From Flavobacteriales bacterium (GTDB lineage: Bacteria > Bacteroidota > Bacteroidia > Flavobacteriales_D > Crocinitomicaceae), in the NCBI GenBank assembly GCA_022361195.1, contig JAKSBJ010000172.1:1-64000 (forward strand): DNA of 64,000 bases. Direction: 5' to 3'. This document shows, in pieces, positions 1 through 64,000 of the stretch (positions are counted from its first letter, which is position 1; every line of letters begins with the position of its first letter). A program made the position numbers and the translations under genes. The notes beneath the pieces were generated by a model, which made no database searches, had not been told where the DNA came from, and saw only the letters and a list, made by a program, of their open reading frames with translations.

Positions 1-170
1 TGAGCAATTTATTGTTTCGGCAAAGTTAATTAATTCAATAGGATGACCATGAAAAATTGAAGAGGATACACATCCAATTGATCTACGTATTTATACTGTT
101 TCTTTTTAGTTAGTGAGCGGGTAAATTCTCAATTTATAAAACACTTTGCCTCTAAAAAAGTATTTGAACA

Positions 171-270
171 ACTAGTTAGTGCCACACTGAGTGTCCAGAG
201 CGAAGTCGAAAGGCCGAAGTCTGGCAACTAACCAATTTCACTCTTCAGTCTTTTCACTACACTCGGGATA
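171..270. repeat. Imperfect inverted repeat, REP-like intergenic element
   Basis: The segment around 191-215 (GAGCGAAGTCGAAAGG core) and the segment around 243-270 (reverse complement core GAGTGTAGTGAAAAG) are imperfect inverted copies of each other. Words of this kind (GCGAAGTCGAAAG, CACTCGGGATAACTGG) recur as dispersed intergenic palindromes in many Bacteroidota genomes; that is recalled knowledge, not a search. No second copy was noticed in this window. The rest of 1-356 shows no gene. Confidence 0.35.
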
Positions 271-356
271 ACTGGCTCACCTTAACGAACTACCATTACT
301 CACGTAACCATCTCCAACATCTTTCTTATATTGAACGAACAACAAACCAAAAAACC

Positions 357-845
357 ATGCTCAAAAAAAGTCTTCTACTCTTAGCATTAGTAGCTTTATT
401 TCAATTTTCAGCAGAGGCAAAAAGTGACGAACTCAACTTAAAGAGAGTTGTTTCTGGACAAGGAACTCATTTTCGTATTTCGGGAGAGCAGTCATTAAAA
501 ATGGCAGATGCTTTTTTTATTCATTTTGCTGACAGCAAACGAAAAGGCTACATCTGGAACTTTAAGAAAGTACAAATTCCTGGAATGGAGAAAAAAGTGA
601 ATTTTCAGGTAATGCAAGGAATAAGTGGACAAAATAGCAGCTCATCCAGTTGTTGTGCAACTAGTTATTTTCATGCATACACCAGTGAACGCTATAAAAA
701 ACAGCTAGATGAAACAAGAACGGAATACGAACAGGATGCTTTGATGATTTACATTCGAGATGGCAGAAATTCGGTTCTCAATACGGATGATAAAGTAGCA
801 TTGGCCATGGATTTCTTAAAGTCTATTTACAACAAATCCGTTTAA
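357..845 (+). CDS. Hypothetical secreted protein
   Basis: 162 residues starting with a clear signal peptide (KK, hydrophobic LLLLALVALF, cleavage probably after AEA near residue 21). The mature part is hydrophilic and has a Ser-rich patch followed by a vicinal Cys pair (SSSSSCC, about residues 95-100). I do not recognise a family. The ATG at 357 is the natural start because the signal peptide begins there. It is followed after 26 nt by another small gene in the same direction, so the two may be co-transcribed. Location is inferred as periplasm or outer membrane. Function unknown. Confidence 0.75.
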   Translation: MLKKSLLLLALVALFQFSAEAKSDELNLKRVVSGQGTHFRISGEQSLKMADAFFIHFADSKRKGYIWNFKKVQIPGMEKKVNFQVMQGISGQNSSSSSCCATSYFHAYTSERYKKQLDETRTEYEQDALMIYIRDGRNSVLNTDDKVALAMDFLKSIYNKSV

Positions 846-871
846 GTCACTTTGGTGAAACACTTATTGTT

Positions 872-1390
872 ATGACTTCTCAACAAAAAATCAAAGAAGT
901 TTTTTCCATTTTTCATGATGGGAGTATCTCTGCCTGGGAATTAAAAGACGGACAACTTAATTTAACCATTAATTGCTTGTATTTAGCCGAACGAATTTCG
1001 GATAATTTTGAAGTTTTTTATTTACAATTAAACAACATTGAAAAGCTGGAATTTGCCATTTGGCCTGATCAAGAAGATTCCACTCCCCCAACTATTTTGA
1101 CAGATCCAAAGGTGTTTTTCGATACTGATTTAGAAATTTTAAGTGGAAAACTCAATGATGACTGTATTGAAGTAAGTTGTGCTCAGCATGATACAACGGC
1201 AGGATATCCAGGTGGAGAATTGAGATTGAAAGCTGATAATATTGTTGTTTTTGATCAGGATAGAAACGAGATCCCATTTGAACAATTAGATGAATTATGC
1301 ACCGCTTACTGGAAAGCATGGAAAGAACATTGGGACAATTATAAAAAAGAGCAGGACTCCAAAAAGGAAGGTGAGAACAAAAAATCCTAA
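872..1390 (+). CDS. Hypothetical acidic cytoplasmic protein
   Basis: 172 residues with no signal peptide or membrane segment. It is rich in Asp and Glu, with aromatic residues clustered near the C-terminus (YWKAWKEHWDNY) and a Lys/Glu-rich tail. I do not recognise a family. It starts 26 nt after the previous stop and is followed within 10 nt by a strong hairpin terminator, so it is probably the last gene of a two-gene unit with the secreted protein at 357-845. Function unknown. Confidence 0.7.
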   Translation: MTSQQKIKEVFSIFHDGSISAWELKDGQLNLTINCLYLAERISDNFEVFYLQLNNIEKLEFAIWPDQEDSTPPTILTDPKVFFDTDLEILSGKLNDDCIEVSCAQHDTTAGYPGGELRLKADNIVVFDQDRNEIPFEQLDELCTAYWKAWKEHWDNYKKEQDSKKEGENKKS

Positions 1391-1394
1391 ATAG

Positions 1395-1424
1395 AAAAGG
1401 GGCATTACGCCCCTTTCGTTTTTA
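1395..1424. terminator. Bidirectional intrinsic terminator
   Basis: Perfect 8-bp stem AAAGGGGC / GCCCCTTT (1396-1403 with 1409-1416), loop ATTAC. It is followed by CGTTTTTA on the plus strand and by a T-rich run on the minus strand. It sits between convergent genes ending at 1390 (+) and 1444 (-) and probably serves both. Confidence 0.85.
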
Positions 1425-1443
1425 TCAAAATTATCCTTTACTC

Positions 1444-1812
1444 CTAAGCCACTTCTTCCTTATATATTCTTTTGTTAAAGATATAAGAGATGATTACACA
1501 TATTAAGACCAATATTGCAGCGTAATGACCTCCATCATTGACCGATATATGCGCTCCGGCTCCTAACATTAATTCAAATACAAAACCGGCATAGGCCCAT
1601 TCTTTGAGCATCTTTGATTTATTGGTCCAAATGGCAATTAAACCTAAGACTTTGACAGTTCCCAAAGGGTAAATGAGGTAAGGTGGATAACCAAAGGACT
1701 CATACATTTTTACGACCTCATCGTGTTGTCCAAAATACATTCCGACCCCCATTAAAATTAAGAGGGAAAAAATTCCCGTTGAAACCCAATAGATAATTTT
1801 ATCTCTTTTCAT
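1444..1812 (-). CDS. DoxX-like family membrane protein
   Basis: 122 residues with four predicted hydrophobic segments (about 8-27, 45-62, 70-87 and 95-113). The spacing and the pattern YPLGTVKVLGLIAIW resemble the DoxX-like/DUF4870-type small four-helix membrane proteins. Its role is not established in most members; relatives are linked to quinone or thiol redox stress. It starts 12 nt after the nitroreductase stop, so the two form an operon downstream of a MarR regulator. Inference: part of an electrophile or redox response set. Confidence 0.75.
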   Translation of the reverse strand: MKRDKIIYWVSTGIFSLLILMGVGMYFGQHDEVVKMYESFGYPPYLIYPLGTVKVLGLIAIWTNKSKMLKEWAYAGFVFELMLGAGAHISVNDGGHYAAILVLICVIISYIFNKRIYKEEVA

Positions 1813-1824
1813 TTTTATTTGTTT

Positions 1825-2457
1825 TTAGTTGAATTCAATCACTAGGTTTTCTCTACCCTTACGCACTTTTGGAAGTTTTGAATAATAATCTTCTTCAGAG
1901 CGATAACCAATTGGTAAAATGGCTACAGGCATTAAGTTTTTATCCTCTAACCCTAATAACTTTTGATATGCTACCGGATCGAGTCCTTCCATTGGACAAC
2001 TGTCAATCTTTAGAGCAGCGGCGGCGGCCATCACCATTCCCAAAGCAATATATGTTTGACTTCTACCCCAGGTATTTCGCGCAGTTTGATCCATTGAATT
2101 AATGAACCCAAACATAGAATCACGATAACCATCTAATTCTGATTCAGGATGATTTCTGGTTTCTGCAGCTAATTTTATATAATCGAGAACCGTCTGTTCT
2201 CCAATATTGGTCTCATAAGCGAAGACCAAAATATGTGAACAATCAACCACTTGCTTTTGCCCGTAAGATGCTTGTAGCAATTCTGATTTTAACTGATCAT
2301 TACTGATTGCAATAACCTTAAAAGTTTGAAACCCTCCCGAAGTCGGTGCCAGGTCAGCAGCCTCTAATAAGGCAGTTAAATCTTCAGCACTTACTTTCTT
2401 TTCCGGGTCAAATTGTTTAATGGCTGATCGCCATTTTAAAGATTCTATAATACTCAT
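1825..2457 (-). CDS. Nitroreductase-family NAD(P)H-dependent FMN oxidoreductase
   Basis: 210 residues, the usual length for NfsB/YdgI-type nitroreductases. The N-terminal WRSAIKQFDP (RRS-like FMN phosphate-binding region), LAPTSGGFQTFKVIAI (residues about 37-52, the AP[ST]SxxxQPW-like flavin motif) and a C-terminal LPIGYRSEEDYYSKLPKVRK (the PxGY...K segment) support the call. It would reduce nitroaromatics, quinones or similar compounds with NAD(P)H in the cytosol. The gene lies between marR and the DoxX-like gene, with TTTACATGT / ACATGTAAA sites directly upstream, so control by the neighbouring MarR protein is likely. Confidence 0.88.
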   Translation of the reverse strand: MSIIESLKWRSAIKQFDPEKKVSAEDLTALLEAADLAPTSGGFQTFKVIAISNDQLKSELLQASYGQKQVVDCSHILVFAYETNIGEQTVLDYIKLAAETRNHPESELDGYRDSMFGFINSMDQTARNTWGRSQTYIALGMVMAAAAALKIDSCPMEGLDPVAYQKLLGLEDKNLMPVAILPIGYRSEEDYYSKLPKVRKGRENLVIEFN

Positions 2458-2493
2458 CTTGTTTTTGTTTATTTATTGTTTACTTGTATTTTA

Positions 2494-2520
2494 TTTACAT
2501 GTATTTATTTAACATGTAAA
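2494..2520. promoter_or_regulatory. Putative MarR operator upstream of the nitroreductase
   Basis: TTTACATGT (2494-2502) and ACATGTAAA (2512-2520) form a 9-bp inverted pair with a short spacer, 36 nt upstream of the nitroreductase start. The same word occurs as a perfect 12-bp palindrome upstream of marR at 3028-3039. MarR proteins bind palindromes of about this size as dimers. Assignment to this MarR protein is inference. Confidence 0.6.
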
Positions 2521-2538
2521 ATATTTATTCAAATTTTC

Positions 2539-2991
2539 TTATCCTCTTAGCTTCGTCAAAATTTCATTGACCTTATTCGCCTCATCATCCGTAATTCTAT
2601 CCAAAGCAAGCATATGATTTGATTCTTTGCTTTTAATATCAATTTCTGCCAGCAAATCCAGCCCTTTTTGAGTGATACTTACATAAACAACCCTTCTATC
2701 CTTCTCACTTCGCTTACGCTCAACCAACTCTTTCTTTTGGAGCTTATCTACTAAGCGAGTGGTATGTGGGGACTTCTCTACCATCAACCTTTTAATGTCA
2801 TTCATAGATACCCAATCCTTTGCCCCTCTTAAAATTCGTAGAATATTAAACTGTGGAGAGGTCAAATCAAAAGGAGCTAAGAACTTTGCCACCAAATTGG
2901 ATAACCAATTGGAAGTAAAGACCACATTAGCGAAAAGTCGATGCTTATCGTGTGCAAATTTTGTCTTTAATTCTTCGTCTATAGATGCCAT
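2539..2991 (-). CDS. MarR-family transcriptional regulator
   Basis: 150 residues from the ATG at 2991; an in-frame TTG seven codons upstream (3012) is a weaker alternative. The protein shows the MarR winged-helix core: FNILRILRGAKDWVSMNDIK (helix-turn-helix entry), PHTTRLVDKLQKKELVERKR (recognition helix and wing) and DRRVVYVSITQKGLDLL (wing strand, DxR motif). It is expected to be a dimeric repressor responding to small phenolic or oxidising ligands. It precedes the nitroreductase and DoxX-like genes in the same direction. Palindromes TTTACATGTAAA flank it, suggesting autoregulation. Confidence 0.9.
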   Translation of the reverse strand: MASIDEELKTKFAHDKHRLFANVVFTSNWLSNLVAKFLAPFDLTSPQFNILRILRGAKDWVSMNDIKRLMVEKSPHTTRLVDKLQKKELVERKRSEKDRRVVYVSITQKGLDLLAEIDIKSKESNHMLALDRITDDEANKVNEILTKLRG

Positions 2992-3010
2992 TTTGTTCGT
3001 TTGACTGGTC

Positions 3011-3052
3011 AAATGTAAAACAATTATTTTACATGTAAACTATTTACACGTA
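3011..3052. promoter_or_regulatory. Putative MarR operator upstream of marR
   Basis: A perfect 12-bp palindrome TTTACATGTAAA lies at 3028-3039, with near-copies AAATGTAAA (3012-3020) and TTTACACGTA (3043-3052) on either side. It lies just upstream of the marR start and matches the half-sites in front of the downstream nitroreductase gene. Autoregulation is inferred. Confidence 0.65.
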
Positions 3053-3096
3053 TTTTTTTTCAGTTGTGACTATTTCAATTCCCAATAAAGTGACGA

Positions 3097-3221
3097 TAAA
3101 CAACTACTCTCTAAGTGGTTTGAGTGCGCACGAAGAGTTTAGTTGTTAAAGAATATTCGTTGGTGAAATCACCCTTCAACCGGATAATTATCGAATCCGT
3201 TCAGGATGATAATTTCACCTT
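3097..3221. other. Gene-free region with two hairpin-forming inverted repeats
   Basis: First structure: AACAACTA (3099-3106) pairs with TAGTTGTT (3140-3147), with CTCT/AGAG inside and a small palindrome GTGCGCAC at the apex. Second structure: GGTGAAAT (3162-3169) pairs with ATTTCACC (3212-3219), enclosing CGGAT/ATCCG. No open reading frame of note is present. They could be part of a small RNA, a transcript end, or a remnant of a small mobile element. Confidence 0.4.
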
Positions 3222-3305
3222 AAGCAACAGAGGAAGACAATTATAAAAATCGTTCTGTTTTAATCTTTTAACAAAATGATAACATCAAGGCACTTATTAC
3301 TTCAG

Positions 3306-3313
3306 TACCTTTG
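3306..3313 (+). promoter_or_regulatory. Orphan -7 box TACCTTTG
   Basis: Perfect match to the Bacteroidota -7 consensus TAnnTTTG on the plus strand. No gene lies downstream on this strand before the terminator near 3475-3506. No good -33 TTG is seen at the expected spacing. It may drive a short non-coding transcript containing the inverted repeat at 3405-3440. Confidence 0.35.
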
Positions 3314-3404
3314 TAGCAACACTAAACTTATAATTATTACCAACTTCAAGGAGAGAAAACACCCAATTTAAATCGATCTTGGTTTTGACTTATTTTTCTC
3401 CTTT

Positions 3405-3440
3405 TCTATTTTCTTCGATTAAAAAGAATAAGAAAATAGA
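3405..3440. repeat. Perfect 11-bp inverted repeat
   Basis: TCTATTTTCTT (3405-3415) and AAGAAAATAGA (3430-3440) are perfect reverse complements separated by 14 nt. It lies in the 3060-3530 gene-free region, downstream of the orphan TACCTTTG box. A 21-residue TTG-initiated frame (3379-3444) crosses it but has no supporting features. Confidence 0.5.
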
Positions 3441-3472
3441 TTGATCTCAGTCCTGAAGCTAATATTGCTCAA

Positions 3473-3507
3473 TAAAAAAAGAGGCCCTGAATCAAGACCT
3501 CTTTTCG
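3473..3507 (-). terminator. Intrinsic terminator downstream of ettA
   Basis: On the minus strand AAAAGAGG and CCTCTTTT form a hairpin with a loop of about 13 nt, followed by a T run (A run at 3474-3480 on the plus strand). It lies about 25 nt past the ettA stop. Confidence 0.75.
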
Positions 3508-3530
3508 ATATAGTTAGAAACAATTGTTAA

Positions 3531-5219
3531 TTATCCTTCCATTAATTTGCGATAACGAACTCTTTTAGGTTCAGTATCTCCCAATCGCTTTTTACGATTT
3601 TCTTCGTACTCAGAATAAGTTCCTTCAAACCAATAAACTGATGAATCATTTTCAAAGGCCAACATATGGGTGCATATTCTGTCCAAAAACCATCTGTCGT
3701 GAGAAATCACCACAGCACATCCTGCAAAGCTTTCAATTCCTTCTTCCAATGCACGAATGGTATTTACATCCAAATCATTGGTAGGCTCATCGAGTAACAA
3801 TACATTAGCTTCTGTTTTTAAGGTCATAGCCAAATGCAAACGGTTTCTCTCTCCTCCTGATAATACTCCAATCTTTTTATTTTGATCAGCTCCGTTAAAG
3901 TTGAAACGACTCAAATAAGCTCTTGAATTGATTTTTTGATTTCCAATTTCAATGAAATCGGTTCCACCACAAACAACCTCAAAAATGGATTTTTCCGGAT
4001 CCATTTCTTTATGATCCTGATCTACATATCCAATTTTCACCGTCTCCCCCACTTTGAACTCTCCCTTATCTGGTTTAAGCTCGTCCATGATCATTTTAAA
4101 GATGGTGGTCTTACCTGCTCCATTTGGACCAATAATCCCCACAATTCCGTTCGGAGGTAAATTAAAGTTCAAATCATCATACAACAACTTTTCGCCAAAA
4201 GCCTTTGCAACAGAGGTAGACTCAATCACATTTGTACCCAAACGTGGTCCGTTTGGAATTGGCAACTCAAGCTTGGCCTCTTTTGTTTGAGAATCCTCAC
4301 TCATTAGCTTGTCGTAGTTATTCAAACGAGCTTTATTCTTGGCTCTTCGTCCTTTAGGATTCGTTTGTACCCACTCTAGCTCTCGCTCCAATACTTTTCT
4401 TCGTTTAGAAGCTGTCTTTTCTTCCTGAGCCATTCGCTTGGTCTTCTGATCTAACCACGACGAATAGTTTCCTTTCCATGGAATCCCCTCACCTCTGTCT
4501 AATTCTAAAATCCATCCTGCAACATTGTCTAAGAAGTAACGGTCGTGCGTAATTCCAATAACCGTTCCTTTGTATTGCTGTAAGTGTTGCTCTAACCAGT
4601 CAACCGAAGCAGCATCCAGGTGGTTGGTAGGCTCATCCAATAATAGAATGTCTGGATTTTTCAATAACAAACGGCAAAGCGCAACTCTTCTCTTCTCCCC
4701 TCCCGATAACGTTTCTATTTTTTGATCTTCTGGCGGACAACGTAAAGCATCCATAGCTCGCTCTAACTTGCTATCCAAATCCCAGGCATCTAATCGGTCA
4801 ATTTGTTCCTGTACTTCTCCCTGACGCTCGATGAGTTTCTCCATTTTTTCAGGATCATTCATCACCGCCTCATCCATGAAGCCATTATTAATTTCTTCGT
4901 ATTCTTTTAGCAAATCAACTGTCTCCTGAACTCCTTCCTGAACAATTTCTTTCACCGTTCTGTTAGGGTCTAACTGGGGTTCTTGTTCCAAATATCCAAC
5001 CGAATAATCGTTAGAGAAAACAACATCACCTTGAAAGGACTTATCTACTCCAGCAATGATTTTTAAAACGGTAGACTTACCCGAACCGTTCATCCCGATA
5101 ATTCCAATCTTAGCTCCGTAGTAGAAAGAGAGATGGATATTTTTTATGATTTGTTTTCCTTGAGGGGTTGATTTGGAAACACCCACCATGGAAAAGATTA
5201 TTTTCTTGTCGTCTGACAT
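3531..5219 (-). CDS. ettA: Energy-dependent translational throttle protein EttA (ABC-F ATPase)
   Basis: 562 residues from the ATG at 5219 (MSDDKKIIFS), the usual EttA length of about 555-560. Two ABC cassettes are visible: Walker A GMNGSGKST (42-50), signature LSGGE (171-175) and Walker B ILLLDEP (191-197); then GPNGAGKTT (364-372), a second LSGGE and VLLLDEPTNDLD. The linker carries the EttA-type GRRAKNKAR (290-298). It binds the ribosomal E site and gates elongation according to ATP/ADP. The frame is open to 5375, but that extension crosses the upstream gene's terminator and 3' end, so I reject the longer start. Confidence 0.95.
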   Translation of the reverse strand: MSDDKKIIFSMVGVSKSTPQGKQIIKNIHLSFYYGAKIGIIGMNGSGKSTVLKIIAGVDKSFQGDVVFSNDYSVGYLEQEPQLDPNRTVKEIVQEGVQETVDLLKEYEEINNGFMDEAVMNDPEKMEKLIERQGEVQEQIDRLDAWDLDSKLERAMDALRCPPEDQKIETLSGGEKRRVALCRLLLKNPDILLLDEPTNHLDAASVDWLEQHLQQYKGTVIGITHDRYFLDNVAGWILELDRGEGIPWKGNYSSWLDQKTKRMAQEEKTASKRRKVLERELEWVQTNPKGRRAKNKARLNNYDKLMSEDSQTKEAKLELPIPNGPRLGTNVIESTSVAKAFGEKLLYDDLNFNLPPNGIVGIIGPNGAGKTTIFKMIMDELKPDKGEFKVGETVKIGYVDQDHKEMDPEKSIFEVVCGGTDFIEIGNQKINSRAYLSRFNFNGADQNKKIGVLSGGERNRLHLAMTLKTEANVLLLDEPTNDLDVNTIRALEEGIESFAGCAVVISHDRWFLDRICTHMLAFENDSSVYWFEGTYSEYEENRKKRLGDTEPKRVRYRKLMEG

Positions 5220-5249
5220 CTTTTTGATTTTAATTTTCCTTGTATAAAC

Positions 5250-5283
5250 AAAAATAAAAAACCCTGACAAAAAAGTCAGGGTC
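5250..5283 (-). terminator. Intrinsic terminator after the lipoprotein gene
   Basis: CCCTGAC (5262-5268) and GTCAGGG (5275-5281) form a perfect stem. On the minus strand it is followed by a T run (A-rich 5251-5261 on the plus strand). It lies about 26 nt past the stop of the minus-strand lipoprotein gene and separates it from ettA. Confidence 0.88.
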
Positions 5284-5307
5284 TTTCCTTTAATCTTGAA
5301 TGTTTTT

Positions 5308-5946
5308 TTAGATCTCCTTAAAAGAGTCAATAATTTGCTCCATATCCGAAACAAATTCTTCTTTTTGTTCTTCAATACACCAGCTCAATACCTGGTAAAA
5401 CCCTTTTTCTCCTTCAAAAACTCCTAATTGGTAATAGACATTAACACTTCCTTTTGAACCACGCATTTCATTTTTAACGCAATCCATACCATTTACAGTT
5501 TCTATTACCGGCTCCTCAGTTAGGACCGAGTAAGTATCCAATCCGTTTGCTAAACCTTCTACACAAATATCACGGTATTGCATCACATCAATGTCCATCT
5601 CCATATCCATTTCAGCCAAATCAGCTTCAATATCAGACTTAGCTTCGGAAAGTACCACCAAATAATGTTCTTTTACCTCTGTTGCTGTTTCTTCAACATA
5701 AGCATATTGCAAACTTGCATCTGTATTTAAATCTGAACGAACGTACATGCGTCCCGGAACATCAATTTCATAAAATTCTCCATCTCCATCGCTTTTCCAG
5801 GCTGATTCTCCCAACTCTTCCCCTAATTCATCCATGGAATCTGACAGTTCTTCCATTGAATCTTCAGCAGCATCTTCCACAGCCGAAGTACAGGCTATCA
5901 TTCCTATTGACAGAACCGCAAACAGACTTCTTCTAAATAACTTCAT
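5308..5946 (-). CDS. Hypothetical acidic lipoprotein
   Basis: 212 residues. The N-terminus is a lipoprotein signal, with MIAC placing the lipidated Cys at residue 19. A strongly acidic, probably helical linker follows (SMEELSDSMDELGEELGES, about 30-48), then a compact domain of about 150 residues with three or four Cys. Its C-terminal layout (FYQVLSWCIEEQKEEF ... MEQIIDSFKEI) recalls PsbP/DcrB-like folds, where a final strand and helix report a displaced stress signal; this is only a shape resemblance. Own terminator downstream; monocistronic. Function unknown. Confidence 0.75.
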   Translation of the reverse strand: MKLFRRSLFAVLSIGMIACTSAVEDAAEDSMEELSDSMDELGEELGESAWKSDGDGEFYEIDVPGRMYVRSDLNTDASLQYAYVEETATEVKEHYLVVLSEAKSDIEADLAEMDMEMDIDVMQYRDICVEGLANGLDTYSVLTEEPVIETVNGMDCVKNEMRGSKGSVNVYYQLGVFEGEKGFYQVLSWCIEEQKEEFVSDMEQIIDSFKEI

Positions 5947-6036
5947 TGTTTGTTTTTTAATTTCCGAATATTGAGTGGTTCGTTAAATAATTTTGAACCA
6001 CATTTTTCTGTAGGCTAAGTTAGATAAAAAAATCAC

Positions 6037-6044
6037 TATTTTCG
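6037..6044 (+). promoter_or_regulatory. Putative -7 box for dapB-lepB
   Basis: TATTTTCG matches TAnnTTyG, one base off the Bacteroidota -7 consensus. The dapB ATG follows 14 nt later at 6059. No convincing -33 TTG at the right spacing. Confidence 0.4.
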
Positions 6045-6058
6045 CACAAAAGAATACA

Positions 6059-6778
6059 ATGAATATAGGGATATTTGGATATGGTAGAATGGGAAAGGAA
6101 ATCGAAAAGATTGCCATCGAAAGAGGACATTCCATTACTGCCAAAGTAAATTCAAATCAACCTAAAGAAAGCTTTGACCTCAGCGAAACTGATGTCATCA
6201 TTGAATTCTCAATTCCCGAATTTGCAGAAGAAAATATTCGCTACGCTTTGGACAACGATTTACCAATTGTGGTGGGAACTACAGGATGGTATGATTCATT
6301 AGCCGAATTAAGTGATTTTTGCAAAGACAGAAACGGAGCTCTTCTACATGCAACCAACTTTAGTATTGGTGTAAATCTCTTTTTTGCCCTAAACAAAAAA
6401 TTGGCCGCATTAATGAATCCGTTTTCAGATTATGAGGCATCTTTAGAGGAGATTCATCACACTCAAAAACTAGACGCTCCAAGTGGGACTGGAATTAGCC
6501 TGGCCGAACAGGTCATTGAAGGATTGGACCGCTATGATAAGTGGGAGAATGTTAAAAAAACTGAAACTTCAAATTCCAGCGCACTTTCAATAGAGTCTCT
6601 TCGTTTACCAGATGTTCCGGGAACACATACCGTTACTTATACGTCAGAAATTGACACCCTTGAAATTAAACATACTGCCCATAACCGTAAAGGATTTGCA
6701 TTGGGCTCTGTTTTGGCAGCCGAGTGGATCGCCGATAAAAAAGGAATATTCACCATGTCAGACGTTTTAAATTTTTAA
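6059..6778 (+). CDS. dapB: 4-hydroxy-tetrahydrodipicolinate reductase
   Basis: 239 residues, typical of Bacteroidota DapB. The NAD(P) motif GYGRMG is at 7-12. The signature EIHHTQKLDAPSGTG (131-145) holds the catalytic His pair (133/134), Lys137 and the substrate-binding DAPSGT. VVGTTGW (71-77) is the conserved second loop. It reduces hydroxytetrahydrodipicolinate in the lysine and meso-diaminopimelate pathway, supplying peptidoglycan cross-link precursors in the cytosol. The stop is separated from the lepB ATG by one base, so the two are co-transcribed. Confidence 0.96.
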   Translation: MNIGIFGYGRMGKEIEKIAIERGHSITAKVNSNQPKESFDLSETDVIIEFSIPEFAEENIRYALDNDLPIVVGTTGWYDSLAELSDFCKDRNGALLHATNFSIGVNLFFALNKKLAALMNPFSDYEASLEEIHHTQKLDAPSGTGISLAEQVIEGLDRYDKWENVKKTETSNSSALSIESLRLPDVPGTHTVTYTSEIDTLEIKHTAHNRKGFALGSVLAAEWIADKKGIFTMSDVLNF

Positions 6779-6779
6779 T

Positions 6780-8693
6780 ATGGCCTACTTAGGATTAATC
6801 ATTGGATATTTAATCATTATTTTAACTCCCATTGCTGGTTTATGGCATAAAGCTATGCCCAGATTGGAGAAAAAACCAACAGATGCTTTCATTCCCTTTT
6901 ACCAATACTTCTCGGTACTGAGAGCTTGTAACTTACCCTGGTACTGGACCATTTTCTTATTAATGCCCGGAATACAGTTCATTATGTGGGCATGTATTAA
7001 CGTTTCCTACATTCGTAAATTTGGAGTATTTGGGGTTAAAGAAACCATTTTGGGAATTTTATTTCCTTTTCCAGTTATGTGGAAAATTGCCAACAATGAA
7101 AAGGAGTACCCTGTTGCTGCCCCAACAAACTGGGATGTAGCTAAGCAAGTTGACTACAGAACTCCTAGTGACCATGTTGCTTTGTTTTTTGCTCTTCCGG
7201 TAATTGGACATGCGATTGTTTACCCAATCTCAATGGTAAGCCGTAATCGTAAGGCTGGTAAAAAATCAGTTTTTAAAGAATGGGGAGACGCTATTTTGTT
7301 TGCTGTTATTGCGGCTAGTGCTATTCGTACTTACGTTTTTGAACCTTACAAAATTCCAACGGGTTCAATGGAAAAGACCTTGTTAATTGGAGATCATTTA
7401 TTTGTGGATAAATTGACCTATGGACCACGTCTACCAATGACTCCATTTTCATACCCAATTGTGCACAATAGTTTTGCACCAGTATTGGATATGAAATCTT
7501 ATACAACCATTCAAACGATCCCATATACACGTCTTCCAGGTTTCCGTTTTGTGGAGCGGAACGACGTAACGGTTTTCAACTTTCCAGCTGGAGATACAGC
7601 TTTGAATGATACACGTATGCCAGATGGATTAGTAGGACATAACTACCACGAAATTTTGGCTGACGAAGCCTTATTAATTTGTTTGGGTGAAGGAAATAAT
7701 GTTGACTTTTTTGAATCGAAAAAAGAGTATTACAAGAAAAAAGCACGTAAACACTTTGAAAAAGGTGAAGTACGATCCAGATTAGTGCGTCAGGAAGATG
7801 AACAACGTGGATATACCGCTATTAATGGAGTATTAGATCGTCCTGTAGATAAAAAAGAGAACTACATTAAACGTTGTGTTGCCGTTTATGGCGATGTGGT
7901 TGAAATCAAAGACAAGGAACTTTATGTTAATGGAGAATTGGCCTTTCAAGCACCTCACATGCAATACAACTATGTATTAAAAGGAACTCCTCATCCGGGA
8001 TTGGATTTTATGCGAGATCAAAATCCGGCTAATGACTATGCCTGGATGACTGCTGAAAGGGAAAAATTTTACCTGGATAATTTTGGTGCTACCTTACTAG
8101 AATTACAGAGCGATGCAGAAGGAAATGTAGTAATTCCAATGAGCAAAGAATTCTATAACAAGGCTAAAACAAAATTCCCTGGATTAGAGAATGTTTCCAA
8201 GCCAAAAGGCTTTTATAAAAAGGCTTTATACGAAGAGGCAGACTTCTTTTTGGATATGCAATCTAAGGGATATAAAATGTTAAGAGGCCCTCGTTATTAC
8301 CCAGTTTTTCCTAACGACCCACAATACGATTGGACAGAGGATAATTTTGGACCGTTGAAGATTCCTGCTGCAGGAGACAAAGTAGCCTTAGATGCTACAA
8401 CCATTCCTTTATACCGCAGAATCATTACTGCTTATGAGAACCATACCCTGGAAGAAAAAGCGGATGGTATTTACATTGATGGCAAAAAAGCAGAGACCTA
8501 CACCATTGAGCAGAATTATTACTGGTTGATGGGAGACAATAGAAACAACTCTGCTGATTCTCGCTTCTGGGGATTTGTTCCTGAAGACCATGTTGTTGGA
8601 CATGCTGCCTTTATCTGGCTTTCTGCTGACCAACAAAAAGGTATGTTTGGCGGAGGAATGCGATGGAGTCGTATTTTTAGTGGGATTGATTAG
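6780..8693 (+). CDS. lepB: Signal peptidase I (large Bacteroidota form)
   Basis: 637 residues. The N-terminal 150 residues contain several hydrophobic segments (about 3-20, 57-76, 86-103, 132-152); a further segment at 170-187 precedes the protease domain. Catalytic Ser196 lies in PTGSMEKTL and the general base Lys364 in YIKRCVAVYGD. Box E GDNRNNSADSR is at 585-595. About 165 residues separate Ser and Lys, much longer than in E. coli; large insertions are common in Bacteroidota LepB. It removes signal peptides of exported proteins at the inner membrane. One base after dapB; no strong terminator on its own strand apart from the shared hairpin at 8708. Confidence 0.95.
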   Translation: MAYLGLIIGYLIIILTPIAGLWHKAMPRLEKKPTDAFIPFYQYFSVLRACNLPWYWTIFLLMPGIQFIMWACINVSYIRKFGVFGVKETILGILFPFPVMWKIANNEKEYPVAAPTNWDVAKQVDYRTPSDHVALFFALPVIGHAIVYPISMVSRNRKAGKKSVFKEWGDAILFAVIAASAIRTYVFEPYKIPTGSMEKTLLIGDHLFVDKLTYGPRLPMTPFSYPIVHNSFAPVLDMKSYTTIQTIPYTRLPGFRFVERNDVTVFNFPAGDTALNDTRMPDGLVGHNYHEILADEALLICLGEGNNVDFFESKKEYYKKKARKHFEKGEVRSRLVRQEDEQRGYTAINGVLDRPVDKKENYIKRCVAVYGDVVEIKDKELYVNGELAFQAPHMQYNYVLKGTPHPGLDFMRDQNPANDYAWMTAEREKFYLDNFGATLLELQSDAEGNVVIPMSKEFYNKAKTKFPGLENVSKPKGFYKKALYEEADFFLDMQSKGYKMLRGPRYYPVFPNDPQYDWTEDNFGPLKIPAAGDKVALDATTIPLYRRIITAYENHTLEEKADGIYIDGKKAETYTIEQNYYWLMGDNRNNSADSRFWGFVPEDHVVGHAAFIWLSADQQKGMFGGGMRWSRIFSGID

Positions 8694-8700
8694 GAAGGCA

Positions 8701-8733
8701 AATAAAAAAGCCGTGAGAAATTCCCACGGCTTC
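8701..8733 (-). terminator. Intrinsic terminator between convergent lepB and the 8745 gene
   Basis: AAGCCGTG (8708-8715) pairs with CACGGCTT (8725-8732). On the minus strand it is followed by TTTTTTATT, so it mainly serves the minus-strand gene ending at 8745; on the plus strand the T run is lacking. Confidence 0.82.
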
Positions 8734-8744
8734 GATTGCTAATT

Positions 8745-9155
8745 TTAACCATCAACTTTTGCTATATAATCGTCAGTGACTCTTATAAGTTCTTTGGATA
8801 ATCTGCTTTTATCAAGCATTGCATTTTCAGGATTAGCTTTTAAGCGGATAACTCGAAAAATAGTTTCACCATAGCCATATTCAATCCAATCAGACACTTT
8901 GGTATCTATGGGAAAATACCCATGAAGTGTTCGGCCATCATGACTGATTTCAGCAAACCAGGAATAAACATAATCCTCTTTTGAATACATAATCCTGATA
9001 ACTCCCTCCATAGCCCGTTGAATAAAAGAATCTCCGGTAGCGGTAATACTCAACCTGCAAAGTAAGTGGGATTGACCATTTAACTCTTTAATTACCTCCT
9101 TACAATTAATTTTATAAGTTGGTTCCTCGATATATCTAAATTCTTTCTTTTTCAT
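8745..9155 (-). CDS. Hypothetical protein
   Basis: 136 residues with no signal peptide or membrane segment. Sequence is mixed alpha/beta with several aromatic residues (YVYSWFAEISHDGRTLHGYF). I do not recognise a family. It begins 10 nt after the stop of the large hydrolase gene upstream on the same strand and ends at a terminator, so it is the last gene of a two-gene operon. A role connected with the hydrolase is possible but not shown. Confidence 0.65.
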   Translation of the reverse strand: MKKKEFRYIEEPTYKINCKEVIKELNGQSHLLCRLSITATGDSFIQRAMEGVIRIMYSKEDYVYSWFAEISHDGRTLHGYFPIDTKVSDWIEYGYGETIFRVIRLKANPENAMLDKSRLSKELIRVTDDYIAKVDG

Positions 9156-9165
9156 TTTATTCTAA

Positions 9166-12100
9166 TTAATTCGTGAATGATACCGAGTCAATTTCGATTT
9201 CTCCACTTTGGTTTGGGGTAAACTTTAAACTCAATTTCCGAACATCCGTTAAATCCACTTTAACCTGCCCGGCACATGTAATTGTGTAAGATGTCAATGG
9301 AATCAAGATGTTATTCATCGCCGACTTTCTTCGATAAGCCTGAGCTCTCTGATCAGGGAAAGGAATTCGACCAAAAGCATTGGTTCTGATAGCTCTGGCA
9401 TCTCCTGAACCATCTTCCAATTCAAGTCTCAATTCCTGATCTTGATTCGCTGCATTGAAGGCACTACCTTCCTTTTGTGCAATACGGATACTAACATATT
9501 TGAATCCACTCACGTCTTTATCAGCAGCTGGAATATCAAAAGTTAACTCATCATTGGAACTATTCCATCTAACTAAAAGTCCAATCCCATCATGCGGAGA
9601 GTGAGTATCCAAACCAGCTTGATTAATACTACCCGCTACTTCATAAAAGGTATTTTCCTCCGGATTAGCAGGAAGCGTTCCGTTATCCGTAACGACATCT
9701 CCGATACTACTTTGCTGCCAGTTATTTGGAAGATCCTGGAAATCGTCAATAACCCTAGCTCCTGGATTTTCATACTGAAAAAACATTTCAACACCAGTTG
9801 ATTCTACCGAAGCCGGTTGCCATTCTCCTGTAAACATTCCATCCCAACGGTTATCGTTTTTCTGATGCTTTCGGAAAAAGGCGTTCATATATGCCAAAGT
9901 AATTGCCTGTTGGGTAGGAACAGATGCTAAATCAGCGGCTGCTTCTCCACCCCAAGTTGTTGCATCAAAATTTGAGGTTATAAAACCATTATGCGTTCCT
10001 CTGTAAACAAAAGCCATACTTTTTTCAGCTCCAGTTGCTCTATCATACAATGCAAAGCCAGTTTTTTGACGAGTTGAATTGGTTCCGGCTCCTCCTCCGA
10101 CATCTCCATCTCGTGATCCATAAAGCATGAACAATGGCGTTGCAAAAGCACCTCCTAATTCTTCACGTCCATAGTGATCTGTTGGTCCTAATGAAATAAT
10201 GGCATTAATGTTATGTCCCAAAGCCTGAGATTGATTTAATCGAGCTGCTTTAAAAACACCTTCTCCTCCTCTACTATGCCCCATAATTCCAATGTTGTTT
10301 TGCATACTAGCACCAAAAGCTGTATTTAGAATATTGAGATGTTCAAAGAGCATATTAGCTCGTCCTAAACCTCCCATTCCACCATTGAGATGAATACTAG
10401 CCGCAATAAATCCATTACGCGCCAAATGTTCTAACACAAAATCGTAATTGACATAATTGTGTCCATTACCATGAACAATAACCACACATGGATAGTCGGC
10501 CTGACTGGCGCTAATTTGCCCAGGAGCAGTTGCTCCCGGTGCATCTGCCGGAAAGAACACATGAGCTCGACGATTAACAGTCTCTGTAACAGGGACAAAA
10601 CCGCCTGGATTACTGTAAAAACCGGGTTCATCATCAACTGATGCTATGCCTTGGGTAGTTTCAGTATAATTCCAATTTCCGACATGAGTAAAATCGGACA
10701 TGGTTCCCGGATCGGCTACAACTCTGAATCCAGCTACTAAATAACCATCAATGATATCCAGTGGTGTATCGTACGAATTATCTTTAACAAATCCTGCCGC
10801 CGTAGCTGAATTATTTCCAAAATCGGCAACAATATCATACTCCCCCTCAATATTTGCTCCTGGCCACAACAAATGCCTGTTATAATTGACACATCCTGGT
10901 TGTAAGAAGACTTCCTGAACGGCAGCATTTCCACCCAAAGTTGCGAGGTGATTCAAAGATGTATTAGCATTCCATTGTGCTGCTGTTTTGGAAGGAATCA
11001 CATACATAGCACACATCTTACTAACGTTACCCGGATCAACAATTTCAGGATCTAAAGCTCCCCAAACATCTTCTCCCAATGTAAAAGTATTGGCATATCT
11101 GAAATAAGGTGTTCCGCTAATTCGTCTTCCACTAATTGGCAATTTATTTACACAACCTCCTAATACAGGTTTTGCCGTCCAAAAATCTTCTCTAACAGTA
11201 AGTGAAGTCACAAAACGCTCGGGACGAATGTCATGAACTGTAATAAATTCACTTTCGTTTAATTCATATCCATAACGAATTGGACGAATGATGACATCGT
11301 AAGCTCCTGGAAATACATTATCCGCTTCTGCAAATTGAATGGTATCTAATTCAGGATTCAGTTCAAAACGGAGTCTGGCTTGTTGTCCACTTCTAAAATC
11401 AACTGGTTGAACAAGATTTCCTACCTCCCATTCTTGCTGGTGAGGAACCAGCATAATTTCGTATTCTTCAGATTTTTCAAGTCCAGCCGTAGTAAAGTAC
11501 AAACGTGAACTTTTTACATCAATACTGTTTTGAAGGCGACCTTCTCCGTCCGAAACGAAAAGCTGTCTTTCAGCAAATCGATCACTCACCTTTAAGGTTG
11601 TTGATTGCAATACTTCTTTACCTCCTTTTTCTAAAAGAGACAACTGAATGGCTCTACCACTCCATCTTTCAACAGCCTCTTTTAAAGTATGGCTTTCTTT
11701 TGCATTTGGATCATTTAAACCAAACTGAGGCCATAAAACGGTTGTATCAATTCCACCTTTAAGGTTTGCCATAAAATCCGTGCTAAAAAGCAATTCTTTC
11801 TCTTCAAAAAGCTGAACAGTATAAACCGTATTTCGCTTTAAACCATCAGCCTTTAAATAAACAGACATTCCCACCTTAAGATCTTCAATTCGCTCCATGT
11901 CCCGATCAAGCAAAGCAAACGTCATTTTACGTGGTTCTTTTGAAGGCTTAGTTAATTTACCCTCTGGAATTCGAATGATGAAATCTTTGATGATTCCCTG
12001 CTTCAACTTCACCGTTTCGGCAGAAGTATGCAACATTTCTTTTCCATCTCTGGTGTAAATGTTTAAGTAGATATCTGGATTCTTGTCAAAAGCTTCCTGA

Positions 12101-12273
12101 AAATCTTTTGCATTAAAATTGATCTTGAACGAACCTTTTTCATCGGTCACACAGGTTCCGACAAGATCATCATAAATTAAGTCCCGATCATACGCTTTGA
12201 CCAGAACCCCACCTAGTGGCTTTCCGGTTCCATGGTCGAGCACGACACCGGAAAGTTGAAATTCAAATTTCAT
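9166..12273 (-). CDS. Large alpha/beta hydrolase with N-terminal transthyretin-like domain
   Basis: 1035 residues. The first 95 residues look like a transthyretin/carboxypeptidase-regulatory beta-sandwich (SGVVLDHGTGKPLGGVLVKA, then TDEKGSFKI). The centre is an alpha/beta hydrolase: oxyanion region YPCVVIVHGNGHNYVNYD, nucleophile elbow GHSRGGEG (Ser near 666) and acid-loop candidate YGSRDGD. This most resembles the chlorophyllase, dienelactone hydrolase and PAF-acetylhydrolase groups. The last about 170 residues look like a carbohydrate- or CIA30-like beta domain. There is no signal peptide and no T9SS tail, which is odd for such an architecture. Substrate unknown. Confidence 0.8.
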   Translation of the reverse strand: MKFEFQLSGVVLDHGTGKPLGGVLVKAYDRDLIYDDLVGTCVTDEKGSFKINFNAKDFQEAFDKNPDIYLNIYTRDGKEMLHTSAETVKLKQGIIKDFIIRIPEGKLTKPSKEPRKMTFALLDRDMERIEDLKVGMSVYLKADGLKRNTVYTVQLFEEKELLFSTDFMANLKGGIDTTVLWPQFGLNDPNAKESHTLKEAVERWSGRAIQLSLLEKGGKEVLQSTTLKVSDRFAERQLFVSDGEGRLQNSIDVKSSRLYFTTAGLEKSEEYEIMLVPHQQEWEVGNLVQPVDFRSGQQARLRFELNPELDTIQFAEADNVFPGAYDVIIRPIRYGYELNESEFITVHDIRPERFVTSLTVREDFWTAKPVLGGCVNKLPISGRRISGTPYFRYANTFTLGEDVWGALDPEIVDPGNVSKMCAMYVIPSKTAAQWNANTSLNHLATLGGNAAVQEVFLQPGCVNYNRHLLWPGANIEGEYDIVADFGNNSATAAGFVKDNSYDTPLDIIDGYLVAGFRVVADPGTMSDFTHVGNWNYTETTQGIASVDDEPGFYSNPGGFVPVTETVNRRAHVFFPADAPGATAPGQISASQADYPCVVIVHGNGHNYVNYDFVLEHLARNGFIAASIHLNGGMGGLGRANMLFEHLNILNTAFGASMQNNIGIMGHSRGGEGVFKAARLNQSQALGHNINAIISLGPTDHYGREELGGAFATPLFMLYGSRDGDVGGGAGTNSTRQKTGFALYDRATGAEKSMAFVYRGTHNGFITSNFDATTWGGEAAADLASVPTQQAITLAYMNAFFRKHQKNDNRWDGMFTGEWQPASVESTGVEMFFQYENPGARVIDDFQDLPNNWQQSSIGDVVTDNGTLPANPEENTFYEVAGSINQAGLDTHSPHDGIGLLVRWNSSNDELTFDIPAADKDVSGFKYVSIRIAQKEGSAFNAANQDQELRLELEDGSGDARAIRTNAFGRIPFPDQRAQAYRRKSAMNNILIPLTSYTITCAGQVKVDLTDVRKLSLKFTPNQSGEIEIDSVSFTN

Positions 12274-12302
12274 AAGTTTTGTTTTATTGAGTTAATAGGA
12301 TA

Positions 12303-12331
12303 TGAAAGTAGAAGTAAATTGATTTTTTCAA
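12303..12331 (-). promoter_or_regulatory. Putative promoter of the hydrolase operon
   Basis: On the minus strand TTG (12329-12331), an 18-nt spacer and TACTTTCA (12303-12310) fit the Bacteroidota -33/-7 arrangement TTG-N17-23-TAnnTTTG with one mismatch. It lies about 30 nt upstream of the ATG at 12273. Confidence 0.5.
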
Positions 12332-12618
12332 CAATCACAAAGAGCTCACAATGAACTAACAAACTGACAAAAAGTACCTCAAAGCACAAGCAAAATGGGA
12401 GTTTGAATACAATCAAAAAAAACCTTCCTGAATGGAAAAAAACGTAGAAATACTATTTAGAATATAGCAGAAAACTGCATGGATTTCAGTAAAAATAGCA
12501 GACCTAAGACAGTAATTTTACAAGAGTCGATTACAGATTTTACGCTTCAATAGATTAGAATTTAACACAGCATACCTTTCTTTGACGGAAGGACAATCCT
12601 CCTCTCATCAAATCATTG
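12332..12618. other. Intergenic stretch without recognisable gene
   Basis: Between the divergent hydrolase and WbqC-like genes. AT-rich, with no open frame, hairpin terminator or RNA gene that I can recognise; only the two flanking promoter candidates are notable. Confidence 0.5.
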
Positions 12619-12626
12619 TAACTTTG
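12619..12626 (+). promoter_or_regulatory. Putative -7 box for the WbqC-like gene
   Basis: TAACTTTG is a perfect match to TAnnTTTG, 29 nt upstream of the ATG at 12656. A -33 TTG at standard spacing is not evident. Confidence 0.45.
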
Positions 12627-12655
12627 CTGTTTCATTTTAACAAGCTTAATTGAAG

Positions 12656-13255
12656 ATGGTTGTTATTCCGGCAGTATATTTTGGCAACATAGAATATTTT
12701 CACCTACTTCTTGAACACAATGAAATTGGGATTTCGACGGTAGATGGTTATCGAAAGCAAACCTATCGGAATCGTTGCAGTATTTTAACAGCAAACGGCG
12801 TCATGAAGTTGTCAATACCCGTTGACAGAACTAATGGAGCTAATACCTTAACTTCAGAAGCTCAAATAACTTATGCTGCTAATTGGCAAAAAGATCATTT
12901 AAAAGCTTTAGAAAGCGCTTATCGTAAAAGTCCTTATTACGAGTTTTACATTGACGAATTGGAAGCAGTTTTTGCCAAACAACATACCTCTTTGATTGAA
13001 TTTAATTTAGAACTGACGCAATGGTTAATTGATCGGATTGGGTTGAGTTGTACTCTACAAACCATCAATAAGCCACTAGGTGATGAATACAAATTCTCAG
13101 TTGACCCTAAAAACAAATCAACCTTTAACACTTATCCCTACATTCAAACCTTTAGCGAACGATTTGAATTTGAACCAAATTTGAGTGTTTTGGACCTTCT
13201 TTTTAACGAAGGCCCAAATAGTATCTCAATTTTAACAGAAAGTAAAAAAGGTTAA
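12656..13255 (+). CDS. WbqC-family protein
   Basis: 199 residues from the ATG at 12656 (MVVIPAVYFGNIEYF); a TTG two codons upstream also keeps the frame open. The start with a strand followed by YFGNIEYFHLL, then YRKQTYRNRCSI and LSIPVDR, is typical of the WbqC-like family. WbqC has been linked to O-antigen or glycolipid sugar synthesis in some bacteria; a biochemical activity is not certain. In Bacteroidota the gene often lies beside lepB and dapB, and here it is about 4 kb downstream of them. Its stop overlaps the stop of the convergent gene by 4 bases (TTAA). Confidence 0.85.
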   Translation: MVVIPAVYFGNIEYFHLLLEHNEIGISTVDGYRKQTYRNRCSILTANGVMKLSIPVDRTNGANTLTSEAQITYAANWQKDHLKALESAYRKSPYYEFYIDELEAVFAKQHTSLIEFNLELTQWLIDRIGLSCTLQTINKPLGDEYKFSVDPKNKSTFNTYPYIQTFSERFEFEPNLSVLDLLFNEGPNSISILTESKKG

Positions 13256-16200
13256 TCCTCTTTCCAGTTAGGACGTCCAGGTGTGTAAGGAACGTTTTGT
13301 GCATCTAACTTACTCTCCAAGGCCTCAACTCTACTCTTAATTCCGTCTACACTTTTTCTAATTCCAGTGTATTCTTCTTTAGATAATGCTAACTGATCAC
13401 GCTGTGTTTTGGTAGGATCAGAAGTTGAATACCAGCATTGGTACACAATCGTCTCAACACGATCTCCTGTTCCAGGAACCGTTTCAACATCTCTACTTGA
13501 TTTATGGTAATCTCCCCAAATGGAAATTCCAGCATCGTGAACTTCTTTCTCCAAGGCTTTCACTTCTTTCATCCAGCTTAAATCAGCTCCAGGATATTGT
13601 TGAATAGCCGTTTTAATATGCTTCAAACGATTGTCTAATTCATTCAATTCATTGGTTGTTCCTCTCAACTTTCTTCTCAATTCAGACAAATCTTGTTTGA
13701 AAGCTGTGGCAGCTTCTGTTTGACGATCCAATGAAGAATTTTCAAGCGCTTTTACATCAAATGAAACCGACTCTGTTAATTTCTTTAATTCTCCATTTGT
13801 AGCTTGATACATTTCAACGGTGTAAGTTCCAGGCAATGCTAATGGTCCTTCATTTGGATAGCTATAACGTCCTACTTTTCCACTTGATAATCTAATAGGA
13901 GTTGTGGTTGGGTATCTCAAATTCCAGCTTACACGCTTAATTCCACTTGATGAAGAAGTTTTAATTTTTCTTACTTCATTTCCATCCTTGTCTTTGATTA
14001 CAAACAAGAGGTAAGCATCTTCATAGTTATCTTCAGCAACAAACTCCTCATAAGTTGGATAGGTAATATCCGTACCATCTTCCTTAGCCTTTTTCTCTTT
14101 TTCCTGACGCTCAGCTTTTGGTGATTTTGGACTTTCCTTTACATAATAACTAAAAGTTGCCCCATAAGCTGGATTATCAGCTGCATAATGAGAATGTCCT
14201 TGAGAACCTGTTCCTCTTAACCCCAATGGATTTGTTTCAATGTACTCCAAAGCCGTCTTAATCGGGAAGATAATTCCTTCCTTATCCAAATCTTCTTCCT
14301 TCAACTCTCTCAATAATGAATAATCGTCCAGGATATAGAATCCACGTCCAAAAGTAGCTAATACTAAATCATTCTCGCGCTTTTGAATCGCCATATCTCT
14401 CACGGCAATTGTTGGTAATCCGGCAGATAGTTGAACCCAGTTTTTACCTCCATTAATGCTAAAGAAAACTCCGAATTCGGTTCCGGCAAAAAGTAAGTTT
14501 GGATTAACATGATCTTCGGCAATGGCATAAACAGTACCTCTCTCTGGTAAATCTCCATTAATGGACGTCCAACTATTTCCCTTATCCGAACTTTTTAGAA
14601 TGTATGGCTTAAAATCACCTTTTTTGTGATTATTGAATACGGCATACACTACATTTTCGTCATGATGTGAGGCCCAAAGCATGTTGACATAAGTCATGGA
14701 TGGAATTCCAGGGAAATTGTCTTTTTTATTCCAGCTAGCTCCTCCATCTGTCGAAACCTGAATAAGCCCATCATCGGTTCCAGCATACAACAAATTGGCA
14801 TTTTTAGGTGATTCGTCAAAAGCAACGATATTTCCAAAAATGGTTGTCGACTTATTCTTCATCACCACATCTGGAGACTGAACTTCTCCCATTACTTTTA
14901 GTTTATTACGATCTAACTGACGTGTTAAATCCGGAGAAATGGTTTCCCAGCTGTTTCCTCTATCTTTTGATTTAAAGACTTTGTTAGCACAGAAATAAAT
15001 GGTTTTGTGATCGTGATTTGAGATCAATAATGGTGCATCCCAATTCCAACGATACGCTTCTTCCCCTTTTCCTGGCATCGGCTGAATTCCGATTTTTTCC
15101 CCACTCTGACGATCATAACGCACTAGCCATCCATACTGAGCCTGAGCATAAACAATATTCGGATCGGTTGGATCAACTTGTGATTCAAATCCGTCACCAC
15201 CGTTCGTAATGTACCAGTCTGAATTTAAGATCCCTGCATTATTCACCGTTCGAGAAGGTCCTCCTAATGAATTATTATCCTGCGTACCACCGTAAACATT
15301 ATAAAATGGCTCATCATAATCAATAGCTACCTTGTAAAACTGTGTAATAGGTAGGTTTTGTTTATAATTCCAACTATTTGCATGATCCCATGTTTCGTAA
15401 ACTCCACCATCACATCCTACAATCCAGTGATCCGTATCCATTGGATCAATCCAAATACAGTGATTATCTACATGCTTTTTAGATTCTCCGGTAGCCTTAA
15501 AGGTTTTCCCTCCATCCTCGGTATGGTGTAACCAGGTATCCATGCTAAACACTTTGTCTACATCTTTTGGGTCACAAATAATCTCCTGATAATAATTCCC
15601 TGAAGTTTTTCTTGAACTTCTTTTTTCCCAGGTAGCTCCTTTATTCGTTGAACGGAAAAAACCGTAGGCGTCTCCTTCTGCTTCAACAATAGCATAAACG
15701 TAATTAGGATCAACTGGTGAAACCGCTAAACCGATACGCCCCATTTTACCAGAAGGTAATCCACTCTTTGACTCTGTCCAGGTTTTACCTCCATCAGTTG
15801 TTTTATAAATAGCGCTCTCTTCTCCACCTCCAATATAAGTAAATACATGTCTTCTTCTTTGATGAACAGCTTCGTATAATACATCAGGATTAGAGGGGTC
15901 CATTACCAAATCACAGGTTCCGGTATTTTCTGAAATAAAGTGAATTCGTTCCCAGTTTTCTCCTCCATCAACTGTTTTATAAACTCCTCTATCTCCTCCT
16001 TCTGACCATAATGGCCCATAAGCTGCAACATAAACAACATCCGAGTTTCGTGGATCAACAATGATTTTAGAAATGTGTTCAGACTCTTTCAAGCCCATGT
16101 TTTTCCAGCTTTTACCTCCGTCGGTAGACTTATACACTCCGTCTCCGTAGGCAACTGAACGTTGGTTATTGTTTTCTCCTGTTCCAACCCAAACCGTTGA

Positions 16201-16533
16201 AGTTTGATTAGGGTCGATAGTCACACATCCAATAGAGTAAGAACCTTCTCCGTCAAAAATAGGCTCATAAGTAGTTCCATGATTTGTTGTTTTCCAAACT
16301 CCCCCTGAGGCAATTGCCAAATAATATTCAGAGGTGTTTTCAGGATTAACAGCAATATCTGCAACTCGTCCGGCGGTTAAAGCTGGACCAATAGCTCGAA
16401 ATTGAAGTCCGGACACTTTTCCAGAATTCAACCAATACTTTTCACCTTCATCTTCTTTTTTCTTTTTTTGAGCATGTAATGCTGTTGTAAAGAACAAAGC
16501 TGATAATAAAAGGAGGATGGAGTTTTTTCTCAT
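13252..16533 (-). CDS. Secreted Asp-box (BNR/sortilin-like) beta-propeller protein
   Basis: 1093 residues from the ATG at 16533; the signal peptide MRKNSILLLLSALFFTTALHA begins there, so the frame upstream to 16602 is not used. About nine Asp-box motifs are visible (KSTDGGKSW, KTVDGGENW, KTTDGGKTW, RSTNKGATW, KSKDRGNSW, VSTDGGASW, KSSDKGNSW, FSINGGKNW and others), as in VPS10/sortilin and exo-alpha-sialidase folds. The last about 250 residues have a helical, coiled-coil-like segment (RRKLRGTTNELNELDNRLK). No T9SS tail. Commonly annotated as glycosyl hydrolase, but I see no catalytic residues to support enzymatic activity. Likely periplasmic or surface. Confidence 0.88.
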   Translation of the reverse strand: MRKNSILLLLSALFFTTALHAQKKKKEDEGEKYWLNSGKVSGLQFRAIGPALTAGRVADIAVNPENTSEYYLAIASGGVWKTTNHGTTYEPIFDGEGSYSIGCVTIDPNQTSTVWVGTGENNNQRSVAYGDGVYKSTDGGKSWKNMGLKESEHISKIIVDPRNSDVVYVAAYGPLWSEGGDRGVYKTVDGGENWERIHFISENTGTCDLVMDPSNPDVLYEAVHQRRRHVFTYIGGGEESAIYKTTDGGKTWTESKSGLPSGKMGRIGLAVSPVDPNYVYAIVEAEGDAYGFFRSTNKGATWEKRSSRKTSGNYYQEIICDPKDVDKVFSMDTWLHHTEDGGKTFKATGESKKHVDNHCIWIDPMDTDHWIVGCDGGVYETWDHANSWNYKQNLPITQFYKVAIDYDEPFYNVYGGTQDNNSLGGPSRTVNNAGILNSDWYITNGGDGFESQVDPTDPNIVYAQAQYGWLVRYDRQSGEKIGIQPMPGKGEEAYRWNWDAPLLISNHDHKTIYFCANKVFKSKDRGNSWETISPDLTRQLDRNKLKVMGEVQSPDVVMKNKSTTIFGNIVAFDESPKNANLLYAGTDDGLIQVSTDGGASWNKKDNFPGIPSMTYVNMLWASHHDENVVYAVFNNHKKGDFKPYILKSSDKGNSWTSINGDLPERGTVYAIAEDHVNPNLLFAGTEFGVFFSINGGKNWVQLSAGLPTIAVRDMAIQKRENDLVLATFGRGFYILDDYSLLRELKEEDLDKEGIIFPIKTALEYIETNPLGLRGTGSQGHSHYAADNPAYGATFSYYVKESPKSPKAERQEKEKKAKEDGTDITYPTYEEFVAEDNYEDAYLLFVIKDKDGNEVRKIKTSSSSGIKRVSWNLRYPTTTPIRLSSGKVGRYSYPNEGPLALPGTYTVEMYQATNGELKKLTESVSFDVKALENSSLDRQTEAATAFKQDLSELRRKLRGTTNELNELDNRLKHIKTAIQQYPGADLSWMKEVKALEKEVHDAGISIWGDYHKSSRDVETVPGTGDRVETIVYQCWYSTSDPTKTQRDQLALSKEEYTGIRKSVDGIKSRVEALESKLDAQNVPYTPGRPNWKED

Positions 16534-16683
16534 GACCAATGTTTTAAATTGAGTGGTTTCTCTTAGGGTTAATGGCTCTAAATTTAATAAGAACATCAGC
16601 AATAAACTCCTTTTATCGGATAAATGTCAGTTATTTCGGATAAAAGGATGAAGATGTCATTCTTCGGTTGTAGATTGAATGCT

Positions 16684-16691
16684 TAATTTCG
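16684..16691 (+). promoter_or_regulatory. Putative -7 box for the GNAT gene
   Basis: TAATTTCG matches TAnnTTyG and lies only 6 nt before the ATG at 16698, which would give an almost leaderless transcript. Confidence 0.35.
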
Positions 16692-16697
16692 TTTATC

Positions 16698-17186
16698 ATG
16701 GAGTATGAATTGAGGCCTATTCAAGAAAAAGACAACATCCACTTAGCACTGGTTATTCGACAGAGCCTGGAAGAATTGGGATATGCGATAGATGGAACGG
16801 TTTATACTGATCCCAATACCGATAAAATGTTCCAATGTTATCAGGAGGAACGGTCGGCTTATTGGATTGCAGAAGCCAATGGAGTTGTTTTGGGAGGATC
16901 AGGAATTGCATGGATTCCGGGAGTTGATAAAACAGTTTGTGAACTACAACGTATGTTCCTCAAAAAAGAAGCTCGAGGTTTGGGTATTGGAAAAGCTTTG
17001 ATGGATAAATGCGTAAACTTTGCCAAAGAAGCTCAATATGAATTGCTGTATTTAGAAACTTTTGAGCACATGCCTGGTGCCAGAAAACTCTACGAACGTT
17101 CGGGATTTGAATACATTGATGAGGCTATGGGAAAAACTGGCCACTTTTCATGTGACGTATTTATGGTTAAGGAATTGAGACCATAA
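16698..17186 (+). CDS. GNAT-family N-acetyltransferase
   Basis: 162 residues. The acetyl-CoA pyrophosphate-binding motif A is clear: VCELQRMFLKKEARGLGIGK, with RGLGIG near residue 95. Motif B region YLETFEHMPGARKLYERSGF follows (ARKLYERSGF, about 132-141). It transfers an acetyl group from acetyl-CoA to an amine; the substrate cannot be told. It is monocistronic and divergent from the Asp-box protein gene. Followed by a hairpin at 17190. Confidence 0.9.
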   Translation: MEYELRPIQEKDNIHLALVIRQSLEELGYAIDGTVYTDPNTDKMFQCYQEERSAYWIAEANGVVLGGSGIAWIPGVDKTVCELQRMFLKKEARGLGIGKALMDKCVNFAKEAQYELLYLETFEHMPGARKLYERSGFEYIDEAMGKTGHFSCDVFMVKELRP

Positions 17187-17224
17187 AAAAAAGGAAATGA
17201 CTTAATCGAACCATTTCCTTTCTC
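17184..17224 (-). terminator. Hairpin terminator between GNAT and TPR-CHAT genes
   Basis: AAAGGAAATG (17190-17199) and CATTTCCTTT (17212-17221) form a perfect 10-bp stem with a 12-nt loop. The T run is on the minus strand, but it lies over 100 nt past the minus-strand stop at 17328; it may act in both directions. Confidence 0.7.
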
Positions 17225-17327
17225 TTGCAAAAACTATAAAACCTGAAACCTCAATAAACGAATGTTTCTGTGACAAATGTAACAAAACTTTTTTAAATTT
17301 GTCAGGTTTTTCTCTTAGAATCATTTA

Positions 17328-20300
17328 CTACTCCAGTAAAACAAAGGCTGCCCAGTAATAGGGATCATATTTTTTTCTCATTTCTTTTTGTGTTTTATTG
17401 AAGGCAAGTTGAATATCATTAGAACGGCTTAAGTATTTATAGAAAGTCCCCATAAACTCTGATGTCTCTTTATCCGGCACTTGCCATAAAGACATGATTA
17501 AATGCTTTACCCCAGCCATTTTAAAGGAACGTTGTAAACCATATACTCCTTCCGACCCTTTGATATCTCCCAAACCAGTTTCACAAGCAGACAGTACTAC
17601 TAAATCTGTATTTTGCATATCAATATTTGCTACTTCCTGAGCAGTTAAAACACCGTCTTCGGCCTCTTTAGAAACTTCCTTTTTGGTCCAGACATCATTG
17701 GCACCAGCAAATACCAATCCCGATCTCATTAAAGGATTTCTAGAATTCACGAAGCTTCGAGCTGCTATTGAATTCCCTCCCCTAAATGACAAATCCCCTT
17801 GCTCACTCTCCACTACCTCAGCATTTGGATCTACCTCAGCAAAGAAAAAACCATGTGTTGCAATGTGTAATAAATTACTCTCTGACGCTACTTTTTTAAA
17901 CTCTTCTTCTGTGGCATCATTCTCTGATAAAAATTTGATTTCATGATCTCCTTTTTCCAATAATTTGGCAATTCGTTCAATTTCAGATTTAGTTCCTTCT
18001 AAATAATTCCAAATTTCTCTCCCAGATTCCTCCGTATTATAGTCTATTCCTCCAAAAAGAGAAATCACTGTTCCTTCCTCTAATTGATAGGAGGAAGTAT
18101 TAGTAGCCATAGCCGTAGAACTTTGTATCTCAATGTGATAGTTATCACAGAGGAAAACATTTTGTTCTGAAGCTAATGCCGAAAATGAAATTTTATGCAA
18201 AAGTCCATCAGGCGAGATAAAGACCGATTGTACATTGGCTAATTGAGGTTCCAATGGCTTCCAAATGAGATTATATAATTCTGTTCTACTTTCAGATTGG
18301 GTTCCATAAATACCCTCAATATAATTCAGATTGTTTCCTGGAAAATCACCTAAAATATTCTCTAAATCCTTTTCCTTGAAAAGAGGTACAAATTCAGGGT
18401 ACTTATCTCCTTTTTGGATTATCAGTGCTGCATACACAAACTCTTTTTGATTTTGATTCCACACCGACTCAGGATGCATATAACGAGTAAACTCAATTGC
18501 TGCTTCACCTTCTTTTAATTCGTTTCGAATGGTCTTCCAGCTCAGTTTTTGGATTTTTTGGATGGATGAAAATTCGGTTGACTTAGCTAGGAGATCTTTC
18601 TCCAACTCATTGGACAAATGCTCAAGGCTATCAATAGACTCACCATCCGAATACTTCTTTACAATCCGCTTTTTCAAAGAAATCCAGTTATTGAATTCGG
18701 TAATAAGAAGACTATCTCCCGAATTTAAAATGCTTCGCCGCATGGCAGTTGAAGATTTTAAAAGCATTCCTTTATTTTGGATGACATTATCATATAATTC
18801 TCCTTTCAATTGTGGAAGTTCCTGATGTGCTACAGAGGTAAATGAAGTAAATGCCCAAAAATCATCTTCCATTGTTTTTAGGTAAAGCTCTTTTTCCTTT
18901 TCGGACAGAATAGAATAGGCAATTTCCAATTCCTTTTTTCGCACATCCAAAACACTTCTTATTTGTTTGGCAGCCTCTTTCATATTTCCTTTGGTCAGAT
19001 GGCTATAATACAACACCATAGAAGCATCACTAGATTCTTTATTTGCCCCAATAGCGCTTGCACAGTTTAGCGCCTTTTCTCCGTATTCCAATGACTGATC
19101 CAGATAACCACTAGCAAGCAGATTATTTCCTTTACTCATGGCAGAGTCAGCTTGGTTTTTAAGTGCAACTGCATGATTGATATAAGCAATACATCCCCCT
19201 TTTTTATTTGAAATACTCTCAAAAAACTGAGACGCCAATTTGAAGTAACCTATTGCTTCTTCAAACTTTTGTTGTTTGTTTAAGACGACTCCAATCGAGT
19301 TATACGTATTCGCTATTTCTTTTTTAATTCCAAGCTGTTCCTTAATCTCGAGAGCCTCTTCGTAGTTCTTTAAAGCTTTATCATATTCCCCCATTTCAGA
19401 ATAAGAAATACCCATATTGTTCAAATTTCTTGCAACACCCTTCTTTAATCCCATCTCTACATTCATTTCGTAACTCTGATTAAAGAATTTCAATGCCTTT
19501 TGATGATCACCTAAAATTTGATAAATACTGCCTTGATTGGAAATACATTGTGCCATCCCATTTTTATCCCCTGTTTGCTCATAGATTTCCAGGGCTAATT
19601 GATAAGAATCAAGAGCTTTGTCATAATCTCCTATATTCTTATAAACAATTCCCATATTGGTATAGGAATGGGACAAAGCTCTTTGGTTATTTTGTTCTTT
19701 CTCCAAAACAACTGCCTTTTCAAAATTGGTCAAGGCCTTATCATATTCGCCTCGACTGAGATAGGTATTCCCAATACTACTGATTGAGGTAGCCATTCCA
19801 TTTTTGTCTTTAAGGTCTTTCTTAATTTTGAGACTTTTTCGGTAATAAGCTAATTGACCGTCCGAATCATTTAAATCTCCGGTAATATGTCCCATGTTGT
19901 TGTAAACAGCTGACATTCCATCCTTATCTCCCAAAGCCTCATAATTCTCCAATGCTATATTTAAAGCATCCAAGGATTTATGAAGCTCTCCCATATAATT
20001 ATAGACATTACTGATGTTATTATAACTACTGGCTATCCCCTCTCTATTTCCAGACTGTTCGTGTATTTCTAACCCCTGATAAAAGAGTTCCAATGATTTG
20101 GGGAAATTTCCTCTTACTGCCCAGGAAACACCTTGATTGTTCAAACCATTGGCCATGTGCATTGGCAGTTTTTTTTCGGCTGCCATATTGTATTGTAACT
20201 TGGCATAATACTCAGTACTATCGGGGCGGGTAAATAAAAACTTATCCCAACAATACTTATGCATTGCCCATAACCGAAGGGTATCATGATATTCTGGATT

Positions 20301-20390
20301 GCTCCAGACATTCCAAAGACTGTCTAAATAAGTTTGTGCACGAACAAAGGGAGAACATCCCAAGAGGAAAAAAAGGAGTACAGTTTTCAT
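17328..20390 (-). CDS. Secreted TPR-CHAT protein (putative caspase-like protease)
   Basis: 1020 residues with signal peptide (MKTVLLFFLLGCSPFVRA). About nine tetratricopeptide repeats cover roughly residues 60-440 (repeated GDYDKAL, GEYDKAL, GDHQKAL units). A helical linker leads into a C-terminal CHAT domain with the clan CD dyad: His846 in LLHIATHGFFF and Cys936 in VVLSACETGLGD, then LIMSLWQVPDKET. CHAT domains are cysteine peptidases related to caspases and separase; TPR-CHAT proteins in other systems act in regulated proteolysis. Here the protein is exported, so periplasmic or surface processing is inferred. No T9SS tail. Monocistronic. Confidence 0.92.
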   Translation of the reverse strand: MKTVLLFFLLGCSPFVRAQTYLDSLWNVWSNPEYHDTLRLWAMHKYCWDKFLFTRPDSTEYYAKLQYNMAAEKKLPMHMANGLNNQGVSWAVRGNFPKSLELFYQGLEIHEQSGNREGIASSYNNISNVYNYMGELHKSLDALNIALENYEALGDKDGMSAVYNNMGHITGDLNDSDGQLAYYRKSLKIKKDLKDKNGMATSISSIGNTYLSRGEYDKALTNFEKAVVLEKEQNNQRALSHSYTNMGIVYKNIGDYDKALDSYQLALEIYEQTGDKNGMAQCISNQGSIYQILGDHQKALKFFNQSYEMNVEMGLKKGVARNLNNMGISYSEMGEYDKALKNYEEALEIKEQLGIKKEIANTYNSIGVVLNKQQKFEEAIGYFKLASQFFESISNKKGGCIAYINHAVALKNQADSAMSKGNNLLASGYLDQSLEYGEKALNCASAIGANKESSDASMVLYYSHLTKGNMKEAAKQIRSVLDVRKKELEIAYSILSEKEKELYLKTMEDDFWAFTSFTSVAHQELPQLKGELYDNVIQNKGMLLKSSTAMRRSILNSGDSLLITEFNNWISLKKRIVKKYSDGESIDSLEHLSNELEKDLLAKSTEFSSIQKIQKLSWKTIRNELKEGEAAIEFTRYMHPESVWNQNQKEFVYAALIIQKGDKYPEFVPLFKEKDLENILGDFPGNNLNYIEGIYGTQSESRTELYNLIWKPLEPQLANVQSVFISPDGLLHKISFSALASEQNVFLCDNYHIEIQSSTAMATNTSSYQLEEGTVISLFGGIDYNTEESGREIWNYLEGTKSEIERIAKLLEKGDHEIKFLSENDATEEEFKKVASESNLLHIATHGFFFAEVDPNAEVVESEQGDLSFRGGNSIAARSFVNSRNPLMRSGLVFAGANDVWTKKEVSKEAEDGVLTAQEVANIDMQNTDLVVLSACETGLGDIKGSEGVYGLQRSFKMAGVKHLIMSLWQVPDKETSEFMGTFYKYLSRSNDIQLAFNKTQKEMRKKYDPYYWAAFVLLE

Positions 20391-20472
20391 GTTTGCAGGG
20401 TTTGGTCTGAGTAGCTATCCTCTAAAGATAATGAGCTACAAAGACAAATGCAAACTTCTCATTTACTGCACA

Positions 20473-23400
20473 TTAATGCTGAACAATCAATTTTTTATCG
20501 AAGCAATCCAATTCGTTAGAAAGACGTAGAATATAAACTCCCGAACTTAAAGTTGAAGGTAAACCCAAGGGAATGGTATTTTGGATTGATAAAAATTGTT
20601 TTTCAAATACTATGCGTCCTCTTTCATCAATAATTTCAATTTTTAACGGTTGCTGATAAGCATCTCCAAACCTTAATTCAATTTGATCTTGAGCGGGATT
20701 TGGATAAATGACGAACTCGTTTTCTAACTCATCCAAACCAATTGAGGCTGTTACTAAAACTGAAGACCATAAAGTATCATTTGGACAAGTTCCGTTTATA
20801 GCAACCAGCATAATTTCATAAGTCCCTTCAGCTTCGTACTCATGCCAGGGATCAGAATCGGTTGAGGTGGTTCCATCACCAAAATCCCATAAATAACCGT
20901 CAGCATTAAGGCTATTGTTGGTAAAGGTTAAAGATGGATCAGAAAGCGGAATGATGCTTTCACTTTGCTCAAAATCTGCAACAGGAGCTGGATCAACCTC
21001 CACATTAATAGTTTGAACATCAGTATCTGTTCCACCAGGCCCGGTAGCAACTAATGTTATTTCATAAGTTCCAGAACTTGGAAAAGTAAAATAAGGATTC
21101 ACTGCCTCTGAACTTTCAGGAATTGCCCCGGGCACTGACCATGCATATGTCACAGCATCAGTGCTTGAGTTCTCTAACTGAATAGAATCTGAATCACAAA
21201 TAAAGGTTCCGTATACACTAAATTCAGCTATCGGAGGATCAGTTGGAGTAACTAATGTTTGTCCATCAGAAACCATGATATCCGAATTCAAGCCAGCTCC
21301 ATTTTCAGCAAAAACTGAAATGTAATAAGTCGTTCCATAGGTCAACTCCAATCCTGTATGAGTAACATTCGTCTCAAACCAATTATCTGTCCAATCAACT
21401 ACATCCGTGGCCTCGGGAGTAGTTCCTATGGCATACCAATAACGTGCTATATCTGAATGTGGATCAACTGTCTCATCCCAATTGGCCGAAAGTTCGGTAT
21501 TGGTCCCGGTAGTGGAAATATCTGCTCCTTCTCCATCGTAAACATACGACACAACAGCAGGTGGAGTCCAATCAACATTCACAAACTCGGAGGAAATTGA
21601 TGAAACATTGGCCGAACTATCAATGGCAATAGACTTTACTTTTCCTGATGGAATTATTGGACTTTGATTTTGATATCGAATCATGGCCAAAGGTCCAATG
21701 GTAACTGTCTCTGAAAGCGAACGATTACGATATATTTTTAAATTGTTGAGTTCGAAATTAGAATTCCCTGAACGCAGCGAAATTGAATTCCCCGTTAAGT
21801 GTGGATCAGGATCAGTCCAGGAAGCGACATACTCATTATTTACCCATACTTGAATACTTCCTTCATCTTTATCAAAAACTGTTTTGATATCATACCACTG
21901 ATCATCATTGATAGTATGAGAAACATCCGCCTCTAAAGAAAAAACATCATCCACTACTTTATAAATCTGCACTTTATTATCATCGGATCGGAACCAAACG
22001 AAATAAGAATTTCCTCGATTTGGTAGTGTTGGATCATCACACATAAAATGGAAACCTCCTCTTTTATTTGTACCACTTCCGTCTATGGACATTCCCCAGT
22101 GATAGAGATAAGCATCATAGTCATCCTGATTGACAAGAGCATGTAAATTCGTATTTCCGTTAGCTTCGTCACTTTGAACTAAAACCTCTGATGCTATACC
22201 CCAACTTCCCGTCTCCGAAGTCCAATCAGGGTGAATCGCGAAATCAAAATTATCGGAGAAAAAACCTTCATCAGAATTAGCTCTCCATTCCAGTCCATCA
22301 AAATCAATCACCTGAACAAAACGGTGCTTAACTCCGGTTCCATCAATATCATCTGTATCGGTAAAGTTGGCGGAAAAGTCATCTGTTATCCACTCTCCTG
22401 AATAAAAGACATCTGTTACTGGAGGTATAACATCTCCTGGAGCAGGTCCCGTGGTACTTGACCATTGAACTTCCCATCCGGCATCTGTTGTGGCACAATC
22501 TGAACGGAATTCTAATAAAATGCTTCCTCCGGTTGAACTAATAGTAGTTGGAATATCCGTTCCCGTAAAAGCACCAATCAAAGGGTCAGACAAAGAAGCT
22601 CCATCATAAATTCGTAAATAATCCCAATCTTCTTCCAATGCAAATGACAAAATGTCTAAAGTGATATTTACCGCCGAGGTGGGTTGAATCAAATATAAAA
22701 AACGCTCATCATCTTCATAATCTGCGCCTGCTCCCCCAGAATCAAAAAGGGAACCAGAACTGGCCGTATAGGTTGTAATATCTGGATCATCATTCAGCAA
22801 TTGGTAATAGTATTCCCAATTCCAATTAATTCCCGGATCGGTATGTGTTCCTCCTGGAAAATGCTGATGCCCTTTAATTCTCACACAAGCCCCTAATACA
22901 TTTACGCCAGCCGTTGCAGGACCTTGAAAGGTTCTCAAGGGATTAATTCCATATCCACTCTCCGTAATATCTCTCACCAAATCAGCTGAAGAAGTATACA
23001 TTTCATTGGTATACCACGCTGCATCATCAACATATCCCTCGTGCTCAATTCCAATGGTATAAGGATTTTCAGATCCCACATGCCATCCTTTGTCCTCTTC
23101 TAACAACATTTGAGTTACTTGCCCATCAGATGACCGAACAACATAATGGTAAGAAACATTAGCATCACAGTTTGTTGCCCAGGAAATAGCTCCTGAATAG
23201 CTTCCTTGAATGGTGTGAATAGTCACTGCCGAAATAGCTGTACCAGAACGAGAACTATAATTACAGCTAGGAGTAGCCACCCACAATGCCGGACCATATT
23301 CATCGGTTCTATCTTCAAAAAGGTCACCCGATTCGGTTGAAACTCCTTCCTCCTGAACCACTATTTTATCCGAAGATAAGATCGCCAGATTTTCAGCACC

Positions 23401-23973
23401 ATAAATTGCTTCCAGGTCAATATCAGGGTCGTCAAAGAGATAGGTACTTTGAAAAGAGGCCTTATTCATCCACCTGAAAACCTCATAAGTGAAACTACAA
23501 ACTGCAAAATAATTTGTCGGATTACCATCCAATGGAATCTCTGATAAACTCATTAGAACGTATTCATGTGTTTTCCAATTCTCGACATCCAAACCAGATG
23601 TTTCTAACACATGCGAATAAGCTGCAGCATAGGCCATAATGTTTTGAGCCGCACTTGTTTTAATATCGTGAATACTGATTCCCGAGATCTCTGCCGAAAA
23701 AGCCAAATTGTCCTTAAAAAATCCTTGCCCATCTTCTGTCAACCCCATAACCCCTTTCACCTGTGGAATTCCAGTACAACTTTGATTGTTTCCGCTAATA
23801 TGTGTCATACGACTTTGCGTTTGAGCAACAGCTTCTAACAAACCTTGAGGAATGTTTGGATAAGCGGTATATGCAGCACTAAACTCCTCATAATATTTGG
23901 GTTGAATAAAGGAAATTGCTAAAGCGGATACACCTAAATGGATTGAGATTAGAAGAAGTAAAATCTTACGCAT
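20473..23973 (-). CDS. Multidomain T9SS-secreted N-acetylmuramoyl-L-alanine amidase
   Basis: 1166 residues with signal peptide. Residues about 38-135 resemble a lytic-transglycosylase fold (PQGLLEAVAQTQSRM, VKGVMGLTEDG, AAQNIMAYAAAYSHV). Amidase_2 spans about 245-395, with probable zinc ligands His254 (VTIHTIQG), His370 (KGHQHFPGG) and Asp380 (HTDPG). A CUB-like domain (about 405-505), a laminin-G-like domain (about 560-745), a fibronectin-like domain (about 805-900), two PKD domains (about 910-1075) and a T9SS type A tail (FVIYPNPAQDQIEL ... GVYILRL) follow. It should cleave the amide bond between MurNAc and the stem peptide outside the cell or at the surface. Confidence 0.9.
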   Translation of the reverse strand: MRKILLLLISIHLGVSALAISFIQPKYYEEFSAAYTAYPNIPQGLLEAVAQTQSRMTHISGNNQSCTGIPQVKGVMGLTEDGQGFFKDNLAFSAEISGISIHDIKTSAAQNIMAYAAAYSHVLETSGLDVENWKTHEYVLMSLSEIPLDGNPTNYFAVCSFTYEVFRWMNKASFQSTYLFDDPDIDLEAIYGAENLAILSSDKIVVQEEGVSTESGDLFEDRTDEYGPALWVATPSCNYSSRSGTAISAVTIHTIQGSYSGAISWATNCDANVSYHYVVRSSDGQVTQMLLEEDKGWHVGSENPYTIGIEHEGYVDDAAWYTNEMYTSSADLVRDITESGYGINPLRTFQGPATAGVNVLGACVRIKGHQHFPGGTHTDPGINWNWEYYYQLLNDDPDITTYTASSGSLFDSGGAGADYEDDERFLYLIQPTSAVNITLDILSFALEEDWDYLRIYDGASLSDPLIGAFTGTDIPTTISSTGGSILLEFRSDCATTDAGWEVQWSSTTGPAPGDVIPPVTDVFYSGEWITDDFSANFTDTDDIDGTGVKHRFVQVIDFDGLEWRANSDEGFFSDNFDFAIHPDWTSETGSWGIASEVLVQSDEANGNTNLHALVNQDDYDAYLYHWGMSIDGSGTNKRGGFHFMCDDPTLPNRGNSYFVWFRSDDNKVQIYKVVDDVFSLEADVSHTINDDQWYDIKTVFDKDEGSIQVWVNNEYVASWTDPDPHLTGNSISLRSGNSNFELNNLKIYRNRSLSETVTIGPLAMIRYQNQSPIIPSGKVKSIAIDSSANVSSISSEFVNVDWTPPAVVSYVYDGEGADISTTGTNTELSANWDETVDPHSDIARYWYAIGTTPEATDVVDWTDNWFETNVTHTGLELTYGTTYYISVFAENGAGLNSDIMVSDGQTLVTPTDPPIAEFSVYGTFICDSDSIQLENSSTDAVTYAWSVPGAIPESSEAVNPYFTFPSSGTYEITLVATGPGGTDTDVQTINVEVDPAPVADFEQSESIIPLSDPSLTFTNNSLNADGYLWDFGDGTTSTDSDPWHEYEAEGTYEIMLVAINGTCPNDTLWSSVLVTASIGLDELENEFVIYPNPAQDQIELRFGDAYQQPLKIEIIDERGRIVFEKQFLSIQNTIPLGLPSTLSSGVYILRLSNELDCFDKKLIVQH

Positions 23974-24074
23974 AGAATCAACTGAGGGTTAAGCCTCTAA
24001 AGTACAAAAGCTGACTTTAACTACGATAAAAAAACGATAAATTTTACTATGCTTGCATTCCTTTTGTCCCAATT

Positions 24075-25307
24075 TTACTTCCGTAAGTTGGCAATTCGTT
24101 TTAGCAAAGGAGGATGGGAATAATGCACAAAAACGTAAAAAGGATGAGGATGTAAATTGGCCAGATTATCAACCGAAAGCTTTTTTAATCCCTCAATCAA
24201 AGGCTCGGCCTGGTAGGTTTCTTTGGCAAAATCATCTGCTTCATATTCATTTTTGCGACTTAAAACAGACATGAAAATTCCCGTAATCAAATTCACCGGG
24301 CTCAAGACAATTCCAAAAGCAATGAGGCCAATATGAAAAGTTGTTGTTTCCGCCCCTAAAGCCTGTGATACTTCCGGAATTTTAATAAACTGTTCAAAAA
24401 GGAAAATCATTAATCCCATTTGAAGGATGGAAATGATCATGGAAACTAAAATATGCTTCTTTTTAAAGTGTCCCACTTCATGAGCAAGAATAGCTACCAA
24501 TTCCTCATTGCTATGTTTTTCAATGAGTGTATCGTATAAAGCGATGGTTTTACGAGGACCGAGTCCGCTAAAAAAGGCATTGGCTTTGGTTGATCGTTTT
24601 GATCCATCAATCACATAAATGTTCTTGAGGCTATACCCTATCTTTTTAGCATAATTCTGTATTTCATCCTTAAGTTCTCCTTCTTCCAAAGGTTTAAGTT
24701 TATTGAAAAGTGGTAGGATGATATCGGCATAGAACATATTCATCAACAAAGCAAAACCCGCAATCACCAACCAAATCCACAACCAAAACCCTTCCTGGAA
24801 ATATTCGATCAAGAATAAAACAACCCATAATAATCCTCCTCCAAGAACAGCAGCCAGGACATAACCTTTTATTTTATCTAGAATAAAGGTTTTTACCGTT
24901 GTTTTATTAAAGCCATATTTTTCCTCAATTCGAAAGGTTTTATAAAGTGAAAAGGGTAATGAAATCAAATCTGAAATCACAAAAAGCACTAAAAAGAAAA
25001 AGGCGGTTTGCAGGTAAACCGATTCAAACTGACTACTTAAATAACGATTTAAAATTCCGAAAGCACCGCTTAATATAGCCCCCAGCATGAGAGCTAATGA
25101 AAGAATGGACGAAATTAATCCAAGTTTCCCATTTTCTTTGTGATACGCTTTGGCTGTTCGGTATTTTTCCAGATCATAATGATCTTTTAGTTCATCCGGA
25201 ATTTCCTCTTTCCAATTTCGGCTATTCAAAAAGTCCAGTACTTTGTCAAAGGCAAAATCAAATATTATCAACCCTACAATAAGAATCAGCCAATTATCTG
25301 CTGTCAT
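24075..25307 (-). CDS. M48-family (Ste24-like) integral membrane metalloprotease
   Basis: 410 residues from the ATG at 25307; a TTG two codons upstream overlaps the previous stop. Zinc motif HEVGH (276-280) in LAHEVGHFKKKH, with the third ligand in NEYEADDFA. Six or more membrane segments and an N-terminal Peptidase_M48_N region (YDLEKYRTAKAYHKE) match Ste24/CAAX-protease architecture of about 410-430 residues. In bacteria these enzymes act in membrane-protein quality control; prenyl substrates are not expected. It starts 2 nt after the stop of the VWA membrane protein, so the two form an operon. Confidence 0.93.
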   Translation of the reverse strand: MTADNWLILIVGLIIFDFAFDKVLDFLNSRNWKEEIPDELKDHYDLEKYRTAKAYHKENGKLGLISSILSLALMLGAILSGAFGILNRYLSSQFESVYLQTAFFFLVLFVISDLISLPFSLYKTFRIEEKYGFNKTTVKTFILDKIKGYVLAAVLGGGLLWVVLFLIEYFQEGFWLWIWLVIAGFALLMNMFYADIILPLFNKLKPLEEGELKDEIQNYAKKIGYSLKNIYVIDGSKRSTKANAFFSGLGPRKTIALYDTLIEKHSNEELVAILAHEVGHFKKKHILVSMIISILQMGLMIFLFEQFIKIPEVSQALGAETTTFHIGLIAFGIVLSPVNLITGIFMSVLSRKNEYEADDFAKETYQAEPLIEGLKKLSVDNLANLHPHPFYVFVHYSHPPLLKRIANLRK

Positions 25308-25309
25308 AA

Positions 25310-27379
25310 TCAATACGCTCCATTAAATTTTCGCAAAAACCACTCTGCCGAAATCAATAAAATGATCAACCAAAACAACCATTTTTTGTCAATCATATCA
25401 TTAAATGATTTTTCCTGATACACCACTGTTACCAAATCATCCCGCTGATCAATTTCTGACTTTAATTGGTCTAGTTGATTAGGTAAAAAGAACTTTCCAC
25501 CCGAATTTTCAGCCATATTACGAAGTAAGCGATGATTAGCCTGTGAATTCAATAACTCCACCTTAACTTCTTTAACCAGAAAGGTTCCACTTTTTTCATA
25601 TTGATTTCCCTGAAAGTTAGTTTGAGCCGTCCATTCATATATTCCTTGATTCAATTTACCCAAATCCAATCGATAGGTATTTCCAGTTCTGACAAAATAA
25701 GATTCAAATGATTTTCCGCTTTCGTTAGTGTAAGTGAATTGTACCTCAGGATCATTAATTAGCTCAAAGGATTTGTTGTACAGTTCGGCCTCTACAATTA
25801 CATTTTGGTTTTCGGTGAACTCATTTCCAAGCTTAATTCTAAAAGGATCTTTATTTTCTTTAATAGCCAGGAATGTGATTAACTTATCAAAGAATTCTTC
25901 AAAGTTTTGGGTAGAATTATTTTTCATTTGATCATACAATCTCCATCTCCAAATTCCCTCTCCCATAATCATACCCATTCGATTTCCGCCTTTTTTAGTA
26001 AAATAAATTAAAGGCTGATCCAACTGGATATTTCCAACTTTTTGGTAAGCCAAAACATCAATTGCATTACTAAAAGACAAGTTTCCAAAAGGAGCATGTA
26101 AAGGTGGAGCAGATGAAAATAACTGAATAATTTCAGGATTCACCAAAATTTCTTTGAATGATGGATTGGACGCAAACCCTACCTCCTCTGATTGACCAGC
26201 CGAACCACTAAAGCCCATTTTTAAGCCTCGCAGTGCATTCATTTCGGTTGAAAGTCCATTAATCAACAAGCAAGGGGTACTTCCTTCTTCAATGGTTTGA
26301 TCAACAAGTGGATTGGTTGAAGTATAATTATGAACAATGATAAGATCATAGGCGGCTGTATTATCCACCTCTTTTAAATTCATGGTCTCAACCTCATAAT
26401 TTTTGTTGTTCTCAATGACGTACCTAAGAGCATTAATGTCGGGATGTGGACCTGAGTAAGTCAACAATACTTTCTGACGCCCATCAATGATTTCAAGGTA
26501 AAAATTGGCTACATTGTTTTTTAAGCTGAATTCTCCATCCAAGGCCGATATTTTAGCAGTATACTTTCGGAATCCGACTTTATCTGCATCAAGCATAAAA
26601 ACTACTTTTCCTTGCTCCGAAGCCGATTTGAAAACGTAGGATTGTTCTTCGATGAGTTTGTCCCCTTCATAAATTCCGATGGTTAAAGGCTCACCAATGC
26701 ACTTGGCTTGAGAAAAGGAAACTTCTACCGGAAATTGATTCCCCAAAAAGGCAATATCGTTGTGATTGACTTCGTCTAAACGAACATCTCTTACCTCAGT
26801 GGTATCACCTAACCCAACTGTAAAAATGGGTAAATAAGCTTTTCGGGAAAGTACATAAACCGGGTTTGATCCTGAATTATAAATACCGTCCGTCGATAAA
26901 ATAACGGCTCCAATATTTCGGTTGGTGTATTGATCAAAAATGGTATTAAAAACCGTTGAAATGTCCGTTAACTTTCCACTATAATCCCCTCCTAAACCTT
27001 CATTTAAATTTTCGTCGAATGAATAATTAATAACCTCATATTCTTCGGAAAGCTGAGAAGATAATCCTTCCAAATCTTTCAAATATTGTCCTTTGTAAAA
27101 AGTTGAGTCTTTGGTTAGAAGTACCGATTCTGAATTATCCTGAACAACGAAAATGAGTGGTTTTTCTTTTCGATCCACAAAATTTTCGAGAATCAGTCCC
27201 AAGAGAAGAAATAAAATTCCCCAAACATATAAAAATCGAAAAGCGGCCAAGGTCCATTTAATCCCAGCCGAAACTTCTTGCAGCAGTTCATCCTTCCTGT
27301 ATAGGAAAAAGGCGTATCCAAAGGCTATTATTGTTGTTAAAATTAGCCATGCAGGATGATATGTAAAAAGGAACTCCAC
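25310..27379 (-). CDS. Membrane-anchored VWA-domain protein
   Basis: 689 residues starting with GTG at 27379. Two N-terminal membrane helices (about 9-26 and 43-63) are followed by a von Willebrand A-like domain whose metal-site motif DNSES (81-85, the DxSxS pattern) and later LSTDGIYNSG are visible. A large periplasmic beta-rich region with segments on extension and failure of tension (QGIYEWTAQTNFQ) follows, and a last helix sits at about 667-685. This layout occurs widely in Bacteroidota next to BatA/BatB-like proteins, but the function is not known. The downstream Ste24-like protease is co-transcribed. Confidence 0.82.
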   Translation of the reverse strand: MEFLFTYHPAWLILTTIIAFGYAFFLYRKDELLQEVSAGIKWTLAAFRFLYVWGILFLLLGLILENFVDRKEKPLIFVVQDNSESVLLTKDSTFYKGQYLKDLEGLSSQLSEEYEVINYSFDENLNEGLGGDYSGKLTDISTVFNTIFDQYTNRNIGAVILSTDGIYNSGSNPVYVLSRKAYLPIFTVGLGDTTEVRDVRLDEVNHNDIAFLGNQFPVEVSFSQAKCIGEPLTIGIYEGDKLIEEQSYVFKSASEQGKVVFMLDADKVGFRKYTAKISALDGEFSLKNNVANFYLEIIDGRQKVLLTYSGPHPDINALRYVIENNKNYEVETMNLKEVDNTAAYDLIIVHNYTSTNPLVDQTIEEGSTPCLLINGLSTEMNALRGLKMGFSGSAGQSEEVGFASNPSFKEILVNPEIIQLFSSAPPLHAPFGNLSFSNAIDVLAYQKVGNIQLDQPLIYFTKKGGNRMGMIMGEGIWRWRLYDQMKNNSTQNFEEFFDKLITFLAIKENKDPFRIKLGNEFTENQNVIVEAELYNKSFELINDPEVQFTYTNESGKSFESYFVRTGNTYRLDLGKLNQGIYEWTAQTNFQGNQYEKSGTFLVKEVKVELLNSQANHRLLRNMAENSGGKFFLPNQLDQLKSEIDQRDDLVTVVYQEKSFNDMIDKKWLFWLIILLISAEWFLRKFNGAY

Positions 27380-27454
27380 TCTTAAAATCCCCTAAAAATA
27401 AGAAATAGTTTTGGCAAAGATTAGATAATATTTTGAGTGGTTCTAAAAATTTAA

Positions 27455-27484
27455 TTGCGAATTAAAATTGCATTTGTATTTTTA
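27455..27484 (+). promoter_or_regulatory. Putative promoter of the EI24 gene
   Basis: TTG (27455-27457), a 19-nt spacer and TATTTTTA (27477-27484) fit TTG-N19-TAnnTTTG with the last base off. The GTG start follows 16 nt later. Confidence 0.45.
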
Positions 27485-27500
27485 GCTTTAAAATTAAGAA

Positions 27501-28472
27501 GTGAACTTTTTTCAGCTCTTGCTACTTGGATATCGAAACTATTTCAAAGGCGTTCAGTTTTTGATTAAGCATAAGCTTTATTGGTTTGTCTTGTTTCCTA
27601 TGGTTTTGTTTGCCGGAATTTATTGGTTAGGCCATTATTTTGAGTCTATGGAATATTCGGTAAAAAAGGAACTTGAAGAAAGTGGAGCCCATATAGAGTC
27701 TTTAAATGGATTGGTTTGGATGACCATTAAAATGCTCTTCTTTGATGCACTTTACATCATCTTCACCAAGTTTACCATGTACATTGTGGTTATTATACTC
27801 TCCCCTGCTCTTTCCATTTTATCGGAGAAAATAGAGGAAATTTTAACTGGAAATAAATACCCTTTTAATTTTTGGCAATTGGTTAATGATATTAAACGAG
27901 GGGCACGAATTGCTTTGAGAAATATTTTTTGGGAATATTTTGTCATTGTAATTGTAATGGGAATTGCGGCATTCTTTGGAGGCACCTTAAAAAGCATTAT
28001 CATCTTCTCTATTCCGGTTATGATCGGATTTTATTTTTACGGATTTTCATTCATGGATTACATCAATGAAAGACGTCGATTAAACATTCAACAAAGTATT
28101 TATTTCGTTTCTAAACATCGCGGTTTAGCCATTGCTGTTGGAAGTATTTATTCCATTTTCTTTCTCTCTTTCTTTTATGTATTCAGAGGATTTGAAAATT
28201 TAGCGACCGATACCGGCACCCAATTATTGTGGGGAACTATTTTGGGCATTACTTTTGTATTAGCCACAGTAGCCCCAATTTTAGCCATAACTTCTGCAAC
28301 TTTGTCCATGCACGACCTAGTTGATTTGAGTAAAAATGAATATGCGATAAAAAAAGAAGTCTTAGGCGAAAAGAAAGAAGAAACCAAGAAAATTGAAACG
28401 ACCGAAAATCCTCAGTTAGCACCACCAGAGGAAGATAAAAGCGAGGCAAATGATGCATCAGAAGAAGAATAG
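27501..28472 (+). CDS. EI24-domain (CysZ-like) membrane protein
   Basis: 323 residues starting with GTG. About five hydrophobic segments (approximately 27-45, 75-100, 135-165, 207-228, 240-262) in the pattern of EI24/CysZ proteins, beginning with LLLGYRNYFKGVQFLIKHK. The C-terminal 55 residues are highly charged (KKEETKKIETTENPQ). CysZ transports sulfate in E. coli, but many EI24 proteins have no assigned role and no cysteine genes are near. Monocistronic between the VWA gene (divergent) and the TPR-PD40 gene. Confidence 0.78.
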   Translation: MNFFQLLLLGYRNYFKGVQFLIKHKLYWFVLFPMVLFAGIYWLGHYFESMEYSVKKELEESGAHIESLNGLVWMTIKMLFFDALYIIFTKFTMYIVVIILSPALSILSEKIEEILTGNKYPFNFWQLVNDIKRGARIALRNIFWEYFVIVIVMGIAAFFGGTLKSIIIFSIPVMIGFYFYGFSFMDYINERRRLNIQQSIYFVSKHRGLAIAVGSIYSIFFLSFFYVFRGFENLATDTGTQLLWGTILGITFVLATVAPILAITSATLSMHDLVDLSKNEYAIKKEVLGEKKEETKKIETTENPQLAPPEEDKSEANDASEEE

Positions 28473-28575
28473 TTCTTTTGATTAATTAAGCGTCTCAAAA
28501 AAAGCTAATTGTAACTATTTGGATTATTTAGTTGTTATGATGATATTCAAAACCAAATTTAAAACACACTGCACT

Positions 28576-29946
28576 ATGAAATGGACATTTGTTGTCTTTT
28601 TTGCACTAATCTGGAATTTTAACGCCCAAAGTATGACTCCACCGGACTCGACAAATAGCCTTGTTGATCGTGGAACGGCTCAATACTTTATCAGTGAGGG
28701 AAAACGACTTTACAACGAAAATAATTACAAGCTTGCCATTCTTAAGTTTAGAGAAGCTTTGGTTAAGGATAAAAACAATCCTACCGCAACTTATTGGTTA
28801 GGTGAATGTCATTTTGCTTTAGGGAATTACGAAAAAGCAAAAGATCAGGTTGAAAAAGCCATTGAATTAAAACCAGATGTATTTGTAGAAGCCTCGAACC
28901 TTTTAGGTTTAAGCTATCACCGTTTAGGAAATTTAGATAAAGCCATTGAAAACTTCCAAAAAGCTTTGGGAATATTGACTGGTACTAAAGCAAAAGAATT
29001 AAAAGTCCAATTTCACTTGGATGAGTGCATCTTGGCAAAAGAGATGATGAAAAATCCGGTTGATGTTAAAATTAAGAACTTGAGTATCGCCATTAATTCA
29101 GCTTTTCATGAGTATGGAGCGACTCTTTCTCCAGATGGAAAAGTACTCTATTTTGTTTCACGAAGAGCAGATAACCGTGGTGGTGGAACCAGCTCTGGTG
29201 ACAATGGTTATTTTGAAGACATCTATGTTTCTATTTGGGATGAAGACAAAAAAGCATGGACTGAGGCTAGTAATACCGATGACCTAATCAATCGCGTAAA
29301 TACTGCAGGATTTGATGCTGTTTCGCAAATTTCGCCTGATGGAGAATATTTATACCTTACTATTAATACCGAAGGATTAGGAAAAGCAGCCCGTAAGCCA
29401 AAAACGAAACATTCGGACTTGTTTGTTTGCCGTTTGAACAGTCAAGGAGAGTGGAACTCTCCAAAACCTGTTGGAAAATCAGTTAACTCTATCGCCTTTG
29501 ATGCTTCTTCATGTGTTTCTCCTGACGGAAAAGTAATGTATTTTGTGAGTGAAAGACCTGGAACAAAAGGTGGTTCGGACATCTATTACTGCTACAAAAT
29601 CGGAAAAGATTGGAGTAAACCAGAAAACTTGGGAGATGTTATTAACACACCTGGTCAAGAAACCACCGTTTGGACAGTTGGTGACGGAAAGACAATTTTC
29701 TTCAGCTCTACTGGACATAAGGGAATGGGAGGTTATGATATCTACATGAGTAAAAAAGAAAATGGTAGATGGACAGAGCCAATGAACCTTGGATACCCTA
29801 TTAATACAGTTTCGGATGAAACTCACTTTAAGTATTATCCAGATAAAAACGTGGCTTATTATTCCACTTTTTCATCAGAGGGTAACAAAGGAATGGGAGC
29901 TCGTGACATTTTTGAAGTAGACATGAGCAACTACAAATTTCCTTAA
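28576..29946 (+). CDS. TPR-PD40 periplasmic/outer-membrane protein
   Basis: 456 residues from the ATG at 28576, where the signal peptide MKWTFVVFFALIWNFNA starts; the frame is open 19 codons further upstream but without a signal. Two to three TPR units (about 35-140: LAILKFREALVKD, NYEKAKDQVEKAIELKP, NLDKAIENFQKALG) are followed by a WD40-like PD40 propeller (SPDGKVLYFVSRR, SPDGEYLYLTIN, SPDGKVMYFVSER, DIYYCYKIGKDWSKPENLG). The same TPR-PD40 pairing occurs in T9SS-associated PorE and in the two proteins at 48928 and 51279, but this one lacks an OmpA domain. Followed after 107 nt by a beta-barrel protein. Confidence 0.88.
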   Translation: MKWTFVVFFALIWNFNAQSMTPPDSTNSLVDRGTAQYFISEGKRLYNENNYKLAILKFREALVKDKNNPTATYWLGECHFALGNYEKAKDQVEKAIELKPDVFVEASNLLGLSYHRLGNLDKAIENFQKALGILTGTKAKELKVQFHLDECILAKEMMKNPVDVKIKNLSIAINSAFHEYGATLSPDGKVLYFVSRRADNRGGGTSSGDNGYFEDIYVSIWDEDKKAWTEASNTDDLINRVNTAGFDAVSQISPDGEYLYLTINTEGLGKAARKPKTKHSDLFVCRLNSQGEWNSPKPVGKSVNSIAFDASSCVSPDGKVMYFVSERPGTKGGSDIYYCYKIGKDWSKPENLGDVINTPGQETTVWTVGDGKTIFFSSTGHKGMGGYDIYMSKKENGRWTEPMNLGYPINTVSDETHFKYYPDKNVAYYSTFSSEGNKGMGARDIFEVDMSNYKFP

Positions 29947-30053
29947 TCTGACTGTCAAGCTATTAGCTCGAATTGTTCAAAACTCCTGAAAATATAGCGG
30001 TTTCAATTAGCTTTTTCACCTATTTTCCTTTATATTTATAGAGTTAAAGGCCA

Positions 30054-32198
30054 TTGAATTTGAATAAAATTCTGAAATATTCGATTGCATGTCTCTTTTT
30101 CCTCTCCGCCCTAACCCTTAAAGCAGAGGATACCCTATGGAATGTCCTTAGGCCTAGAATTGGGATGGGTACAGGTGTTATGACCTATTATGGGGAAATT
30201 CAGAATTACCAAAAGCAATTTGTACCAACCGTCAATCGCTACGGAGGTTTATTGTACGTTAATGCTCCTATCACCAAGTTTTTGAACCTCGAATTTTCTG
30301 CTACCTATGCTAAAATAGCGGCAAATGAACGTTCACTTCGAAGAAACTTTAATTTCGAATCACGAATTAGGATGGGAAGTGCGTATCTCTATTATAACTT
30401 CTATCCTTTCTTTAAAGAAGAACGTGGCTTTTTTCATCCTTTTATTGGAGTAGGATTTTCTTCTTTTGAATTTCTTTCAAAATCAGATATTTATAACCGT
30501 CATGGTGAAATGTATCACTATTGGTCTGATGGATCTATTCGTAATTTAGCTGAAGATGATCCAAATGCAGCTACAGCGAAGCTCATTGAACGGGATTATA
30601 CCTATGAAACCGATTTACGAGCTCAGGACTATGATGGGCTTGGGAAATATCGGGAACAGAGTTTTGCTTTTCCAATGACCGCCGGAGTTGAATTTCATCT
30701 TTCTCCGCGATGGGATTTTAGAATTTCGACAGTTTACAATCAAACTTTTACAGACTTAATTGACAATTTATCACCTGCCGGGACTGGACTCAGAGAAGGA
30801 GATAAAAAGAAAGATAAATTGCTCTTCACCTATTTTTCACTTAGCTACGACCTTCAGTTCTCTAAGAAAACCGAAGAGCAAATGGAAGAAGATGAAGATA
30901 TTCCATTGTTTGCTGACTGGGATCAAAATGATTGGGATAAGGATGGTGTGATTGATGCATTGGATCAGTGTCCGGGAACTCCTTTAGAAGCAATTGTGGA
31001 TGAAAATGGTTGTCCAAAAGATGGCGATGGAGACGGTGTTCCTGATTATTTGGATGAAGAACTTAATACACCTGAAGGAAATTTCGTAGATAAATTTGGA
31101 GTAACCTTATCCGAAGAGCAAATTGCTCGCCATTGGGAGTTGTACAACGATTCTACCGGATATGCCCATGACTTTACAGAATTGAGAACAAAAGTAACCT
31201 TTGGTAAAGATAATGACACTAAAGGCGAACTTCCATCCACAGTTGAAGGCCGAAGTTATGTTGTAATTATTGGAAAAGAGAAAAAAGGAGTTCAGGCCAA
31301 TGAATTGCATAAATATCTTGGATTTACAGAATATGAAACAGTCATAAAAGGAGATACAGTTTATTATATTCTAGGGGAATACCAAAAAATTGAAGACGCC
31401 GTTGCAGCCAAAAAAGGATTGGAAGAAAGTGGTGTTGAAGTTGATGAAATTGGAAAAAACAACCTTGAGAGTGGAAATGTAACAGCGGTTAGTGACGAAG
31501 TCTTAGAGAAAGTTGAGAAGATCAATGCAGCTGAAGGAAAAGAAATTCCGGAATACGGAACTGATTCTAAAGTTTTCAGAGTTCAAGTGGGAGCCTTTAA
31601 GAATAAAGTTGATCTTGAAAAGCACTCTTTCCGAAAAATTGATGACTTAGTTTACGGTACAGGTTCGGACGGTATTACCCGTTATTATTCAGGGAAATTT
31701 GACAATTACGATGATGCAGAAGTTTATCGTAAGCAGATGGTTGCCAAGGGATACAAGTCTGCCTTTGTAGTTGCTTATGAAGCAGAGGAAAGAAAACTAT
31801 TAAATGAAGTAGTTTCTGAAGACAAACTTCCAAATAACTACGACCCTGACAAAGAATTGAGCACATTCGTTGAACCTCACCATTCTACGACTGACAATGC
31901 AACAAATAATACATCAGGTGTTGATATGTCAAAAGCGAAGTATCGAATCCAGTTAGGACAATACTCAGGAGATGTACCAACGGAGGTTCTGAGTGTATTA
32001 CAACAAATTGGAGGTGTAAAACCAGTTAAAGCCTTTGATGGTTCAACAACTTACTATTCGCGTCAATTCAACTCGAAAGAAGAACGCGATGCGGCAATGA
32101 AAGAATACGAGGTTTACGAATTGGAAGGAATGTCTGAAATAATTGAGTACGAGGGTAAATATTACACCCCTGAAGAATTCAAGAAATTACAGGAATAA
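30054..32198 (+). CDS. Outer-membrane beta-barrel protein with calcium-repeat linker and three SPOR-like repeats
   Basis: 714 residues with TTG start (30054, or TTG at 30060) and signal peptide ending near KAED. Residues about 30-275 alternate in OmpW/OmpA-type barrel fashion (FHPFIGVGFSSFEF, LFTYFSLSYDLQF). A thrombospondin-3-like acidic linker (DKDGVIDALDQCPG, DGDGDGVPDYLDE, about 290-340) follows. Then three SPOR-like modules occur near 401 (YVVIIGKE), 507 (FRVQVGAFKN) and 630 (YRIQLGQYSG). SPOR domains can bind peptidoglycan with denuded glycans. This suggests an anchor between outer membrane and cell wall; the role is inferred. It lies 107 nt after the TPR-PD40 gene and may be co-transcribed. 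Confidence 0.85.
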   Translation: MNLNKILKYSIACLFFLSALTLKAEDTLWNVLRPRIGMGTGVMTYYGEIQNYQKQFVPTVNRYGGLLYVNAPITKFLNLEFSATYAKIAANERSLRRNFNFESRIRMGSAYLYYNFYPFFKEERGFFHPFIGVGFSSFEFLSKSDIYNRHGEMYHYWSDGSIRNLAEDDPNAATAKLIERDYTYETDLRAQDYDGLGKYREQSFAFPMTAGVEFHLSPRWDFRISTVYNQTFTDLIDNLSPAGTGLREGDKKKDKLLFTYFSLSYDLQFSKKTEEQMEEDEDIPLFADWDQNDWDKDGVIDALDQCPGTPLEAIVDENGCPKDGDGDGVPDYLDEELNTPEGNFVDKFGVTLSEEQIARHWELYNDSTGYAHDFTELRTKVTFGKDNDTKGELPSTVEGRSYVVIIGKEKKGVQANELHKYLGFTEYETVIKGDTVYYILGEYQKIEDAVAAKKGLEESGVEVDEIGKNNLESGNVTAVSDEVLEKVEKINAAEGKEIPEYGTDSKVFRVQVGAFKNKVDLEKHSFRKIDDLVYGTGSDGITRYYSGKFDNYDDAEVYRKQMVAKGYKSAFVVAYEAEERKLLNEVVSEDKLPNNYDPDKELSTFVEPHHSTTDNATNNTSGVDMSKAKYRIQLGQYSGDVPTEVLSVLQQIGGVKPVKAFDGSTTYYSRQFNSKEERDAAMKEYEVYELEGMSEIIEYEGKYYTPEEFKKLQE

Positions 32199-32214
32199 AT
32201 TAAAAGCTACCTTT

Positions 32215-33543
32215 TTAAACAACCTCTACTGATGAGTCTTCTTCAAACTCATTGTCATCAATTGGATCAGACTCTGTTATTTCCTTTTCACCGACAGTAT
32301 CTTGCCCTCCTCCAGTAGCATCAATGTCCTTGATCTTTTTAAGCGCAAAAAAGGCTACAATTGAACTTATCACCAAGAATACTCCACCTAATAAGTAAGG
32401 AGCCCCTGGAAAGTAGACCTGAGCTTTATCACCACTGTAATAATAGAACAAACCTGTATAAAGAATTGGCCCTAAAACAGCAGTCAAACTGATCATAGAT
32501 GTTAAAGCACCCTGTAAATTCCCCTGTTCGTCTTCAGGAACTTGATTGGACATTACTCCCTGAATTGTTGGACCTGCTACTCCACCCAACACGTATGGAA
32601 TAATAGCAACAAATAAATAGGCTTGGCTAAAGGCTACTGAAAATAATAACATTCCCAATGTCCAGGATAAAAATCCAAACATGATCACTCGCCTATTTCC
32701 AAACTTTTTTGTCGCCCAACCAATTAATCCACCTTGCACAATTCCAACCAACAAACCAACAACTCCAAGACTATATCCTACCATGGCCTCATCCCAACCA
32801 TATAACTCCATTGTAAAAAAGGACCAGGTTGAAGGCATTACCTGACCAGCCATGTGAACTAACACAAAAGCAATGATCAATCCTAACATGGATCCATATT
32901 TATTCAGATGAGCCAAAGAAACACCTGGAATGGTTTTCGCCCAATTAATTTTTCGACGTTTCTCTTTTGGTAAAGACTCAGGCACCAAAAACAAACCAAA
33001 TAGAAAATTGAGAATAGTGAATCCTGCCGCTACATAAAACGGAACCTGAACTCCCCATTTAGCACAAATTCCTCCAATAATTGGCCCAATGATAAAACCG
33101 ACTCCAAATGCAGCTCCAATTAATCCAAAGTTCTTCGCTTTATTCTCCTTAGAACTAATATCTGCAATATAGGCTGTAGCTACTGTAAAGCTTGCTCCAC
33201 AAATTCCAGCTAAAATTCGACCGGCAAATAGCCACCAAATAGTTGGAGCAATTGCATGGAAATAATAATCAACCCCTAAACCTGCCAATGAAATTAAGAG
33301 AATTGGACGCCTTCCGTAACGGTCACTCAACTCCCCCATTAATGGAGAAAACAAAAATTGCATGGCCGCAAAGGACATGATTAATAAACCTCCCCAACCT
33401 GCAGCTTCATTCAAAGGCTGTCCGGTTAATCCCTCAATTAATTTTGGTATAACGGGAATAATAATTCCTATTCCGATGACATCAACGAGGATTGTAACAA
33501 AAATAAAAGTAAGTGAGGCAGTATTGGATTTAGGGGCATTCAT
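32215..33543 (-). CDS. MFS transporter, TetA-like subfamily
   Basis: 442 residues with about twelve membrane segments. The N-terminus TILVDVIGIGIIIPVIPKL has the TetA/drug:H+ antiporter pattern, motif A appears as GELSDRYGRRP, and RILAGICGASFTVATAYIAD is typical of the DHA1 group. The last about 35 residues are an acidic tail (ESDPIDDNEFEEDSSVEVV), unusual for TetA. Tetracycline export should not be assumed; the substrate is unknown. It converges on the barrel protein gene with 16 nt between stops and has a promoter only 7 nt before its ATG. Confidence 0.88.
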   Translation of the reverse strand: MNAPKSNTASLTFIFVTILVDVIGIGIIIPVIPKLIEGLTGQPLNEAAGWGGLLIMSFAAMQFLFSPLMGELSDRYGRRPILLISLAGLGVDYYFHAIAPTIWWLFAGRILAGICGASFTVATAYIADISSKENKAKNFGLIGAAFGVGFIIGPIIGGICAKWGVQVPFYVAAGFTILNFLFGLFLVPESLPKEKRRKINWAKTIPGVSLAHLNKYGSMLGLIIAFVLVHMAGQVMPSTWSFFTMELYGWDEAMVGYSLGVVGLLVGIVQGGLIGWATKKFGNRRVIMFGFLSWTLGMLLFSVAFSQAYLFVAIIPYVLGGVAGPTIQGVMSNQVPEDEQGNLQGALTSMISLTAVLGPILYTGLFYYYSGDKAQVYFPGAPYLLGGVFLVISSIVAFFALKKIKDIDATGGGQDTVGEKEITESDPIDDNEFEEDSSVEVV

Positions 33544-33550
33544 AACGGGA

Positions 33551-33578
33551 TAAAGGTAATATAATTTCCAACGGACAA
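33551..33578 (-). promoter_or_regulatory. Putative promoter of the MFS gene
   Basis: On the minus strand TTG (33576-33578), a 17-nt spacer and TACCTTTA (33551-33558) fit the Bacteroidota promoter with the last base off. The ATG at 33543 follows 7 nt after the box, so the leader would be very short. Confidence 0.45.
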
Positions 33579-33582
33579 TTCC

Positions 33583-34335
33583 TTATTCTGGATAGCTGAA
33601 GCTTTTTACCTCTTTTATGGTATATTCAGTCATTGTTGAGTTTGCTTCTAATTCACTCCCAGTCAATACGGATTGGATTTTAGCAGTTACTGAATCTAAA
33701 CTGACAATTTCAACTGCCCCAGGACAGTAAATTTCATTTTCTTTTGGGTTCCAGATTAAAGTATCACTCTTTAATTCAAGTTGACCGTTTTTATAGCTGA
33801 CATTTCCACAAAATTGTTCTTTGCAAAACCACTGGGAAGAATCCACATCAACATATTCTCTCTTATCAAATTCGAAACTAATAACCGTTTCAACTTCTTC
33901 TAAATCAATCCACCAATCTTGTTCTCCGGCTTTAAAAACTGGTGGTAAAATAGAACTCCATTTGTTCAAAAGAGCAAAATCTCGGTATCGCTGAATGTCA
34001 ATTACCGAATCGTCTAAGGTATAGCACCGATAGCGGATAGGGTAATCCATTTTTTCCAACTCCCACACTAAATCAAAGAAGTAAATTATGGTATCTCCAT
34101 GCATAGATGTATTCTCCTTCCACTCTATAAATGCAGTAGAATCTTCAGCAGGTAAATCTGTAGGATCAAACCAAATGTCTTCCTTATATTCTGAAATAAG
34201 TTCTTGTGTTTGATTCTGGACTGATTCCGGCACCAAAACCTTTTTACAACCTACTAAAGTTATAGTGATACATAGTACAGAAAGACACAGCTGAAGTAAA
34301 CTTCTGTTTTTACCGAAATCTTTCCTTAATATCAT
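33583..34335 (-). CDS. Hypothetical lipoprotein, possibly LptC/OstA-like
   Basis: 250 residues. TLVGC puts a lipidated Cys at residue 30, after a rather long basic N-region. The last about 80 residues (CGNVSYKNGQLELKSDTLIW, then ENEIYCPGAVEI and YTIKEVKSF) follow the strand pattern of OstA/LptC-type lipopolysaccharide-transport domains, which have a GNV...L.TD.L.W core. This is a resemblance by eye. The N-terminal half is not recognised. It lies 12 nt after a DUF7935 gene on the same strand, so they are co-transcribed. Confidence 0.7.
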   Translation of the reverse strand: MILRKDFGKNRSLLQLCLSVLCITITLVGCKKVLVPESVQNQTQELISEYKEDIWFDPTDLPAEDSTAFIEWKENTSMHGDTIIYFFDLVWELEKMDYPIRYRCYTLDDSVIDIQRYRDFALLNKWSSILPPVFKAGEQDWWIDLEEVETVISFEFDKREYVDVDSSQWFCKEQFCGNVSYKNGQLELKSDTLIWNPKENEIYCPGAVEIVSLDSVTAKIQSVLTGSELEANSTMTEYTIKEVKSFSYPE

Positions 34336-34347
34336 GGATAAAGCTTA

Positions 34348-34905
34348 TCAAAGCTGCTTATTCAACTCAGCTTTTAAGAAGGCTATTGCCTGATCGGTTG
34401 GTTGATGATCCAATTGAGCAGTAATTTCAAAAATACCTCTACTCAAGTCAGTCGCCACAGCTGTCGGCTCTAATTTAGTTGCAGCCATATTGATCATCTT
34501 AACCACTTCTTCTTTACTATTTCTCACCAAATTCCAGGCATCTGCTGAAATAAAGATTTGTTGTGCCAAATTATGCTCAAATTCATTTCGGATGTTTTCC
34601 AAAAGAGTTTGCTGAAAAGCTCTTGCCGGTAATCCAGGATTGTTAAGACGCATTACAAGGTTATTTGGAGCTATTCGTTCCATTAACAAAACCATTCGCT
34701 GATAAGCATCTACCTGCAGTGGAAAAAAGTGCTTTTTAAGCTCAGACAATTGCTGTTCTGGCTCTGGTTTATGAATGGCCTCCAACTTATGTTTTTGAGT
34801 TTGGATTTCGGCCCATTTGTTCGTAAAAAACCAGGCTGCCGCAAAAAAGGCAACTGAAGGAATAATGTAAATGGCAAACTGAAAGATGATGTCAATGGTT
34901 GTCAT
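34348..34905 (-). CDS. DUF7935-type membrane-anchored protein
   Basis: 185 residues with one N-terminal membrane helix (about 5-27, IIFQFAIYIIPSVAFFAAAW) and a cytoplasmic or periplasmic helical domain with conserved-looking QRMVLLMERIAPNNLVMRL and FEHNLAQQIFISADAWNLV. This matches a family common and nearly restricted to Bacteroidota (DUF7935, recalled). No function known. First gene of a two-gene unit with the lipoprotein at 33583. Confidence 0.72.
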   Translation of the reverse strand: MTTIDIIFQFAIYIIPSVAFFAAAWFFTNKWAEIQTQKHKLEAIHKPEPEQQLSELKKHFFPLQVDAYQRMVLLMERIAPNNLVMRLNNPGLPARAFQQTLLENIRNEFEHNLAQQIFISADAWNLVRNSKEEVVKMINMAATKLEPTAVATDLSRGIFEITAQLDHQPTDQAIAFLKAELNKQL

Positions 34906-34965
34906 AAAATAACTTTTGCGTACTGTTTCTGCTTATTTAATTCAATCGTTCCTACAAAGTAACAA

Positions 34966-37161
34966 CTAATCGGTGAGATAATAACGCCAAACCCCTCTTC
35001 CAAATAAACCAACTGTCAAAATTTTTTCTTTCTCATGATAATGTAGACCAAAAATTTTGCAGTGTGGTAAGCCATGTCCCACTCTTTCCCATCGATTGCT
35101 TCCTTTCATAACTCGTTCATTTGCAAACCAAACTCCTGTTCGAGTAGCCACAAACATTACTCTGTCCTTATAAGGAATAACAATGTTAAACCGTCCGCCG
35201 AGGGTATTAGGAATATTGCGGGTAATATCCACCTCTTTTTTAAGGACGTGATTGGAACTTTTATATTTTAAAGCATAAAGCAAACCTTTATCACCAAACA
35301 TCGTTTCGGGATGAGATTTTCCAGCTACGTAAGAAAGGTAAATGATATTAGGGTTAAAAGGATCGGTTTCTACATCACCAATCCAGGTACTAATTGGAAT
35401 TTCCAATTCAAACCAACTGTTAATTACAGTATCTGCATCTCCCACACAGTTTTGAGTCTTAAACAAACGATGGTACGTTGTTTTTTTATTCTCAGAATTC
35501 TTGTCGTAATGTAAAACATAAGCATAGAGTTCATTTTCGTAAAATGGTGAGTTAAATAAACCATACACTTTGTATTTCTTTAAGCCATGCGTTTTTCCGA
35601 AGTCAGAGATAATTTCGGCATTTTTCTTTTGTGAGGCATCGGCTGTTCGGCAGACATCAATATTTCCTTTTCCAGCTTCATCTTTTCTGGTGTAATTAAA
35701 GAAGAGTAAATTGTCCATTTTAGGATGAAGAACAGCCGTCATTTCCCAACCTGAGGTTTTAAGACCATTACGGTTATGGATATTGGAATTGTGTTTTGCT
35801 GTATCCGATGACCAAAAGATTCCTCCTCCTGTATATTGGTTAGAAGTATAGATTACCCCTCCGTCTGTAGGGTCAATTAATGGTGTTAAAGCGTCTCCTC
35901 CGTTTACAATTCTCCATGAATAAGTTCCATTCTTATCCCAATCAGCCAAAACTGAGCTTCCGTCATGAAAGCAACCAATCACCACTTGATTAGGATCGGT
36001 ATTGGAAACTGCAAGGCCCATTACCTCAGCTACTCCTAACCCTTTACTTTTACTCTCCCAGCTAGCTCCTTTGTCATAGGAAATATACATTCCTCCGTGA
36101 GTTGCCATATAACGAATGTTTGCATCAAATGGATCATAAGCGACGAATTCAACATCTACATGATAGTCACTTCCCAATTTAATTTTGGTTTTACTATCAC
36201 GTTCATACATCCTAACTCGAGTTGATTGGCCAATAAAAATTTCATTGGTATTATGAGGATTAACAGCCAAAGTATGTCCCGAACCAAAGTTTACCCGTTG
36301 ATTGTTCAACACCAATTCGGCTACATCATTTTTAGGATCATATTCCCATAATTGGTCACTCCCTTGTTTCTGATCGACTAAAACCAACAATTTTTCTCCA
36401 ATAGGCTCAATGGTGATTGTTCTTAAAGGTTTATTAACCTCATGTGCCTTGGTTACGATTTTTGGACGTCCGTTTAAATCACTATTCATCGAAATCACAC
36501 GCCACTGCCCTTTAAAAAAGTTAGACAGATAAATTTGACCTCCTAAAAAGTCCATATCATAAATCCACCCCTTAACACCTTCTACTTTTTTCCAGGTCAC
36601 AATTAAAGCCATACAATCATCGGTATAATACAACCCACGCGATGACATCATATACAGTCGTTTTGGATTTTCAGGATCAAAACGGGTTCCGTAAATAGTC
36701 GTAAAATCAGAACCAAAGGTTTTATGGTTTGCTATCGTCTCCCAATTTGAACCAGCTGATTTTGTTCGGAATAAACCTCCTTCTTTTCCAATTTTACCTG
36801 GTTTAGCATTACTTCCACTTTTATTGGATACTGCGAACCAATAATCTGGTTTTTCAGGATGGAAATCAGCCCAGGCACAAGCAGAGTAGTCCCAGCGATC
36901 GGAACCTGCGTTAATCCATTGTTCTCCACGATTTTCAGAGAAGAACAATCCTCCATTTAAAGAGCCTGCCAATAAATGACCTTCTTTAGTTGGATGAACT
37001 CGAATAAACTCTACAGGTCCTATTCCCACATCCGATCTTTTTTTATGATATCCCGGAATGGAATCTGGCCCTAAATATTGCCACTGCTTAGAAAAATTAA
37101 ATCCCTGCCCATAAGCAGATAGGGAAAAAAACAATACAAGAAAAGCTATTGGTCTCATCAT
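34966..37161 (-). CDS. Second secreted Asp-box beta-propeller protein
   Basis: 731 residues with signal peptide (MMRPIAFLVLFFSLSAYG). Asp-box-like motifs are more degenerate than in the protein at 13252 (FSENRGEQW, RTKSAGSNW, ISYDKGASW). Blade-like repeats with recurring phrases such as DPENPKRLYMMSSRG and NPHNTNEIFIG cover most of the chain. It belongs to the BNR/sortilin-like group; it is a distant relative of the 1093-residue protein, without that protein's C-terminal helical extension. No T9SS tail and no visible active site. Likely periplasmic or surface; function unknown. Monocistronic, own strand continuing to DUF7935 after 60 nt. Confidence 0.82.
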   Translation of the reverse strand: MMRPIAFLVLFFSLSAYGQGFNFSKQWQYLGPDSIPGYHKKRSDVGIGPVEFIRVHPTKEGHLLAGSLNGGLFFSENRGEQWINAGSDRWDYSACAWADFHPEKPDYWFAVSNKSGSNAKPGKIGKEGGLFRTKSAGSNWETIANHKTFGSDFTTIYGTRFDPENPKRLYMMSSRGLYYTDDCMALIVTWKKVEGVKGWIYDMDFLGGQIYLSNFFKGQWRVISMNSDLNGRPKIVTKAHEVNKPLRTITIEPIGEKLLVLVDQKQGSDQLWEYDPKNDVAELVLNNQRVNFGSGHTLAVNPHNTNEIFIGQSTRVRMYERDSKTKIKLGSDYHVDVEFVAYDPFDANIRYMATHGGMYISYDKGASWESKSKGLGVAEVMGLAVSNTDPNQVVIGCFHDGSSVLADWDKNGTYSWRIVNGGDALTPLIDPTDGGVIYTSNQYTGGGIFWSSDTAKHNSNIHNRNGLKTSGWEMTAVLHPKMDNLLFFNYTRKDEAGKGNIDVCRTADASQKKNAEIISDFGKTHGLKKYKVYGLFNSPFYENELYAYVLHYDKNSENKKTTYHRLFKTQNCVGDADTVINSWFELEIPISTWIGDVETDPFNPNIIYLSYVAGKSHPETMFGDKGLLYALKYKSSNHVLKKEVDITRNIPNTLGGRFNIVIPYKDRVMFVATRTGVWFANERVMKGSNRWERVGHGLPHCKIFGLHYHEKEKILTVGLFGRGVWRYYLTD

Positions 37162-37205
37162 TGAGTTTAAAAATACAATTTACGTTTTAACCACACTAAA
37201 ATTGT

Positions 37206-37250
37206 ATTAAACAAAAATCCGACCAACAAATGCTGGTCGGATTTTTTTAT
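37206..37250. terminator. Strong hairpin terminator after the lectin-like gene
   Basis: AAATCCGACCA (37215-37225) and TGGTCGGATTT (37234-37244) form a perfect 11-bp stem with an 8-nt loop. The minus strand continues with TTGTTTAAT; the plus strand continues with TTTTATC. It lies about 25 nt past the minus-strand stop at 37271. Confidence 0.88.
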
Positions 37251-37270
37251 CAGTTTTCGTGTTTGTTTGC

Positions 37271-38863
37271 TTATTTAAGAACAAGCTTGTGGACATATTC
37301 CTGATCCGATTTTTTAATCTTGATCATGTAAACGCCACGCTCATAAGAGGTCAAGTCAAACTCAGCTTTATCATTCGCAAAAGCCTGTTCAATGAATCGT
37401 CCTCTTAAATCCATAATAGAAACTTCAAAATATCCAGTTGTTTCAATTTGGAAATAACCTGTCGTTGGATTTGGATAGATGTTCATGTCATCTGCCAATT
37501 CACCAATTCCAACCTGTGATCCTAATTGGAAAGTCATTTGTTTTGAACATCCCATTGAATCAGTGACTGTAACAGTATATTCACCTGGTGTTAAACCATC
37601 GATATCCTCTGTCGTTTCTCCTCCCGGAGACCATAGGAAAGTGTACCCTCCACTACCTGGAGTTCCTCCCGTTACGGTAATGTCAATTGAACCTCCCGAA
37701 ACTCCATCGTCCGGAATCATTGTTCCTGTAATTTCAATATCAGTAGGCTCTGTAATGGTAACTGAAGTAGTTCCCGTACACCCTAAATCGTCTGTAACAA
37801 TAACAGTATAGGTTCCGGCAGTTAAACCAGTAGCAGTATCGGTTGTTTGCATTCCTGGATCATCCCAAATGTAAGAATAAGGAGCAGTTCCACTTCCTGG
37901 AATAGCTACACCTTCACCATCGTGGTGGCCAAAGCAACTTACGTTTGTAAAGGCTGAGTCTACCACTAAATCTGGTAATACTTCAATGTCCATTGTCATT
38001 ACGTCTGTACATCCAGATGCATCTGTAATTGTTAAAGTAGTTGTCCATGTTCCGGACTCTGTCCATGAATAAGATGGGTTTTGATCTGTTGACGTTCCAC
38101 CATCTCCAAAATCCCAATCCCAAGCAGTAATATTGTTTAAGCTTGAAGTTGAAGCATCTGTAAAAGTTACAGGAACTCCAGGACAAACAGTAGTCAAATC
38201 AGCAGAAAAATCAGCATCACGAGTCATACAAACTCTTTGAGTATTCCATGCTCCACCAGTTGCTGCTGTAAAACCAAAGTAAACATTTGGATCTGAACCA
38301 AAGTGAGAAGTGATTAAATCTCCAACATAAGTCATCTCTAGTGTTCCGTCAATAAATACAGCTAATGCCGTTGTTCCCGGGTCCCAGATAATTTGCATTG
38401 TATGATACATATCATCTTCCATTTCAGGTAAAGCTGAAGCGGCAACCAATGCGTGATTGTTCATTCCATTTTCGTTCATACCAATATGATCGGAAGCAAT
38501 ATCTCCTGGTGCAGAAGGACCACTATTCCAGGTATCAATCTCAATTCCAATTGAATTGGTGATTCCTGCATAACCAAGTCCATTTCCAACAGGACCAACT
38601 CCTGTTCCTAACTCTTGCATTACGAACATCATACCATCAGCACCACCAGGAAAAGATCCCAGGTAAATGTCGAAAGTCATGTCAAATGGAACGGATAAAT
38701 CTATTTCTTCAGGACTCCAAATTGCTCCTGCATCATTTGTAGAAGAAGTTAACTCATAACAGTCACATCCTCCCGGAACAATAAAAGCGGTGCCTTGTGT
38801 AGTCATTTGAGACCAGCCATGAAGACCTAAAAGAATCCCCAATGCTGCAATAGCTCTTTTCAT
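37271..38863 (-). CDS. T9SS-secreted lectin-like adhesin with PKD and SprB-type repeats
   Basis: 530 residues with signal peptide. Residues about 20-215 resemble L-type lectin (legume-lectin) domains (WSPEEIDLSVPFDMTFDIYL, GADGMMFVMQ, IGIEIDTWNS). A PKD domain (about 225-300: AWDWDFGDGGTSTDQNPSY) follows, then two SprB-like repeats (about 305-445: APYSYIWDDPG, TAGTYTVIVTDDLGCTGT, PGEYTVTVTDSMGC). A T9SS type A tail ends the protein (IYPNPTTGYFQIE ... GVYMIKI). It should be exported by T9SS and attached to the surface, perhaps as an adhesin binding sugars. Monocistronic with a strong terminator. Confidence 0.9.
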   Translation of the reverse strand: MKRAIAALGILLGLHGWSQMTTQGTAFIVPGGCDCYELTSSTNDAGAIWSPEEIDLSVPFDMTFDIYLGSFPGGADGMMFVMQELGTGVGPVGNGLGYAGITNSIGIEIDTWNSGPSAPGDIASDHIGMNENGMNNHALVAASALPEMEDDMYHTMQIIWDPGTTALAVFIDGTLEMTYVGDLITSHFGSDPNVYFGFTAATGGAWNTQRVCMTRDADFSADLTTVCPGVPVTFTDASTSSLNNITAWDWDFGDGGTSTDQNPSYSWTESGTWTTTLTITDASGCTDVMTMDIEVLPDLVVDSAFTNVSCFGHHDGEGVAIPGSGTAPYSYIWDDPGMQTTDTATGLTAGTYTVIVTDDLGCTGTTSVTITEPTDIEITGTMIPDDGVSGGSIDITVTGGTPGSGGYTFLWSPGGETTEDIDGLTPGEYTVTVTDSMGCSKQMTFQLGSQVGIGELADDMNIYPNPTTGYFQIETTGYFEVSIMDLRGRFIEQAFANDKAEFDLTSYERGVYMIKIKKSDQEYVHKLVLK

Positions 38864-38940
38864 AATTACGTTTTTTGTGGGTACTTGTACTTATAAAATT
38901 GAAACGTATGAAGTTAGGAAAAAGTTGGGGAAATAGGCGA

Positions 38941-40638
38941 TTATTTGCCTTTAAGCACCTTAAAATAGTCTTTTAAAACGGCTGCATTTTCACATTGAGC
39001 AGTGTCAACCTCCAACACCTTAACTGTTTTAGTAGCCGATTTGGAATAAAATTCAGCCCACACAGCTTCTAGTTCGTCAAAAGAGCTTGCATAAAGGTAA
39101 TCCATACCATATAAATGACAGAGTTCTTTAATTTTTCCTTTGTGAGGAGCATAAAAATAATCCAGTCTACCCGATTTGGATGGACCATCTATGAACTCAA
39201 AGATTCCTCCCCCACCATTGTTCATGACAATTACCCGAAGGTTTTCACGCAAATAATTGTTCCAAAAAGCATTGGTGTCATAAAAGAAAGAGGTATCACC
39301 ACTAATGAGTACGGTCAATTGATCATTGCCATTGGCCATTCCCAAGGCAGTACTACTGCATCCATCAATTCCACTTACCCCACGGTTTGAGTAGTAATGG
39401 ACGGATTTGATGGGGTCAAAAAGTTGGCAATAGCGCACCGTTGAACTATTTCCCATTTGCAAATTTGTACTTTCTGGAATTGCCTGCAAAATAGAATCAA
39501 ATGCCTTTAAGTCAGAGAAATTGGATTGAGCAACATATTCTTCATGGTTTTCGCCTGCTTCAAAATCTCTTTGTTTCCACTTACTTCCAAAGTTAGACAG
39601 AGACTGATCTTCTATCGTTAATAAATGATCAAAAAATGTCTTTTGAGAGACTTTAAAAGAATGTGTGAGTGACTGATAAGTGTCTTCTTCAATATTAAAC
39701 TCTCCTACTCTCCAATTGATCTTTGGTTTATTTTCTCTGAAAAACTTCTTGATTCGTTTAGAAATAACAGCCCCTCCTAGAGAGATAAGAAGGTCTGGTT
39801 TAAAATCCTCAATCTCATCAGGACTGATTGTTGCCAAAGTTCGATCGATGCAATGACACACCTTTTGAAAATGGTAAAAATTAGAGGTATTTTCTACTAA
39901 AACGGCAACTGAGGGTAATTGAATGATTTGGTTCAATGCCTCTGGTGGAATGTAATTTCCATTTTGTTGACCAATAATGATCAGTTTCTTCTCTGCTGAA
40001 GCCCATTCTTTTTGAATAATCTGTTCTTCTTCAACTGTCAGGAACTTAGGAGTCGTTGATTTTGAAAGTTGACGAGTCGGTAAATCTTCAGGTTGATACT
40101 CTTTTAACTCGTAAAGAGGCTCTGCCAAAGGAATGTTCAAATGAACCGGTCCCGGGCATACACCCGATAATTCACTTAAAGCCTCCATCACCATTTGGTC
40201 AGAAGAATCAGCATTTACTCCAACTCCCAAACATGGTAATTCAAATTGAGCTTTGATGAAATTTTGGTAGACGTTTTTTTGTCGAATCGTCTGTCCATCT
40301 CCCTGATCAATTAATTCAGGTGGCCGATCGGCAGTTAAAATCAACAATGGAACGTTGCGGTAATAAGCTTCTGCAATAGCAGGAGAATAATTCAATGGAG
40401 CACTTCCAGACGTACAACAAATGGCCACTCCTTGTCCCAAAGACTCTGCTAATCCCAAAGCAAAAAAAGCGGCACTTCTTTCGTCATGGATAACATAGGT
40501 TTTAATTTCGGGGTGAGCATCAAAAGCGATCACCAATGGTGCATTACGAGAACCCGGAGAAAGGATTATATGCTGAATTCCGTGCGAAGCACAAAGTTCA
40601 ACTAAGTGTGTAATATGCGTGATTCCACTGCTCAGCAT
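38941..40638 (-). CDS. menD: 2-succinyl-5-enolpyruvyl-6-hydroxy-3-cyclohexene-1-carboxylate synthase
   Basis: 565 residues, the usual MenD length. HIILSPGSRNAPLVIAF (about 20-37), CCTSGSAPLNYSPAIAEAYY (75-94) and LTADRPPEL are MenD signatures. The ThDP-binding end is GDTSFFYDTNAFWNN with MNNGGGGIFEF. It adds the succinyl semialdehyde unit from 2-oxoglutarate to isochorismate in menaquinone synthesis, in the cytosol. No other men genes lie in this window. Preceded by a perfect TATTTTTG box 8 nt before its ATG. Confidence 0.95.
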   Translation of the reverse strand: MLSSGITHITHLVELCASHGIQHIILSPGSRNAPLVIAFDAHPEIKTYVIHDERSAAFFALGLAESLGQGVAICCTSGSAPLNYSPAIAEAYYRNVPLLILTADRPPELIDQGDGQTIRQKNVYQNFIKAQFELPCLGVGVNADSSDQMVMEALSELSGVCPGPVHLNIPLAEPLYELKEYQPEDLPTRQLSKSTTPKFLTVEEEQIIQKEWASAEKKLIIIGQQNGNYIPPEALNQIIQLPSVAVLVENTSNFYHFQKVCHCIDRTLATISPDEIEDFKPDLLISLGGAVISKRIKKFFRENKPKINWRVGEFNIEEDTYQSLTHSFKVSQKTFFDHLLTIEDQSLSNFGSKWKQRDFEAGENHEEYVAQSNFSDLKAFDSILQAIPESTNLQMGNSSTVRYCQLFDPIKSVHYYSNRGVSGIDGCSSTALGMANGNDQLTVLISGDTSFFYDTNAFWNNYLRENLRVIVMNNGGGGIFEFIDGPSKSGRLDYFYAPHKGKIKELCHLYGMDYLYASSFDELEAVWAEFYSKSATKTVKVLEVDTAQCENAAVLKDYFKVLKGK

Positions 40639-40646
40639 TTGAGTTA

Positions 40647-40654
40647 CAAAAATA
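40647..40654 (-). promoter_or_regulatory. -7 box for menD
   Basis: TATTTTTG on the minus strand is a perfect TAnnTTTG, 8 nt before the menD ATG at 40638. No clear -33 TTG is visible. Confidence 0.45.
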
Positions 40655-40683
40655 GCTGATTCATGGAAATAATTCCGTAAAAC

Positions 40684-41373
40684 TTATTTTTTAACCAGCA
40701 ATCGAAAACCTTTTCCATGCACGTTCATAATTTCAACCTGCTCAGACTGCTTGACATACTTTCTTAACTTGGTGATATACACATCCATACTTCTACCATT
40801 AAAGTAATTGTCGTCTCCCCAAACATGTTTTAGTGCATCATTTCTGTCCAACACCTCTCCATTATTTTTTACAAGCAGGTAAAATAACTCATTTTCTTTG
40901 GTTGTCAATTTATTTTGTTCTTCTTTAATTTGGATGGTTTGTTCCAAGTAATCATAGGAGATGTCCCCTATTTGAAAACGGGTTTCTTTTTTCCCTTCTT
41001 TATAAGATCGCTTTAAGATTGCATTTACCCTGGCTAATAGTTCTTCCATGGCAAAAGGCTTAGTCATGTAGTCATCTGCCCCTACGTCAAACCCAGTTAG
41101 CTTATCGTCCTTCATTGACTTTGCCGTTAAGAACAAAATTGGAATTTCCTGATCAATTTGTCGAATATCACGTGCCACAGAAAAACCATCTTTAACAGGC
41201 ATCATAACATCTAAAATGATAAAATCAAAGATCTGTTCCTTAAACCGTTTCAAAGCTATTTCTCCATCAACACAAAGTGTCACTTCAAACGACTTTGCCT
41301 TTAGGTAATTACTTAACAAAGTTCCAAGGTTAGTATCATCCTCGGCTAACAGAATTTTTACTTTTTCACTCAT
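40684..41373 (-). CDS. OmpR/PhoB-family response regulator (RprY-like)
   Basis: 229 residues. Receiver domain with acidic pocket EDD (11-13), phospho-acceptor Asp55 in FIILDVMMP, Thr83 in FLTAK and Lys105 in YMTKPF. A winged-helix DNA-binding domain follows (LTTKENELFYLLVKNNGEVL ... SMDVYITKLRKY). It overlaps the kinase gene by 8 nt, so the two are translationally coupled. The pair resembles RprX/RprY of Bacteroides, which belongs to envelope or redox regulation; the target genes here cannot be told. Confidence 0.93.
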   Translation of the reverse strand: MSEKVKILLAEDDTNLGTLLSNYLKAKSFEVTLCVDGEIALKRFKEQIFDFIILDVMMPVKDGFSVARDIRQIDQEIPILFLTAKSMKDDKLTGFDVGADDYMTKPFAMEELLARVNAILKRSYKEGKKETRFQIGDISYDYLEQTIQIKEEQNKLTTKENELFYLLVKNNGEVLDRNDALKHVWGDDNYFNGRSMDVYITKLRKYVKQSEQVEIMNVHGKGFRLLVKK

Positions 41374-42976
41374 TATTGATCGTTATTTTAAAGGTGGATC
41401 CTTTTCCTAAAGCACTCTCCAGGTCAATTTGACCATGATGGAGTTTTACAATAGAATGGACGTAACTCAATCCTAAACCAAATCCCTTTACATTATGTAC
41501 ATCTCCCGTAGGGACCCTGTAAAGGTTTTCAAATATTCTTTGCTGGTCTTCTTTTTTTATTCCAATTCCATTATCAGCTACCTCTAAGGTAAATCCATTC
41601 GCCACTTTTTCCAACTTCACTCTCACCCTTGGATTTTCTGTACTGTATTTTAAGGAATTGTCCAATAGGTTATAAATAATGTTTCCAAAATGAATTCGAT
41701 CTACTTCCCAATCAATTGTATCTAATTTTTCAATGGTTAATTCTCCTCCTTTGTCACGGAATTGAATTTGGAAAGCATCTACCACTTCTTTCAATAATTT
41801 ATCGACTCTTACTTCGGCTAATTTTAACGTTAATTTCCCCTTATCCAGTAAAGCCGTCTGTAAGACATTCTCTACTAATTTTGCTAAACGCTTGTTTTCC
41901 TGATCAATCATGGAAATAAAGGTTTCTAATGTCGCAGTATCTTTTGACACATCCGGATCACGAACTGCCTCACAAGCCAGTGATATGGTTGAAATTGGCG
42001 TTTTTAATTCGTGTGTCATATTGCTGATAAAATCATTCTTGATCTCGGAGAGTTGCTTTTGTTTATAGATCGTAGCAACAGCAAAATAAAAGGCTAACAC
42101 AACAATAATCACCAGAAATAGTGATGCACTTAAGGTTCCAATCATCTCACTCCACAGAATAAAATTTTGCTCGGGAAAAGAAACGATAAGCCTAAATTCT
42201 CCGGCTACAATATCATTTGGGTAAAGCAGAACATTAAAGTTACTTTCAACCAGAGTGGTGTCCAAATGTTCGGAGTTTTGCATGAAGCCAACATATTGGC
42301 CATCTTTATCCACTACATTATAAGTGTAGTTCGTATCAATTTCTCTCAACCCCATATTGTAGGTCAATACTGAATCTAACAATTCGGGATTTAAACGAAA
42401 AGTAATATCATCAAATAAGTTTTCAGCAAACATCTTAACCACCATCTCGTTGAGTCGTTTTGCCTTGGTCATAATTTGGCGTTCAAACGACTTGTTAAGT
42501 CGAATAGCAAAAGAATTGGTATCATTTAAAGCCAGTGTTGAATTCTCTACTTCGGCCATCGTGATTTCTCCCTGATCTTTGGTTAGAATACGATGTTCAG
42601 AAATAAGTCCCGTGGCCGTGTCAATAGCACTACCATAAACAACCAGATATTTTTCCATTACACCATCATGTACGATAGTAGTATCTCTTACCTCAATGGC
42701 ATCTTTATAGTGAATTACATCTCCAAATTCGGATTTTACAAAATCAGTATACGAACCCTGAAGTCCTTGCTGAAAAGAAACCGGGTTCATTAATTGAGTC
42801 GCCTCAATTTTTTCCATATCGAGAATAGTCTTATTCAGGGATTGCTGAACATCCTCTTTAAAACTATCTTTAGTTACATAAAAAACATTCTGAATCCAAA
42901 AAAACTGTAGCAACAAAAGTCCCAACAAGGCCACAGACATTAGACTAATGAGGATATTAAAACGGCTTTTTTTCAA
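41366..42976 (-). CDS. Membrane sensor histidine kinase (RprX-like)
   Basis: 536 residues, starting with TTG (MKKSRFNILISLMSVALL). First membrane helix about 8-28, periplasmic sensor about 29-278, second helix about 282-308. No HAMP domain is evident. The HisKA dimerisation box has His322 in MTHELKTPIS. The ATPase domain has the N box FGNIIYNLLDNSLKY, the G1 box VADNGIGI and the G2 box GFGLGLSYV. It should phosphorylate the downstream regulator at 40684, whose gene it overlaps. The signal sensed is unknown. A TACTTTTG box lies 20 nt upstream. Confidence 0.93.
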   Translation of the reverse strand: MKKSRFNILISLMSVALLGLLLLQFFWIQNVFYVTKDSFKEDVQQSLNKTILDMEKIEATQLMNPVSFQQGLQGSYTDFVKSEFGDVIHYKDAIEVRDTTIVHDGVMEKYLVVYGSAIDTATGLISEHRILTKDQGEITMAEVENSTLALNDTNSFAIRLNKSFERQIMTKAKRLNEMVVKMFAENLFDDITFRLNPELLDSVLTYNMGLREIDTNYTYNVVDKDGQYVGFMQNSEHLDTTLVESNFNVLLYPNDIVAGEFRLIVSFPEQNFILWSEMIGTLSASLFLVIIVVLAFYFAVATIYKQKQLSEIKNDFISNMTHELKTPISTISLACEAVRDPDVSKDTATLETFISMIDQENKRLAKLVENVLQTALLDKGKLTLKLAEVRVDKLLKEVVDAFQIQFRDKGGELTIEKLDTIDWEVDRIHFGNIIYNLLDNSLKYSTENPRVRVKLEKVANGFTLEVADNGIGIKKEDQQRIFENLYRVPTGDVHNVKGFGLGLSYVHSIVKLHHGQIDLESALGKGSTFKITINNE

Positions 42977-42996
42977 GGGATAGATTGGTTTTATCT

Positions 42997-43004
42997 CAAA
43001 AGTA
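42997..43004 (-). promoter_or_regulatory. -7 box for the two-component operon
   Basis: TACTTTTG on the minus strand, a perfect TAnnTTTG, 20 nt before the kinase TTG start. No good -33 seen. Confidence 0.45.
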
Positions 43005-43063
43005 ACACAAGTACTTGATTTAGAATTTTAGCTTAACACTTTTTAACAGAAAAGAGAAATTAC

Positions 43064-43071
43064 TAATTTTG
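43064..43071 (+). promoter_or_regulatory. -7 box for the acyltransferase gene
   Basis: TAATTTTG, a perfect TAnnTTTG, lies 6 nt before the ATG at 43078. It overlaps the alternative TTG start at 43069, which argues for the ATG. The predicted transcription start falls at or next to the start codon. Confidence 0.5.
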
Positions 43072-43077
43072 CGCGCA

Positions 43078-44409
43078 ATGAAGCCGTTTTACCTTTTTTT
43101 AAAGATCAGTGTTTACTCCCTGTCTAGAATCTTTTTTAAGAAGCATAAGCTGATTAATCCTCCTAAAAAGGTGAATCAACCTATTATTTTGGTTTCGAAT
43201 CATCCGTCCTCATTTATGGACCCTATTTTAATAGGTTCTGAACAAAATTTATCCATTCACTTTATGGTAAGAGGGGACGTTTTTAACAAATGGTTAATGC
43301 CGGTTTTTTCAGGAGCACAAATGCTTCCTATTTTCCGTACAAGGGAGGATGGAAAAGATGCTGCCGAACGAAATGAAGCCACCTTTAAAAAGGTGAGAAA
43401 ATTGCTGCAGCGTGGAAAAGCGATTCTGTTTTTTGCAGAGGGATATACGGATGATGTCTTTATTAGAAGTTTGAAACCTGTTAAGAAAGGTCCTATCCGG
43501 CTGGCATTTGAAACGATGGATGAATGTGGTTGGTCGGAGAAGCTTTATTTTCAAGCTTTGGGACTCAATTATTCGCATCCTAAATACATGCGTACAGATA
43601 TTCTTTGGTGTTATTCTGACTTGATTGACGTTCACGATTACAGACAACTTTATATTGAAAAACCTAAAGTTGCCATTACCAAGTTGACAAGGGATATTCA
43701 GGAAAAAATGCAACAGCAAATTTCCTACGCTAAGAATCAGGAAGTAGCTGATTTGCTTGAGGACATTATTAGTCTGACGGCAAAGGGGATGAATCATGAA
43801 AATCATCTGAACTCAATTCCTTTAGAAGATCGTTTTAATTACACCCGCAGTTTAGCATCAACCCTTAATGATCAATACGACGACGAGAAAAAGTCTTTCC
43901 CAGCTCAGCTTGCGACTTTAAAAGATAAAGCAGCTACCTATTTTAAGGATTTGGCAGATGCTGGTGTAAAAGAAAAGTGGGTTAGAAAGTTTGCTAACAA
44001 AACAAACAATGGCTTTCTTGATATTCTCTATTTTATCATCTTTTTCCCCTTTTTTGTTTTAGGACTTGTACACCATGCTATTCCATACATATTTGTAAAA
44101 TGGTATGTGGAAAAGAACTTTAAACGAAGCGTATTTTGGAGTAGTACCAAATTGGTAATGGGCTATCCTGTTTTTGGGATATTTAATATCCCTGCTATTT
44201 TCCTTTTTATGCAGTTTGTTTATCCAAGTTTTTGGTTAGGATTAGCGTATTACTTTTTGGTAATTCCACCTGCTTTCTTAATCGCCTATGTTTACCGTAA
44301 AAGATGGCTGGATTTTGTGGGACGTTCAAAGGTTAAAGCATCAACTTTAACTAACTTTTCAAAACGTAGAGCAGAATTACTGAACGAGATTGAACAGCAA
44401 CAGTTTTAG
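43078..44409 (+). CDS. PlsC-type 1-acyl-glycerol-3-phosphate acyltransferase
   Basis: 443 residues from ATG at 43078. The acyltransferase motif I is NHPSSFMD (NHX4D, about 42-49) and motif III is FFAEGYTDD (about 121-129, FPEG-like). Membrane segments occur in the C-terminal third (about 315-338 and 360-410). PlsC itself is about 240 residues; this longer form with a C-terminal membrane region is common in Bacteroidota, and the exact acceptor lipid is uncertain. The stop overlaps the stop of the convergent NamZ-like gene by 4 bases. Confidence 0.88.
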   Translation: MKPFYLFLKISVYSLSRIFFKKHKLINPPKKVNQPIILVSNHPSSFMDPILIGSEQNLSIHFMVRGDVFNKWLMPVFSGAQMLPIFRTREDGKDAAERNEATFKKVRKLLQRGKAILFFAEGYTDDVFIRSLKPVKKGPIRLAFETMDECGWSEKLYFQALGLNYSHPKYMRTDILWCYSDLIDVHDYRQLYIEKPKVAITKLTRDIQEKMQQQISYAKNQEVADLLEDIISLTAKGMNHENHLNSIPLEDRFNYTRSLASTLNDQYDDEKKSFPAQLATLKDKAATYFKDLADAGVKEKWVRKFANKTNNGFLDILYFIIFFPFFVLGLVHHAIPYIFVKWYVEKNFKRSVFWSSTKLVMGYPVFGIFNIPAIFLFMQFVYPSFWLGLAYYFLVIPPAFLIAYVYRKRWLDFVGRSKVKASTLTNFSKRRAELLNEIEQQQF

Positions 44410-45677
44410 TCAAAATCAGGATACAAAAGGTATCTTTCACGAATTGATTTAAACTTTTCTAAATCTTCATCCCATCCTGCTTCAATATCTTTTAAAGATA
44501 CTCCTTCCAATATTTGTTGCTTTAACTTATTGGTTCCCGCCAAATTGTTGATAAAGCCTGATTTAAGGAAAAACTCTTTCCCCATTTTCAACTCAATATA
44601 AAAGGTCATAAGATAAGACAGATCAAACTGAAATGATCGTAATTCTTCCAAACTCAAAGTTGATAAGTTGTATCCATGACATTCCTCTCCTTCTAACTTA
44701 GGATGTTTAGCCCCCTCATTAGGTGCTGGAGTAAAATGATACAATTCATCGGCCTCTGCAGAATCAAAACCTGGATACCCAACACATTGAAAAGGAATAT
44801 CAGTTCCTCTTCCAATACTTACCACCGTGCCTTCAAATAAACATAAAGATGGATAAAGGTAAACTGCTGTCATATTTGGCAAATTTGGCGAGGGAGCAAT
44901 TGGCAGTTCATAAAACTTAGTATGATCCCATCCTTCACACGAAATAACGGTTAATTTTTCTCCCAGTGTTTCTTTAATCCACCCTTCTCCATCTACCATT
45001 TTAGCATATTCACCAATTGTCATTCCATGAACTACGGGTACGGTATGCATACCAACAAATGAACGATATTGCGTTTCTAAAACCGGTCCGGCTACATAAT
45101 GCCCATTTGGATTTGGTCGATCTAAAACAATAAACTCTTTTCCATTCTCTGCTGCTGCTTCCATTACATAGGTCAAAGTTGAAATGTAAGTGTAAAATCG
45201 AGCCCCTACATCCTGAATATCAAACAGAACAACATCTATACCCTGCAACTGTTCTGCTGAAGGTTTTTTGTTTTTTCCATAAAGCGAATAGATCGGTAAT
45301 CCAGTTTTTGAATCGGTTTCATTATTGACCTTTTCTCCGGCATCAGCCTTTCCCCTGAATCCATGCTCCGGTGAAAAAACTTTGATCACGTCAACTCCCT
45401 GCGCAATAAGTGTATCTACCAGGTGACTTCCATCCACCATTGAGGATTGGTTGCCCACAACGGCCACTTTCTTTCCCTCAAGCAAGGACAAATATTTTTC
45501 AAATTGTTGTGCCCCTACCGTCACCTTCTCGTTACAATAATCCGGTTCTACCAATTGTGTGGTATCCTGTACTTCGGATTGATCTTGAGACAGAGCAGCA
45601 GTTTGCTCTTCTTCCTTTCCTGAAGACGAACAACTCAAAAACAGATAACTTAAGATCAAAAAGTAGAAACGAAACAT
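44406..45677 (-). CDS. DUF1343-family lipoprotein, NamZ-like exo-N-acetylmuramidase
   Basis: 423 residues. LFLSC puts a lipidated Cys at residue 16, followed by a Ser/Glu-rich linker. The DUF1343 core is clear: LLEGKKVAVVGNQSSMVDG, VIKVFSPEHGFRG, VVLFDIQDVGARFYTYI and FIVLDRPNPNGH. The Bacillus member NamZ releases N-acetylmuramate from peptidoglycan fragments. Lipid anchoring suggests action in the periplasm on turnover products. The gene is divergent from the FtsX-like gene and shares a palindromic promoter with it. A terminator is not seen at the 4-base overlap with the convergent gene. Confidence 0.9.
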   Translation of the reverse strand: MFRFYFLILSYLFLSCSSSGKEEEQTAALSQDQSEVQDTTQLVEPDYCNEKVTVGAQQFEKYLSLLEGKKVAVVGNQSSMVDGSHLVDTLIAQGVDVIKVFSPEHGFRGKADAGEKVNNETDSKTGLPIYSLYGKNKKPSAEQLQGIDVVLFDIQDVGARFYTYISTLTYVMEAAAENGKEFIVLDRPNPNGHYVAGPVLETQYRSFVGMHTVPVVHGMTIGEYAKMVDGEGWIKETLGEKLTVISCEGWDHTKFYELPIAPSPNLPNMTAVYLYPSLCLFEGTVVSIGRGTDIPFQCVGYPGFDSAEADELYHFTPAPNEGAKHPKLEGEECHGYNLSTLSLEELRSFQFDLSYLMTFYIELKMGKEFFLKSGFINNLAGTNKLKQQILEGVSLKDIEAGWDEDLEKFKSIRERYLLYPDFD

Positions 45678-45689
45678 AATTTTTAAACT

Positions 45690-45707
45690 TACATTTGCGT
45701 AAATGTA
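45690..45707. promoter_or_regulatory. Palindromic divergent promoter candidate
   Basis: TACATTTGCGTAAATGTA is a near-perfect 18-bp palindrome. On the plus strand it gives TACATTTG (45690-45697), a perfect TAnnTTTG in front of the FtsX-like gene. On the minus strand it gives TACATTTA (45700-45707) in front of the NamZ-like gene. It may also be an operator. Confidence 0.45.
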
Positions 45708-47354
45708 GTGATTTTGAAGGCTGAATTTTTCATAGCAAGACGAATAATCCGGGGAGGCGATAATAAAAGTCGTCTTTCACGACCTATTGTAGTCATCTCA
45801 TTGGCCAGCATCATTTTAGGTCTTGCAATCATGATCATTACAGTTTCAGTTGTCACAGGATTTCAAAAAGGAATTCGGGATAAGGTTATCGGATTTGGAT
45901 CCCACATTCAGGTAACGGATCTTTACGCTAGTTCCAATATTGAATCCAGTCCTATCCTTATTAATCAGGAATTTTATCCTTCTTTAGAGGAGGATGAAAA
46001 TGTTAAAAAAATTCAACCGGTTGGTTATAAGCCCGGAATTCTTCAAAGTAGTCGAGATTCAGTTGCCTTTGATCTAGGAACACATGATACTGTGACTTCT
46101 TCCATCGATCTTTTAGGGGTATTGTTTAAAGGAATTGATGAAAATTATGACTGGAGCTTTTTTGAAGATAAGCTAGTGGAAGGGGAATTGATTGATTTTG
46201 AAAGCTCAAACAATGAAGTCATCATTTCCAAGTACATTTCTGAGAAGATGGGCTACAAAATTGGAGATGAAATTCAGGCCTTTTTCATCAAAGAACGGCC
46301 TACTCCACGAACATTTAAAATTGTAGGTATTTACCGAACTGGATTTGAAGAATTTGACCAAAAATTCATTTATACACAACTAAGTCAAATTCAAAAACTC
46401 AATAATTGGGGAGTTCAAACCTTTTTAACATTGGCCGACACCTGTGATGGCGATGAATATGTATTGAGAGGAGTTACCCGTGGTGGATCAAATCTCTACA
46501 AATACAATTGGGGAACCGATTATATTGAACGTGACTATTTTTTGTTAGAAGGAAAAATCAATGAAACCATTCAAATGACCGCTCGTGATCACGATTGGGA
46601 AATTAGTGGAATGGCAATTGAACCTAACTCAGTTCCTGATACTGCCTGGGCTACTATCCAAATTGATTCGGCTTGTGCCTGTTCGGAAGAAATATTAGCA
46701 AAATCTCCCATTCAACGCATTGGAGACTCATTGATCATTGCACCTTTTGGAAGCATTCAAATTAAAAATGGAATAGGAACCCATCACCTCTATGCAGGGG
46801 GATTTGAAGTTTTAATTCATGAATGGGAAGATTTGGAAGAGATGGATGAAATCATCTATCATCAAATTCCAGCCGAATTTGACACTGTTAAGATTACGGA
46901 ACTGCATCCCGACATTTTTGCCTGGTTGGATTTTTTAGACTTGAACATTGCCATTGTGATCGGGCTAATTTTAATTGTCTCTCTTATTAATATGATTACC
47001 TCTCTTCTAGTCATGATCCTTGAAAAAACAAATATGATTGGAATCATGAAGGCTTTGGGAGCTAAAAATCGTAGTATTCGTAAAATTTTCCTCTATCACG
47101 CAATGTTCCTTTTAAGCCGAGGCCTTTTATGGGGGAATATTTTGGGGATAGGTTTATTACTTTTTCAACATTATACTAACATTTTCTCCCTCAATCCTGA
47201 TGTATATTATTTGGAAACCGTTCCGGTAAACTTTAACCTTCTTCACATTTTATACATCAATCTTTTAACCCTGATTGTCTGTCGTTTTATTCTGATTGTA
47301 CCGAGTTATTTGGTGAGTCGAATTGACCCAACCAAGGCTATAAAATTTGATTAA
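45708..47354 (+). CDS. FtsX-like ABC transporter permease (LolC/LolE type)
   Basis: 548 residues starting with GTG at 45708; a TTG at 45714 is an alternative. The layout is one N-terminal membrane helix (about 30-50), a large periplasmic domain (about 55-395), then three helices (about 408-438, 455-480 and 505-535). The C-terminus SYLVSRIDPTKAIKFD matches the LolE/FtsX family ending ([IV]xPxxALR-like). Such permeases extract or export lipoproteins with an ATPase partner (LolD-like), which is not encoded nearby. The substrate is not certain. Confidence 0.88.
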   Translation: MILKAEFFIARRIIRGGDNKSRLSRPIVVISLASIILGLAIMIITVSVVTGFQKGIRDKVIGFGSHIQVTDLYASSNIESSPILINQEFYPSLEEDENVKKIQPVGYKPGILQSSRDSVAFDLGTHDTVTSSIDLLGVLFKGIDENYDWSFFEDKLVEGELIDFESSNNEVIISKYISEKMGYKIGDEIQAFFIKERPTPRTFKIVGIYRTGFEEFDQKFIYTQLSQIQKLNNWGVQTFLTLADTCDGDEYVLRGVTRGGSNLYKYNWGTDYIERDYFLLEGKINETIQMTARDHDWEISGMAIEPNSVPDTAWATIQIDSACACSEEILAKSPIQRIGDSLIIAPFGSIQIKNGIGTHHLYAGGFEVLIHEWEDLEEMDEIIYHQIPAEFDTVKITELHPDIFAWLDFLDLNIAIVIGLILIVSLINMITSLLVMILEKTNMIGIMKALGAKNRSIRKIFLYHAMFLLSRGLLWGNILGIGLLLFQHYTNIFSLNPDVYYLETVPVNFNLLHILYINLLTLIVCRFILIVPSYLVSRIDPTKAIKFD

Positions 47355-47443
47355 TTCCCTTGTTTTCAGGATTTCCATTTCAACATTTTAATTTCTGACG
47401 TTATTTCTTCGGAAGATAATTCTGTATAAAATCAAATTTTACC

Positions 47444-47451
47444 TAAATTTG
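47444..47451 (+). promoter_or_regulatory. -7 box for the E2 gene
   Basis: TAAATTTG, a perfect TAnnTTTG, 26 nt upstream of the ATG at 47478. No clear -33 TTG. Confidence 0.5.
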
Positions 47452-47477
47452 CGCTACTAAAATTTAAGAAATTAGGC

Positions 47478-48842
47478 ATGGCTGAAATCGAAATCAGATT
47501 ACCGAAAATGGGTGAAAGTGTTACCGAAGCTACAATTACCAATTGGCTTAAAGAGGTAGGTGACACAGTAGAAATGGATGAACCACTGGTAGAAGTTGCT
47601 ACGGATAAAGTGGATAATGAGCTTCCATCTGAAGCGGAAGGTGTTTTGGTTAAGAAGCTATATGAAAAGGACGATGTAGTTCAGGTTGGTGAAGTCATTG
47701 CTATTATTTCAACGGATGGAGAGGTAAGTGAGCCTGCTCCTACTACAGACGCCGCTCCGGCAACTGAAGAAAAAGCAGCCGTGGCTGCTGAGCCGGTTGC
47801 AACGGCTACAGTTGCCGCCAGTTCTAATGGAAACGGTGCTGTAGAAATAGCAAAAACAGGTCCTTCTGGTAAATTCTACTCTCCATTGGTGAGAAGTATT
47901 GCTAAAGCCGAAGGTATTTCAATTGACGTTTTAGAAACTATTCAGGGAACCGGTGAAAAAAACCGCGTAACCAAAAAAGATATTTTGAATTTCATCGCAT
48001 CGGGTGGAGCTGCTGCAGCTCCGGCTCAAACAACAGCTGCTCCGGCTACTACTGCCGCTCCAGCTAATGGAAAAGCTACTACTGCTGCTCCGGCGAAAAA
48101 AGAAATTCACGCTCCGGAAGTTCCAATTTATCCTGGAGACGAAATTGTGGAAATGGACCGAATGCGAAAACTAATCGCAGACCACATGGTAATGTCTGTA
48201 CACACTTCGCCTCACGTTACTTCTTATGTTGAAGCTGACGTAACGGATATCGTAATGTGGAGAAACCGGGTTAAAAATGAATTCCAAAAACGTGAAGGAG
48301 AAAAAATCACCTTTACACCAATCTTTATCGAAGCAATCGTTAAAGCCATTAAGGATTTCCCTGGGGTGAATGTTTCGGTGAGTGGAAATAACATCATCCA
48401 ACGTAAAAACATTAATGTTGGAATGGCTACCGCTCTTCCAAGTGGAAACTTAATTGTTCCTGTAATTAAAAATGCAGATACATTAAATCTTGTTGGCTTA
48501 ACAAAAGCTGTTAACGATTTGGCTTTCAGAGCAAGAAACAACAAGTTAGATTCGGATGATATTCAAGGCGGAACTTATACCGTAACTAATGTTGGAACTT
48601 TTGGTAATGTGATGGGAACTCCTATCATTAATCAACCTCAAGTTGGAATTCTGGCATTGGGTGCTATTCGTAAGATTCCAGCGGTTATTGAAACTCCTCA
48701 AGGAGATGCAATTGCGATTCGTCACAAGATGTTCTTATCACATTCTTACGACCATAGAGTTGTTGATGGAGCCTTAGGTGGACAGTTTGTAAAAAGGGTT
48801 GCAGAATACCTTGAACAGTTCGATGTGAACCGGGAGTTATAA
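47478..48842 (+). CDS. 2-oxo acid dehydrogenase E2 component (dihydrolipoamide acyltransferase)
   Basis: 454 residues. Lipoyl domain 1-80 with the lipoylated Lys44 in EVATDKVDNELP. An Ala/Pro/Thr-rich linker (about 85-215) surrounds a peripheral subunit-binding domain (YSPLVRSIAKAEGI ... GTGEKNRVTKKDIL). The catalytic domain ends with SHSYDHRVVDG, giving His426 and Asp430. It transfers an acyl group from lipoyl to CoA in a branched-chain, pyruvate or oxoglutarate complex. No E1 or E3 gene is nearby, so the exact complex is open; this form is most often the branched-chain type in Bacteroidota. Confidence 0.92.
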   Translation: MAEIEIRLPKMGESVTEATITNWLKEVGDTVEMDEPLVEVATDKVDNELPSEAEGVLVKKLYEKDDVVQVGEVIAIISTDGEVSEPAPTTDAAPATEEKAAVAAEPVATATVAASSNGNGAVEIAKTGPSGKFYSPLVRSIAKAEGISIDVLETIQGTGEKNRVTKKDILNFIASGGAAAAPAQTTAAPATTAAPANGKATTAAPAKKEIHAPEVPIYPGDEIVEMDRMRKLIADHMVMSVHTSPHVTSYVEADVTDIVMWRNRVKNEFQKREGEKITFTPIFIEAIVKAIKDFPGVNVSVSGNNIIQRKNINVGMATALPSGNLIVPVIKNADTLNLVGLTKAVNDLAFRARNNKLDSDDIQGGTYTVTNVGTFGNVMGTPIINQPQVGILALGAIRKIPAVIETPQGDAIAIRHKMFLSHSYDHRVVDGALGGQFVKRVAEYLEQFDVNREL

Positions 48843-48927
48843 ACATTTAGTGGTAAAAAAGTAAACTTTACCCCCCTAACATTAAGCTGAATTTCTTTTT
48901 TCCTTTGAGGGATAATAATGCCCTTAA

Positions 48928-51276
48928 TTGAAATTTGGTTTATCTATATTATCCTTAGTCTGTTCCGGAATGTTATTGGCTCAGCCCAATAAAGAAAAAC
49001 TCCGTGAAGCTTTAAAAGATGCCAATTTCAATCAAAAATTTGAAGTTGGTGTTAATCTAATGCACGATCGGGTTTATTCCGAAGCTTTATATGTTTGGGA
49101 ATTGTTGTTGGAAGAAGATCCTAACAATGCCAACCTAAACTATAAAGCAGGACTTTGTAAAATCAGGCTCAATAAGGAAAACGAATCACTCCCTTATTTT
49201 GAAAAGGCACAACACGCAGTTTCAAAAAATTACAATCCCTTTGCTCCAACCGAGCGACACGCTCCTCCTGAGTTATTGTACTATCTGGCTCAATCAAGTC
49301 ATGTTCATGGAATGATTGACACAGCCTTGTATCAATACAATTTCTTCTTAGAGAATGTAAAACATAGACATGCAAAATACGACTTGGCCGCTTTAGGTAA
49401 AATACAATGCGAAAATGCATTGCGTCTTATGGCCAATCCAAAAAATTATAAAATTCACAACATAGGGGACATTGTTAATACCCCGGCACCAGAATACTCT
49501 CCAGTTATTACCATTGACGGATCTGCCTTGTTCTTCACCTCAAAAAGATTAAGACCCGACAGTACCAACAAACGATACATCAATATCGAAAATGGGCAAT
49601 ACTATGAAGATATCTATGTGAGTTACCGTAGCAAGGACGGGGATTGGGCAGATCCGGAATATTTGCGTTTTTGCAGTGTTCGTCAGAACAATGCCTCCAT
49701 TTCAGCTTCACCTGATGGACAAAAAGTTTTGGTTTATGAAGATGTTCAAAACGGTGACATTTACTATTCAGTAATGGAAGATACTGCTTTTGGTGATCTT
49801 CAACCTTTTCCAATTGAGGAACTCAATACCAATCATTTTGAACCACACGCTACTGTAAGTCCGGATGAGAATTACATTTACTTTTCATCTGACCGACCGG
49901 GAGGAATGGGAGGTTTAGATATCTACCGATTAAAAAAATTACCAGACGGAAGTTGGAGTAAAGCCTACAATTTAGGACCACCAATCAACTCCAAGTATGA
50001 TGAAGACTCACCATTTCTAGGAGCTGATAATAGAACGCTTTACTTCAGCTCAAACGGAAAAAGATCCATGGGAGGGTATGACATTTTTGTTAGTAGAGCT
50101 GATGAAGATGAAAAGTGGTCGGAGCCTGAAAACATGGGTTATCCGCTCAACTCTGTTGATGACGACATTTATTATACTACAACAGCCGACGGTTTAGTCG
50201 GTTTTTATGCTTCCGATAAGCTGGAAGGAAAGGGTGATAAGGACATTTATATTGTTGAGACAGAAGCTTCTTACATTCGAAACGTAGCTATTTTCACAGG
50301 ATTCATTGTTACAGCTGATCATTCCATGATTCCAAACGGGATCAACATCTTTGTCACTGACCTAACTGATAAATCAAAACCAAAACAATACAGTCCCCGA
50401 AGACGTGACGGTGGATATGTTTTAACACTAAAACCTTGTCACACTTACGAAATTGACTATCAATTTGAGGGAGAATCTTTCTACCACACCAAACTCTACG
50501 TTCCATGTAATTCTTCTTATCAGGAAATTAAACATGAGTTGCTTTTGGATATGGTGAATTTAGAAGCTTCGGTATTAATTGACAATTTACCTATTGCTCA
50601 TAAACGATGGGAGTTTGAAAACACAGAGCAATTTGATCAACTGGAAGGAAAGCAGGTTAAAATTTATGAAGGTGACCAATTAATGACAGAAGAGTTCATT
50701 AATCGCTATGGTCAATTCCCATATAAAGAACTTGATCCCAATAAGACTCACCTCATGAAAATTGAGGAGCAAGACTTCGACTTCTGCGAAAAGCTTGTTT
50801 TAAATCTAATTGACAGTGCTAACAATGTATTGGACACTTATACTTTCAATTCAGAATGTAATTCCAATCCTACTGTTAGTGAATTCTCAACCATACTCAC
50901 CACTCCTATTTTCCAATACAACTTTGGATATAACAAAGAAGAATTCAATACTAAAAATGAAGACTTAAAGGAATATGTACGAGGAGTAAAACAATTGTTA
51001 GATGCTGGTAAAGATGTCACCATCTATGTAACAGCCAGTGCCTCTAAGGTTCCAACCAAAAAATTTAAAAACAACTCCGATCTCGCAAAAAAAAGATTGG
51101 AGACCGGAAAAACAATCATGACTAAACTGCTAAAATCTAATCGTATTGACATGTCACGTGTCACATTTGTAGACGATGAGATTTTGGTTGGAGGTCCGGA
51201 TTATAATAACGATGCCGTCGAAAATGCTCAGGTTTACGAGCGGTATCAATTCATCAAATTCGAAGTGAGATTTTAA
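48928..51276 (+). CDS. TPR-PD40 protein with degenerate OmpA-like C-terminus (PorE-like)
   Basis: 782 residues with TTG start (48928), needed for the signal peptide MKFGLSILSLVCSGMLLA. Domain order: TPR about 30-150, PD40 propeller about 185-430 (SPDENYIYFSSDRPGGMGGLD, NRTLYFSSNGKRSMGGYDIF), a carboxypeptidase-regulatory-like domain about 440-535, and an OmpA-like end about 680-782 lacking the usual NxxLSxxRA core (NNSDLAKKRLETGKTIM is its counterpart). PorE of Porphyromonas links T9SS machinery to peptidoglycan. The loss of a good peptidoglycan-binding motif is odd. Only 2 nt separate it from the next PorE-like gene. Confidence 0.85.
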   Translation: MKFGLSILSLVCSGMLLAQPNKEKLREALKDANFNQKFEVGVNLMHDRVYSEALYVWELLLEEDPNNANLNYKAGLCKIRLNKENESLPYFEKAQHAVSKNYNPFAPTERHAPPELLYYLAQSSHVHGMIDTALYQYNFFLENVKHRHAKYDLAALGKIQCENALRLMANPKNYKIHNIGDIVNTPAPEYSPVITIDGSALFFTSKRLRPDSTNKRYINIENGQYYEDIYVSYRSKDGDWADPEYLRFCSVRQNNASISASPDGQKVLVYEDVQNGDIYYSVMEDTAFGDLQPFPIEELNTNHFEPHATVSPDENYIYFSSDRPGGMGGLDIYRLKKLPDGSWSKAYNLGPPINSKYDEDSPFLGADNRTLYFSSNGKRSMGGYDIFVSRADEDEKWSEPENMGYPLNSVDDDIYYTTTADGLVGFYASDKLEGKGDKDIYIVETEASYIRNVAIFTGFIVTADHSMIPNGINIFVTDLTDKSKPKQYSPRRRDGGYVLTLKPCHTYEIDYQFEGESFYHTKLYVPCNSSYQEIKHELLLDMVNLEASVLIDNLPIAHKRWEFENTEQFDQLEGKQVKIYEGDQLMTEEFINRYGQFPYKELDPNKTHLMKIEEQDFDFCEKLVLNLIDSANNVLDTYTFNSECNSNPTVSEFSTILTTPIFQYNFGYNKEEFNTKNEDLKEYVRGVKQLLDAGKDVTIYVTASASKVPTKKFKNNSDLAKKRLETGKTIMTKLLKSNRIDMSRVTFVDDEILVGGPDYNNDAVENAQVYERYQFIKFEVRF

Positions 51277-51278
51277 TT

Positions 51279-54227
51279 ATGAAAGCACTTGTCACATTTT
51301 TGTCCCTAATGTTAATTGGAAGTCTCTATTTCCAGGCAGAGACTGCCCATGCGCAACAATTAAAGCCGGGTAAAATCAAAAAGTTTGTTCGAAAAGGAAG
51401 AAAAGCTTATCGAAAAGGCGAATTCTGGAAAGCAAAATCGTATTACGACAAGGTAACAAATGCAAATTCAGATAAGGCTGTACATTGGTTCGAAACTGGT
51501 TTGGTCTATTACGATTCGCAAGTTCAGCGTGAAAATGCAATTATTTACTTCGAAAAAGCCCTGGAACTATCTGCACAAGAAAAGGATACAATACCTGAGA
51601 TTTTCTACTACGCTGGAAAAACCTATCACTTTAATGGAGAATATGAAAAAGCCATTGAGACCTACAATATCTTTCTGAGCAAGGTAAAAAAAGGAGACAA
51701 AGGAATGGAAACCCGTCAAGAGGTTGTTCGTCAAATTGAGATGTGTAACAATGGTATTGACTTGAGAAATCAAGAGGGATACTATGTTGAAGAGTTATTA
51801 AACCTGGGACTAAATGTTAACTCTGAATACCTGGATTATTCACCAGTTGTAACTCCAGAAGATGATCTCTTACTTTTCTGTTCAAGAAGACCTCCTGGAA
51901 GAAAAAAGAATGTAGATGGCCTTTATTACGAAGATATTTTCTACTCGGCACGAAGAGATAGCGATGGAGAATGGGGAGAAGCAGAGGTAATTGACAAATC
52001 GTCGGGTTATGTAAAGAAAGAAATCAATGACGGTAAGGCTCACGAGGCTCCAATTAGTTTATCCGCAGATGGAAATACACTTTACATCTACAAAGAAAAT
52101 GGTATTTGGAAGTCGACTAAAACAGAAACCGGTCAATGGGACATTCCGGTTAAAATGAACCAAAACGTAAACATTGGTAGTGCAAACCCAAGTATGTTCA
52201 TTACACCAAATGAAGATGAGATGTTCATTGTTTCAGTTGGAGTTAAAGATGGTTTAGGAGAAAGAGATATCTATCACGCGACAAGAAATGAATTGGGTGG
52301 ATGGAATAAGCCAGTGAACATGGGGCCGGTAATCAATACCCAATACAAAGAAGATGCTCCTTATTTGTCAAAAGATGGTAAAACACTTTATTTTGCTTCA
52401 GAGGGACATAACTCAATGGGTGGATTCGACATTTTTAAAACAATTAGAGATGAAGATGGAAACTGGTCAGAGCCTATCAATATTGGATCTCCTGTAAACT
52501 CTGCCGGAGACGATATCTACTACATTGAAAATGAAGAAGGAACTTTAGCTTACTATGCTACCATGCGTCCCGGATCATTTGGTTATCTGGATATTTATAC
52601 TGCTCGTTATGGTTGTAAAAACATTCCAACAACCAACATTAAGGGTTATGCCATTTTTGCTGAGAACAACCTACCAGTAAATGGTATTATCAAAGTAACG
52701 AATAAAGACAGTGGTGAGGAAATGGGATCATTTAATATTGATCCTAAAACTGGAAAATACAATATGGTATTACCTCCTGACAATACTTACATCCTTGAAC
52801 TGGTTGTTGCACAATCTAAATACAATCAACTACGTCCACATGCCGAAGAGTTTTATATTCCTAAACAATGTGAAGAATACAACCTCTTTCAGCAAATTAA
52901 AGTCGATTACTTAAAAGATGACATTGGTTCGGTTTACGCCCAAAGAGCTCATTTTAAAAATGCCATGTTTGACATTGACACTGAAGTTGAAAACACTTAC
53001 AATGTTGATATGAGCAAAGCTGATCAGGCTCCAGCTGAGAGTTATATTGTTGAGTTGGGATATTTTGAAGAAGAAACTTCTGCTGCTTTCAAAAAATTGA
53101 TGACTAAAAATGATGATGTTAGTATTCAATCGCAAGTTGACTTTGATGGTGGAACTGTTTATTATGCCGGGCCTTTCTCTACTGAGGGAATTGCGAATAC
53201 TCAGAAGGAAAATTTATTGGCAAAAGGATTTAAAGAATCAGCTATTAAACCTGTTCCGGGTGACAGCCCAATGTTAGATGTTTCAAGAGGAATTTCAGGA
53301 CAATTTACCCACGAAGGAAATACACCGGCCAAAGGAGTTGAAATCCTGTTATTGAATCAAAACAATCAAATTTTAAGAATTACAGAAACGGATGATCAGG
53401 GACTTTTTGCCTTTGAAAAACTTGATCCAAGCGGAAACTATGTCATTGTAGCAAATGAGGATGATGCTAAGGCAAGTATGGGATCGGGATTAGAGACAAC
53501 CATTAATGGAACTATCTACACTTTCATTAATAAGGAAAATACACCTAAGCCAAATCAGCAAGTTTACTTTGCCGATAATGGCCGTCGTATTGCCAACATT
53601 ACGGCTACCAATAGTTCAGGAAGCTTTGAATTATCTAATATCCCTGAAAAACCAGAATCTATTGCTGAGATTAATGATAATGTGACGATCTCATACAATA
53701 TGGATATTTCTAACTCAGAGGTAATTTACTCAGCTTACATCTTAAATATCGATCCAAACAACACTGAATTAGCTTATACAGAGTATATCGATATCATTGA
53801 GTTGAGAGATATTGCCATTAACGGAGGAACATCGGATGGAGAACTTCAGGAATTTGCAAACATCTTATTTGATTTTGACAAATTCTTCTTGCGTCAAAAA
53901 AGTGAAGATGTTTTAAGCAGCTTGTATGCTTTCATGAACGAAAATCCTTCGGTAACCATCCGTTTAGATGGGTACACAGATGCAATTGGTACAGAACAAT
54001 ACAATATGGGACTTTCTCAAAAACGTTCTTTATCTGCCCACAAATACTTAATTGATAAAGGAATTGATCCTAACCGAATTCAAAACTCATGGTTTGGAGA
54101 GTCTAAGCCAGTAGCTGATAACCAAACTGCTGACGGAGAAGACAATCCTGCAGGAAGACAATTAAACCGAAGAGTAGAAATCAAGGTTGAAATTCCTGAA
54201 ATGAGCGACTTATACATATCTTTGTAA
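51279..54227 (+). CDS. PorE-like protein: TPR, PD40, regulatory domains, SPOR-like and OmpA domain
   Basis: 982 residues with signal peptide ending at AHAQ. Order: TPR about 35-150 (RKAYRKGEFWKAKSYYDKV), PD40 about 175-445 (SKDGKTLYFASEGHNSMGGFD), carboxypeptidase-regulatory-like domain about 450-530, SPOR-like unit about 585-665 (SYIVELGYFEEE), further beta domains, and an OmpA domain about 860-975 (ILFDFDKFFLR, RLDGYTDAIG, NMGLSQKRS, GRQLNRRVEI). TPR-PD40-CRD-OmpA is the PorE architecture, expected in the periplasm under the outer membrane and attached to peptidoglycan. It forms an operon with the previous gene, a paralogue. Confidence 0.9.
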   Translation: MKALVTFLSLMLIGSLYFQAETAHAQQLKPGKIKKFVRKGRKAYRKGEFWKAKSYYDKVTNANSDKAVHWFETGLVYYDSQVQRENAIIYFEKALELSAQEKDTIPEIFYYAGKTYHFNGEYEKAIETYNIFLSKVKKGDKGMETRQEVVRQIEMCNNGIDLRNQEGYYVEELLNLGLNVNSEYLDYSPVVTPEDDLLLFCSRRPPGRKKNVDGLYYEDIFYSARRDSDGEWGEAEVIDKSSGYVKKEINDGKAHEAPISLSADGNTLYIYKENGIWKSTKTETGQWDIPVKMNQNVNIGSANPSMFITPNEDEMFIVSVGVKDGLGERDIYHATRNELGGWNKPVNMGPVINTQYKEDAPYLSKDGKTLYFASEGHNSMGGFDIFKTIRDEDGNWSEPINIGSPVNSAGDDIYYIENEEGTLAYYATMRPGSFGYLDIYTARYGCKNIPTTNIKGYAIFAENNLPVNGIIKVTNKDSGEEMGSFNIDPKTGKYNMVLPPDNTYILELVVAQSKYNQLRPHAEEFYIPKQCEEYNLFQQIKVDYLKDDIGSVYAQRAHFKNAMFDIDTEVENTYNVDMSKADQAPAESYIVELGYFEEETSAAFKKLMTKNDDVSIQSQVDFDGGTVYYAGPFSTEGIANTQKENLLAKGFKESAIKPVPGDSPMLDVSRGISGQFTHEGNTPAKGVEILLLNQNNQILRITETDDQGLFAFEKLDPSGNYVIVANEDDAKASMGSGLETTINGTIYTFINKENTPKPNQQVYFADNGRRIANITATNSSGSFELSNIPEKPESIAEINDNVTISYNMDISNSEVIYSAYILNIDPNNTELAYTEYIDIIELRDIAINGGTSDGELQEFANILFDFDKFFLRQKSEDVLSSLYAFMNENPSVTIRLDGYTDAIGTEQYNMGLSQKRSLSAHKYLIDKGIDPNRIQNSWFGESKPVADNQTADGEDNPAGRQLNRRVEIKVEIPEMSDLYISL

Positions 54228-54249
54228 GCACGAATTTGAAAGTGCTTTA

Positions 54250-55110
54250 ATGAACTTAAACTTAGAACGGTCAATTGCTTTTTTTGACCTTGAGACAACT
54301 GGGCTCAACATTTCAAGAGATAAGATTGTAGAAATTGCAATCCTCAAAGTCAACGCTGATCATAGCGAAGAAATTTACGTTAAGCGTATTAATCCCGGAA
54401 TTCCAATTTCTGAAGAATCTGTTGGAATTCATGGTATAACTGATGAGGACGTAAAAAATGAACCTTCTTTTGCCGATTTAGCTGATGAGATTAAAACCTT
54501 TATTGGTGATGCGGACTTAGCAGGCTATAATTCCAACAAATTTGACATTCCACTTTTACTAGAGGAGTTTTATAATGTAGGGATTGAGTTGGATATGACT
54601 AACAGACGGTCGGTTGATGTACAAACCATTTTTCACAAAATGGAACAACGTACTCTGGCTGCTGCTTTCCAATTTTATTGTCAAAAAGATTTAACTGATG
54701 CCCATTCGGCAGAAGCTGATACAAGAGCTACTTTTGAAATTTTAAAAGCACAATTAGAAAAATACGAAGAAGTTAAAAATGATGTTGACTTCTTACAGGA
54801 GTTTAGCCGAAATGGGAAAAACAAGGTGATTGATTTTGTTGGACGCCTGGCCGAAAACGAAAAAGGGGAGGTTATTTACAACTTTGGAAAGCATAGTGGC
54901 AAAACTGTCAAAGATGTCTTCCGCTCAGAACCGGGCTACCACCGTTGGATGTTAGACAATGATTTCCCACTCTACACCAAAAACATTCTTAAGAAGATTA
55001 CGGATGAGTTGATTGCTGAAAATCGCAAATACAAACAACAAAAAGCCGAAAAAGAAGCTCAACGAATGAGTAATAAGCTGGATCAGCTCAAAAACAAATT
55101 CAATCAATAA
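54250..55110 (+). CDS. DEDDh 3'-5' exonuclease (DnaQ/ExoX-like)
   Basis: 286 residues. The DEDDh residues are visible: Asp13 and Glu15 (FFDLETTGLN), Asp99 (GYNSNKFDIPLL), His152 and Asp157 (DAHSAEADTRA). The C-terminal third has an ExoX-like element (YNFGKHSGKTVKDVFR ... GYHRWMLDNDFP, about 215-245). It degrades single-stranded DNA ends 3'-5' in repair or proofreading. It starts 22 nt after the PorE-like gene, and its last base is the first base of the next gene (TAATG). Confidence 0.92.
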   Translation: MNLNLERSIAFFDLETTGLNISRDKIVEIAILKVNADHSEEIYVKRINPGIPISEESVGIHGITDEDVKNEPSFADLADEIKTFIGDADLAGYNSNKFDIPLLLEEFYNVGIELDMTNRRSVDVQTIFHKMEQRTLAAAFQFYCQKDLTDAHSAEADTRATFEILKAQLEKYEEVKNDVDFLQEFSRNGKNKVIDFVGRLAENEKGEVIYNFGKHSGKTVKDVFRSEPGYHRWMLDNDFPLYTKNILKKITDELIAENRKYKQQKAEKEAQRMSNKLDQLKNKFNQ

Positions 55111-55718
55111 TGAAGATCATTTGTATTGGGCGAAACTATGCTAAACATGCCAAAGAGATGAACTCCGAAGCACCAACAGAGCCCATTTTCTTTCTAAAAC
55201 CAGATACAGCACTTTTAAAAGATCCGGTTTTTTATTATCCTGATTTTACAAAAGACTTGCATTACGAATGCGAAATTGTAGTTCGTATCAACCGGGTTGG
55301 AAAGCACATTGAGGAGCAATTTGCTCATAAATATTACAATCAAATTGGGCTAGGGATTGATTTCACCGCTCGTGATATTCAAAAAGCAGCAAAAGAAAAA
55401 GGTCTTCCCTGGGAAAAAGCGAAAGCTTTTGATAATAGCGCTGTTTTATCTCCTAAATGGATAGATAAAGCCAATTTGGATATGGGAAGTATCACTTTCT
55501 CTCTTCAAAAGAATGAAGAAGTTGTGCAAAGTGGAAACTCTCAGGAGATGCTATTTACCATCGATCGTCTCATAGCTTATATTTCTCAATTCATTACGCT
55601 AAAGGTTGGAGATCTTATTTATACCGGAACTCCCGAGGGGGTTGGCCCCATCCAAATTGGAGATAAACTAAGTGGATTTATTGGGGAAGAAAAAATGTTT
55701 CAACTAAGTGTAAAATAA
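55110..55718 (+). CDS. Fumarylacetoacetate hydrolase (FAH)-family protein
   Basis: 202 residues. MKIICIGRNYAKHAKEM, PIFFLKPDTALL, LHYECEIVVRI (metal-binding Glu pair HxExE-like), GIDFTARDIQ and IYTGTPEGVGPI are hallmarks of the small FAH/acylpyruvase group (YcgM type). It probably hydrolyses acylpyruvates or acts as an oxaloacetate decarboxylase or tautomerase with a divalent metal. The substrate cannot be assigned. It is co-transcribed with the exonuclease by a one-base overlap. Confidence 0.92.
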   Translation: MKIICIGRNYAKHAKEMNSEAPTEPIFFLKPDTALLKDPVFYYPDFTKDLHYECEIVVRINRVGKHIEEQFAHKYYNQIGLGIDFTARDIQKAAKEKGLPWEKAKAFDNSAVLSPKWIDKANLDMGSITFSLQKNEEVVQSGNSQEMLFTIDRLIAYISQFITLKVGDLIYTGTPEGVGPIQIGDKLSGFIGEEKMFQLSVK

Positions 55719-55829
55719 ATTCTTGGAATCTTATTACCAATTTCATAAATGAAAAAGGTAAAAGTTCTGATCTGAAAAAATCGACCAATTCAAGGCCAGC
55801 CCTTTATTTGAGATAAATTTGAAAAAAAT

Positions 55830-55859
55830 TGGGAATAAAAAATAATTTATTAAATTTGG
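55830..55859 (+). promoter_or_regulatory. Textbook Bacteroidota promoter for the ECxGG lipoprotein
   Basis: TTG (55830-55832), a 19-nt spacer and TAAATTTG (55852-55859) match TTG-N17-23-TAnnTTTG at every fixed base. The ATG is at 55917, giving a leader of about 50 nt. This is the best promoter in the window and suggests strong expression. Confidence 0.78.
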
Positions 55860-55916
55860 CCCTAATTGAAGAAATTCAGACGTTTAATCAATTGTTAATT
55901 TAAAAAAATCAAAATT

Positions 55917-56216
55917 ATGAAAAAGACAGTTCTTAACTTAAGAAGAATGGGATTTGTTCTTGTTGCTGCTGGTTCTATGTTAGCTTTCACTGCTTGTGGT
56001 GGTGGAGAAGAAGAAGGTGGTGAAGGAGAAAACACTGAAGCAGAAGCTGAAGGTGATCACGCTGATGCTGATGCAGAAGAAACTGACGCTCACGAATGTG
56101 ACGGTGGTGAGTGCGATGGTGGAGAGTGTGAAGGTGGTGAAGCTACTGACTCTACTGACGCTAGCGAGTGTGAAGGTGGAGAATGTGAAGGTGGAGAGTG
56201 CGAAGCTGGAGAATAA
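55917..56216 (+). CDS. Small acidic Cys-rich lipoprotein with ECxGG repeats
   Basis: 99 residues. MLAFTAC puts a lipidated Cys at residue 27, followed by GGG. The mature part is almost only Glu, Gly, Asp, Ala and Cys: an acidic segment (residues 31-58), then two triplets of a pentapeptide, ECDGG ECDGG ECEGG and ECEGG ECEGG ECEAG, with a short Thr/Ser spacer between. Six evenly spaced Cys within acidic repeats suggest metal binding, but this is speculation. No family is recognised. It has its own strong promoter and a strong terminator (56236-56265), so it is a single-gene unit. Confidence 0.8.
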   Translation: MKKTVLNLRRMGFVLVAAGSMLAFTACGGGEEEGGEGENTEAEAEGDHADADAEETDAHECDGGECDGGECEGGEATDSTDASECEGGECEGGECEAGE

Positions 56217-56235
56217 TCAAATCCAACTAGATATT

Positions 56236-56266
56236 AAACCCTGGCAGTTTTGTCAGGGTTTTTTTG
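56236..56266 (+). terminator. Intrinsic terminator of the ECxGG lipoprotein
   Basis: ACCCTGGCA pairs with TGTCAGGGT (one G-T pair), loop GTTT, then a run of seven T (56259-56265). Immediately downstream of the stop at 56216. Confidence 0.9.
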
Positions 56267-56313
56267 TGCCTAAAACAAAAACAATTGATACATAACAAGC
56301 GTTTGAGATTTAC

Positions 56314-56321
56314 TAACTTTG
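56314..56321 (+). promoter_or_regulatory. -7 box of the GMC dehydrogenase operon
   Basis: TAACTTTG is a perfect TAnnTTTG, 6 nt before the ATG at 56328. It overlaps an alternative upstream TTG at 56319, which supports the ATG. Confidence 0.5.
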
Positions 56322-56327
56322 TGTGAA

Positions 56328-56993
56328 ATGGAAAAAGATTTTGAACGAATAAAAAAGACAGCGGCCGTAAGCAGGGAATTAGATATTCCTGATGCGTTCA
56401 AAAATCTGGAACGCTGGCAAAGTCGACGAAGAACATTTTTAAAAGCAGCCTTAATAGGTGGAGCAATGAGCCAAATGGCTTTTTTAGAATCCTGTACCTC
56501 TCCTCAAATTGATGAAGAAGGTAATCACCTCTTAAGTGGCGAACAAGTTCAAATACTTAAATCCATTTTACTGATCCTTTTTCCCGACGACGGTAATGGC
56601 CCCTCTGCTGAAGATATTAACGCCTTTGGCTATATCATGTGGGTATTAGATGATAGTCTTAATCGTAAAGAAGAAGACAATGAATACATTATAGAAGGGC
56701 TTGATTGGGCCAATGAAACCGCTCAGGAGCTTTATTTCATGGATTACAATGAACTGGAGCAAAAACAAAAAGAAGCCATCGTAGGCCATTTTACAAAGTT
56801 AGAATGGGGTAAAAACTGGTCATCAGCAGTAATTATTTTAATATTAGAAGCCTTGTTGCTTGATCCTATTTATGGAGGAAACACAAACGAAGTAGGTTGG
56901 AATTGGTTGAATCATACAGCTGGAGTTCCTCGACCGACAGAGTCCCTCAGATATGAAAGAATTATGGAACGGCAAATGAAATTAAAAGTATGA
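56328..56993 (+). CDS. Gluconate 2-dehydrogenase subunit 3-family protein (GMC partner)
   Basis: 221 residues from ATG at 56328. The twin-arginine-like motif SRRRTFLK (32-39) precedes a hydrophobic stretch, and LESC (53-56) could be a lipobox, so it may be a Tat-exported lipoprotein. The rest (LLILFPDDGNGPSAEDINAF, FMDYNELEQKQKEAIV, LLLDPIYGGNTNEVGWNWL) matches the gluconate 2-dehydrogenase subunit 3 family. It is the small chaperone-like subunit of a membrane-bound GMC dehydrogenase and carries the export signal for the partner. The next gene overlaps by 4 bases (ATGA). Confidence 0.9.
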   Translation: MEKDFERIKKTAAVSRELDIPDAFKNLERWQSRRRTFLKAALIGGAMSQMAFLESCTSPQIDEEGNHLLSGEQVQILKSILLILFPDDGNGPSAEDINAFGYIMWVLDDSLNRKEEDNEYIIEGLDWANETAQELYFMDYNELEQKQKEAIVGHFTKLEWGKNWSSAVIILILEALLLDPIYGGNTNEVGWNWLNHTAGVPRPTESLRYERIMERQMKLKV

Positions 56994-58672
56994 GTTACGA
57001 CATTTGCATAGTAGGAAGTGGAGCCGGAGCAGGTCCAATCATTTATGAACTTTCCAAGGCAGGATATAAAGTACTGGTACTTGAAAAAGGACCCTGGTTT
57101 AAAACAGAAGATTGGACAAAGGATGAAATGACAGCAACTCGAAGAGATGCTTACAGACCTAATTTGGCTGAAGAATGTCATGTAGTTGAACGACCTAAAG
57201 CCAATGGCCAATGGAGTGTTGAATCTACCTACGAAAGTGGTAAGGACATGTGGAACGGAAGTGCTGTTGGAGGTTCATCCAACTTTATGAGTGCCTACTT
57301 CCACCGTTTAAAACCAAAAGATTTTAGACTTTTGAGTGAATACGGCCCTATTGAAGGAGCAAATGTTGTTGATTGGCCCATCTCCTATGATGAACTGGAA
57401 CCTTATTATGCTAAAGTAGAACAAGTAGTTGGTGTATCGGGAAAAGTAGTTCCGCATAAACATCAGGAACCTCGTTCAACTCCCGACTTCCCCTACCCTC
57501 CTTTAACAACTAACATTGTTGCTGACTGGTTTATAGAAGCCGGAAAACAAGCTGGATTTACTGTTATTCCAGCTCCAAGAGGAATCATTTCTCAACCCAA
57601 AGACCATCGTAAAGGATGTTACCACTCTAACTATTGCGGAAGTTTTGGTTGTTCATCTGACGCTAAAGGAAGCTCAAGAGCTGCGCTCTTACCCGACGCT
57701 TTGGCTACTGGAAATTGCGAAGTTCGAGCGAATTGCAAAGTTTTTAAATTAGACACTAATGCACAAAATGAAGTATCCGCTGTGCATTTTTATAATGAAC
57801 AAAACGAAAAAGAGAGTGTCTCGGCTAAACTGTTTGTAGTAGCTTGTCAGGCTGTAGAAACTTCTCGTTTACTTTTGATGAGTAAAACCGATCAATTTCC
57901 GGATGGTTTGGCAAATAATAGTGGACAGGTAGGTAAAAATCTTCTGTTTGCCGGAGGAGGATCTGGTTCTGGCTCAATCAAATTTGAAAACTTATCGGAA
58001 GAAGATCGAAAGAAGTTTGACATTCCACTCACTTTCGTTAATCAAGCTTTGCAAGATTTTTACGAAATAGACGATGAAGAATTTGGAGGAAAGGCCAAAG
58101 GCGGAACTATTGACTTTTTGATTGAACATTCTAACCCTATGCCAAAAGCTTACCGGAACAGGTATAAGCAAGGCACATTACAATATGGGTCCGAACTCAA
58201 AAAATCGTTATTCGAGTACTTTACCAAACAACGAAGAGTTCGTTTTGAGGTGTTTTGTGACTGGTTACCGAATGATGATTGTCACGTCACTTTAGATGAT
58301 GAAGTAGTTGATAAATGGGGCGATCCTGTTGGAAAAGTAAAAATAGGTTTTCATCAGCAGGATGTAAAAGTTGGAAATTACCTGGCCGAGAAAGCCAAAA
58401 TCGTTCTCCAAAATGTGGGTGCAGAAAGCATTAGTATTGGAATTGGAGGGAATCCACCTACAAACTTAATGGCTGGGGGATGTCGATTTGGAAATGATCC
58501 TCAAACCTCTGTGTTGGATAAAAACTGTAAAGCGCACGAAGTAGACAATTTGTATGTTACTGACGGAAGTTTTATGCCTACAGGAGGATCTGTTCCCCAT
58601 ACTTTAACCATTTATGCTAATTCATTCCGTGTGGCTGATAAAATCATTGCTCGTTTAGACAGAATGACATGA
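56990..58672 (+). CDS. GMC-family FAD-dependent oxidoreductase
   Basis: 560 residues. The FAD-binding N-terminus is CIVGSGAGAGPIIYELSKAG (GxGxxG) with LEKG. The GMC signature region MWNGSAVGGSSNFM lies at about 82-95, and the catalytic His region is SVPHTLTIYANSFRVADKI near the C-terminus (TDGSFMPTGG before it). It oxidises a sugar, sugar acid or alcohol and passes electrons to the quinone pool or a cytochrome; the substrate is unknown. It follows the subunit 3-like gene with a 4-nt overlap and has no own signal peptide, consistent with piggy-back export by the partner. Confidence 0.93.
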   Translation: MSYDICIVGSGAGAGPIIYELSKAGYKVLVLEKGPWFKTEDWTKDEMTATRRDAYRPNLAEECHVVERPKANGQWSVESTYESGKDMWNGSAVGGSSNFMSAYFHRLKPKDFRLLSEYGPIEGANVVDWPISYDELEPYYAKVEQVVGVSGKVVPHKHQEPRSTPDFPYPPLTTNIVADWFIEAGKQAGFTVIPAPRGIISQPKDHRKGCYHSNYCGSFGCSSDAKGSSRAALLPDALATGNCEVRANCKVFKLDTNAQNEVSAVHFYNEQNEKESVSAKLFVVACQAVETSRLLLMSKTDQFPDGLANNSGQVGKNLLFAGGGSGSGSIKFENLSEEDRKKFDIPLTFVNQALQDFYEIDDEEFGGKAKGGTIDFLIEHSNPMPKAYRNRYKQGTLQYGSELKKSLFEYFTKQRRVRFEVFCDWLPNDDCHVTLDDEVVDKWGDPVGKVKIGFHQQDVKVGNYLAEKAKIVLQNVGAESISIGIGGNPPTNLMAGGCRFGNDPQTSVLDKNCKAHEVDNLYVTDGSFMPTGGSVPHTLTIYANSFRVADKIIARLDRMT

Positions 58673-59148
58673 GACAAAAAATGATCATATTAATTCTTTT
58701 GAATAGTATGATCTTTTATGGATGTCAAAATGAAAAGACTTCTGATTCAGCCATTTCTGTAGAGAATGCTAAACCAGTAATAAATACGGATTCGCTGGCT
58801 CTGATTTACTGGCAATCTCAATTGGATTCTATTCAACCTTTTTTAGATTCTTTACACGATTATTTCGATTTAAAATCTCAAAATTTAAATGGGAGATCCT
58901 ACTATCATAAAAACTGGTATGGCGCTTATAGCATTGCTGATGATGCTTTAATGTCAGGGGTTGATTCCATTGGAAACTTTTTCATGATCTCCAATGTCAG
59001 AGGCGGTTCAGAACCTTACAATCATTATGGATTTGAATTACATGTAGAGGATAGCGTATATCATATTAATCACGAATCCTCCTATCTTGAAATGAACGAC
59101 CCCATGATGTTAATTTGTGCCTGCGCATGGGAAGTAAATTTCTACTAG
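58669..59148 (+). CDS. Hypothetical lipoprotein, apparently truncated by an in-frame TAG
   Basis: 159 residues up to TAG at 59146-59148. MIFYGC puts a lipidated Cys at residue 19. The start overlaps the GMC stop by 4 bases (ATGA), so it is the third gene of that operon. The frame continues without interruption past the stop for another 74 codons with protein-like sequence, so the annotated product is probably a truncated version. It was not recognised as a named family. The mature part has SLHDYFDLKSQNLNGRSYYH and a Cys pair CAC near the break. Confidence 0.7.
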   Translation: MRQKMIILILLNSMIFYGCQNEKTSDSAISVENAKPVINTDSLALIYWQSQLDSIQPFLDSLHDYFDLKSQNLNGRSYYHKNWYGAYSIADDALMSGVDSIGNFFMISNVRGGSEPYNHYGFELHVEDSVYHINHESSYLEMNDPMMLICACAWEVNFY

Positions 59149-59373
59149 GGAGAGAAAGTTGACGAATTGGCTAAGGTCATTTCCAAAAGCAATAACGCTC
59201 ACATAAAAGCAAAGTTTTTAGGAACCAGCAGAAATAAACCCTTTACCATTGGACAAAGAGACTTAGCCGGAATAAAAGACAGTTATCAGCTTTCATTACT
59301 CATCAAGGATTCTCTCTCTTTTGTTTCTAAAATTGATTCTTTAAATCAAATCTTGGGTGGAATTTCCCAATGA
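58669..59373 (+). pseudogene. Full reading frame of the GMC-operon lipoprotein, interrupted at 59146
   Basis: Read through the TAG at 59146-59148, the frame continues as GEKVDELAKVISKSNNAH and further to TGA at 59371-59373, for 234 codons in all. The downstream part (YQLSLLIKDSLSFVSKIDSL near the end) has no start codon of its own except an internal TTG at 59167. A one-base change of GAG or another sense codon to TAG would explain it. Alternatives are a sequencing error or stop-codon read-through. Confidence 0.65.
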
Positions 59374-59511
59374 AAAAGGAATTAAACGGGCAATTCTAAG
59401 ACTTTCTTCTTCGGCTTGAAAACGTCCATCTTCATCCATTACCCCCAAAACGGATTTTAAGGAGTCTCTTCCCTCAACAAGGAAAAGACTTAGCAGCCTT
59501 TCTCCGTCCCC
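59341..59511 (-). pseudogene. Possible decayed coding fragment
   Basis: On the minus strand a 56-codon frame without ATG reads as a plausible protein tail (DSLKSVLGVMDEDGRFQAEE, then SLRIARLIPF) and ends at TAA (59341-59343). A TGA lies just upstream. It overlaps the end of the interrupted lipoprotein frame on the opposite strand. It may be the rest of a deleted gene or a chance frame. Confidence 0.22.
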
Positions 59512-59514
59512 TCA

Positions 59515-59723
59515 AAAATTATTTCGACACCAATTATCATCTATAAAAACATCCCTAATTCGAATCGAATTAATAGGGACTCACTCAACAAAAAATCATC
59601 TCACAGTTCTAAATTTTCATTCACTTGAAGAAAATCAAAATATTTTTTTCAAAAAAATGAACACACCAAAAACCCTTTATATACAGTAGTTTACAAACTA
59701 AAAACCCAACCTCAACAAAAAAG
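59515..59723. other. AT-rich intergenic stretch
   Basis: Between the interrupted lipoprotein and the PadR gene. No gene, terminator or RNA recognised here; AT-rich with A and T runs. Confidence 0.4.
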
Positions 59724-59756
59724 AATATAGTACCTTGTATTGCATAGTACTATATT
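59724..59756. promoter_or_regulatory. Putative PadR operator
   Basis: AATATAGTAC (59724-59733) and GTACTATATT (59747-59756) are perfect 10-bp inverted repeats with a 13-nt spacer. The -33 TTG of the padR promoter (59740-59742) lies inside the spacer, so binding would block transcription. PadR regulators bind AT-rich palindromes in their own promoters. Confidence 0.58.
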
Positions 59757-59771
59757 TTTTATATACATTTG
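59740..59771 (+). promoter_or_regulatory. Promoter of the PadR-PspC operon
   Basis: TTG (59740-59742), a 21-nt spacer and TACATTTG (59764-59771), a perfect TAnnTTTG. ATG of padR is at 59820, giving a leader of about 40 nt. Overlaps the inverted repeat above. Confidence 0.65.
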
Positions 59772-59819
59772 TTACGAGAAATTATTTCGCTAAGAGACGT
59801 GTACTAATTGTAAAATGAA

Positions 59820-60149
59820 TTGATGAAAGTAGAGAATACACAAGCGCAAATGCGAAAAGGCATATTGGAGTATTGCATTCTGACCATTATTTCTAAGAAG
59901 GAATCCTATCCATCGGAAATTATTCAGGAATTAAAAGAGGCAAAACTCATTGTGGTTGAAGGGACTTTGTACCCACTTTTAACCCGCTTAAAGAATGCCG
60001 GATTATTGCGTTACAATTGGGTTGAATCCAGTTCGGGTCCCCCAAGAAAGTACTATGCCCTAACCGAAGAGGGAATTGATTTTTTAAATGAACTAAAAAC
60101 AACCTGGACCGATTTGTATGAGGCCGTGCAGGTAATTTCAAAAAAGTAA
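59820..60149 (+). CDS. PadR-family transcriptional regulator
   Basis: 109 residues (the start may also be the second ATG at 59823), typical of short PadR subfamily-2 proteins. The winged helix is clear: RKGILEYCILTIISKKESYP (helices 1-2), IVVEGTLYPLLTRLKNAGLL (recognition helix) and SSGPPRKYYALTEEGIDFL (wing). It is followed 6 nt later by a PspC-domain gene, a pairing seen often in Bacteroidota. Likely an autorepressor acting at the palindrome at 59724-59756 and controlling the PspC protein. Confidence 0.93.
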   Translation: MMKVENTQAQMRKGILEYCILTIISKKESYPSEIIQELKEAKLIVVEGTLYPLLTRLKNAGLLRYNWVESSSGPPRKYYALTEEGIDFLNELKTTWTDLYEAVQVISKK

Positions 60150-60155
60150 TAGAAA

Positions 60156-61916
60156 ATGAACAAGACAGTATCAGTGAACATCGCCGGATTTGCTTTCAAC
60201 ATTGAAGAACAAGCTTATGAGGTTCTCCGTGTATACCTCAAAAATATCCGTAACAAGTTTCAAAATGAGGAGGAGCAAGATGAGATCATGGAGGATATTG
60301 AAGCGAGAGTTGCAGAATTGTTCCACGAGAAAATATCGGCCATAAAAGAAGTAATTACCGAAACAGATGTTCAGGAGATCATGGACATCATGGGAAAACC
60401 GGAAGATTATCTTTCGGATGAATTTGAAGATTCAGATAATAAAAAACGAGATAGAAAGACCGAATCAAGCGGAACCTATTTTGACAGAAGCTCTAAGCGC
60501 CTATTTCGAGACGAAGACAATGGCTCTTTAGGAGGGGTTTGTGCCGGATTAGGACATTATTTTAATGCGGATGCTGTGATTTTTCGAGTACTTTTTGTTC
60601 TCTTAGTGATACTCGGAGGATCAGGCATCCTTGCATACATCATCATGTGGATTGTAATTCCAGAAGCTAAAACCACCGCTGATAAATTACAAATGAAGGG
60701 GCAATCAGTTAATCTGGACAGTATAAAACAGCACTTTAATGATTTTAAGGAGAATACAAAGACAGAAGCAAAGAACGTTCAAAGTTCAGTAAAAAAAGCT
60801 GTAAACCGCAGTATAAATGCTACTTCGGGTTTCGTAAACGCTTTTTCTAAAGTCCTTGGAACAGCTTTCATTTTAGGTGGAGTTTTTGCTTTCTTAATTC
60901 TCATGACCATCTTTTTTGGAAATAGTGGACTACTGCCCATTGTAGGATCAGAGCAAATTGAGGACTTACCTACCATGATAGAGATTCTTTATCCGGGTGA
61001 ATCCATGCACAACCTCATCTTCATTTCTGTGATGGTGGTGAGTTTAATCCCTATCATCTCCATCATTATCACTGGAATTCGATTACTCGCTGACATCAAA
61101 AAGCCTTACAAGCCTTTAGCCTGGACAGGTGTTATTTTATGGATACTCGGAGTTGGTGTTCTGGCAATAACAGGAGTTGAGCTTGGAATGAACTTTAGAA
61201 GTCAAACCGAAATTGAATTCGAGGTTCCACTGGATAACCCTTCAACAGAGGTATTATATGTTGATGTAAATGAAGATGATATTTTTTCAGATCATATTTC
61301 TTTTCAACATGTGTGGAATTATTCGGAACTGATCAAAGTAGAGAATGAGCGCATTTACATGGGATATCCTGAAGTAATCATCAGTCCAAAAGAAGATAGT
61401 GCGGATTTTGAAGTAAAAATGCACATCCACAGTAATGGATTGTCTATTAAAGATGCTATATCCAAAGCTGAATCGGTAGAATACAATATTGAGGTTACGG
61501 AAGATAAATTGCTTTTACCACCTTATTATTCTTTCCCTAAATCATCTAAAATTCGCCAGCAACAAACAACAATTGAAATAAAAGTTCCACTAGGGAAACG
61601 TATTGAATTTGGAAAGAATATAGACCGAATTGGAGTATGGTTAGATGAAGAATACTACCATTATCCTGAAAGTCATTATTACGCAGGAACAGTTTGGACA
61701 TCTGATAAAAAAGGACTGAAGTGCCCGGATTGTGGCTTAGCAATCAGAAAGTATTCTAACAAATCGGAGGAGGATGAAAACGAGGATGATTTCGACGATG
61801 AAGATTCTGATGTTGAAGGAGAGGATGAATTAAACGAAGGGAAAAATGAAGTGATGGATGAAGAGTTGGAAAACTTAGATAACGCATTAAAGACAATCGG
61901 AAATAAGCCGAACTAG
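60156..61916 (+). CDS. PspC-domain membrane protein
   Basis: 586 residues. The N-terminal about 100 residues are a cytoplasmic helical module (MNKTVSVNIAGFAFNIEEQA, EDIEARVAELFHEKISAIKE, IMDIMGKPEDYL). A PspC domain (about 108-172: KRLFRDEDNGSLGGVCAGLG, VLFVLLVILGGSGILAYIIM) follows. Three more membrane segments (about 228-252, 280-305, 322-345) precede a beta-rich C-terminal domain ending in an acidic tail. PspC proteins belong to envelope-stress or phage-shock-type systems. Its partner is the PadR regulator 6 nt upstream. Confidence 0.88.
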   Translation: MNKTVSVNIAGFAFNIEEQAYEVLRVYLKNIRNKFQNEEEQDEIMEDIEARVAELFHEKISAIKEVITETDVQEIMDIMGKPEDYLSDEFEDSDNKKRDRKTESSGTYFDRSSKRLFRDEDNGSLGGVCAGLGHYFNADAVIFRVLFVLLVILGGSGILAYIIMWIVIPEAKTTADKLQMKGQSVNLDSIKQHFNDFKENTKTEAKNVQSSVKKAVNRSINATSGFVNAFSKVLGTAFILGGVFAFLILMTIFFGNSGLLPIVGSEQIEDLPTMIEILYPGESMHNLIFISVMVVSLIPIISIIITGIRLLADIKKPYKPLAWTGVILWILGVGVLAITGVELGMNFRSQTEIEFEVPLDNPSTEVLYVDVNEDDIFSDHISFQHVWNYSELIKVENERIYMGYPEVIISPKEDSADFEVKMHIHSNGLSIKDAISKAESVEYNIEVTEDKLLLPPYYSFPKSSKIRQQQTTIEIKVPLGKRIEFGKNIDRIGVWLDEEYYHYPESHYYAGTVWTSDKKGLKCPDCGLAIRKYSNKSEEDENEDDFDDEDSDVEGEDELNEGKNEVMDEELENLDNALKTIGNKPN

Positions 61917-61934
61917 TAAGCTAAAAGTGGTTGT

Positions 61935-61985
61935 GAGAGCGAGGGTTTCTTGATTAGTGTTCTCCTTCGCTCTCCTTTCGCTTAT
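61935..61985 (+). terminator. Putative terminator of the PadR-PspC operon
   Basis: GAGAGCGA (61935-61942) pairs with TCGCTCTC (61967-61974), with further partial pairing inside and a moderately T-rich tail. Lies 18 nt past the stop. Confidence 0.45.
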
Positions 61986-62005
61986 TTCATGAAATAGATT
62001 AACTT

Positions 62006-62013
62006 TATTTTCG
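62006..62013 (+). promoter_or_regulatory. Putative -7 box of the glycosyltransferase gene
   Basis: TATTTTCG, the same word as in front of dapB. It ends 5 nt before the TTG at 62019 and 14 nt before a second in-frame TTG at 62028. Confidence 0.35.
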
Positions 62014-62018
62014 TTCTT

Positions 62019-63179
62019 TTGAACGATTTGAAAAACACAAAACAACATATTCTCATTCTTCCCCGCTGGTATCCTAATAAAGAGGATATACAATTGGGAA
62101 TTTTTATCCGCAATCAGGCTAAGTTAATTAGCTCTCATTATCAAGTGAGTCTTGTTTACGTTCAAGCGGATGCTACAGCTCAATCTACCTTTGAATTGTT
62201 AGAAGATCATTCAAATGGATTTCATGAATTAGTTGTTTATTTCAAATCGGCTAATGGGCCTCTACGCAAATGGATTAATTATCGTCGATACCGAAAAGCG
62301 CAAAAACTGGCTTATGCAAAAGTAAAAGGAGCAATTGACCTTTGTCACGTTCACGTTCCTTACCGCTCGGCCGGGTTGGCTCTAGAACTATTACGCACAA
62401 AAAACATCCCCTTTTTAATTACGGAACATTGGTCGGGTCACCTCAACGGTCTTTATCAACAAAAAAATGCTGCAGATAAAAAACTTTACAAAAAGATTGT
62501 AGGAAAAGCTACGGCTGTATCTACCGTCAGTCAGTTATTGCAACAAAAATTCAAAAGCAATACGGGTTATGATTCTGTGGTTATTCCAAATTACATTGAG
62601 AAAGCCGATATCACCTCTAAAGAGCAAAAGAGCGACGAAAAAATCAGAATTTTATCTGTTTCTGATTTTTATGAGGAAGCGAAAAACATTAGTGGACTCT
62701 TGTCGGGATTTCATTTGGCACTGTTGAATTTAAAGCAGGAGGTAGAATTAAAAATTGTAGGTGATGGCCCTGATAGAGAAAAGATTCAGGAATTTTATTC
62801 GAGACTGGGCTTTGAAAAAAACCAGGTTGTATTTACCGGAAGGGCTCCACACGAAGAGGTTTTGGATGTCATGAATCAATGTGATTTTTATATCTGCAAT
62901 TCCAACTTTGAAACTTTTGGAATGACTGTGGCCGAAGCTCTTTTAGCCGGGAAACCGGTTATTTGTACCAACTGCGGGGGACCAGAGGAGTTTTTGAATT
63001 CAAACAACTCCATTCAAATTGAAAAGAAAAACGATTCGCAACTCTCTGAAGCTATTCAGCAAATGTGTACTAAATACCAAAACTACGATTCTTCAAAAAT
63101 TAGCTCTGAGATAGAGGCTCGATTCGGAAAAGAAGCGATCTTAAAAGCATGGATAGATTTTTATTCTATCAACAAATAG
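62019..63179 (+). CDS. GT4-family glycosyltransferase
   Basis: 386 residues from TTG at 62019; the TTG at 62028 (MKNTKQHILILPRWYP) is also plausible and no ATG is available. The N-terminal Rossmann domain has ILILPRWYPNKEDIQLGIFI and CHVHVPYRSAGLAL. The C-terminal domain has the nucleotide-sugar E-X7-E motif in FETFGMTVAEALLAGKPVIC, followed by GGPEEF. It transfers a sugar from a nucleotide donor with retention; it may build a capsule, lipopolysaccharide or glycoprotein glycan. Monocistronic here. Confidence 0.9.
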   Translation: MNDLKNTKQHILILPRWYPNKEDIQLGIFIRNQAKLISSHYQVSLVYVQADATAQSTFELLEDHSNGFHELVVYFKSANGPLRKWINYRRYRKAQKLAYAKVKGAIDLCHVHVPYRSAGLALELLRTKNIPFLITEHWSGHLNGLYQQKNAADKKLYKKIVGKATAVSTVSQLLQQKFKSNTGYDSVVIPNYIEKADITSKEQKSDEKIRILSVSDFYEEAKNISGLLSGFHLALLNLKQEVELKIVGDGPDREKIQEFYSRLGFEKNQVVFTGRAPHEEVLDVMNQCDFYICNSNFETFGMTVAEALLAGKPVICTNCGGPEEFLNSNNSIQIEKKNDSQLSEAIQQMCTKYQNYDSSKISSEIEARFGKEAILKAWIDFYSINK

Positions 63180-63237
63180 TCCTTATAGACAACGATTTGC
63201 TGTAACAATTCGTTTATTCATTAACAGACTTAAAACT

Positions 63238-63579
63238 ATGAAAAATACATTCCTTTTTTTATTCCTTTTTGCTGGACTCAGTTTATACGGACAAGAACCA
63301 GATGCTCAACAATGTAAAGTGAGCTTTGAAAGAATTGCAGACGAAAACTGCGAAAATAATTGCGGAGATTTTCACATTGTAACGAACTGTAACACACTTC
63401 CCGAATTTAAAATTCAGGTTTATAATCGATGGGGAAATTTGGTTTTCGATTCGTATGATCCAAAGGCTATTTGGGATACCGAAGAAATGGAAGAAGGTGT
63501 TTATGTATTCCAGCTTTCATTTACCAACGAATATGGTGTTACCAGCAGTTACAAAGGAAATGTTACGGTAATAAAATGA
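63238..63579 (+). CDS. Mini secreted protein with a stand-alone CHU_C-like domain (copy 1)
   Basis: 113 residues: a signal peptide (MKNTFLFLFLFAGLSLYG) and one domain that matches the gliding-motility-associated C-terminal (CHU_C, T9SS type B sorting) pattern: EFKIQVYNRWGNLVFDSYD, IWD, EEGVYVFQLSF and GNVTVIK. The usual TPNGDGxND loop is replaced by a Cys-containing loop ENCENNC. Four Cys at 26, 38, 42 and 51 are likely paired. Full-length T9SS type B proteins carry this domain after a long cargo; here no cargo exists. The next copy overlaps by 4 bases (ATGA). Confidence 0.82.
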   Translation: MKNTFLFLFLFAGLSLYGQEPDAQQCKVSFERIADENCENNCGDFHIVTNCNTLPEFKIQVYNRWGNLVFDSYDPKAIWDTEEMEEGVYVFQLSFTNEYGVTSSYKGNVTVIK

Positions 63580-63917
63580 GGCCAATTCTTGGCTTTGTAG
63601 CTCTAATCCTTAGTTTTTCGGCTTTTTCGCAAGAAGAAGTTTCGGATAGTTGTAGTTTTTACGTTCCTGGAATCGTAACTCCAGATTGTGATGGAGATTG
63701 CAGTAGTTTTCAGATCTATTCATCTTGTCCGATGTATGATTTTGAACTTAAAGTTTACAATACCTCCGAAGAGCTTGTCTTTGAATCATTCGATTCGGAT
63801 AAAAAATGGTATCCTTTAGGTAAAAATCCAGATGGTGAATACTATTGGACACTTAGATACACTGATCTTTATGGAATTACAAAAATAGAGAACGGAACGC
63901 TCGTCATACTTCATTAA
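63576..63917 (+). CDS. Mini secreted protein with a stand-alone CHU_C-like domain (copy 2)
   Basis: 113 residues from the ATG at 63576; the frame is open to 63471, but the signal peptide MRPILGFVALILSFSAFSQ begins here and the ATGA overlap supports it. The domain reads VTPDCDGDCSSF (the TPNGDG-like loop with two Cys), FELKVYNTSEELVFESFDS and PDGEYYWTLRY, a diverged version of the CHU_C pattern with RWG lost. Cys at 26, 38, 42 and 51 are in exactly the same positions as in copy 1, and the two proteins have equal length. A tandem duplication is likely. Function unknown. Confidence 0.82.
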   Translation: MRPILGFVALILSFSAFSQEEVSDSCSFYVPGIVTPDCDGDCSSFQIYSSCPMYDFELKVYNTSEELVFESFDSDKKWYPLGKNPDGEYYWTLRYTDLYGITKIENGTLVILH

Positions 63918-63933
63918 TTTATGACTTCTTCTT

Positions 63934-63941
63934 ATTTTTGT
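63934..63941 (+). promoter_or_regulatory. -7 box of the next gene
   Basis: TATTTTTG, a perfect TAnnTTTG, ends 5 nt before the ATG at 63947. Confidence 0.45.
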
Positions 63942-63946
63942 CAGCA

Positions 63947-64000
63947 TGATTCGCCCGGTAAAATCATCTGACGTTCGTGATTTAGTTGAGATTTACAACT
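63947..64000 (+). CDS. N-terminus of a probable GNAT-family acetyltransferase (cut by window end)
   Basis: Only 18 codons are visible, reading MIRPVKSSDVRDLVEIYN. This matches the first strand and helix of many GNAT acetyltransferases (M-I-R-x-A-x-x-x-D-x-x-x-x-x-x-I-Y-N pattern). The gene continues beyond the window, so the call rests on the start only. Confidence 0.5.

Follow-up and report, generated by a model that had tools for sequence, protein, structure and literature searches.

Two small overlapping genes in the window, by which we mean the whole 64,000-nucleotide stretch that was analysed, very probably encode, as far as their anatomy is concerned, cargo-free descendants of a type B sorting domain that keep the CHU_C fold and have one loop rebuilt around two cysteines. 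CHU_C domains normally lie at the C-terminus of large T9SS cargo proteins and, to our knowledge, type B sorting domains have been thought of only as labels on such cargo. The genes and the parts of their products to which we refer below are as follows.

63238..63579, + strand: gene 1 (P0001), 113-aa secreted CHU_C-only protein (open reading frame; Pfam CHU_C, 2.6e-10)
63238..63291, + strand: gene 1 signal peptide, residues 1-18, read from the sequence, ending LYG before Q19; Gln at +1 fits the Q-rule
63340..63372, + strand: gene 1 rebuilt loop DENCENNCGDF, residues 35-45, replacing TPNGDGxNDxF (alignments)
63556..63576, + strand: gene 1 last seven residues, GNVTVIK, an ending like that of type B sorting domains (tail-length comparison)
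63576..63917, + strand: gene 2 (P0002), 113-aa secreted CHU_C-only protein (open reading frame; Pfam CHU_C, 3.2e-7)
63576..63629, + strand: gene 2 signal peptide, residues 1-18, read from the sequence, ending AFS before Q19; Gln at +1 fits the Q-rule
63678..63710, + strand: gene 2 rebuilt loop TPDCDGDCSSF, residues 35-45, in the same register as TPNGDGxNDxF (alignments)
63894..63914, + strand: gene 2 C-terminal seven residues GTLVILH (tail-length comparison)

The initial annotation had described two genes of 342 bp joined by an ATGA overlap, each encoding a signal peptide and one domain with the CHU_C core, and in this it was right: each open reading frame is 342 bp long with its stop codon, the overlap is at 63576-63579, and both products score above the 27-bit cut-off of CHU_C PF13585 (40.7 bits for gene 1 and 30.8 bits for gene 2). 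Both signal peptides have a cleavage site that fits the Q-rule, according to which signal peptidase I of Bacteroidetes leaves glutamine at +1 (PMC5837995); amongst stand-alone homologues, which like the pair consist of a signal peptide and CHU_C alone, a glutamine following a small residue stands at the predicted site in 37 of 39. The mature products, of ~94 residues each, are the CHU_C domain alone up to the last residue, with no passenger. TIGR04131, the model for type B sorting domains, gives gene 1 25.2 bits, below its cut-off of 35 bits, and has no match to gene 2. The pair therefore shares with the PF13585 CHU_C/TIGR04131 domains the fold, a Pfam score above cut-off, the extreme C-terminal position, the seven-residue terminal strand and the N-terminal Sec signal peptide, but differs from the TIGR04131 type B domain in the missing passenger, the loop rebuilt with two cysteines, the score below cut-off, the loss of WDG from both proteins and the loss of NRWG from gene 2. 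Because they lack the passenger and the TPNGDGxND loop and fall short of the TIGR04131 cut-off, the proteins are not classed here as type B cargo.

What has been kept of the sorting signal, and what has been lost, can be set out by comparison with cargo. The end of the sorting domain is a glycine and six further residues, the last mostly K or R. Exactly seven residues run from this glycine to the C-terminus in 64 of 71 cargo domains and in 33 of 38 stand-alone proteins, with K or R as the final residue in 24 of the 38; in both gene 1 and gene 2 the domain ends the protein and the terminal strand has exactly seven residues. The internal motifs have fared differently: of 42 stand-alone proteins, 9 have a TPNGDG-like loop, 26 have NRWG and 17 have W[DN]G, against 57, 69 and 71, respectively, of the 74 cargo domains. 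Gene 1 keeps NRWG, the TPNGDGxND loop and WDG being absent, and in gene 2 all three are absent. SprB has five conserved motifs, and a mutation in any one of them abolished either secretion or recognition by the shuttle (PMC12618676); on our own mapping, the text there not spelling the motifs out, these five would include the TPNGDG loop, NRWG and W-D-G.

These losses bear on the possibility that the two proteins are genuine, if tiny, T9SS substrates, displayed on the surface or released, and serve some purpose (adhesion or binding) unrelated to T9SS control. They carry a signal peptide and the exact C-terminus of a sorting domain, and the machinery is at hand: the genome has one SprA (2410 bits), 20 matches to the PorP/SprF family, 17 of them above cut-off, and 49 matches to TIGR04131, nearly all of which end long proteins, so that it is equipped with a T9SS translocon as well as a large repertoire of type B domains. 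No T9SS, porP/sprF or gliding gene lies next to the pair in the window. This is a weak criterion, however, since type B substrates can be orphans, with no shuttle beside them, and those of Flavobacterium johnsoniae use a single shuttle in common (PMC12618676), a fact that in itself favours the substrate explanation. The loss of the loop and WDG from both proteins and of NRWG from gene 2, the missed TIGR04131 cut-off and the want of any passenger part to do the work tell against it, and we consider it possible but on balance unlikely.

The four cysteines, at residues 26, 38, 42 and 51, are the only ones in either protein, and they are equally placed, as the initial annotation had noticed, despite an overall identity of 28%; if four cysteines were placed freely in the mature part, the chance of such a coincidence of position would be ~3e-7. 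Only one half of the set is special. Equivalents of Cys26 and Cys51 occur in ~30% of ordinary cargo CHU_C domains, nearly always as a pair: of 74 unique cargo domains, a sample drawn by likeness to the family of the pair and containing kin sequences that are not independent, 49 could be scored at these positions, and 13 had both cysteines, two had one and 34 had neither (Fisher p 4e-10). The Cys26/Cys51 pair is thus an old CHU_C feature and, judged by this co-occurrence, very likely a disulfide. Cysteines at the positions of Cys38 and Cys42, which sit within the loop whose cargo form is TPNGDGxNDxF, are found in none of the 74 cargo domains and are peculiar to the family. All of 15 four-cysteine homologues have Cys26 and Cys51; Cys38 and Cys42 are present in 14, both being serine in the remaining one (L262). 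This joint loss points to a Cys38-Cys42 bond, although some of the more distant stand-alone proteins have one loop cysteine alone, and so the pairing rule is not general to all of them. It had been proposed that a disulfide loop replaces the TPNGDG loop; the two-cysteine loop is there, and the bond across it, like every disulfide in the pair, is something that we infer.

There is also evidence from structure models. AlphaFold2 gave a mean pLDDT of 78.6 for gene 1, with the domain mostly > 80, and of 86.9 for gene 2. The gene 2 model has a sheet of four long strands (54-61, 67-71, 87-96 and 102-111), and the gene 1 model has the same strands and two extra; predicted type B domains have been described with a four-long-strand sheet, and none has a solved structure, according to PMC12618676. 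Against BFVD, a set of predicted viral proteins, the gene 2 model gave six matches with E < 0.001 (best 5.1e-8, TM 0.68-0.73), of which three are named as gliding motility-associated C-terminal (CHU_C-type) domains. The structural match to the CHU_C fold on which the earlier reading depended was thus found for gene 2; it is supportive and not fully independent, because the alignments behind the models included CHU_C sequences, the best homologues from our genome searches not being amongst them.

Comparison of the models with PDB structures gave nothing below E 0.001. The weak matches were to Ig-like domains, some of them from the T9SS, type A sorting domains included (PorZ, PorU, RemA-CTD and the RemZ and NucA complexes), and a sequence search of the PDB gave as its sole convincing relative the C-terminus of GhpA, a grappling-hook protein from Aureispira (2.2e-6). 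The generic beta-sandwich matches amongst the PDB structures are in keeping with a second explanation, in which the pair has left the T9SS altogether and become neofunctionalised Ig-like proteins of the periplasm or the extracellular space, that is, small binding scaffolds stabilized by disulfides. The loss of motifs, the fast divergence (28% identity within the pair) and the extra cysteine pairs point in the same direction; most homologues, but not the two proteins of the window, have a third pair, with one cysteine just past the signal peptide and the other in the last loop, and both are present in eight of the nine complete homologues that have either. An Ig-like scaffold would, however, have no obvious reason to preserve the exact C-terminal end and its final K/R, and we regard this explanation as distinctly unlikely.

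Searches of related genomes bore out the existence of cargo-free CHU_C proteins, already indicated by the Pfam matches, since they recovered intact small genes encoding a signal peptide and CHU_C alone. When a profile of 13 stand-alone members was run over 120 genomes of the family, short open reading frames came at the top, above nearly all cargo domains. Of 240 family genomes, 15 carry the four-cysteine form, in nine of 24 genera, a count that includes two weaker matches, in G003, with a partial set of cysteines; there was no instance outside the family among the genomes sampled, and a search of 295 genomes from the class added, at E 1e-20, just two domains within long open reading frames. 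One scan of contigs for close relatives by name returned nothing nearer than a distant CHU_C domain from a MAG of Puia. The stand-alone genes occur singly or in tandem (two in each of L072 and L073, and two in L120), and in genus g11 three to four CHU_C-only paralogues, diverged from one another, stand in tandem between ogt-like and MBOAT-like genes (L112:5867-7046, L113:5868-7357 and L114:5484-7039). For tandem paralogues across the species of genus g11, dN/dS is 0.06-0.23, with dS near or past saturation in several pairs, which argues that stand-alone CHU_C genes are selected and are not debris. The tree does not join the two genes of the window, and a recent duplication from gene 1 to gene 2 is not supported; gene 2 groups weakly with a four-cysteine protein of genus g5 (SH-aLRT 81, from ~90 columns that resolve little). 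Taken together, the cargo-free CHU_C proteins form a set that evolves fast, is limited in lineage and has often undergone tandem duplication.

The same searches deal with the suspicion that the pair is the decaying remnant of a large cargo gene that has been split. An in-frame stop is seen in a few homologues, one each in L065:5335-5682 (G003; L003/L065) and L261:545-883, where either the gene is being lost or there is a sequencing error, and this is what can be said for such a remnant. However, a start and a signal peptide are present in each of the two genes; there is purifying selection in relatives; many genera carry intact small homologues, not parts of one larger gene; and upstream there is no cargo open reading frame but a glycosyltransferase gene. 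A split gene is refuted for the window on these grounds, and we give it hardly any credence.

The window takes up the first 64 kb of a contig of 83 kb, in a genome of 5.4 Mb. Upstream of the pair, at a distance of 58 bases, is a gene for a GT4 glycosyltransferase; the downstream neighbour, after 29 bases, encodes a GNAT acetyltransferase. These flanks recur at none of the other stand-alone loci, where synteny is confined to single genera except for a set beside murA that spans three. An origin in a prophage or island was rejected, the flanks being ordinary chromosomal genes and the G+C of the pair, 0.35-0.36, lying near the 0.375 of its neighbours. The Bacteroidota promoter consensus (TTTG, 17-21 bases, TAnnTTTG) has no exact match in the whole window, and as this is fewer than chance would provide the scan is uninformative. 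Elsewhere in the window we observed a small putative lipoprotein, cysteine-rich and acidic, with CDGGEC/CEGGEC repeat units (55917-56216); two adjacent genes for long exported proteins of PorE-like appearance, with repeats and an OmpA-like C-terminal end (48928-51276 and 51279-54227); and two long T9SS cargo proteins of the other class, which bear type A sorting domains (20473-23973 and 37271-38863; TIGR04183, 38 and 52 bits). It should also be mentioned that at L068:4995-6552 a bona fide porV (NF033710, 345 bits) is followed directly, on its 3' side, by a stand-alone CHU_C gene, an adjacency to which little weight is given because the congener L119 has no such arrangement.

We return to the reading of the pair as cargo-free type B descendants and to what such proteins might do. 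The roles that the initial annotation put forward, as decoys, regulators or subunits of the T9SS or gliding machinery, are conjecture. Type B domains bind PorP/SprF barrels (PMC9143113 and PMC12618676), and the Porphyromonas gingivalis protein PG1035 has been proposed as a cap for PorP (PMC9143113). In the mechanism that we consider the likeliest, the genes descend from a sorting domain once carried by a large cargo protein of the T9SS. Sec would export each mature protein of ~94 residues; Cys38 and Cys42 would rebuild the loop, and Cys26 and Cys51 probably tie the N-terminal edge to the sheet; and the free domain would still offer the signal's C-terminal strand to outer-membrane barrels of the PorP/SprF family, which handle type B domains, acting as a freestanding ligand in the role of cap, competitor or adaptor. 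Stable, free and with its terminal strand preserved, the domain is best understood as a ligand, whether cap or competitor, for the type B machinery. The partner, the location and the effect are here what we infer. The CHU_C scores, the fold, for which the type A sorting domains amongst the weak PDB matches also speak, the homologues in many genera, the selection, the C-terminal end, the cysteine pairs and the presence of SprA and PorP/SprF proteins in the genome count in favour of the mechanism; the loss of the loop and of W-D-G from both proteins and of NRWG from gene 2, the lack of a T9SS neighbour and the pairing of Cys38 with Cys42, which is not strict in distant stand-alone proteins, count against it. 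Taken as one statement, anatomy and mechanism together are held tentatively, at somewhat less than an even chance. The patchy distribution of the four-cysteine form (15 of 240 genomes) argues that it is not a core part of the T9SS; the loop rebuilt on two cysteines and the recurrence in related genera give the proteins the look of labels that have been turned into stand-alone tools.

Three known or newly found cases are instructive by comparison. For PG1035 the proposed mode of action is likewise that of a type B domain seated on a PorP-like barrel (PMC9143113), but it runs at ~50 kDa and so has a large N-terminal part; barrel binding by the pair is our proposal. PorA of P. gingivalis, which belongs to PorXY-SigP signalling, is likewise a sorting-domain protein with a regulatory and not a cargo role (PMC7712824); it has a FimH-like N-terminal domain, of which the pair has no counterpart, and its CTD interacts with PorV. 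The third case is a second stand-alone CHU_C family, whose genes lie, in three genera, between murA and an APH-pth-rplY-prs block, the gene names having been read by eye from the sequences (L062:4938-5378, from the pair's own genome, C333, and L069, L120, L121, L123 and L126). Like the pair, they encode a signal peptide and CHU_C only, have equivalents of Cys26 and Cys51 and occur in tandem in L120; unlike the pair, most retain a TPNGD-type loop, and they occupy one chromosomal place.

CHU_C-only secreted proteins, of 107-116 aa, were also observed in four phage contigs when viral contigs were scanned with one cargo domain and DNA patterns. They are at L172:4352-4675 (148.8 kb; Pfam CHU_C 5e-14), L162:6117-6446 (98.8 kb; 2e-16), where the gene is near endolysin genes, L157:12075-12401 (39 kb; 2e-11) and L265:2486-2836, which is the 642-kb phage LR756502. 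They resemble the pair in consisting of a signal peptide and CHU_C only, and differ from it in having an intact TPNGDG-like loop and no cysteine pattern. Since it has been proposed that flavobacterial phages use components of the gliding machinery as receptors (PMC7345892), a phage-made decoy of type B shuttles is a testable idea and nothing more, and it is possible that these proteins, which fit the prediction of a decoy, jam the T9SS shuttles of the host. A more general conjecture, which we think improbable as it stands, is that cargo-free type B domains are T9SS modulators at large, the host using versions hardened by disulfides to cap or compete for PorP/SprF shuttles and the phages using versions with an intact loop to jam the same shuttles, for example so as to hide surface receptors from rival phages.

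If phages do use the same trick, the T9SS would be linked to competition between phages or between phage and host. For the bacteria themselves, the existence of label-only proteins that are selected, recurrent and provided with a loop rebuilt on cysteines carries the implication that a label can have a function in its own right, and such proteins offer natural variants with which to ask which parts of the signal are read by the translocon and by the PorP/SprF shuttles.
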